Shown: piece by piece, positions 1-38,418 of the stretch | How the letters are laid out: the number at the start of each line of letters is the position of its first letter | Numbering within the stretch: position 1 is the first letter of the stretch | Assembly: GCA_013216195.1 (NCBI GenBank) | Contig: JABSOQ010000003.1 | Span: 1 to 38,418 of the forward strand | Source: Bdellovibrionales bacterium | Lineage (GTDB): Bacteria > Bdellovibrionota > Bdellovibrionia > Bdellovibrionales > UBA1609 | Length of the DNA: 38,418 nucleotides | Direction of reading: 5' to 3' | Made by a program: the position numbers and the translations under genes | Notes under the pieces: generated by a model | What the model was told of the DNA's origin: nothing | The model's input: only the letters and a program-made list of their open reading frames with translations | The model's database searches: none

Positions 1-1269
1 CTCGACTACAGCTCTAGCACCTATCAAGACCTCTTTCTCAATAAACTCTCGATTGCCTTCTTTTTCTAGCTCGATACCAAAGGGCTGCAAAAAGACTTGC
101 GCTCCTGGAACTCCAATTTTGTTGTTTGCAAATGAATAGCCTGATTCAACAACAACTCGTATTTCATCACGATCGGGAGTCTCAAGTGCAATTGATAGAG
201 ATGCAATCTGAGTTTGCTTTAAGCTTTGAATCTCAAGAGTGTCCAATCGGACTTTTCCCTCTTGCAACACATCTCCGGCAGGCTCAGTAATTTGGGCTAA
301 AAGGTAACCAGCTGATCCCTCGACTGAGATTTCATACCTGAAGTCTCGGCTCCATACTGTTCCTTCAGACATCACTCGCCCATCTACAATATGTAGGAGG
401 CTTATTTTAGAATCAGCAGAAACCTCTTGAACCGTTTTGAGTCGGCCTGAAATCAAATACGGGGTATCAAGCGTCTTCTCTTCAAGCACACTTCCCCAGG
501 AATCTGCAGGTTCTGATAGAGATGAATCGCTTGCAGCCACTCGGCTGATCTTATTGTCAGCTACGTTCGGCTGGCTAGCAATTGTTGTTGCTTCAGATGG
601 CTGCTTTGGTGCCATGACCACAATTTGCTGACCAGATGAAGTGGCAATCGTCACCCTTTGATCTTTGCTCTGCTCTTCAAGTGCCTCGTTTACGAGTCGT
701 TCCGCTTTGCTTTCAAAACTATTCGGATTCTTATCGAAGTTGGCTGTCGCCAGAAAGTTAGACGATGGTGTGGCAATCTTAGCAACTAAGGGGTTTCTCA
801 TGCTTGCCGAAGCAAGCAGCACGGGTTGAAGCCGAGAGCCAGATTCAAGCTCAACAGGCAAATCCACTTCTTCCACTTCGCCAGCTGAAATGCGAATGCC
901 GTTTAGTCGAGGAGCTGAATCATAAGGGTTCAAGTCGCTTGGGCCAGATGGAAGCTCTAATTGGTTTGGCTGATCGAAGAGATCTTGCATACCCTGACCC
1001 GAGTTCAAAGTGACTACACCCATGTTTGTTGTTTCGAGATTCATTTCAACGTCAAACTCTTCGCCTCTGGTAATAGGCTTTTGATACTGAACTTCACGAA
1101 CAGCTACCATTGCAGGGCTAGAGTCATCTATCTGTATTCTCATCGTAACGGCAGGAGCACTTCGAACATCAACTTCCAAAAATGTTGACGGAAAAAGAAC
1201 AACAAAGAATGCCGTCAGTGCAGCAAACTTGCTAATTGATTTGAGATAACCTTTTAGAAGCTCTTTCAA
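1..1269 (-). CDS. Secreted hypothetical protein, 3' end truncated by the window edge
   Basis: Absent from the ORF track. Reverse strand is open from a TTG start at 1269 (MKELLKGYLKSISKFAALTAFFVVLFPSTFLEVDVRSAPAVTMRIQIDDSS...) to position 1. Purine-rich SD-like GAGAG upstream; N-terminal hydrophobic segment. Confidence 0.8.
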   Translation of the reverse strand, partial: MKELLKGYLKSISKFAALTAFFVVLFPSTFLEVDVRSAPAVTMRIQIDDSSPAMVAVREVQYQKPITRGEEFDVEMNLETTNMGVVTLNSGQGMQDLFDQPNQLELPSGPSDLNPYDSAPRLNGIRISAGEVEEVDLPVELESGSRLQPVLLASASMRNPLVAKIATPSSNFLATANFDKNPNSFESKAERLVNEALEEQSKDQRVTIATSSGQQIVVMAPKQPSEATTIASQPNVADNKISRVAASDSSLSEPADSWGSVLEEKTLDTPYLISGRLKTVQEVSADSKISLLHIVDGRVMSEGTVWSRDFRYEISVEGSAGYLLAQITEPAGDVLQEGKVRLDTLEIQSLKQTQIASLSIALETPDRDEIRVVVESGYSFANNKIGVPGAQVFLQPFGIELEKEGNREFIEKEVLIGARAVVE

Positions 1270-1355
1270 AACTTTGTTCTCTCTCTATATCTATTTCTTG
1301 TGAAGCTACTGACCGTACGCTGTACAGACAAATGGCCCCCACTCTTTAAGTCTAG

Positions 1356-1814
1356 TTAGAATACCCGAAAATCGTCAATAATATTGAGGTCTTCGCGACG
1401 TTTGGAGAGTTGCTCAACGATGCGTTTGCGAATCAATTCAGCAAGTCTTTCGTCGGTGTCGACAGTTTCAAACCTGCCAACCCCTGATGTTGCTCTTTGT
1501 TTGATCTGCTTGAAAACTGAGATCTCTACAGAGTAGGGCCTTCGGTCGCCACGGATCAGCACATCCGCGTAGAATCGGGTGTCTGATTCAATCGGCCTTA
1601 AAAACTTGTTCTTACCTGCCAAAAAATAATGTGATTCGAGTCTCTTACCCTCGCGGTCCATTGTTCTGGTCCCAAGAGGTAGTGAGCTTTTAATAGCTCT
1701 TTTAATTGTCGAAAGGGGCTTGTCGACATCTCCTATACGGACTGTCGTCCAGGAAGCACATCCTGAAAACTGTAAAGCAGCACAAAGAGCAATAAATGAA
1801 ATTAGTATTCTCAT
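1356..1814 (-). CDS. Putative lipoprotein, function unknown
   Basis: ORF of 152 aa with signal peptide and lipobox-like LQFSGC. Confidence 0.75.
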   Translation of the reverse strand: MRILISFIALCAALQFSGCASWTTVRIGDVDKPLSTIKRAIKSSLPLGTRTMDREGKRLESHYFLAGKNKFLRPIESDTRFYADVLIRGDRRPYSVEISVFKQIKQRATSGVGRFETVDTDERLAELIRKRIVEQLSKRREDLNIIDDFRVF

Positions 1815-1866
1815 ATCTAAAAATAGGCTAACTCAACTCTGAGCTATAAGCGAGCGCTTTGGAATG

Positions 1867-1922
1867 AAAAAAACCGCCAACTGCCTAGAGCAAAACTAGG
1901 CTCATATGGCAAGATCAGGCGG
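1867..1922 (-). terminator. Rho-independent terminator-like nested hairpin downstream of transaldolase
   Basis: On the minus strand: CCGCC...GCCTAG-TTTTGCT-CTAGGC...GGCGG followed by TTTTTTT. Confidence 0.6.
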
Positions 1923-1976
1923 CTATCATTGGCGACACATTAGATGCAGAAAAATGAAAATGACTTAATACTCTGC

Positions 1977-2621
1977 TTACGAAGGCAATCGGCCAGCATC
2001 TTTCAAGAACTGCTCTAGCCCTTTGTCTGTAAGGGGATGCTTAGCAAGACCTGGTAGCACCTTATAAGGCAGAGTCACGATATCAGCACCAATTAAAGCA
2101 GACTCTAATATATGGACGGGATGTCTCACACTAGCTGCCAAGATTTCGGTTTTGAAAGAGTAGTTATCGTAAATCTGGCGAATCTGTTGAATCAGATCCA
2201 TTCCTGTTGAGGAGATATCGTCGAGGCGTCCAATAAAAGGCGAAGCCATTGTAGCCCCCGCTTTCGCAGCCAATAGTGCCTGCAAAGGGCTGAATATCAA
2301 GGTGACGTTTGTTTTAATGCCATCAGAAGACAACCTTTGAACAGCCACTAGGCCATCAGCCGTCATCGGAATCTTAACCACAACATTTTCGGCTATCTTA
2401 GCTAACTCAAGCCCCTCGGCTACCATTTCTTCAGCATCGACTGCCAAAACCTCTGCAGAAACAGGGCCTGCGACTTCAGCACAGATCTCTTTGATTACAG
2501 TCGCATGATCTCGACCAGATTTAGCAATAAGCGAAGGGTTCGTCGTTACCCCATCCACTAGGCCCATTTTGTTCGCCGCTCTTATATCTTCAATTTCTGC
2601 ACTGTCGATAAAAAACTTCAT
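1977..2621 (-). CDS. tal: Transaldolase / fructose-6-phosphate aldolase-like (TalC type)
   Basis: [37 protein letters not shown]..., [26 protein letters not shown]. Start moved from 2654 to 2621 because GAGGTGATCT lies just upstream of the internal ATG. Confidence 0.93.
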
Positions 2622-2702
2622 TGAGATCACCTCTTTGGTTCTTGCGAGCACCAACTTCGGCCTCGCTATAACTAGCTTAAATTGTCAGCAAGTGAGCATG
2701 GT

Positions 2703-3272
2703 TTACGCCTGGGCTTCAGAAAAATCAAGCAAGGTTTTGCCCTGGCTATGGAACTCTCCCCACCTCAAATTGGCGAAACGCTTAGTAAGCGAGTTTAAAG
2801 ACTCTTTCAGCACCGGATGCAGATATTCTGGCCAAATTTCGACAGCTGGAAAGAGACTCTCGGGCTTCAAATGAAACTCTGGGTGAGGCAGGGTCAAAGA
2901 GGAGGTCATGACTGTAATATCGTCATAACTCAATAGATTTAGACTCAGACTTCTATGCTCGCCCATGGTCTCAAGATCGAGACCAACCTTTTGCAACCAC
3001 TCAAGTAATTGCCCTGGCTCCATAGAAGTTTCGACTTTGGCCACCACACTCAAGCCATCAAAACTCGAAACCCGTTTTAAATCATGAACATGCTTAGGGC
3101 TGCGCAACTCGCCTTCGATGCGGTAGACAGATGAGATCGAAATAACCTCACACTCTTCATCGATTGACTGAAACACCTTGCGCATTAGCGCTATTCCGTC
3201 ATTAGAAAACGACTTGAGACCTACCAGTGCTAAGTGTGATGCAAGCTCATTGGCATTTCTAGATGCGCTCAT
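2703..3272 (-). CDS. HPPK (FolK)-like protein with degenerate active site
   Basis: ISSVYRIEG, VVAKVETSMEPGQLLEWLQKVG, HRSLSLNLLSYDD, LTLPHPEFH, FPAVEIWPEYLHP align with HPPK motifs by eye (VSSFYRTPP, VALETSLAPEELL, PRTLDLDIMLFG, LTVPH, WPLFEIAPELVFP). Confidence 0.72.
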   Translation of the reverse strand: MSASRNANELASHLALVGLKSFSNDGIALMRKVFQSIDEECEVISISSVYRIEGELRSPKHVHDLKRVSSFDGLSVVAKVETSMEPGQLLEWLQKVGLDLETMGEHRSLSLNLLSYDDITVMTSSLTLPHPEFHLKPESLFPAVEIWPEYLHPVLKESLNSLTKRFANLRWGEFHSQGKTLLDFSEAQA

Positions 3273-3951
3273 TGATCACATCTTCTAAAATATAGACACC
3301 GTTCTTCTGACCCAATAACCATTCGCAGCTTTTGACTGCTCCCGATGCAAACACAGACCTGTTCAGTGCAGAGTGCTTAAACTCAAGAACTTCATCTTCA
3401 GACATAGCGAACACCGAGTGCACTCCATAAATACCACCACCACGCAGAGCCGAGACCTCGGTAACTTCTCGGCCAATTCGGTGTTCAAGAGCCTTTTGTA
3501 GGTGAATCGCAGTGCCACTTGGTCGATCAACTTTTTTATTGTGATGAAACTCTTCAATAGCAAAATCAAACCAATTGGCCTTAGTAAAAACAGCCAAAGC
3601 TTTTCTCAAAACGGCAATACCTAAAGACATGTTTGGCGACCACAGCACCGGAATCTTCTCGGCAGCATCTTTAATCTTATTCAATTGATCATCAGTGATG
3701 CCCGTCGTCCCACTCACTAGAGGCTTTGAGTGCTCTACACACCACTCAAGAACCTTCTCGAAGCCGTCGGGTAAAGAGAAATCAATGACAGCGTCTACCT
3801 CTGCAGGGTCTAAATCTGAAGGGTTTGCCACATAATCAGTTGAGCCATGGGCAACACCCTTAACGAACTGCAAGCTCTCGTGATTTTGCAAGATACGAAC
3901 GACCTCTTGGCCCATTCGACCCGAGGCTCCCATAACTGCTATCTTTTCCAT
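3259..3951 (-). CDS. dapB: 4-hydroxy-tetrahydrodipicolinate reductase
   Basis: MEKIAVMGASGRMGQEVVRIL, VDAVIDFSLP, VSGTTGI, SPNMSLGIAVL, EEFHHNKKVDRPSGTAIHL. Confidence 0.95.
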   Translation of the reverse strand: MEKIAVMGASGRMGQEVVRILQNHESLQFVKGVAHGSTDYVANPSDLDPAEVDAVIDFSLPDGFEKVLEWCVEHSKPLVSGTTGITDDQLNKIKDAAEKIPVLWSPNMSLGIAVLRKALAVFTKANWFDFAIEEFHHNKKVDRPSGTAIHLQKALEHRIGREVTEVSALRGGGIYGVHSVFAMSEDEVLEFKHSALNRSVFASGAVKSCEWLLGQKNGVYILEDVINERI

Positions 3952-4829
3952 TACAATAGCTCCAGAGTTTTCATCTCTTCGACCACCTGATCTGTGCCAG
4001 AGCCAGACATCGTGGTCATTGGCAAACGCAACTCTGGCGAGTCAAAAATACCTTGCTTGTGAAGCGCCATTTTTATGCCTATCGGATTAGGCTCAGAATA
4101 AATCGACTTCATCAAACCGGAGTAGGTCTCATTGAAACTCTTCGCATCACTGACAGTCTTTTGCTCGGCTTCATAGAATTCAACCATTGGCTTTGCGAGA
4201 ACATGCGATATCACCGAAATCACCCCGTCACCAGACTGTGCACACATCTCAGCCCAAGTGTCATCATCGCCGCTCAGAATGATAAAATCATCTGGCGTTT
4301 GTTCTCTCATTTGTTTGTAGAGTTCTAGATCTCCAGTCGCCTCTTTAATGCCGATGATATTCTCAATTTTAGCGAGTCTCGCCGTAGTCTCGGCGGTCAG
4401 GCTAACGACCGTTCTGCCTGGCACGTTGTACAGAATTATTGGCAACTTGGTCGACTCGGCGACTTTTTTGAAATGCTCAAACATGCCCTCTTGGCTTGGC
4501 TTATTGTAATAAGGCACAACGACCAGTAGAGCATCAGCGCCCCAATCTTCAGCTTGTTTGCTATTCTCAATTGTCGCTTTAGTGCTATTTGTGCCAACAC
4601 CAACGATGATCGCTGTGTCGTCATCTGTCTCGGCGACTGTGCAATCGATCAACCTTTTGACTTCTTCTTTCTCCAAACAAGGGCTCTCAGCAGTTGTGCC
4701 ATTAACCACAAAGCTTTTGATCCCGGCTTGCACCTGGCTCTGCACCAATTTTTTGAAGCTCAACAAATCAAGATCTTCATCTACAAACGGAGTTGCTAAG
4801 GCTGTAATGATTCCCTTAAAGCTCTTCAT
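3951..4829 (-). CDS. dapA: 4-hydroxy-tetrahydrodipicolinate synthase
   Basis: FKGIITALATPFVDE, VNGTTAESPCL, YYNKPSQEGM, ILYNVPGRTVV, GIKEATGD. Internal ATG at 4829 is preceded by an AGGAG SD; the track start at 4880 adds a Lys-rich non-conserved extension. Confidence 0.95.
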   Translation of the reverse strand: MKSFKGIITALATPFVDEDLDLLSFKKLVQSQVQAGIKSFVVNGTTAESPCLEKEEVKRLIDCTVAETDDDTAIIVGVGTNSTKATIENSKQAEDWGADALLVVVPYYNKPSQEGMFEHFKKVAESTKLPIILYNVPGRTVVSLTAETTARLAKIENIIGIKEATGDLELYKQMREQTPDDFIILSGDDDTWAEMCAQSGDGVISVISHVLAKPMVEFYEAEQKTVSDAKSFNETYSGLMKSIYSEPNPIGIKMALHKQGIFDSPELRLPMTTMSGSGTDQVVEEMKTLELL

Positions 4830-5022
4830 TTTCTTGCTCCTCTTCTTCGGGCAATTCTTGTTCAATTTTTTGCTTATCAATTTCTAAATCATCTACAGCA
4901 CGAGAATAAGTTGGCGTACCTCGCCCAAGCTTCGGAGCATCTTCTGGAGGAAGGGGGTCACCCTTAACTCCACACCCTGTGATCCATATTATTCCGATCA
5001 AAACTGCGATGAATTTCACCAC
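4816..5022 (-). CDS. Small lipoprotein, LptM/YifL-like
   Basis: 68 aa, GTG start, lipobox ITGC followed by GVKGDPLPPEDAP, resembling the CGxKGPLxxP motif of LptM-type lipoproteins; overlaps the dapA start. Confidence 0.65.
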   Translation of the reverse strand: MVKFIAVLIGIIWITGCGVKGDPLPPEDAPKLGRGTPTYSRAVDDLEIDKQKIEQELPEEEEQENEEL

Positions 5023-5034
5023 GAAACCTCTGTC

Positions 5035-5928
5035 TTATTTATCTGGCTGTAAATAAGCCTCAACCACTGCCAATTGCGAGCATACGTAGCCTTGGCGAAA
5101 CATCTTGGTTCTATATCTTAGCGAGAGGTTTTGGCAAAGATTTACGTAATTTTGAGCGTGAGAGACATCAATTTGCCCCTCGAGGGGGTCTAGCTTCCAC
5201 AGCCAGTATGAGATGTCTGGGAACTTAGGATGATCTTTTTTCAATTGTCTTAGCCTCAAACGACCTTCCTCGAGCTGTCCATCACGGACCATTTTTCTAA
5301 TCCTATAAAGTTCGAGAAAGGGGTTCTTCTCCAAACCATTTTGCTGAAGAAACTGCTCATTCAAGCTCTCAAAAACTTCAGTGCTTCGATCTAAACATTC
5401 TAAAACCTGCATTTTGTATACCTGAAGCCCAGAGTCGTATGGCACCAACTCTATAGCTGGCCCTAACAATTTCAACGCCTGGGAACATCGGCCCTGGCTC
5501 AGATAAAGCCTCGACAGGTCTTTCACCACTAGTGAATTCGTTCCCCCCTCTTTCTCGTGGCTCGAAGCAAACCAAGTCTTTGCCCGCCCTGGGCTCTCTA
5601 CAATGGCATCTACACCGAGCCCGTGAAGCCTTTGCCCTTCTTCAGTCAAAAACGTTTTCGAGTACTGCAAAACTAGGTTGGTGATCTTAGAGCTAAGTTG
5701 ATTGTAATCAGGGGTTGTCAATGGAATCTGAGCTAGCCTAGCTTTCGCAAGGTTGATGGCCTCTGACCTTTTCTTTTCGAGCATCAGAAATTGAGTTTGC
5801 TTTACAACCTCAGCATACACATCTTGGTTCGATACAGGTTCTTCTGAGAAAGCATAAAAACAAAAAAGGCTGATAGAAACTATCAGCCCTTTTCTTAAAG
5901 CATATAGACTCATAAGTCTCGATAGCAT
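5035..5928 (-). CDS. Secreted hypothetical protein, possibly alpha-helical repeat (TPR-like)
   Basis: ORF of 297 aa with N-terminal hydrophobic segment; LYLSQGRCSQALKLLGPAIELVPYDSGLQVYK is TPR-like; TAATG coupling with the upstream gene. Confidence 0.7.
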   Translation of the reverse strand: MLSRLMSLYALRKGLIVSISLFCFYAFSEEPVSNQDVYAEVVKQTQFLMLEKKRSEAINLAKARLAQIPLTTPDYNQLSSKITNLVLQYSKTFLTEEGQRLHGLGVDAIVESPGRAKTWFASSHEKEGGTNSLVVKDLSRLYLSQGRCSQALKLLGPAIELVPYDSGLQVYKMQVLECLDRSTEVFESLNEQFLQQNGLEKNPFLELYRIRKMVRDGQLEEGRLRLRQLKKDHPKFPDISYWLWKLDPLEGQIDVSHAQNYVNLCQNLSLRYRTKMFRQGYVCSQLAVVEAYLQPDK

Positions 5929-6494
5929 TACTGCTTCAAGAAGTCAGTCAATTGAAGAGTCACTGTGCCAAATTGGCTTGGTGCTTTGTTTTGAAGCATT
6001 CCAGAAATTGGAATTTCACTTGGGTTAATCCAAGCTTCTGAAGTCTCATCTTTGTCTAGATCACGAATTTTAACGTAAACGCAGTCAAAAGTTCCAGCAG
6101 GCACAGTAATGTTGGCCTCTTGCATGTCTTCAACTTCCATATTTGATTCTGGCACGTCTTGCTTTTCGCCATTTACGAGGAGACGAATGATGCTTCCGTC
6201 AGTCTGGTCGAAAAGAATTTCAACTTTTTGCTTTTGACCCATGATATCGACGTTTTGCTCAACCCATGGTCCTTCTTCAACATACTCACGTACGTGCATG
6301 ACCATAGTTCCCTTGATGAAACCCATGTCGATTGTGTAGTTACCGCGATCTCCGACCTTCCAGTCGATCATTTGAACGCGTGCCTGATCCATCACAGACT
6401 CTTGTAGCTGCGAATAATCAAAAATCATGTCAATTGGTAGAGCTAAAGAGACATTAGCAAAAAAGGCCACCGCTAGGGCCAATAGGCATTTCAT
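5928..6494 (-). CDS. Secreted hypothetical protein
   Basis: Signal peptide MKCLLALAVAFFANVSLA; AAGGAGG SD immediately upstream of ATG at 6494, so this start is preferred over 6521. Confidence 0.75.
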   Translation of the reverse strand: MKCLLALAVAFFANVSLALPIDMIFDYSQLQESVMDQARVQMIDWKVGDRGNYTIDMGFIKGTMVMHVREYVEEGPWVEQNVDIMGQKQKVEILFDQTDGSIIRLLVNGEKQDVPESNMEVEDMQEANITVPAGTFDCVYVKIRDLDKDETSEAWINPSEIPISGMLQNKAPSQFGTVTLQLTDFLKQ

Positions 6495-6683
6495 AGTTCC
6501 TCCTTGATAAGTACATTTCACTTCAATGTGATAAGTAAAAAAATCAGATCACAGGAGGCTATCGCCCTCAAGGTTCTCTCGTAAAAAATTGGGCCTCGCC
6601 GCATTGCATGCCGATCGATCTGTCACGGCAGACAGAAAGTCAGCTTATAATCTGTTATTTTTGCTCTGGTTTAAGCTGAAGAG

Positions 6684-9077
6684 CTAGAGTTCGCTGAGAT
6701 CTCTTACTAAAACCTGTCGGGGTTTACTGCCATTGGCTGGCCCGACAACGCCTTCACTTTCAAAGATTTCGATCATTCTAGCTGCCCTAGGGTAGCCCAA
6801 CCGAAACTTGCGCTGTAACAGCGAGGCACTGACCTCTTTCATGGAGGCAACAAAGGCTAAGATCTCGTCATAACGCTCGTCTTTTTCTTCTTCGAGGTCT
6901 TCTTCAACTCCGCCTTCAAAATCGTAGCCGCCACCTGAGCCCTCGATGGCTCTCATGGCGAGAGGGTCATATTCTGCTTCACCCTGATCTTTCCAGAAGT
7001 CGACTACGGCAGAAATCTCTTCTTCAGCTAAATAAGCACCATGGTGACGCATGGGTTTCGACACGCCAGGTGCCAAGAAGAGCATATCACCTCTTGCGAG
7101 CAGCCTTTCGCCACCAGCCTCATCAAGAATAATACGAGAGTCCATTTTTGAAGACACTTTAAAACTAATTCGGCCTGGTATGTTGGTCTTAATTAAGCCG
7201 GTTACCACATCTTTACGCGGGCTCTGCATTGCTAAAAGCAAATGAATGCCGCAAGCCCTGGCCATTTGAGCAAGCCTAACCACTGCTTGTTCCACATTGG
7301 ACTTGTCGACCGCCATCAGATCGCCAAACTCTTCAACTACAATACAAATGTAGGGCTGAGGCGTGTAATAGTATGAGTCTAAAACCCCCACACCCTCTAG
7401 CTCTTCGTTGAAAGTTTCGTGCTCCTCTATCTTCTCTTTGCTGAGATCCGAAACCTTTTTGTTGAACTCTTCAATGCCTCTCGCACCAAACTTCGACATA
7501 GATCGATAGCGTTTGTCCATTTCTTTGATTGCCCAACGAAGAGCACCTACAGCCTTTTTAGCTTCGCGAATTGGCGGCATAATAAGGTGTGGCAGATCGT
7601 TGAAAGCCGCCAAATCAACCTGCTTCGGGTCCACCAAAATAAGCTTCAGACTCTCGGGCGAATGGCGAAAAAGTAGAGCAGTTAAAAACGAAACTACAAA
7701 AACCGATTTACCTGAACCCGTCGTACCCGCAACCAAAAGGTGGGGCATTTTTCTCAAATCAACAATTTTTGGTTCACCATCAGCTTGTCGACCAAGCGCA
7801 ACAGGTAGTTTTATGTCTTCAGACCAAAACGGGTCATGCTCAAGGACATCTTTGAGATACACCGTTTCTCTTGCTGAATTCGATGTCTCAATACCCACAA
7901 CATTACGCCCCGGTATCGGTGCAATGATTCTCACGGATTCACTGCTGAGTGCGAGCGACAAATCATCAGCCAACTCGACAATCTTTGAGATTTTGACATC
8001 GGCAGCAGGCTTAAATTCAAACATGGTAACAGCCGGCCCTGGCTTGATGCCTACAACCTCACCTCTTACTGAAAACTGAGATAACTTCTCAACCAACAAA
8101 TTTGATTTGATCTTTATTTCCCTCTCGTCAAGCTGAAGCCCTGATTCAGGAGGGTCAGACAATAGAGCTAGTTCTGGCATATCCCAATTGGCAACTCTCG
8201 GAGGCCTTCGCTTGGGTCTCTTCTTTTTAGCAGGGGGCTGCTTTTGGCTTTTTGTGAAAAAACCTTTCAATGGGCCACCGAAGGCCAATTGCTCACCCTC
8301 TTCAGGCTCCTCTTCGCCCTCAGAATCAATTGGCAAAAAGACTCTCTCAGATGGCTCTTCCCGCAAGGTGGTCTTACGCTCTTTGATCACGAAAAGCCCA
8401 TCTTGATTCAGGCTAGCTCTTCCCGCCTCATCAGTTGTCAGTGGTTTGGGGGATCTTTTAAATGCTGACTTCAACTTTGCGAAAGCTGAACTAAACCAAG
8501 CGCCGTAGTCAAACTCAGCGACCTTTGCCCAAGTGTGATTCACCAAATGAATCGGGTACTTAAATAAGGTCTGTAGCGATTTTTCAGTGAAAAATACTAC
8601 TAACACTGTAAAAACCGTCCAGAGAATGATGGCCACTCCAACAAAGTTGAATATATTCTTCAGGCCATTTGCGGTTATCTGACCCAACAGGCCACCAGCC
8701 CTCACTTCGCCAGCAAAGAACGTTGCCGTTGGAAAGTGCAACTCTGCTAGAGAGGCCATAGTGAGTATAAGCATTGCCGACCACAGCCACCTCAACCGAT
8801 TGGCTTTAATGTTCGAATTTGTGAAGTTGCCCACGGCTTTATACACACATGCGACTACTGCCATCCAAGCCATGATGCCTAGGCTTTGAAATAAAATGTC
8901 AGCTAGAAATGAACCAAAGTAGCCACACCAGTTCGATGCCACCATATTCTTACTGGTAGAATTGAAGGAGGGATCCAGGTGGTTGTAGCTATAAAGAGAC
9001 AGGCCTATAAACAAAGAGGCTGAGAGCCAAACTAGGCCGAGAATATCTCTTCTAAATTTTTCCAATAAATGATTCAT
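6684..9077 (-). CDS. ftsK: DNA translocase FtsK/SpoIIIE
   Basis: N-terminal TM segments, Walker A LLVAGTTGSGKSVFV, LILVDPKQVDLAAFNDLPHL, QMARACGIHLLLAMQSPRKDVVTGLIKTNIPGRISFKVSSKMDSRIILDEAGGERLLARGDML, C-terminal gamma-like winged helix (SASLLQRKFRLGYPRAARMIEIFESEGVVGP). Confidence 0.97.
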   Translation of the reverse strand: MNHLLEKFRRDILGLVWLSASLFIGLSLYSYNHLDPSFNSTSKNMVASNWCGYFGSFLADILFQSLGIMAWMAVVACVYKAVGNFTNSNIKANRLRWLWSAMLILTMASLAELHFPTATFFAGEVRAGGLLGQITANGLKNIFNFVGVAIILWTVFTVLVVFFTEKSLQTLFKYPIHLVNHTWAKVAEFDYGAWFSSAFAKLKSAFKRSPKPLTTDEAGRASLNQDGLFVIKERKTTLREEPSERVFLPIDSEGEEEPEEGEQLAFGGPLKGFFTKSQKQPPAKKKRPKRRPPRVANWDMPELALLSDPPESGLQLDEREIKIKSNLLVEKLSQFSVRGEVVGIKPGPAVTMFEFKPAADVKISKIVELADDLSLALSSESVRIIAPIPGRNVVGIETSNSARETVYLKDVLEHDPFWSEDIKLPVALGRQADGEPKIVDLRKMPHLLVAGTTGSGKSVFVVSFLTALLFRHSPESLKLILVDPKQVDLAAFNDLPHLIMPPIREAKKAVGALRWAIKEMDKRYRSMSKFGARGIEEFNKKVSDLSKEKIEEHETFNEELEGVGVLDSYYYTPQPYICIVVEEFGDLMAVDKSNVEQAVVRLAQMARACGIHLLLAMQSPRKDVVTGLIKTNIPGRISFKVSSKMDSRIILDEAGGERLLARGDMLFLAPGVSKPMRHHGAYLAEEEISAVVDFWKDQGEAEYDPLAMRAIEGSGGGYDFEGGVEEDLEEEKDERYDEILAFVASMKEVSASLLQRKFRLGYPRAARMIEIFESEGVVGPANGSKPRQVLVRDLSEL

Positions 9078-9250
9078 TCCAATAGTTTAGAGGACAGATT
9101 GGGGCATGGAAAGTCTGGATTTTTGACCAAATATAGGTTACACCTAGCCTTTCATCCAGCATTCTTGATTTGGCAGTGGTTTTACTGTTCATCGAGCTCA
9201 ACGAGAATTTATGAGTTTTTTTATTGTGCCGTTCACAGGAGCTGCGTTAG

Positions 9251-9889
9251 TTGATCAAAATTAATGAGATCTTTTTTAGCATTCAAGGTGAGTCCTCTTA
9301 TGTTGGCTACCCAACTGTGTTTGTTAGAACATCGGGTTGTCATCTGCGCTGCACGTATTGCGACACGACCTATGCCTACCATCAAGGTTCGAATATGGAG
9401 CTTGATGACGTCGTTAAAAATATTAAACAGCATGCGACAAAATATGTTTGCTTAACTGGTGGTGAACCCCTTTTGCAGAAAGAGACACTCCCCTTAATGT
9501 CACAGCTTTGTGACGACGGTTACATTGTATCTCTTGAAACCTCTGGTGATATCGACTGCAAAGAGGTTGATCGCAGAGTGAAAAAGATCATTGATGTCAA
9601 AACACCAGACAGTGGTGAACCAAATAAATTCGCTACAGCCAATCTTGAATTCGCCAACAAAGAGACCGAATTCAAATTTGTCATCTGCTCTGAAAAAGAC
9701 TTTGAATGGGCAGAGAACTTTGCGCAAAAAAATAATCTTTTTGAAAAATCAAATGTTTTGTATAGCCCATCGTTTAGTGTCATAGATGAAAATTGGCTTG
9801 CAAAAAAAATTCTTTCTGCTGGTTCACAAGCCCGCTTGCAATTACAGCTTCATAAGTATATCTGGTCTCCTACAGAGCGCGGCGTCTGA
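9251..9889 (+). CDS. queE: 7-carboxy-7-deazaguanine synthase, radical SAM
   Basis: TTG start; INEIFFSIQGESSYVGYPTVFVRTSGCHLRCTYCDTTYAY (radical SAM cysteines), LTGGEPLLQ, LETSG, QLHKYIW. Confidence 0.93.
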   Translation: MIKINEIFFSIQGESSYVGYPTVFVRTSGCHLRCTYCDTTYAYHQGSNMELDDVVKNIKQHATKYVCLTGGEPLLQKETLPLMSQLCDDGYIVSLETSGDIDCKEVDRRVKKIIDVKTPDSGEPNKFATANLEFANKETEFKFVICSEKDFEWAENFAQKNNLFEKSNVLYSPSFSVIDENWLAKKILSAGSQARLQLQLHKYIWSPTERGV

Positions 9890-9982
9890 TTTCGTTTCGG
9901 CGAAAGAATTTGACAAACGCTTTGGCTGATGGAAAAACACTTGAACTCGAATTGACTACAACGTCCGGGGGGTAAGGGTCTT

Positions 9983-10291
9983 ATGACTCCAGATCTAAAC
10001 AACTCTGATAATCTATTTGTTGCTAACCTTAAAACAGTCAGCTTGGAAAACTTGGTAAAGAGCAAACTAGAAGTTCTTTTTCAACAAACTGAGCAAGCTC
10101 AAGTTGAGCTTAATGGCCTGCATAAAGTTGTTATTGAGCAAGTAGAAAAGCCTTTAATTGAGCTTGCCCTTCAGACTTACAACGGTAACCAAGTGCGCAC
10201 AGCGAAAATGCTTGGCATCAATCGTAATACGCTTAAGAAAAAGATTGATACCTACCGTATTCCCGTTAGAAATAGTACATTCAATAACTAA
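9983..10291 (+). CDS. Fis-type helix-turn-helix DNA-binding protein
   Basis: C-terminal VEKPLIELALQTYNGNQVRTAKMLGINRNTLKKKIDTYRI matches the Fis HTH pattern (QxKAAxxLGINRxTLRKKL). Confidence 0.85.
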   Translation: MTPDLNNSDNLFVANLKTVSLENLVKSKLEVLFQQTEQAQVELNGLHKVVIEQVEKPLIELALQTYNGNQVRTAKMLGINRNTLKKKIDTYRIPVRNSTFNN

Positions 10292-10379
10292 AATCATTGG
10301 CCGCAACAGCGGGTCACCTTGTTATTCTTCTTAGTCGAGGCCCGCACTATCTGGAATCTCTTTCATGATAAAGACAGAA

Positions 10380-10407
10380 GCTCGTGTCTATTTTTTTAGA
10401 CGTGAGC
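10380..10407 (+). other. Hairpin with hexa-U loop in the dnaB leader
   Basis: GCTCGTGTCTA-TTTTTT-TAGACGTGAGC, an 11-bp stem with two G-U wobbles. Confidence 0.5.
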
Positions 10408-10510
10408 ATTGTTGCGTGAATTAGATTTAAAGAATCGTGTAGAATTATTGTGCAGCAATGTTAAAGTACTGTGTCTACTGAAACATTGTCTGTGATAGGC
10501 GGTCGAGGCT

Positions 10511-12001
10511 ATGAGCAACTCAGAAACTCAAATGATGACTAACAAAGTTCCTCCTCAAAACCTTGAGGCAGAACAAGCTGTTCTTGGTGGCCTACTTATG
10601 GAGGGCGACGCTTGGGACGACATCGCTGATCTCGTTAAAGAAGCTGACTTCTATAGCCCTGCCCATAAGATGATCTTCGCCAGCATTGGCGAACTCATCA
10701 AAAACAACAGACAAGCCGACTTGATCACATTGACCGATTGGTTAATGCAAAAGCAGAAGCTAGAGGCTATTGGTGGCGTCGCTTATTTGAATGAAATTTT
10801 AGAGAACACTGTCGGCACAGCTAGCCTTATCGGTTATGCCAATATTGTTCGTGAGAAATCGCTTTTAAGACAAGTGATCCACATGACTCAAAGTACAATG
10901 GAAGAAGCCTTTTCAACCATTGAAGACATTGATTCTTTTTTAGACCGAATTGAAGCCAAATTTTTTCAGGTGGCAGAGCAAAAGAACACGAGTGGTCTAA
11001 TCGATGCCAGTGAGTTGGTAAAAGGCAGTATGATGAAAATCGAAGAGCTCTATGGCCAAAAAGGCCAGATCACTGGTGTGCCTAGTGGTTTTCAAGAGCT
11101 CGATGATATGACGGCCGGTTTTCAACCCGGTGAAATGATCATTCTTGCCGCCCGTCCTTCAATGGGTAAGACAGCTTTTGGGCTAAACTGTGCACTGAAT
11201 GCCGCTTTAAGAGAAAAGAAAAAAGTCGCCTTCTTCTCTGTTGAGATGGGTAAAGAGTCAATTATGACCAGGCTTCTTGCGAGCGCCGCAAAAGTTAGCT
11301 TATCAGACATTCGGGTTGGTCATCTTGATGATAAAGCTTGGCCTCGATTGATCAACACAGCCGCAGCTTTGAGTGAAACCGGCCTATTTATCGACGACAC
11401 CGCAGGTATTAGCCCCTTTGAGATTCGAGCGAAGTGTCGCCGAATGAAAAAGAAGCATGGTATCGACATGATTATGATCGATTACCTTCAGTTGATGTCT
11501 ATGAAAGAAAAGTACGATAGCCGAGAGCGAGAGGTCTCTGAAATTTCAAAGCTTTTGAAATCAATTGCGAAAGAGCTAAAAGTACCGGTGATTGCACTCG
11601 CTCAGCTTAACCGAGGGGTTGAAGGTCGAACAGATAAAAGACCGATGCTCTCTGACCTTCGTGAATCTGGTTCTATTGAGCAAGATGCCGATGTGATCAT
11701 GATGATCTTTCGTGAAGACTACTACGACCGCGACAACCCAGACATCAAGGGCGTGGCTGAAATCATCATTGGTAAACAACGTAACGGACCTACGGGTGCA
11801 GTTAAACTAAAATGGGTGCCGCAATTTGGATTGTTTGAAAACCATGTCGCTGGCCCTCCAGATACACCAATGCCAGATGCACCGCCACCGGGCACAGATT
11901 ACGACTCTAAACCACCTCAAGCTAATCAATCAGGCCCCAACGAAGCACCGCCTCGTGGCCCAAATGGTGAACCGCCAAACTTTGCGCCCGGCGGGCCCTG
12001 A
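10511..12001 (+). CDS. dnaB: Replicative DNA helicase
   Basis: PPQNLEAEQAVLGGLLM, ARPSMGKTAFGLNCA, FFSVEMGKESIMTRLL, MIMIDYLQLM, LAQLNRGVEGRTDKRPMLSDLRESGSIEQDADVIMMIFRE; Pro-rich C-terminal tail. Confidence 0.97.
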   Translation: MSNSETQMMTNKVPPQNLEAEQAVLGGLLMEGDAWDDIADLVKEADFYSPAHKMIFASIGELIKNNRQADLITLTDWLMQKQKLEAIGGVAYLNEILENTVGTASLIGYANIVREKSLLRQVIHMTQSTMEEAFSTIEDIDSFLDRIEAKFFQVAEQKNTSGLIDASELVKGSMMKIEELYGQKGQITGVPSGFQELDDMTAGFQPGEMIILAARPSMGKTAFGLNCALNAALREKKKVAFFSVEMGKESIMTRLLASAAKVSLSDIRVGHLDDKAWPRLINTAAALSETGLFIDDTAGISPFEIRAKCRRMKKKHGIDMIMIDYLQLMSMKEKYDSREREVSEISKLLKSIAKELKVPVIALAQLNRGVEGRTDKRPMLSDLRESGSIEQDADVIMMIFREDYYDRDNPDIKGVAEIIIGKQRNGPTGAVKLKWVPQFGLFENHVAGPPDTPMPDAPPPGTDYDSKPPQANQSGPNEAPPRGPNGEPPNFAPGGP

Positions 12002-12106
12002 TAGTGCTCATTTTGATTAATCGAGAGCCTTTAGGGCTCATGAGACCATCGTATAGATCGCATGACAGAGTTTTTGCTTTTAGATTTAAAAGCTAACGTC
12101 TGAAGG

Positions 12107-12673
12107 TTACTTGCAGTTTGCAACGTACAAGGGTGCGATAAAGTTTTTGCCCTCATTCATTCGAAGAATTTTTCTCTGAGCGGTTGTTCGACCACTAAGG
12201 TTTTCTTCACTACGAAAGCCAGCACAGACAACAATTGTGCTATCCGTCCAGACACAGCTGGCATCAACAAAACATGCATTTGAAGTTTCGGAGCAAGCTG
12301 CCCCACAGGCGTTGCCCGAGTTGGTATTGGTTGCGTTTGTCCCTGCTGCTGCACCTGGGCCACGGTAATTTGGCGGTGCTGGGTTACTTGCCCCGCCAGC
12401 GTTTGCCCAAAAGCCAATTCTGAAATTCAAATCACCATTCGCTTGATAAGCCAGATTTCGCCAGTCGCCGAAGTATTGATAGTAGCGAGCTCGAAAGGTC
12501 TGCGCCCTCGACCAGATCATCGACATTTCGACTTTGGCTTCCCCCTGTATGGCTCGTGCTCGGTACTGATTGTACTGACCGTAACCAACCACTGTGAGTA
12601 CGCTCACGATGCCAACTGCTATTAAAAGTTCAGTGAGCGAGAAGCCTTTTTGATTTCTTGAACAAGTACCCAT
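12107..12673 (-). CDS. Type IV pilin-like (prepilin N-terminal motif) protein, Cys-rich
   Basis: MGTCSRNQKG^FSLTELLIAVGIVSVLTVVGYGQYNQYRARAIQGEAKVEMSMIWS: class III prepilin motif with Glu5. Confidence 0.87.
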   Translation of the reverse strand: MGTCSRNQKGFSLTELLIAVGIVSVLTVVGYGQYNQYRARAIQGEAKVEMSMIWSRAQTFRARYYQYFGDWRNLAYQANGDLNFRIGFWANAGGASNPAPPNYRGPGAAAGTNATNTNSGNACGAACSETSNACFVDASCVWTDSTIVVCAGFRSEENLSGRTTAQRKILRMNEGKNFIAPLYVANCK

Positions 12674-12773
12674 ACTTATATGTTAAGCGCTGATCGTTTT
12701 AAGAACAAACGATCACAGAAAAGTAGGGCTATGAGCCCATCCTTTGGCCTAGTATGAGACGATTTAGGTGAAA

Positions 12774-12977
12774 CTAGTAATCGGTGTTCAAGTCGCTTTT
12801 CGCAGCAACGAAAACATCTTGAAGGTATTCGGCAAGAACCTCTCTCAACTGGTCTAAAGTCAGATGGCTCTCGGCAATACTGTTCTGCTCTAATAAGCCT
12901 TTTAGTTCTGCTGTTATCAGCTCTGATGGAATATCAGCTGACTGGGTTACGGCTTTTATTAAGTCTTTTCCCTTCAT
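12774..12977 (-). CDS. Small hypothetical protein within the pilin cluster
   Basis: 67 aa ORF MKGKDLIKAVTQSADIPSELITAELKGLLEQ...; AGGGAAAG-type SD upstream (cccttccttt on the plus strand). Confidence 0.6.
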   Translation of the reverse strand: MKGKDLIKAVTQSADIPSELITAELKGLLEQNSIAESHLTLDQLREVLAEYLQDVFVAAKSDLNTDY

Positions 12978-13187
12978 GAGATCTTTCCCTTCCTTGGGCT
13001 AACAAGCTCTAATGAGTATTGCTGGGGCACTTCCTGTCCCCTATCTTGCTGACACTCTCATTCAATCAGGTGGTTAAGAATTTCTCTACAGACTCACAGA
13101 GGTTTCTGGACCTAAATCTGAACAGAAAATGGCCTTACAACTCAATTCATTGAGCTGTAGAGAGAGACCGTCAGTTTGAAAAGCAAT

Positions 13188-14045
13188 CTAAGGTGTTGAA
13201 ACCACTGGCCGGGTCACTGCAACAGTCTGCCAGTACCAATCAGCTTCGACGGCTTGATCACAAGCTCCCCAACCCATCAGGTTTTTTGGGCAAACCGCAA
13301 GCCTAATACAAGCAGGCCTTGGTTGGCCGGCAATTGGAGCACCAGCTTCAGAGCAAATCATGCAAACATTAGTCGGAGATGCGGCTGTTGAGCACTCTTC
13401 TGCTGCGGCGAGATCAAAACCATACACGGGTGCAGTAAGGCCAGCAAAAACAGCCCGATCTATCATGTAATCTTGGTAGCGAACAGCATGTGCAACTGGC
13501 GCCTGATTGAGAACAACTTGAGCTACCTCAATCGATTTTTTACCGAAGCTATGATTGAAGTTTCGAATTCGGTTTGTCATTTCTGCTACGAAAGTGAGAT
13601 TTTTTTGTTTCTGTTTAAACTCAACGAACCTAACTGTGCGACTGCCGGCACCGGCTGTCCAATCGGCATCGAAACAAATTTCGCTACCACCAATAGTACC
13701 GTTCGGATCAAGGGGGTGTGAGACACAGAAACCACCTGGGGGAAAACAAAAATCACCAACTTCAACAGTAGCTCCACCATCGGCTAAGGCACAATCTGGA
13801 TTACCCTCAACGAAAGTTTCTTGGTGATGCCGCTCTCTAGCCATTTGAGCTGTCTCACCGATTTGCCTCATCAGCTCAAAGCCCATAAGCTGCCGAACCT
13901 GCCTCTTTGATTCGGTCATCATCATTACATAGCTGGTAGCCGTGAACGCCGTATAAGACAAAACAGCTGTTGTTACGGCGATTACCATCGCAATTGTGGC
14001 GATACCGTCTTGATTTGCTAAAGGATTAAAGCCTTGTTTTTTCAT
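13188..14045 (-). CDS. PilX-like minor pilin / secreted membrane-anchored protein, 10 Cys
   Basis: MKKQGFNPLANQDGIATIAMVIAVTTAVLSYTAFTATSYVMMMTESKRQVRQ: N-terminal TM following DG, position in the minor-pilin operon. Start at 14045 is preceded by GGAGACC. Confidence 0.65.
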   Translation of the reverse strand: MKKQGFNPLANQDGIATIAMVIAVTTAVLSYTAFTATSYVMMMTESKRQVRQLMGFELMRQIGETAQMARERHHQETFVEGNPDCALADGGATVEVGDFCFPPGGFCVSHPLDPNGTIGGSEICFDADWTAGAGSRTVRFVEFKQKQKNLTFVAEMTNRIRNFNHSFGKKSIEVAQVVLNQAPVAHAVRYQDYMIDRAVFAGLTAPVYGFDLAAAEECSTAASPTNVCMICSEAGAPIAGQPRPACIRLAVCPKNLMGWGACDQAVEADWYWQTVAVTRPVVSTP

Positions 14046-14061
14046 AGCCACATGGTCTCCA

Positions 14062-15075
14062 TTAGTTTTCCCACACATCAGGAAAGATCGGTCTAAAAAA
14101 GTGCAAATTGCCCATTGGTCTCTCCATAGCCCAGTTCACTGCCGCGTTGTTAGCCGGGTTACGGCCGACACCAGTCATAGGCATGCCGAGGTTGTTGTTG
14201 GCGAAAGACACTTTCACTTCTCTTTGCATATCAATATAAGCCGCACCGGCGTCGCAACCAGCAGTTCCGTTCAGAATATCTTGGTCCGGGCAGTACGACA
14301 CATCTGCATTGTTCTGTAACTGAATGCGCATGGTAAAGTTGATTGTATAGCCCTTTAACATAGTGAATGGACCACCCGGCAAACTTCCCGGCGCACTAAC
14401 ATCTGGATTCGTGCCGACGTTGTCTACTAGACCGGTCGCTCTCTCTGCAATCTGCTTCTGAACCGAAATTTCTGTGATACCAAGAAACCAAAGGTCACCC
14501 AGATCTGGGCTAGTACGCCGACTTGGAGGCCCTGCCACAGCACCGCCATCGTCGATGAAGATCATACCTGCTTTACCAGGCAGTGCACCTGCTCGTGGTA
14601 TAGGTGGCAGGTAGTAAATCCCTGTGCCCAAAACTCTTGAAAAGGTCGTATTGGCGGCTTGAGTACGGCGACTATTGCCCCATTCTCTTAAAAATGAGCC
14701 AATCGTAATAAAATCACTCCCTGCACGAGCAGCAGTCATCAATGCAATGGTATTCAAGTTTTGAGCTGTTCCGTTAGCAGGGCCCAAGAACCGACCCATC
14801 TCATCTGTGCGCACATCACCACCCTGAGCAATCGGAGTGGCTTCAACTTGAAGAGCCTGAGACATATACTTTCTAAGAAGCGTTTCGAGCCTCATCACAT
14901 CTCGTTGTGCTTGAATCTCAGCCTGCAGCCTTCTGAATTCGTTGCCACCCCATACGGCTAGCGTTGCAACCGAAGACATAATCACAGAGGTGATGAACAT
15001 CATCACTAGCAGCTCACTCAAACTGAAACCCAAATTTTCAGACAATAGCTTAAAACGGGTACGAACAGGCTTCAC
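14062..15075 (-). CDS. PilW-like minor pilin
   Basis: GTG start at 15075 preceded by AGGGAGTG; VKPVRTRFKLLSENLG^FSLSELLVMMFITSVIMSSVATLAVWGGNEFRRLQ prepilin motif. The track start at 15204 adds an implausible leader. Confidence 0.82.
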   Translation of the reverse strand: MKPVRTRFKLLSENLGFSLSELLVMMFITSVIMSSVATLAVWGGNEFRRLQAEIQAQRDVMRLETLLRKYMSQALQVEATPIAQGGDVRTDEMGRFLGPANGTAQNLNTIALMTAARAGSDFITIGSFLREWGNSRRTQAANTTFSRVLGTGIYYLPPIPRAGALPGKAGMIFIDDGGAVAGPPSRRTSPDLGDLWFLGITEISVQKQIAERATGLVDNVGTNPDVSAPGSLPGGPFTMLKGYTINFTMRIQLQNNADVSYCPDQDILNGTAGCDAGAAYIDMQREVKVSFANNNLGMPMTGVGRNPANNAAVNWAMERPMGNLHFFRPIFPDVWEN

Positions 15076-15221
15076 AAAACACTCCCTACAGTTACATAGA
15101 GAATATCGGCAAGAATTGTCCAAATTTTGAGGAAATTTCGACACTTGGCCTGCTTTAGACCAAGTTTTTAAAAGCGAAAACCTGAATGAAACTGATACCA
15201 TCAACTGTTTCAGCAGTTTCT

Positions 15222-15252
15222 CAAAAAGAAACGCCGGGCTCTCACCTGGCGC
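15222..15252 (-). terminator. Rho-independent terminator of the rpsF-rplI operon
   Basis: Minus strand CGCCAGG-TGAGAG-CCCGGCG followed by TTTCTTTTTG; one mismatch in the stem. Confidence 0.6.
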
Positions 15253-15331
15253 ACTATCTCGATGCTCAAGTCTGTTCTAACTTGAGACACTCAAACAAAC
15301 TTATACCCGCTTGTTTCATCGAACCACAGTC

Positions 15332-15790
15332 TTAGTTCTCTACGATCGACTTTCTTTCAACCACTAAAGTGATCTCAGTTTGCAAGCCTTCACCGAGATT
15401 TACCATGGCCTTGTGCTGACCCAAAACTCGAATTGAGTCATCTAGCTCGATGTCTCTCTTGTCAACTTCGTAGCCCTGAACTTCAAGAGCATCAGACACA
15501 TCATGGTTTGTAATTGAACCGAAAATCTTATCAGTTTCGCCGGCTTCGACCTGAAAAGTAAGAGTCACACCTGACAGTTTTTCGATAAGCTCTTTTCGCT
15601 TAGTAACTGCTTTCTTTTTGCGAATCTCTGCAACCTGCTGGAGGTGCTTCCACTCAGCGACTTTTTTCTCTGTAGCCTCTGCAGCCAGTCTACGCGGGAA
15701 CAAAAAGTTTCTGGCGTACCCGTTACTCACAGAGACAAGATCCCCAACTTTACCCAAGTTTTTTACGTCTTCTTGTAAGATTACTTTCAT
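15332..15790 (-). CDS. rplI: 50S ribosomal protein L9
   Basis: [55 protein letters not shown]. Confidence 0.97.
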
Positions 15791-15828
15791 TTTATACCTT
15801 CCTGTAAACTCTAAAAATAACTATCTAT

Positions 15829-16698
15829 CTAACTTCTTTGCTCGATTGGGTTTTGCTTTTTACCCTCACGAAACTCGAGCCACATGTCAGCAACGCCAAC
15901 CATAGCTACAAGTACAACTAATTGAGAGGCAAGAATGGCAAAAGCCAGCGCTCTCCAAATCAAACCTAATTTTATGCGATTAAAAAAGTGAGCTGTTACA
16001 GCCAACCCCTGGAAGAAGTATATGCCAATCGTGATCATCAACACATTTGAACCGATGTAAGTAATCGGCTTCAGGTCATGCTGATAAAAAGCAGCCAACA
16101 TACTGCCAAGAAGCACCCATATCAGTTCATCTGGCACCTTAAAGAGGTTTAAAGCCTTACTGTGAAAACGATCAACTTCTAGCCACCGGCTGAAGAGGCG
16201 TTCTCCCAATAGAGAGAAATAGATCGCAACCATCAACATGAGCACGAAGGCCCCGGGCAGCTGCAAAAGTAAACCCTCATGAGTGATCTCTAGATCAGGC
16301 TTGAACTGAAGAACTTGATCATAAAGAGGCTGTGTAACTGCAAGTATTTGACTTAGCCAAGTACCAGGGTTGCTACCTATCCAAAAGGCGAAGCTAGAAG
16401 CCGCCACTATCGAGATAAGCCCAAGCGCTCCTAGCCCAGCTACAGGGATAGAAAAGCCCATGTCTTCAAGTTCTGCAAATAGCCCAACCGACGCGAATAT
16501 CGCAAGGTATGAGCCTGCAAGCACAGGAGCCCCAACAAGAAAAAGCATTGCAACCATAACAACATTAATGCCCCAATAGCCCGCCGGCCCCATCGCTTTT
16601 CGCAATGATCGCAGTGGTGCTCCGCCCGCAAAAGCGAGTGTGGCCGTCATTAGTGTTGAGAGGGTCACAACAAACCCTATGCGGGCATACTTTTTCAA
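15829..16698 (-). CDS. DUF2232 (YybS-like) multi-pass membrane protein
   Basis: Hydrophobic multi-TM ORF between rpsF and rplI, the usual place for DUF2232 proteins. Confidence 0.65.
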   Translation of the reverse strand: MKKYARIGFVVTLSTLMTATLAFAGGAPLRSLRKAMGPAGYWGINVVMVAMLFLVGAPVLAGSYLAIFASVGLFAELEDMGFSIPVAGLGALGLISIVAASSFAFWIGSNPGTWLSQILAVTQPLYDQVLQFKPDLEITHEGLLLQLPGAFVLMLMVAIYFSLLGERLFSRWLEVDRFHSKALNLFKVPDELIWVLLGSMLAAFYQHDLKPITYIGSNVLMITIGIYFFQGLAVTAHFFNRIKLGLIWRALAFAILASQLVVLVAMVGVADMWLEFREGKKQNPIEQRS

Positions 16699-16738
16699 AC
16701 TTGAACTCCTAACCGAGACCTACGATCACAATCGTAGT

Positions 16739-17182
16739 CTAGTTTCTTCTCTCTTTGCGGTTAGCCATAGCCGCTTTGCGAGCCTTGAACTTTTCTTCTC
16801 TCTCTTTTTCTCTCTTGTTAGTTTCTTCAAGAGCAGATTTAAATGTCTCCATGTATTTAGAAAGAGTTGTTCTTTCATCAAGTCTTGTATGACTGAAACG
16901 GAGAACGTCATCAGAGATTCTCATTGTTCTTTCGAGTTCTTTAATAGCATCTGGTTCTGCTTCGAAAGTTCCGTGGAAATAAACACCACGAGTGAACTTG
17001 CCAATTGGGTTCGCAAGCTTTCTCTTACCCCAAGAGTCTAGAGAGAAAAACTCTCCACCAAAGTCTTTTAGAATGCTTTTGTTTTTTTGAAAGAGAGCCT
17101 TTTGGCTATCTTCAGCAAGGTCTGGGTTTAGAATTACGATGGTTTCGTAATTGCGCTTAATAGCAGAGCTTTGTGTCTCCAT
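16739..17182 (-). CDS. rpsF: 30S ribosomal protein S6
   Basis: RNYETIVILNPDLAEDS, SWGKRKLANPIGKFTRGVYFHGTFEAEPDAIKELERTMRISDDVLRFSHTRLDE. Confidence 0.95.
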   Translation of the reverse strand: METQSSAIKRNYETIVILNPDLAEDSQKALFQKNKSILKDFGGEFFSLDSWGKRKLANPIGKFTRGVYFHGTFEAEPDAIKELERTMRISDDVLRFSHTRLDERTTLSKYMETFKSALEETNKREKEREEKFKARKAAMANRKERRN

Positions 17183-17205
17183 GCTAGACGATCCTTCCGG
17201 TTGAA

Positions 17206-17244
17206 ACCCCTAGATTGGTCTAGGAGTAAGGATTAAATTCCTTA
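17206..17244 (-). promoter_or_regulatory. Two adjacent hairpins in the rpsF leader
   Basis: ACTCCTAGA-CCAA-TCTAGGGGT and TAAGGA-ATTTAA-TCCTTA on the minus strand, directly upstream of rpsF. Confidence 0.4.
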
Positions 17245-17391
17245 AGTTTTGGAGGGGTTATATCAGCCTCAATGCACTGGGACAAGGTCTAAGACTTCCA
17301 AAATGCATTCTAATCTCCTTAAATTCTTAGATATACTAGTGTTTTAAAGATCTAAGCCTATCCAAAGGCCAATGATTTCGAGGATATGGGG

Positions 17392-19389
17392 ATGAAGTTC
17401 TATTTGGTAGTACAATCGGGCCCTCTCGAGGGAAAAGCCTTCCCAGTCAAGGGTGGTGAGATTATCGGCCGCGAGAAGGGCGACATCGTACTCTCAGACC
17501 CGAAGGTTTCGGGCAAACACGCCATTGTAAAAAAGACATTGCTTGGGAAACTGTATCTTCAGGATCAAAAATCAAAAAACGGAATCAAGGTAAATGGCCG
17601 CAGGACTGACAAAGTAACTCTAGAGCTCGGTGCTACTTTTCAAATCGGTGCCAATCAGTTTGAAGTTCGAGATAAAAGGCCTCGACCTAGCAGTAGCAAA
17701 GCTGGGCCCCCGATAAAGTCGCCTAGCCAACCTTCCAACAAAAGTGAATCTGAGCCTCTTGGCCCACCGTCTCTCAAGAAAATGGATATTGCGCAAGGAA
17801 GCTTGTCTTCGATACCTGGAATCAAACAAGCAGCCGACGAGTTTTCTCGGCAGAATAAAGAAGCTCCTGATGACCATGATTCTATCGACGACAGCACGGG
17901 CCCATTAACCGACCTTTCTCAAATTCAAGAGAAGCTTACCTCTACTGATTTCAAAAGGCCGCTCATTACCGATCCGTCTATAAGAGCTGATGTTGAATCT
18001 CAAAGCTTTGAGCAAGAGGAGAATCCTCAAGAGCTCGAACCAGCCCTCGACTCTTCACTGGAATTCAATGAAGAGGCCAGCCCGAATGCAGATCAAAATG
18101 AGCTTGAAGATGCCGAGCCAAGTACTCAGTTGATCAATGATGTTCTCGCAGACCTCGACCCTTTGTCTGAAGAGAGTGCGCGACCCGAACAGCAGACACT
18201 TAAAATCACCGTACAAAGTTCAAACGATGCAGATGGATCGACAAAGAAGATTGAACAGGAGATGGTGGCCGACGAAGGTTCCACTAAAACCATCGCTCAA
18301 GAGCCTTTTGATGACCAGTCTATTGAGAAAACAATAGTTACCAACCCTGACAAGAACCCCTATCTAAACCCAGACGATGAGACACCTTCAGATGCGTCTT
18401 TTGCACCAGAAGATTCTATCGATGAGCACAGTCTAAAATTCAACGACAGTGTAGATAGTTCTGAACCCTCTGGTGTTGAGACAGACGATTTGTCTTTTTC
18501 TGATGAAACCGTCTACTCACCTGCCGAAGAACCTAAGTCAGATCCATCGATTAGAATTGTGACATCAAACTCTCAGATCAAACCGGTAAAGCCTGAAACT
18601 CAAGATGAACAAATCGAAGCCGCGAAAGGCCCAAGCACCAAACCTAAAGATGATGCCGTAGAGATTGATGAAGATGAGACCATTGATGCCAAGGCACTCG
18701 CTGCAGATCCAGATGAAACTAAAAAGCCTGCCCCTAAACCTGCACCAAAACCCGCTGCTGAAGACGAATCGTTAGGTCTAGACAACAAGGGAGAGCTTTC
18801 TCTTTCAGGCCTGGTCTCTGAGGTGAAGAGTGACATCGTTGAAGTCAGCGAATCTCGTGCACCGGGTGGGCTAGGTGAAAAACCCAAGCCCAAAGAGCCT
18901 GAGTTTGAGGAACCTCAAGAAAACTCAAAGCCAGGCGCTTCTATTTCACTTCGAACACTGCATGAAAAAGAGCAATTTCAAGAGCATCACCCTCAGCAAA
19001 AAGAAAAGCGTCAGCGCTGGAATCACATTCTCGAAGGTTTTTCTCGAGATTGCGTCAGAGAAATAGGCTCTCAGCCTAAAAAGCTCGAACCCTTTCAAAA
19101 CACTATAAAGTTAACATTTTATAAGGGGATACAAGCCGAAACTGAGTGGCTTATCGGCTACGGCCCTAGATACGTGGGTAGAAAATCTCTCGATCTTCCG
19201 CTCACCGACGATAAGACCCCTGGAGATATCTCTTTCTCCTTTCATCCTCAGGGTGAAACCGCTATATTTCGGACACCTTTTCCTAAAGAGGTAAAGGTGA
19301 ATGGCAAAGCTATTAGTGAAGTTGAGGTTAAGAATGGTGACATCATCACTCTTAACCAAACTGAAATTGAGATCGAGATTTTGAGATGA
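17392..19389 (+). CDS. FHA-domain protein with long acidic linker and degenerate second FHA-like domain
   Basis: N-terminal FHA: GEIIGREKGDIVLSDPKVSGKHAIVKK..LYLQDQKSKNGIKVNGRRTDKVTLELGATFQIGANQFEV; C-terminal YVGRKSLDLPLTDDK...KVNGKAISEVEVKNGDIITLNQTEIEIEIL. GAGG SD favours the ATG at 17392 over 17386. Confidence 0.88.
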   Translation: MKFYLVVQSGPLEGKAFPVKGGEIIGREKGDIVLSDPKVSGKHAIVKKTLLGKLYLQDQKSKNGIKVNGRRTDKVTLELGATFQIGANQFEVRDKRPRPSSSKAGPPIKSPSQPSNKSESEPLGPPSLKKMDIAQGSLSSIPGIKQAADEFSRQNKEAPDDHDSIDDSTGPLTDLSQIQEKLTSTDFKRPLITDPSIRADVESQSFEQEENPQELEPALDSSLEFNEEASPNADQNELEDAEPSTQLINDVLADLDPLSEESARPEQQTLKITVQSSNDADGSTKKIEQEMVADEGSTKTIAQEPFDDQSIEKTIVTNPDKNPYLNPDDETPSDASFAPEDSIDEHSLKFNDSVDSSEPSGVETDDLSFSDETVYSPAEEPKSDPSIRIVTSNSQIKPVKPETQDEQIEAAKGPSTKPKDDAVEIDEDETIDAKALAADPDETKKPAPKPAPKPAAEDESLGLDNKGELSLSGLVSEVKSDIVEVSESRAPGGLGEKPKPKEPEFEEPQENSKPGASISLRTLHEKEQFQEHHPQQKEKRQRWNHILEGFSRDCVREIGSQPKKLEPFQNTIKLTFYKGIQAETEWLIGYGPRYVGRKSLDLPLTDDKTPGDISFSFHPQGETAIFRTPFPKEVKVNGKAISEVEVKNGDIITLNQTEIEIEILR

Positions 19390-20273
19390 ATAAAACCCCT
19401 AAAAAGGTCGGCTACTTTAAAAGCTACGATGGTACCAAAATCTACTACGAAGTACGTGGAGAGGGTAAGCCGATCGTTCTATGTTATGGGATTGGCTGCC
19501 TAATCAATCACTGGAACCACCAAGTAAAGTACTTCTCTAAAGGCTACCAAACCATCGTTTTTGATTACAGAGGACATCATAAATCAGATTCACCTGAAGA
19601 TAGATCTCAGTTGAGTTTCGATGCTCACGCTCAAGACCTTCATGCACTTCTTAACCATCTGCAGATCAAAAAGGCTAGCTTCTGGGGTCACAGCTGGGGT
19701 GTTCAAGTTCTCATTAGAACCTATGACATGTTTCCAGAGATTTTTGAAAACCTTGTTTTTGTAAATGGCTTTATGAGAAACCCGATTAGTGGAATGTTTG
19801 GCAGTGACATGGCCGAGTCTTTCTTTCAGCTCTTCAAGTCTGGCTACAATGTGTTGCCTGAATCTTTGGGCTATCTCTGGAGAGCCGGCGTTACCAATCC
19901 CTTGGCGGTTCAGTTCAGTGCTCTAGCAGGTGGCTTCAATATTGAGCTCACAAAGCTTAGCGACATTGAAATCTATGCCCGAGGTTTGACCTCGATGGAT
20001 CTTAAATCTTTCATAGAGCTGTTTGACTATATGATGAAATACGACGGCTCGCCTGTACTCGAGCGCATCAAAGTACCCTGCTTGATTATTGGTGGTACGA
20101 AAGACAGTGTCACACCACAGACTTTTCAAGAAGAAATGCACTTGAAGATTAAAGGCTCACAGTTTCTTATGATTCCGTATGGTTCTCACTGTACTCAGTT
20201 AGATATGCCCGATTTCGTGAACCTCAAAATCGATCAATTTTTGCTCAAAAACAAGTTTACACCAACAAACTGA
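19386..20273 (+). CDS. Alpha/beta hydrolase
   Basis: YDGTKIYYEVRGEGKPIVLCYGIG, FDYRGHHKSD, GHSWGVQVL (nucleophile elbow), IIGGTKDSVTP, GSHCTQLD; ATGA overlap with the FHA gene. Confidence 0.9.
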   Translation: MNKTPKKVGYFKSYDGTKIYYEVRGEGKPIVLCYGIGCLINHWNHQVKYFSKGYQTIVFDYRGHHKSDSPEDRSQLSFDAHAQDLHALLNHLQIKKASFWGHSWGVQVLIRTYDMFPEIFENLVFVNGFMRNPISGMFGSDMAESFFQLFKSGYNVLPESLGYLWRAGVTNPLAVQFSALAGGFNIELTKLSDIEIYARGLTSMDLKSFIELFDYMMKYDGSPVLERIKVPCLIIGGTKDSVTPQTFQEEMHLKIKGSQFLMIPYGSHCTQLDMPDFVNLKIDQFLLKNKFTPTN

Positions 20274-20303
20274 GCTGTATCTAACTACTCAGCCCACGAA
20301 GCT

Positions 20304-20366
20304 GACTTGTGACTTGTGACTTGTGACTTGTGACTTGTGACTTGTGACTTGTGACTTGTGACTTGT
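20304..20366. repeat. Tandem heptamer repeat (GACTTGT)9
   Basis: Nine exact consecutive copies counted directly in the sequence. Confidence 0.98.
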
Positions 20367-20375
20367 GTTGACCAC

Positions 20376-20407
20376 AAAAAAAAGGGAGGTGCAAACCTCC
20401 CTTTTAA
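20376..20407. terminator. Bidirectional rho-independent terminator between convergent genes
   Basis: AAAAAAAAGGGAGGT-GCAA-ACCTCCCTTTTAAAA; 11-bp perfect stem. Confidence 0.88.
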
Positions 20408-20430
20408 AATTCTCAATGTTGAGACCAAGA

Positions 20431-22080
20431 TTATCTGTAGGCAATCGCTTCAACATCAAAACCGTAACGGTTCACACTACCATCAGTAGTTAATCTCAAC
20501 GTTACTGTGTCACCTGTAATGATTGGTGAGAAACCACCATCGTGGCTACCACTCATTGTGCCAACAACTGCACCACTAGCATCGATGAACTCGACAGTGT
20601 CGTAGCTACGCTCAGTTTCGAAGCGGCTGAAAACCACAGCGATCTGAGAAGCACCTGGAACTGAAAGAGTCCACTCTTGCGAAGCATCGTTTGCGTACGG
20701 GTGATCAGTTGAAACTTGCTCAGCAACCTTCTCCCATCCCCAAGGATCATCTGGATCAACTGGAGCTGACTCATTGATCAAAGCGTAGTAAGCACTCACG
20801 ATACCACCAGAAGCGACTTTACCACGAACTGCACTTACAGGCTTAGTCGTATTGATAAGTCTGTCGCGAAGATCAGTCATTGTAATCTCTGGCTCGTTAG
20901 CTAGAACTAGAGCAGCTACACCAGAAACGTGAGGAGTTGCCATTGAAGTTCCAGACCAGCTTTTAAGACCATCAGGAGTAGTTGAAAGCACGTTCACACC
21001 TGGAGCAGCTACATCAACAGTAGTAGCACCGTAAGATGAGAAGCTTGCAAGACGACCGCGGCTGTCGATGGCAGCAACTGATACAATGTTATCAACATCA
21101 TATGTGGCTGGGTAAGTCGGGCGTGCGTCGTTGTTTTGACGGCTGTTACCAGCAGCTGCTGTAAACAAGATACCAGCTTCTTTTGCTCTGATGATTGAGT
21201 TTTTCAATTCTTCAGAGAAGCCACCGCCACCCCAAGAGTTTGACATCACATCAACACCCATAAGAGTTGCATAGTCGATAGACTTAATCGCACCTTCAAG
21301 AGTTCCGCCACCACGAGCAGTAAGAAACTTAATACCCATTAGTTTCACGTTCTGAGCAACACCAACGATTCCGATACCGTTGTTACCAGAAGCACCGATT
21401 GTTCCTGCACAGTGTGAACCGTGACCGTGATCATCCATTGGGTCAGAATCTTCGTTAGCGAAGTCCATACCATATATGTCATCAACGAATCCGTTACCGT
21501 CATCATCAACACCAGCTTCACCGTTAAGTTCGGCATCGTTTGTCCATACGTTTGGCACAAGATCGTCAATTGTGTAATCGACACCAGTATCGATAACTGC
21601 AATTACAACTTCGTCAGAACCTGTAGTGATCTCCCAAGCTTTAAGAGCATCTACGTCGATACCCGCAGAATTCAAACCGTCAGGTCTTGAATCAGTGTTA
21701 TGTAGACCCCAAAGAGCGTTGAACTCAGGATCGTTTGGAACAGTTGTTGGCTGTTCATCAGTGTCGATTGTGTAAATAAAGTTTGGCTCTGCGTTGGCGA
21801 CCATTGGGTTGCTTTTCAGTGTGCTAACTACGTAGTCTTCTCTTTCAAGAGGACTTCTCTTCACTACAACTAAGTTTTTGTCGAGACCGAAGCGCTCACC
21901 AACTTCTCCACCAAGAATTTGCGACAAAGGTGTCACATTTTGAGTGGCAATTGTTTCTTTAAGTCTAACGACGTATTCGCCTGGTACTGATTGTACGTTT
22001 GGTGCAGCTTGAGCAACACCAGCAAAGCCCAATACAGCTAAAAGTGCTCCAGCCGCTTGACCCCATCTTCCTTGAATCAT
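20431..22080 (-). CDS. Secreted subtilisin-like (S8) serine protease with CUB-like C-terminal domain
   Basis: Signal peptide; propeptide GEYVVRLKE..; VIAVIDTGVDYTIDDL (Asp), DDHGHGSHCAGTIGA (His), SWSGTSMATPHVSGVAALV (Ser); AGGGGGA SD. Confidence 0.95.
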   Translation of the reverse strand: MIQGRWGQAAGALLAVLGFAGVAQAAPNVQSVPGEYVVRLKETIATQNVTPLSQILGGEVGERFGLDKNLVVVKRSPLEREDYVVSTLKSNPMVANAEPNFIYTIDTDEQPTTVPNDPEFNALWGLHNTDSRPDGLNSAGIDVDALKAWEITTGSDEVVIAVIDTGVDYTIDDLVPNVWTNDAELNGEAGVDDDGNGFVDDIYGMDFANEDSDPMDDHGHGSHCAGTIGASGNNGIGIVGVAQNVKLMGIKFLTARGGGTLEGAIKSIDYATLMGVDVMSNSWGGGGFSEELKNSIIRAKEAGILFTAAAGNSRQNNDARPTYPATYDVDNIVSVAAIDSRGRLASFSSYGATTVDVAAPGVNVLSTTPDGLKSWSGTSMATPHVSGVAALVLANEPEITMTDLRDRLINTTKPVSAVRGKVASGGIVSAYYALINESAPVDPDDPWGWEKVAEQVSTDHPYANDASQEWTLSVPGASQIAVVFSRFETERSYDTVEFIDASGAVVGTMSGSHDGGFSPIITGDTVTLRLTTDGSVNRYGFDVEAIAYR

Positions 22081-22448
22081 CTTTCCCCCTAGCTCTCATC
22101 CCTGAGCAACAAGTTGGTTGGTTAATAAAGCATGTTTGAAACCACACTTCCGTTGGGTGATCTCCTAAACAGTTCCAAAATGGTACCAAAGGGTGGGTTA
22201 AACGGGAAAACAATTAGTCTGGGCAATAGTCCAGATTTCTTTAGCTTTGAGTCAGAAACCAGTTTCGAAATTATTGGCGCTATTGACGACTAAGTCAGAC
22301 TATATATTGAGAGTTTGGTTGGTTGTGATTTGTTATGTTCAATGGTTCTAACATTATGTTTTTTTGAGTTTCGACGCAGAGTATTTCTGTCATGAATTAC
22401 AGAAATTTCAGCTTAAAAACTCGAGCTTACATGTCTGGATTTGCGAGC

Positions 22449-22679
22449 CTAAACAAACTTTTTTATTGAGAGTTGTGACTTCTTTAGTGAATCAAAATCA
22501 AACTCGAGTTGCGCAGGTTTTGATTGATCGACAGATTTCGATTCGGGCATCGGGATAACTTCACCTTTTGTGCTTTCAAGTAAGTGCTTCTGCAAATTCT
22601 TTAAAAAAGCATCTTGAGTTGAAGACTTCGAATTTTTATTGAAGGCCATCTCTTTTAATATGTCTGATGCTTTTTTCAT
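22449..22679 (-). CDS. Small hypothetical protein
   Basis: 76 aa ORF MKKASDILKEMAFNKNSKSSTQDAFLKNLQKHL...; no recognised domain. Confidence 0.5.
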   Translation of the reverse strand: MKKASDILKEMAFNKNSKSSTQDAFLKNLQKHLLESTKGEVIPMPESKSVDQSKPAQLEFDFDSLKKSQLSIKKFV

Positions 22680-22879
22680 TTCTCAACTCCGGTTAGGCCG
22701 CCGAATGCGGCTGTGAAAGCCAAAACTTTCTTACAAACACCCTCGGCTAAAGTGCTATCGGTGACCGAGTTCTGTTTTGTTAGGATCAAAGTTGAGAGAA
22801 CTGAGTTGCATAAGATAAGACTCCAAAGGCACCAAAAGTGGTGAATCTTTTTACAATTTTCTCTAATTTAAGCAGATTA

Positions 22880-22888
22880 TGTGGATAA
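22880..22888 (-). promoter_or_regulatory. Consensus DnaA box TTATCCACA
   Basis: Plus strand TGTGGATAA at 22880-22888 is the exact complement of TTATCCACA. Confidence 0.45.
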
Positions 22889-23131
22889 CTCTGTGGGTTG
22901 GTGTTTACAACCACGGATATTTAGAATTCACGCAGGAAGCTAAACTAAATACAGTTCTTAAATTCTTATGCCCATATTTTTCGCTCTACAGTTATGTATC
23001 AGAGCATTTTGGCTGTCGACTAGTAACTTGATTCGTCAGAAATTTTGCCTTCAAATTCGACGCGTCAAAAATGATTTTGTCCTATTTTTTGTGCACCTTT
23101 GCTTCGGCAAACTGCGCTACCGAGCTGAGGA

Positions 23132-23563
23132 TCATGAGTAGACAGCGTAAATAAATATCGATGTGAGGCCCATCAAACACACTAGAATACACAAAACAAA
23201 GTAAGTGAGTGGAGCGTTAGCAGCCTTTAGATTATCGATTTCTTCATACTGGAGACTCAGTTTTCTTACCCGGACAAAACTCGCCTCTCCAGCTTGGTCT
23301 CTGCGTCTGTTTTCTATATAGACGACCGAGAGAGTCAGAAGCCCCTCGAAAGCTGAGAATACTGCCGCGACTCGAAAACTCCATAGCCCGAAGATGAAAG
23401 ATCCCGCACTGCTCGAATGATCTAACTCTTGTGAAAGAACCTCGAAGAAAAACTCACATAAAAAAACCAAACACAAAACTATGACAAAAACGTTCGCGGC
23501 CTTAAGGCCTACCTTCATGCTATTTGAAATGTGCCTTAAGTATTTAGTCGGATAGCTGAACAC
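23132..23563 (-). CDS. Hypothetical membrane protein (about 3 TM)
   Basis: 143 aa ORF with hydrophobic segments VFVIVLCLVFLCEFFF, AAVFSAFEGLLTLSVVYI, TYFVLCILVCLMGLTSIFIYAV. Confidence 0.55.
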   Translation of the reverse strand: MFSYPTKYLRHISNSMKVGLKAANVFVIVLCLVFLCEFFFEVLSQELDHSSSAGSFIFGLWSFRVAAVFSAFEGLLTLSVVYIENRRRDQAGEASFVRVRKLSLQYEEIDNLKAANAPLTYFVLCILVCLMGLTSIFIYAVYS

Positions 23564-23660
23564 ATACTAACGATACCAAGCAATTGCACCTGGGCAACCA
23601 AAGAACCTGTTTATAAACCTGATTCTTTGGACTCCTTGCCCTTTGCTAACTATCAAAGTT

Positions 23661-24434
23661 TTACTTCCTTCTTTGCAGGCCCGCCTTTAGGAAGTCTCTG
23701 TTCATTCGAGCAATGTTCTCTAGGCTGATCTCTTTCGGGCAAGTGGCCGAGCAAGCACCTGTGTTCGTACAAGCGCCAAAGCCCTCTTCATCCATTTGTG
23801 TGACCATCGCATGAGCTCTCTCTAAGCGTTCTGCCTGCCCTTGAGGTAGCAAAGCCAAGTGAGAGATTTTTGCTGATACAAAAAGGCTCGCAGAGGCGTT
23901 CTTACATGCCGCTACACATGCCCCGCAACCAATACAGGCTGCCGACATAAATGCTTCATCAGCATCAACTTTTGGTACCGGAATCGCATTCGCATCAGGA
24001 GCGTTACCCGTGCTCACTGACACATAACCGCCAGCTTGCATAATTCTATCGAAAGCTGATCTGTCGACAACGAGGTCTTTAATCACAGGGAAAGCCTTCG
24101 CTCTCCAAGGTTCAACCACAACGGTGTCGCCGTCTTTAAAACGTCTCATGTGAAGCTGACAAGTGGTTGTCGCTTTGTCGGGGCCGTGCGGGTTACCATT
24201 GATCACCATATTGCAAGAGCCACAAATGCCCTCTCGGCAATCGTGATCAAATTCAACCGGCTCTTTGCCCGAGTTGACAAGATCTTCGTTCACGACATCC
24301 ATCATCTCTAGAAAAGACATATCTGGAGAAACCGTTTCAGCAGTGTGCTCGATAAAATGACCCTGATCGCTTGGGCCATCTTGTTTCCAGATCTTCAACT
24401 TGATTTTCATTGTTTCTGTACTAGTTCCACCCAT
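23661..24434 (-). CDS. sdhB: Succinate dehydrogenase/fumarate reductase iron-sulfur subunit
   Basis: [70 protein letters not shown]. Start may be 24410. Confidence 0.95.
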
Positions 24435-24447
24435 AGTTTCGTTTTCC

Positions 24448-26373
24448 CTATTTGTAGCTACGCTGTGTGAGTTTCACATAATCAAACTTGAGGTCTTCTG
24501 TATGTCGCTCCCAAGACGGCTTCTCGCCCTCTTTCATTTCGAAGGCTGCCACATGACAGAAGTCTTCATCATTTCTCAATGCCTCATTCTCAGGAGTCTG
24601 ATGCTCTTCTCTGAAGTGGCCACCACAAGACTCTTCTCGAGCCAAGGCATCTCGCGCCATCAACTCGCCAAGTTCAAGTAAGTCAGCAATACGGCCTGCC
24701 TTCTCAAGCTGGTGGTTTTTGGTATTCTCTTCACCAGCAACACGGCCATCACTCCAGAACTTATCTCTAAGCGTCTGAATGTTTGTGATTGCCTCATTAA
24801 GACCCTCTTTGCTTCTCGACATACCAACTTGGTTCCACATGATTTTACCTAAATCTCTGTGGATATCGTCGATATGAGTCGAGCCTTTGAGACCAACCAA
24901 TGTGTTCATTCTGTTCTTCACATTGTTCTCTGCCTCAGCAAACTCAGGGTGGTCAGTAGTAATGTCTGCCATCTCTGTGCCCGCAATGTAATGACCGATA
25001 GTGTACGGGATCACAAAGTAGCCATCAGCCAAACCTTGCATAAGCGCCGAGGCACCTAGTCTGTTCGCACCGTGGTCAGAAAAGTTCGCTTCACCAGCTA
25101 CGTGCAAGCCAGGCAATGAGCTTTGTAAGTTATAATCAACCCACAGACCACCCATTGTGTAGTGAACGGCAGGGTAGATTCTCATTGGCATCTTGTAAGG
25201 GTTCTCGTCGGTGATCTTTTCATACATTTGAAAGAGGTTACCGTACTTCTCAGAAATCGTACTCTCACCATCTCTTTTGATTGCATCTAAAAAGTCGAGG
25301 TAAACAGCTTCTCCAGTAGGTCCAACCCCACGGCCTTCATCTACACGAAACTTGGCTTGTCTGGAAGCCACGTCTCGTGGCACCAGGTTACCAAAGCTAG
25401 GGTAGATACGTTCTAGGTAGTAATCACGCTCTGCCTCTGGGATATCATTCGGCTTACGCTTGTCACCTTTGTCTTTTGGAACCCAGACTCGCCCGTCGTT
25501 TCGTAGCGACTCCGACATCAGAGTCAGCTTAGATTGGTAATCACCCGATCTCGGAATACAAGTTGGGTGAATTTGTGTGAAGCAAGGGTTTGCAAAGAAA
25601 GCACCTTTTTTGTGACATCGCCAGGCAGCTGTCACATTTGAATTCTTGGCGTTTGTTGAAAGGTAATAAACGTTTCCGTAACCACCTGTCGCCAATACAA
25701 CTGCATCCGCAACATGTCTTTCGATCTTACCCGTTGTAATGTCTCGGGTGATGATTCCACGCGCTTTGCCACCAACAACTACCACATCTAGCATTTCGTG
25801 ACGGTTATGCATTTGGACTTTGCCGGCATTGATCTGTCTGTTCAGAGCAGAGTAAGCCCCTAGCAAAAGCTGCTGACCAGTCTGCCCTCTGGCATAAAAG
25901 GTTCGAGAGACCTGAGCGCCACCAAAAGACCGGTTGGCCAATAGCCCACCGTAGTCACGCGCAAACGGCACACCTTGAGCCACACAGGTGTCGATAATGT
26001 GGTTCGAAATTTGAGCTAATCTATAAACATTACTTTCTCTAGACCGAAAATCTCCACCTTTCACAGTGTCGTAGAACAACCTAAAGATTGAATCACCGTC
26101 GTTGGGATAGTTTTTAGCAGCGTTGATTCCACCCTGTGCAGCAATTGAGTGAGCTCGCCTTGGTGAATCGAGAATACCAAAAGTTTTAACGTTGTAACCC
26201 AACTCGGCCATTGTTGCAGAGGCTGAAGCGCCCGCCAGGCCAGTACCTACCACGATAACTGTGTGTTTTCTTTTGTTAGCTGGGTTCACAAGTTTCATCG
26301 AGAAACGATGCTTGTCCCATCTCTCTTCAATATTGCCTGTTGGCTCGTTCGAATTAAGTTTAGGATGTGCCAT
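24448..26373 (-). CDS. sdhA: Succinate dehydrogenase/fumarate reductase flavoprotein subunit
   Basis: [118 protein letters not shown]. Confidence 0.97.
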
Positions 26374-27048
26374 TTAAGACCCCTTATGAAATAGAAAAAC
26401 GTAAACTGGCTGAGCAATAAAGCCTCCAACAACGACTAGCGCATAAAGCAGACTGATCGTCTTTAACATTGGAGTGTATTTTGGATGGTTAACCCCGAGT
26501 GTCTGAAAGGCCGAGGCAACACCGTGCTTAACATGAAAGCCCAAAATCAAAAGCGCCACAAAGTAACCACCCACATACGCTGGCGACTGAAAAACCTCTA
26601 TAACCAATCGATGCAAATCTCTGATTGTTTCGCCGTCGTATGTAACATAGTAGATTGTACCAAACTTAAAGGTATTGAGATGCAATATAACGAAAACTAG
26701 TATGAGAAGGCCCTGTGCCCACAGTGTCTTTTGTACCGCAGTAGTAGCTTTTTCGCCGGAAGCAGCTACGTGGTACTTCTGAGGTCGTGCTTGGTTATTT
26801 TTGATGGTCAACTGAATTGCTTTAGCTAAATGAGCCACGAAAATGACTATTAAGCCCGCCTCTGCGATATAGATGGCTGGGTTTGAGATCAGGGCATGAC
26901 CATATTTGTTGTAGGCCTCGGCACTTACAAACATGAGCATGATACCTGCCATGTGAGCTACCAAAAACAAGGCAAATGACAAGCCTGTAATGCCCACAAG
27001 GGTTTTGCCACCAATGGTTGATTTCATAATACGCATGAACAGTTCCAT
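26374..27048 (-). CDS. sdhC: Succinate dehydrogenase cytochrome b subunit (b558-type)
   Basis: STIGGKTLVGITGLSFALFLVAHMAGIMLMF, multiple TM, HLNTFKFG, HVKHGVASAFQTLG. GGGAGTC SD supports start 27048. Confidence 0.9.
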   Translation of the reverse strand: MELFMRIMKSTIGGKTLVGITGLSFALFLVAHMAGIMLMFVSAEAYNKYGHALISNPAIYIAEAGLIVIFVAHLAKAIQLTIKNNQARPQKYHVAASGEKATTAVQKTLWAQGLLILVFVILHLNTFKFGTIYYVTYDGETIRDLHRLVIEVFQSPAYVGGYFVALLILGFHVKHGVASAFQTLGVNHPKYTPMLKTISLLYALVVVGGFIAQPVYVFLFHKGS

Positions 27049-27267
27049 AAGACTCCCGAATGACTTCACAATATTCAGTGGATTTGTCAGTTAACTTACA
27101 TTAAGGGCCCTAGGAGGTCTACGTTTCGTTTCAAAGTCTGAAATCTAGTGACATATACATGTTGCGCCGACCCCATGCTGTATTGCGAATGTTGCTTTCA
27201 ATGAAATGAAAGTCTATACCCGAGACCGTCGGGGCAATCCCCTTATTAACTTTTCACGGGAGTACAT

Positions 27268-28047
27268 ATGCGTATTTTTGTTTGCATTAAGCAGGTTCCT
27301 GATACTGAAACCAAAATTAAGCTGAATAGTGACAACTCAGGTATCGACGAAGCCGGTATCAAATGGATCATGAACCCTTACGATGAATACGCAGTCGAAG
27401 AAGCCCTGCAGGTGAAGCAAAAGGCGGGAGACGCCAAAATCACTGTGGTTACCGTGGGCCCAAAGAAGCGCTGTGTTGATTCGCTTCGAACAGCCCTTGC
27501 GATGGGCGCCGATGATGCTGTGATTGTCGACACTGACGCGGCGATGGACCCTTATCTCACTGCAAAAGCCTTAGCTGAGGCAATTAAGAAGCAAGATACG
27601 CCTGTAGACCTCGTATTTACCGGAAAGCTTGCAATCGATGACAACGCTGGCGCAGTGAGTCAGTATCTTGCTGAGTTCTTGAGCATTGGTCACGCTACTG
27701 TGGTTTCTTCTTTTGAATACGCAGAGGGCAAATTGACCGCTGAGCGAGAAACCGAAGGTGGAACTCGCGAAGTCTACGAAATTGAAGGGGCTGCTGTTAT
27801 CGCCGCAAACAAGGGCCTAAACACTCCTCGCTATGCTTCATTACCTGGCATCATGAAAGCAAAAAAGAAGCCTTTGGCTGAGTTGAGTCTAGATGATCTC
27901 GGCATCGCAGCCGATCAGATAAAAACCAAATTTGTGAATTTTGAACTTCCAGCTGAAAAACCTCCTGTTCAAATGCTTGAGGGTGAAGTTGCTGATCAAG
28001 TGAAGAGTCTTGTAACTAAGCTAAGAGAAGAAGCTAAGGTCCTGTAA
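27268..28047 (+). CDS. etfB: Electron transfer flavoprotein beta subunit
   Basis: MRIFVCIKQVPDTETKIKLN, MNPYDEYAVEEALQ, VTVGPKKRCVDSLRTALAMGADDAV, GKLAIDDNAGAVSQYLAE. Confidence 0.96.
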   Translation: MRIFVCIKQVPDTETKIKLNSDNSGIDEAGIKWIMNPYDEYAVEEALQVKQKAGDAKITVVTVGPKKRCVDSLRTALAMGADDAVIVDTDAAMDPYLTAKALAEAIKKQDTPVDLVFTGKLAIDDNAGAVSQYLAEFLSIGHATVVSSFEYAEGKLTAERETEGGTREVYEIEGAAVIAANKGLNTPRYASLPGIMKAKKKPLAELSLDDLGIAADQIKTKFVNFELPAEKPPVQMLEGEVADQVKSLVTKLREEAKVL

Positions 28048-28064
28048 GGGTTAAGGGAGATAAA

Positions 28065-29027
28065 ATGTCTTTTGTAGTATTTTGTGAACATCAAAACGGT
28101 GAATTAAAAAAGGGAAGCCGCGAACTATTGAGTTTCGCTGCAACAACTGGTGAGAGCATTACAGCCTTACTTTTTGGGCCAGGCTCATCTGAAGTCGCAA
28201 AGCAAGCTAGTCGCTACGGCGCGAGCATTGCGTTTGCTGGTGACAGTGCCGAGTTCGAAAAGTACAACCCCGTTGTTTTCGCGGCCTCTGCCAGCGCTGC
28301 CATCAAAGAGTCGGGCGCCAAGTTTTTGCTTGCGAGCTCAACCATGATGGCGAAAGATCTGTTTCCTAGAGTAGCTGGTCAGCTCGACACAGGCGTAGCC
28401 TCAGACTGCACAGATTTGGTATTTGAAGGTGGTAACCTGAAAGCCAAAAAGCCCCTTTATGCCGGCAAATGCAAAGCCGAAGTGGAGTTCAGCAACAGCC
28501 CTGTTCAAATGGTTTTAATGAGACCGAATCAATTGCCAGTTGCTGATGCTGGTGATGAGAGTGCAATTGATGTCAAAGCTATTGAAGTGGTGGCAACCGA
28601 GATAAAACAGATCACAAAAGAGATTAAGCAAGGTGCCTCAGACAAAGTCGATTTGACTGAAGCCAATGTTATTGTTTCAGGTGGTCGAGGCATGAAAGAA
28701 GCCGACAACTTTAAAATGCTCGATGATCTTGCTGATGTCTTGGGAGCCACTGTCGGCGCTTCGAGAGCTGTTGCAGATGCGGGTTGGGTTCCACACAGCA
28801 TGCAAGTTGGACAAACTGGCAAAACGGTAGCACCGAGCCTCTACATTGCTTGCGGAATCTCTGGGGCTATTCAACATTTGGCAGGTATGAGTGGTAGTAA
28901 GGTGATTGTAGCTATCAACCAAGATCCTGATGCTCCTATCTTTGCGAAATCTAGCTATGGAATCGTAGGTGACCTGTTTGAAGTGGTGCCTAAGCTAACC
29001 GAAGAATTCAAAGCAGCCCTAAACTAG
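28065..29027 (+). CDS. etfA: Electron transfer flavoprotein alpha subunit
   Basis: [92 protein letters not shown]. Confidence 0.97.
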
Positions 29028-29032
29028 ATTTT

Positions 29033-29686
29033 GTGAAGGCTGCTTTTCGAAAGCACATTTTACCGTGGCTTGTCCTTTGGATATATCGCCTCTTCGTTTG
29101 GAGTTGGAACACCAAACTGGACGAGCCACCAGAACTAAAAGAAGCCCTTCAAAATGGCGAGCCTCTAATTTTCGCCTTTTGGCATGGTCACGAACTGGCT
29201 GTCGCCCAACTTACAAAACGCTATAGGCTTGCAACCATGACCTCTCATTCAAAAGATGGTGAGCTCATGACTTTTGTAATTCATAAGCTCGGAGGTACCA
29301 CCTCAAGGGGTTCTAGCTCTAGGGGTGGGGCTGGTGGGCTGAAAGGGCTCATTCGTTTGGTAAAAACTGGACGTCCGGCTAGTATCGCAGTTGATGGACC
29401 ACGAGGCCCAATATACGAGGTTAAGCCTGGGGTTTTTGAGCTCTCGCGCCTATGTAAAGCCAAGATCTTCGCCGTTGGTCTAGACGCACCAACTGCCTGG
29501 ATCTTTGAAAAGTCCTGGAATAAGGCCATTCTGCCTAAACCTTTTTCTACAATCTCTGTGTCTTACTCAATAGGGATGGGACCAGTTACGTCTGACATGG
29601 ACCCAAAGTCTGCAGAGCTTGCGAGTGAGCTTAAAGAGCACATCTCTGATGCTTGCCAGCAAGCCCGCAAACTCATTGATTCGTAG
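29033..29686 (+). CDS. Lysophospholipid acyltransferase-superfamily protein (DUF374-like)
   Basis: GTG start; LIFAFWHGHELAV, MTSHSKDGELMTFVIHKLGGTTSRGSSSRGGAGGLKGLIRLVKTGRPASIAVDGPRGPIYEVKPGVFELSR. Confidence 0.88.
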   Translation: MKAAFRKHILPWLVLWIYRLFVWSWNTKLDEPPELKEALQNGEPLIFAFWHGHELAVAQLTKRYRLATMTSHSKDGELMTFVIHKLGGTTSRGSSSRGGAGGLKGLIRLVKTGRPASIAVDGPRGPIYEVKPGVFELSRLCKAKIFAVGLDAPTAWIFEKSWNKAILPKPFSTISVSYSIGMGPVTSDMDPKSAELASELKEHISDACQQARKLIDS

Positions 29687-29739
29687 AATTATCGAGTGCT
29701 ACGATTTTCTAGGACGAAATGCATCAAAGGGTTGTTATT

Positions 29740-30570
29740 ATGAAAAAAACTCTGATTGAACTCATCATCCTGCTTGTCGTGTCGGCATTTTTAGCGCCAA
29801 GCTCTTACGCTCAAATTGTTGTGGCGACTGTTGGTGGCAAAAAGATCACTCTTAAAGAGTTCAAAAAGAAGTTTCGCGATGTGAAGCAAAACTCAATCAA
29901 CCCACCAAAACCTGAAGTTTTTTTGGAAGACCTGATTCGCTTTGAAATGGGTGTTCAAGAGGCTGAAAAAATGAGCCTTCGTAATGATCCAATTGTACAA
30001 GAACGGTTTAAGCAAGAGATGTACAAGGCCCTTCTCGAGAAAAAACTAGGTAAGCAAGTTGAAGGCATCAAAGTAAATGAAAAAGAAATGCGCCGTTGGT
30101 ACAAGAAAAACCCTGAGTTGCGTTTGAGTCACATTTTGATCGAGTTTTCTCCAACAGCAACCGCCTCTCAAATAAAAGAGGCTAAAAAAAGAGCCAATGA
30201 GATCTACGCTGAAGTTAAATAAAGTAAGAGACCTTTTGAAGAGTTGGTCAGGCTCTACTCAGATGATTCACTCAGTAAAAACACCGGTGGTGATATCAAC
30301 TACCAATCACGCCTAACAATCGTGCCACCAGTTTACGAAACAGCTCTGCGCATGAAGGTTGGTCAGGTTAAAGGTTTGGTTCGAACTCAGTATGGTTATC
30401 ACATTTTGAAGCTCACCGGTAAGCGAAGCTATGACCAGGCAAATAAACGTTCGATTAGAACTGGCGTTTTTGATTCTAAACGGAAAAGAATCTTTGATGG
30501 CTACTTCAAGAAACTTTCTGGAAACTACAAAGTTAAGCGCAACAGACAGGCTTTGAAAGGCGTTAAGTAA
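29740..30570 (+). pseudogene. PpiC/parvulin-type peptidyl-prolyl isomerase interrupted by an in-frame TAA (30220-30222)
   Basis: N-part (29740-30222) ends LRLSHILIEFSPTATASQIKEAKKRANEIYAEVK*; the same frame continues SKRPFEELVRLYSDDSLSKNTGGDINYQ...GQVKGLVRTQYGYHILKLTGKR. The two track ORFs (29719, 30244) are 525 nt apart, a multiple of 3. Confidence 0.8.
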
Positions 30571-30626
30571 AAGCTTAACCAGCTCTTTTCATCTCTCAGC
30601 TTGTCTGATACCAGTGGATAATCAAT

Positions 30627-31601
30627 ATGAAAAAGTTCACTCAGATTACCCTGATTTTAGGCGTCTTGTTTCTAGTTGGTTGTACCAAAGGGTGTTTGTT
30701 AAACCGCTCAGGCCAGTTATCAGAAAGAGTTGTCGTCAAAGTCAATGAAGTGGACCTCACGGCTGAAGAGTTTGCTAATGCTTTGGCCGATCAACTCAAA
30801 AACTACGATGCATTAACTGTTAAAGAAGAGGGCTTGATCATTCAAGCCAAGCAGCAAGTGGTTCGAGACTTTATCATTCGAGTTATCACAGAATCTTGGG
30901 CTCAAGAAAACGGCTTGCTCGTTCAAAAAGAAGAGCTGGAAGCAGAACTCGCCAACATTAAAAGCCAATACCCCGACGATCTCACCTTTAGACAAAAGCT
31001 AATTGAACAAAATATTTCTTATGAAACATGGCGCAGCCAAATAAAATTGCGTAAATTGCAACACAAAGTCGTGGAGCAACTCAAAAGCAAGATCAGCCAA
31101 CCGTCAGAATCTGAAATGAAAGAGTTCTTTAAAGAGCACAAAAAAGAGTACTCACATGACAAGCAAGTTTTACTCGAGCAAATCGTAGTGCGCACTGAAG
31201 ATGAAGCCGACAGAATTCGTCAAGGCCTAAGAAAAGGCAAAAAGTTCGGCGAACTTGCTAAACAGTTTTCGATTACACCTGAATCAGAGAATGGTGGTCG
31301 GCTAGGCTGGATAGAGCAGGGCATGTCTGACACTTTTGACAGCGCGTTTCAGCTACCAGTAAACCGATTAAGCGGCGTGTTAAAGAGCCCTTATGGCTAC
31401 CACATCCTCAAAGTTGTTAAAAAGCGCAAGGCATTCACTGAGTCATTTGAAGATGTGAAAGAACGTATATATAAACAATTGATACAAAATCGTGAGCAAG
31501 CTGCGTATTCAAAGTGGCTCGAAAAACAAATTCGAAAGGCAAAAGTATTAAAAGACGAATTCTTTATTGCCAGCATGAGAGTCGAAACTTCAGCAGAGTA
31601 A
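30627..31601 (+). CDS. PpiC/PrsA-type peptidyl-prolyl isomerase lipoprotein
   Basis: Lipobox LFLVGC; SurA-like N-domain; parvulin LLEQIVVRTEDEADRIRQGLRKGKKFGELAKQFSITPESENGGRLGWIEQGMSDTFDSAFQLPVNRLSGVLKSPYGYHILKV. Confidence 0.92.
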   Translation: MKKFTQITLILGVLFLVGCTKGCLLNRSGQLSERVVVKVNEVDLTAEEFANALADQLKNYDALTVKEEGLIIQAKQQVVRDFIIRVITESWAQENGLLVQKEELEAELANIKSQYPDDLTFRQKLIEQNISYETWRSQIKLRKLQHKVVEQLKSKISQPSESEMKEFFKEHKKEYSHDKQVLLEQIVVRTEDEADRIRQGLRKGKKFGELAKQFSITPESENGGRLGWIEQGMSDTFDSAFQLPVNRLSGVLKSPYGYHILKVVKKRKAFTESFEDVKERIYKQLIQNREQAAYSKWLEKQIRKAKVLKDEFFIASMRVETSAE

Positions 31602-32554
31602 TTCTAGCCTTAATTGCACTTATGGTGATCACTTCACCGTTCGCCAGAGCTGAACTAATTGAACGCATAGTTGCTATTGTAGACAATGCTATCGTGACGA
31701 AAACTGATCTTGAGGCCTACCGTGAGAAGCTCAAATCAGGTGGCCTTGTCGACGATGCTCTTCTCAAAATGAAAGACCCGAAGGCTCTTATGAGCGATGA
31801 CAACGCACTTGTGAGTCATCTGGTCGACGAGCGAGTTATCGACCAAGAGATTCAACGATTGGGCATGGCTGTCACTATCGAAAAGGTAGAACAAGAAATT
31901 CGCAGTGTTACCTCTAGAAACGGTATTACTAGAGCTCAGTTGAAAGAGGCCCTAACTGCTAGAGGTGTTAAGTTTTCTGATTACCAAGACTTCATTCGTA
32001 CATCGTTAGAAAGACAGGCCCTGATCGATCGTGAAGTTGCCTCTAGAATTAAGATCTCTGAAGAAGACATTTCAAATTTCTATCTTGCCCAAACTCAACA
32101 AACCAACGCTCAGGTTTTTGAATACCGACTTGCTCACATTTTGATTAGGCCTGTTGAGCGGGGAGGGCAAAGCCCAGATGAGAGAATCAAGTTGGTTCAA
32201 AGAAAAGTCTCAGAGGGTACAAGAAGCTTTTCAGAGCTAGCTTCTCAATTTTCAGAAGACCCTAATTTTTCACAAGGTGGCATTCTAGGTTCTTTTAAAG
32301 CAGGTGAAATGCTACCTGCCCTTGAAAATGGAATTCGCAGTTTAAATGTCGGTGATATTTCACAGCCTGTTAAAACACCTGCCGGTCTTCATATCATTAA
32401 AGTGATTAACAAAACCCTTGTTGAGGATCCAAATTTAAAAGCACAGAAAGTACAAATTCAAAATATTCTCTACGCCAGAGCTTTCAAAGACCAATTTAGA
32501 AAGTGGCTCGACCAAAAGAGAGAGAACTCATTTATTAGGATCAACGAGCAATAA
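31514..32554 (+). CDS. surA: SurA-type periplasmic chaperone / peptidyl-prolyl isomerase
   Basis: AELIERIVAIVDNAIVTKTDLEAYREKL, LAHILIRPVERGG...FSELASQFSEDPNFSQGGILGSFKAGEMLPALENGIRSLNVGDISQPVKTPAGLHIIKV; directly upstream of pdxA. True start uncertain. Confidence 0.87.
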   Translation: MARKTNSKGKSIKRRILYCQHESRNFSRVILALIALMVITSPFARAELIERIVAIVDNAIVTKTDLEAYREKLKSGGLVDDALLKMKDPKALMSDDNALVSHLVDERVIDQEIQRLGMAVTIEKVEQEIRSVTSRNGITRAQLKEALTARGVKFSDYQDFIRTSLERQALIDREVASRIKISEEDISNFYLAQTQQTNAQVFEYRLAHILIRPVERGGQSPDERIKLVQRKVSEGTRSFSELASQFSEDPNFSQGGILGSFKAGEMLPALENGIRSLNVGDISQPVKTPAGLHIIKVINKTLVEDPNLKAQKVQIQNILYARAFKDQFRKWLDQKRENSFIRINEQ

Positions 32555-33486
32555 TGCTGAATCATGTTGTTATCACTACTGGCTCCCCAGAAGGGGTTGG
32601 CTCAGAGATCGTCAAAAAAGCACTGCTAGAGATAAAGCCGAATTCAAAACTGAGATACACAGTGCTCTCTCACAATTCGGCTTTGCCAATTCAGCTTAAA
32701 GGACCTTGGCGCGTAAAAAAAACAGACAAGAGCGAGCTTGCAAGATGGAGAGCTTCTGACCGAGATGTTGTTCGCTTAATATCTTACTCAGGGTCACCCG
32801 CCAATATGGTCAAGGCAGCAACTCAACTCTGCATAGACGACAGCAATACAGCAGTTTCAAACGCTCCGATGCGAAAATTGAAATCAGGTGCTGGTCATAC
32901 CGAGATCATCAAAGACATGAGCAAATCGAAACATGTCACAATGGGTTTTATTGGTAAAAGGTTTAATGTCTGTTTAGCTACGACCCACATTCCGCTAGAA
33001 AAAGTACCAGGTCAGTTAACTAAATCTAGAGTTACTGTGGTGGCTAAAGCCACAGAGAAGTTACATCAACTTACGGGACCTTCAGCAGACACAATAGGGG
33101 TGCTGGGCTTAAACCCGCATGCCGGTGAAAGCGGGGCCATCTCTAAACTCGATGCCAAGCTTTTCTCGGTCTTGAAACAGTGTCGATTGAGCTCGCCAAT
33201 AAGCCCCATGTTGCCAGCCGACGGAGCTTTTATGAATGGGGCTCCACATCGAACCCTGCTTGCCTGGTATCATGATCAGGGCCTGATCCCATTTAAACTT
33301 ATCCATGGCTTATCTATGGGAATTCAAATCACCCTGGGGATCCCCTTTATTCGAACAAGTGTCGACCACGGAACAGCTGAAGATCTTCACGGCAAAGGAA
33401 TAGCCGACCATAAGTCTATGAAAATGGCTATTCAGTGGGCCGCCAAACTACAAGCCCAACATGGAAACAGCCTGTTAGATCTCTGA
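32554..33486 (+). CDS. pdxA: 4-hydroxythreonine-4-phosphate dehydrogenase
   Basis: GAGHTEIIKD, CLATTHIPLEKV, LGLNPHAGESG, LPADGAF, YHDQGLIPFKL, GIQITLGIPFIRTSVDHGTAEDLHGKGIAD. Confidence 0.92.
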   Translation: MLNHVVITTGSPEGVGSEIVKKALLEIKPNSKLRYTVLSHNSALPIQLKGPWRVKKTDKSELARWRASDRDVVRLISYSGSPANMVKAATQLCIDDSNTAVSNAPMRKLKSGAGHTEIIKDMSKSKHVTMGFIGKRFNVCLATTHIPLEKVPGQLTKSRVTVVAKATEKLHQLTGPSADTIGVLGLNPHAGESGAISKLDAKLFSVLKQCRLSSPISPMLPADGAFMNGAPHRTLLAWYHDQGLIPFKLIHGLSMGIQITLGIPFIRTSVDHGTAEDLHGKGIADHKSMKMAIQWAAKLQAQHGNSLLDL

Positions 33487-33577
33487 ATTACGTCTAATAT
33501 TGCTAAACTTTGAGGCTGCTTCTTAGCTAGAATGTGATAGTTTTGTAGGGCTTTTTACCTAAACCTGAGGTGATTTT

Positions 33578-34945
33578 ATGAAGATGGATACAGTTATTTT
33601 CAGAGAGTACGATATTCGTGGAGTTTGGAACGAGCAATTTGATATCGAATTTGCAAAAGACCTCGGCAGAGCACTTTTCACCTACCTAAAAAAAGAGAGA
33701 TCTGTAGATAGCCCTACAATTTCAATCGGCTACGATGCTCGCTTAAGTAGCCCTGAAATTGCGGCTGCACTTACAGAGGGCTTTACTGGATGTGGGGGTG
33801 ATGTGAAGCTCCTCGGCTTGATTACATCGCCGATTAGCTATTTCTCCACCTTCACTCTAGATGTTGATGGTGCCTTCATGGTGACAGGAAGCCACAACCC
33901 ACCTGAGTTTAATGGCTTCAAAATTTCAGCTGGTAAGTCGACCATTTACGGTGAAGAGATTCAGAAACTCAGAGCTATTATTGAAAACAAAGATTTCTTT
34001 GAAGGCTCTGGTTCAGCCGAAGAGCACGATATCTTTCCAAGTTATTTGGCTCGCTACAAAGAAGAGTTTACAGACCTCAAAGACATTCCGGTGGTTTTAG
34101 ACTGTGGCAATGGTGCGGCCGGATGCATTGTAAAAGACCTTTTTGAAACGGTTGGCTTGAAGCCTGAAATACTTTTCGAAAAGCCAGATGGCACGTTTCC
34201 AAACCATCACCCTGACCCTACTGTTGAAAAGAACCTCAAAGATCTTCAGACATCTGTAAAAAGCTCAGGGGCTAAAGTAGGAATCGGTTTCGATGGAGAC
34301 GCTGATCGTATTGGTGTCGTAGATGAAACTGGTAAAATGATCTACGGAGATGAGCTTATGTGTCTATACTCAAAGTTCGTTCTTCAAGACTCGGCTGAAA
34401 AGAAGATTATCGGCGATGTGAAATGCTCCGACCGAATGTATGACTACATCGCCAAACATGGTGGTGAACCCGTAATGTGGAAAACAGGCCACAGCCTGAT
34501 TAAACAGAAAATCAAAGATGAAAAATCACCTTTCGGTGGTGAGATGAGTGGTCACATATTTTTCGCTGACCGTAACTACGGCTATGATGACGCTCTTTAC
34601 GCTGGTCTTAGAATTGTTGAGATCTTATCAAAGTCAGGTAAAACCATCACTGAACTTCTAAGTGACCTTCCAACTGCGTACAACACACCAGAGCTACGTA
34701 TTGATACAACGGAAGAAAAGAAGCATATGATTGTTGAGAGGCTGAAAGAGACTTTCTCTGCCCCTAGTGACGAATACAAAGCCAACCTCATAGACGGCAT
34801 CAGGGTTAGTTTTAAAAATGGTTGGGCCTTAGCCAGAGCCTCAAACACTCAACCCGTACTGGTATTGAGATTCGAAGCTGATTCTGAAGACAACTTGGCT
34901 CAAATTCGCTCTCAGTTTGATGAGGTTGTAAACCCACTATTGTAA
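33578..34945 (+). CDS. Phosphomannomutase/phosphoglucomutase (ManB/AlgC-type)
   Basis: REYDIRGVWNEQF, GYDARLSSPEIA, MVTGSHNPPEFNGFKI (phosphoserine loop), GIGFDGDADRIGVVDE, GEMSGHIFFADRNYGYDDALYAGLRI. Confidence 0.95.
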   Translation: MKMDTVIFREYDIRGVWNEQFDIEFAKDLGRALFTYLKKERSVDSPTISIGYDARLSSPEIAAALTEGFTGCGGDVKLLGLITSPISYFSTFTLDVDGAFMVTGSHNPPEFNGFKISAGKSTIYGEEIQKLRAIIENKDFFEGSGSAEEHDIFPSYLARYKEEFTDLKDIPVVLDCGNGAAGCIVKDLFETVGLKPEILFEKPDGTFPNHHPDPTVEKNLKDLQTSVKSSGAKVGIGFDGDADRIGVVDETGKMIYGDELMCLYSKFVLQDSAEKKIIGDVKCSDRMYDYIAKHGGEPVMWKTGHSLIKQKIKDEKSPFGGEMSGHIFFADRNYGYDDALYAGLRIVEILSKSGKTITELLSDLPTAYNTPELRIDTTEEKKHMIVERLKETFSAPSDEYKANLIDGIRVSFKNGWALARASNTQPVLVLRFEADSEDNLAQIRSQFDEVVNPLL

Positions 34946-34970
34946 TGGTTTAAGAACCAATAGTGATTTG

Positions 34971-35003
34971 TAAGGCCGCTCAGTTTGCGGCCTTATTTAT
35001 TTT
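34971..35003 (+). terminator. Rho-independent terminator overlapping the 3' end of the convergent gene
   Basis: TAAGGCCGC-TCAGTTT-GCGGCCTTA followed by TTTATTTT. Confidence 0.85.
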
Positions 35004-35720
35004 ACTGTGGTGGTAGACGTTTGTGAGCTTGTCGCTGGCAGCCCCCAGAAAAAACAATCCAAAAGAAATCAACAAATGAAACACTGCCCGCTTTTGGTTG
35101 TCTGCTTTACGCACCTCATAGTCAGCCCAGCGCTGTTTCATTGTTTCATCTTTTATCTGTTGAGTTCGACTCTCTAGGCTCTTCTGGTTTTCTGCGGCAA
35201 TATCTCTCTCTATTTGCTCGATTGAAGTCTGTTGGGAGTCACCAATTTCATGGGCAGATACTGGCTTTGCATTTGCAATCAAGTTCATTTGATCGAACAA
35301 GTTCTGTCTCTCTATTTGTTCTTTTGCCTCGGTACGTGCCTGTAAGTCTGTAATCTCTTGAGGCGCTTTAGTGGGCTTGAAGCTAATTGAAAAAGTGAGG
35401 AAAATCGCTATCGCTCCTACATAAATAAGAGTAGCAGATACAAGGTTCAAAGGGCTAAATTTGCTTTTGTGCTCTTCGGGTAAGTCTCTTGGTAGCAATT
35501 TCGACAACAAAGGGTTCGCCACTAGGGCTGGCCGAACCGAGGTGGTGTAAGCAGGTAGTAAGATCACGATAAAGATTGCAACACCAAATACTGAACCTGG
35601 CACACCAAAAGCATTTAAACCCGTCGTTAGCAAAAGCGCGAATGCCACAAGAAGAAAAACATCTAGTGCATTAAAGCTCATGTTCTTTATAATATCGGCT
35701 GTTTTGGTAAAATCGTTCAT
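34980..35720 (-). CDS. Hypothetical membrane protein with central coiled-coil-like region
   Basis: Three to four TM segments flanking an EQIERQN...QTSIEQIERDIAAENQKSLESRTQQ region. AGGAGT SD supports start 35720. Confidence 0.7.
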   Translation of the reverse strand: MNDFTKTADIIKNMSFNALDVFLLVAFALLLTTGLNAFGVPGSVFGVAIFIVILLPAYTTSVRPALVANPLLSKLLPRDLPEEHKSKFSPLNLVSATLIYVGAIAIFLTFSISFKPTKAPQEITDLQARTEAKEQIERQNLFDQMNLIANAKPVSAHEIGDSQQTSIEQIERDIAAENQKSLESRTQQIKDETMKQRWADYEVRKADNQKRAVFHLLISFGLFFLGAASDKLTNVYHHSKINKAAN

Positions 35721-35730
35721 TCTCATACTC

Positions 35731-37947
35731 CTATGCTGCATCAAAATTCTTGAAGGCCTGTTGTAATAGGCTTTTGATAAGGTTTCTTGCTAAATACTGC
35801 TGATATCTTTTGAAGTCGTCTCTCGCTATGTGTAGCTCTCTAGTTTTTTTGTTTGCTGCCAACTTGTCTTTTTGCCTCGGTAAAATGTTTCTGCCATCGT
35901 TTAGGTACTTGTAGAACTTTTGATTCTTTTCGAGATAAATGTAGGTTTTAAAATCGACAGGCATGTCGATATCAATATCATTAACTTGAATGGTAACCAT
36001 GTTCGGGTCTGCTTTAGAAACCTTCATCTCAGGAACAGACTCTGAGGTCTGCAAAAAGGTCAGAGCAATTTCTTCTCTCTGAGACTGTTCAAAGATTGTG
36101 AACAAGCCAACGTTGTCTTTCCAAAAATCAAATGTGAACTTCTCGGTGTCCATGATAAATGGGTTCTGACAAGTGACATCAATGCCTTGAGCTGAGAAGG
36201 TCGACTCAATAGACATCAACAATGTATCTAGAAGGTCTGAACCGAGTTCAAAGCCAATACCACTTCGACTAATCACCACATAGCCAGATAAAATACTCGT
36301 GTTAATCGGGATAACCCCAATCTTTTCCACATCTTCAATTTCAATTTTAACATCAGGGTCTGCTTCTGATGTCGCAGCTTTTAAAGCCTCTTTCATTAGA
36401 CTTCTGAATTTATCTTCTGATTCTTTGAGTTCGCCTTTCGGAACACCATCTAAACTGGCCTCTTTAAGTTTCTTTTTTTGTGCTGCTTTCTCATTCTCAG
36501 AGGTCTGTTCTTTTGATTTTTTACTGTCGCTCTCTCTTAGTCCACGTGAGGGGTGGGACTTACCCGAGGCAAAATCACCTTCATTTGCATCCTTTTTTGA
36601 TTTCGCATCGGCTCCGAGTTGATTCTCAGCCTGAGCTTTTTTGTTGAAGCCATCTTCATTAGCCCCTTGTTGAGCCCCTTTCTCTTTGCTCGAGAGGCCT
36701 TCGGCATTAGCTTGGTTCGGCTTTTTACTGTTTGGGCCTTCTTGAGAAAACTCTCCACCCTTACCCTTGGCTGCTTCTTGGGTGAGGTCGGGACCATCTT
36801 TTTTCTTGTCTCCTTTTTGTAGACCTAGTGACTTTTCATCCTTTTGAAGTCTTTGTTTCTCTTTTTCTTCTGAACCTTTTTGAAGATCTTTGCGACTTTG
36901 CTTCATTTCAAACGAAGCACCTGGGCGTGTATCTTGATTTTTTATCGCATCTTCTTGTGGCTTTTCATCTTTCTGCCACGGATACATTTTTCTCTGTGGT
37001 CTCTTCTTCTTTTTGAAACCTTGTTCGTCATATTCATCAAATGAGTTTGTTGAGGAAGACGCACTAGAGCTGTTTTGACTTCGACTCGCTGGCCCGGCTT
37101 TGTTGCCCTCTTGGGTAGCTGATGATCGACTTGCTGCTTTAGGACCAGATGTCTTCGCTGAGAAAGAGGTCTTAGAGGCGCTCTCTTGGGCTCTGGCCTG
37201 TTCAGCAGCTGACATTCCGCTGTGGCTAGGTCCTCTGGCTTCTCCTGCTTGTATCTTTCCACCCTTAGCGGCAGCTTCTGCTAGGTCTTGGGCCGCGCTC
37301 TTTTTGCTACCAGGCCCTGTGGCAGACTTCTGTATCAGAGGATCACGGCTTTCTGCGGCTCGTATTTGTGATGCTGCAGATCCCTTTACTGTGATTGGGC
37401 CGGTCTTTTTGTCATTGCTAAAAGTCTGATTGTCATCTGCGGAGCTTGCAGACCCTTTTACCTCTATGCTGTCTTTCTTGTTTGCTGCAACGGCTTTGCG
37501 CCTTTTGCGAGTCTTATCTTCGTACTTGTGTGGGTTGTGAACTCGGTCAAGAATCTGCCTTATAAATCGATGAAAACTCGGACCTGAAGGGTAACCAGAA
37601 AACTTATGCTGAAACCTAGAGTTACTTAGCTTCTGAATAGACATGCTGTCGCCGGTTTCACTAAACCCAATGGTGATTGCATTCATCGACTGACTAAGAA
37701 GTGTTGGAAGCCTCATCACATTTGGGTTCGGGTGATTTACTGACACCATCACCACTTCAGGCTGACTGTTTACGATTGTATCAATTGATTTAGCGATGTT
37801 GTTTTGGCAAACAGTTTCCCAACCTCTGCGATTCAAAAAACTTACAGCAGAGTTCATACCTGATGTGTCTTTTACCAGCATAAAGATTCTGATATCGAGT
37901 TCATCGATATCAACGTCTTTTGGTGCCTGACCTACTTCATCACTCAT
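35731..37947 (-). CDS. Large hypothetical protein: receiver-like N-terminus, low-complexity centre, conserved-looking C-terminus
   Basis: 738 aa ORF; IRIFMLVKDTSGMNSAVSFLNRRGWETVCQNNIAKSIDTIVNSQPEVVMVSVNHPNPNV N-terminus; K/S/G/Q/E-rich centre; C-terminal VDFKTYIYLEKNQKFYKYLNDGRNILPRQKDKLAANKKTRELHIARDDFKRYQQYLARNLI. Confidence 0.85.
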   Translation of the reverse strand: MSDEVGQAPKDVDIDELDIRIFMLVKDTSGMNSAVSFLNRRGWETVCQNNIAKSIDTIVNSQPEVVMVSVNHPNPNVMRLPTLLSQSMNAITIGFSETGDSMSIQKLSNSRFQHKFSGYPSGPSFHRFIRQILDRVHNPHKYEDKTRKRRKAVAANKKDSIEVKGSASSADDNQTFSNDKKTGPITVKGSAASQIRAAESRDPLIQKSATGPGSKKSAAQDLAEAAAKGGKIQAGEARGPSHSGMSAAEQARAQESASKTSFSAKTSGPKAASRSSATQEGNKAGPASRSQNSSSASSSTNSFDEYDEQGFKKKKRPQRKMYPWQKDEKPQEDAIKNQDTRPGASFEMKQSRKDLQKGSEEKEKQRLQKDEKSLGLQKGDKKKDGPDLTQEAAKGKGGEFSQEGPNSKKPNQANAEGLSSKEKGAQQGANEDGFNKKAQAENQLGADAKSKKDANEGDFASGKSHPSRGLRESDSKKSKEQTSENEKAAQKKKLKEASLDGVPKGELKESEDKFRSLMKEALKAATSEADPDVKIEIEDVEKIGVIPINTSILSGYVVISRSGIGFELGSDLLDTLLMSIESTFSAQGIDVTCQNPFIMDTEKFTFDFWKDNVGLFTIFEQSQREEIALTFLQTSESVPEMKVSKADPNMVTIQVNDIDIDMPVDFKTYIYLEKNQKFYKYLNDGRNILPRQKDKLAANKKTRELHIARDDFKRYQQYLARNLIKSLLQQAFKNFDAA

Positions 37948-38114
37948 GAAATAATTGATCCTAATGGGTTCATTCTCATTAGAATAAATCGGTGTTTTCA
38001 GATGGTTAGCTGAGTCCAGATAGACTCATTGTTATCGATTTTTAACTGTTTTCGGGCACAGACTTTTGTTGGGCTAAGGCTGTTTAGTTTTCTTTGAAGT
38101 CTTACTTATTCGAT

Positions 38115-38126
38115 CTCACATGTGAG
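38115..38126. promoter_or_regulatory. Perfect 12-bp palindrome CTCACATGTGAG upstream of the 738-aa gene
   Basis: Direct reading of the sequence; lies in the 328-bp intergenic region. Confidence 0.35.
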
Positions 38127-38213
38127 CATTTAATTTTTTCGAAAACATCACGACAGTCTAGACTTAGATATAGTGAAAGACGAGGGGTTAGAGACCCTAT
38201 CAGGCCAAATCGA

Positions 38214-38257
38214 TCCGCTAGAGCTTAGTCTGGTTTACAGTTTGAGGCTCTAGCGGA
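38214..38257. other. Perfect 11-bp inverted repeat, stem-loop 3' of atpE
   Basis: TCCGCTAGAGC - 22 nt - GCTCTAGCGGA; no U-tract on either side. Confidence 0.65.
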
Positions 38258-38275
38258 GATTCTGCAATTTGAAAA

Positions 38276-38418
38276 TTACAAGTACTTGTAGATCAGTGCG
38301 AAAATCACAAGTGATTCGATAAACGCAAGACCAAGAATCATCGGAATGAACATTTCGCTTTGCGCTTGTGGGTTTCTAGAAATGCCGTCCATTGCTGAAG
38401 AAACAATGCGGCCTTGTG
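38276..38418 (-). CDS. atpE: F0F1 ATP synthase subunit c, partial (5' end outside window)
   Basis: Reverse translation [46 protein letters not shown], matching the subunit c C-terminal half (GRAxxxAxxGIARNP, FIxxALIESLxIYALV). Confidence 0.93.

Follow-up and report, generated by a model that had tools for sequence, protein, structure and literature searches.

An in-frame TAA interrupts the first of three tandem parvulin genes in a Bdellovibrionales genome and is probably a recent nonsense mutation

The window, that is, the whole stretch of 38,418 nucleotides analysed here, carries an operon with the gene order etfB-etfA-DUF374-ppi1-ppi2-surA-pdxA-pmm, where three parvulin-chaperone genes stand in tandem and the interrupted gene comes first among them. 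This order is kept in genomes G002, G053 and G006, and in G001 up to the end of a short contig. The relevant features are:

29033 to 29686, plus strand: upstream conserved neighbour (synteny; no NCBIfam match), which we take to be a DUF374/acyltransferase-like gene
29740 to 30570, plus strand: frame of the SurA/PEB4-like parvulin gene, with a single internal TAA
29740 to 30222, plus strand: 5' fragment: probable signal peptide, then SurA-like N-domain and, of the parvulin domain, the first strand and helix; the TAA follows
30220 to 30222, plus strand: premature TAA at codon 161; the two same-genus relatives read AAA (Lys)
30223 to 30570, plus strand: 3' fragment, with the remaining parvulin domain, including the second active-site histidine (H221), and the C-terminal chaperone helix
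30244 to 30246, plus strand: TTG, the nearest possible restart
30627 to 31601, plus strand: second parvulin gene, SurA/PrsA-like and intact (Pfam, NCBIfam, synteny)
31586 to 32554, plus strand: third parvulin gene, SurA-like (SurA_N and Rotamase, synteny); frame intact, start codon uncertain
32554 to 33486, plus strand: downstream conserved neighbour, pdxA-like (TIGR00557, 208.8 bits, below the curated cut-off; synteny)

For the third parvulin gene, position 31586 is where the frame was read from and is not a start call. Its junction with the upstream stop is TAATT here and TAATG in two relatives, while one relative apparently has TTG; the start candidates between 31514 and 31660 are GTG 31514, ATT 31601 and ATG 31622.

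The frame of the interrupted gene is opened by the ATG at 29740, meets no stop other than codon 161 up to 30570, and closes at the TAA at 30571–30573. A single Rotamase match (PF00639) runs across the premature stop from 30130 to 30417 [85.4 bits against a cut-off of 21.7, one TAA inside], and the 3' fragment by itself still matches the Pfam Rotamase model [4e-14, 53.9 bits]. The 5' fragment matches SurA_N_2 at E=2e-5, which is below the cut-off, and its signal peptide was judged by eye. Orthologs of the gene align through the stop position. The chance of at least 115 open codons following a stop is about 0.003, and within the 108,651-base contig the stop at 30220 is the top-scoring one flanked on both sides by coding signal, so the interrupted frame is not a product of chance. 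The runner-up on the contig, a second split-gene candidate at 39656, proved to be two ordinary adjacent genes. The frame, the spanning Rotamase match and the ortholog alignment thus confirm the initial annotation of this locus as an otherwise intact parvulin gene split by one in-frame TAA.

In the product of the intact gene a probable signal peptide is followed by a SurA-like N-domain and a single parvulin domain, with a helix at the C-terminus. An AlphaFold model was examined for the ortholog in B. bacteriovorus kdesi (mean pLDDT 90.6, pTM 0.67); by E-value its closest structure is PEB4 (3rfw), followed by SurA and PrsA. The whole-chain match of the intact ortholog to 3rfw has an E-value of 3.6e-12 with a TM-score of only 0.33–0.35; the best matches generally reach only about 0.3–0.4 over the whole chain and about 0.8 over the parvulin domain alone, so that the domain arrangement is not settled. 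SurA of E. coli has two parvulin domains. The window family shares with it the SurA-like N-domain and a parvulin domain, but possesses only one of the latter and scores under the NCBIfam cut-off for SurA. In PEB4 (Cj0596, cell-binding factor 2) of Campylobacter jejuni, the N- and C-terminal parts form a chaperone domain around one parvulin domain (PMC5368265), a plan which the intact ortholog probably shares. Identity is about 25% and, given the low whole-chain TM-score, the arrangement may differ; PEB4, moreover, is intact.

On the kdesi model codon 161 falls at residue 157, at the end of the helix formed by residues 138–157, which is the first parvulin helix; what remains of the parvulin domain lies 3' of the stop, as does the C-terminal helix that belongs to the chaperone module. 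The 5' fragment had been described as ending with the first parvulin strand, and while the signal peptide, the SurA-like N-domain and that strand all stand, the model of the intact ortholog places the first helix there as well. The stop also separates the active-site histidines, H131 lying before it and H221 after it, whereas the orthologs have both on one polypeptide. Most likely the truncated product would be an exported protein of 160 residues deprived of most of its PPIase domain and of the C-terminal helix, and because of these losses it is probably non-functional.

How unusual the stop is may be judged from a survey of 141 genomes of the order Bdellovibrionales, the gene being counted as present at E≤1e-25. 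It is present in 131 of these, and as would be expected of a nonsense pseudogene the mid-gene stop is absent from the orthologs, occurring in 1 of the 131, namely the genome of the window. The initial annotation had named relatives with the same stop and independently conserved two-ORF starts as evidence against its reading; none of the other 130 genomes holding the gene has the stop. Codon 161 reads AAA in 12 and AAG in 9 of the 31 other genomes counted, both specifying lysine, and the presence of AAA in both sister genomes agrees with the proposal that a single substitution of AAA by TAA is responsible, that is, one A-to-T transversion. Several other genomes were flagged as having one stop inside the gene. 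In G053, G057, G037, G041 and G038 this was the natural gene end, those sequences that were fetched having no stop before query position 273; in G068, G081, G086, G124 and G126 the alignments end at 274–275, and the natural end was judged from the alignment end only. The collections searched held no conspecific genome, and no second intact copy was found elsewhere in the assembly, which is about 97.6% complete.

The part of the gene following the stop has not decayed. In comparisons of the window with its two relatives in the same genus, dN is 0.22 before the stop and 0.21 after it (109 codons scored), and there are no deviations on either side at columns that at least 95% of the orthologs conserve. 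Lineage-specific changes after the stop show no significant excess (12:12 versus 10:6, P=0.53), and this portion has no additional lesions, constraint being equal on the two sides. Since dS is saturated between genomes of the same genus, dating by dS was abandoned; as a rough bound only, the neutral share of the terminal branch is at most about 5–9% at a terminal dS of 1 to 0.5. The relaxed constraint typical of a nonsense pseudogene is therefore not seen in these comparisons, though a very young lesion would be expected to show none. A downstream part that is undecayed and equally conserved, together with a stop that is unique, points to a very young lesion, a transient polymorphism or an error.

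Loss of this gene is rare, 100 of the 103 good genomes of the order having kept it, but it does occur. In G039 the first parvulin gene alone is missing (L062) and the remaining operon is intact; in G046 the losses are the first and second parvulin genes (L063), again with the other operon genes in place. The completeness rating is 100% for both genomes. A laboratory counterpart is found in the host-independent, biofilm-forming B. bacteriovorus strain MHI179, in which Bd0019 (annotated as ppiD) carries c.91del, leaving 30 + 13 residues (PMC11323537). When c.91del was introduced in silico, a product of 43 residues resulted for the kdesi, G048 and G061 orthologs, as against 37 and 39 for the two paralogs in G048; in G053 and G056, which are more distant, the orthologs yielded 60 and 55. 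Based upon this agreement in length and upon operon position, Bd0019 is very likely the ortholog of the interrupted gene. The two cases share inactivation, but that in MHI179 is a laboratory frameshift after codon 30 alongside other mutations, whereas the lesion here is a nonsense codon, at 161, and the genome an assembled one; because of those other mutations no phenotype can be attributed to the Bd0019 frameshift. As an analogy, Campylobacter mutants in PEB4 and SurA-like chaperones are viable, with poor growth and outer-membrane defects (PMC5368265). The clean losses in G039 and G046 and the viable frameshift in MHI179 indicate directly that this gene, nearly universal in the order, is dispensable.

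We consider it probable, therefore, that a nonsense mutation produced the TAA recently, in a SurA/PEB4-like chaperone gene which is dispensable, the base being real, translation ending there and the loss being tolerated. An A-to-T change at codon 161 would have struck the first of the three tandem periplasmic parvulin genes, and translation would presumably terminate at this codon to yield the exported fragment of 160 residues. Having lost the C-terminal chaperone helix and the greater part of the PPIase domain, the fragment would probably have no function, and the cell may tolerate this since the gene can be dispensed with and is followed in its operon by two parvulin paralogs, which might compensate. 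The case looks like ordinary gene loss rather than a novel mode of decoding. Should the mutation be real, this natural instance joins the clean deletion in relatives and the laboratory frameshift, all pointing to a dispensable chaperone in Bdellovibrio-like bacteria. Of the options listed in the initial annotation, this one has thus fared best and error is left standing, while readthrough and re-initiation to give two fragments have lost ground.

If the stop arose through an error in sequencing or assembly, or as a minority allele taken into the consensus of a mixed population, the gene of the organism itself would be intact. The assembly is fragmented (296 contigs), the stop occurs in one genome only, and a difference of one base with an undecayed downstream part is what an error might look like. 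On the other hand 110 matches to ABC and response-regulator domains in the genome contained no stops, nor did coding signal reveal any other split gene in the 108 kb of the contig, which argues that the assembly is not error-ridden; the affected gene, furthermore, is one that relatives can lose. We regard error as fairly unlikely, and as less likely than recent mutation as the source of the stop.

One might also suppose that loss of the chaperone was selected and not merely tolerated, and that it goes with a shift in way of life, for instance towards prey independence or growth in biofilms. This is hinted at by the Bd0019 frameshift in a host-independent, biofilm-forming strain, but we regard it as improbable.

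Functional readthrough or suppression of the stop, giving some full-length protein, draws on the conservation of the part beyond it and on the report of widespread in-frame stops in prokaryotes at dN/dS below 1 (Belinky et al. 2021, PMC7918605). Those cases resemble the present one in that a gene otherwise conserved is interrupted by one stop, but they are common to at least two genomes whereas ours is a singleton, and most are short-lived, which fits a young singleton stop. A frame conserved past such a stop does not show readthrough, since the conservation can predate it, and no relative has the stop. TAA is also the commonest terminator on the contig, ending 31 of the 63 long ORFs, a usage which rules out its reassignment. 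Programmed readthrough or recoding is marked by a conserved stop with a stimulatory element or a suppressor tRNA, and these are not in evidence: no stimulatory RNA structure was found, the 100 bases after the stop folding like shuffled sequence (z=-0.15), and the tRNA loci scanned, which do not make up the full set, include none with a TTA anticodon. Readthrough is accordingly very improbable.

That the gene now works as two pieces, the second arising by re-initiation at the in-frame TTG 21 bases past the stop codon, is hardly credible: this TTG has no well-spaced Shine-Dalgarno sequence, its product would be cytoplasmic for want of a signal peptide and would lack the first strand and the first active-site histidine, each piece is without part of the parvulin fold, and no relative among the 130 other genomes having the gene shows a two-ORF form.

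Elsewhere in the window, the ORF translations reveal two further items of note on the minus strand. Between 12107 and 15204 there is a cluster of genes with prepilin-like N-termini (GFSLTELL, GFSLSELL), which probably specify minor pilins, and the ORF at 20431–22080 appears to encode a subtilisin-like secreted serine protease.
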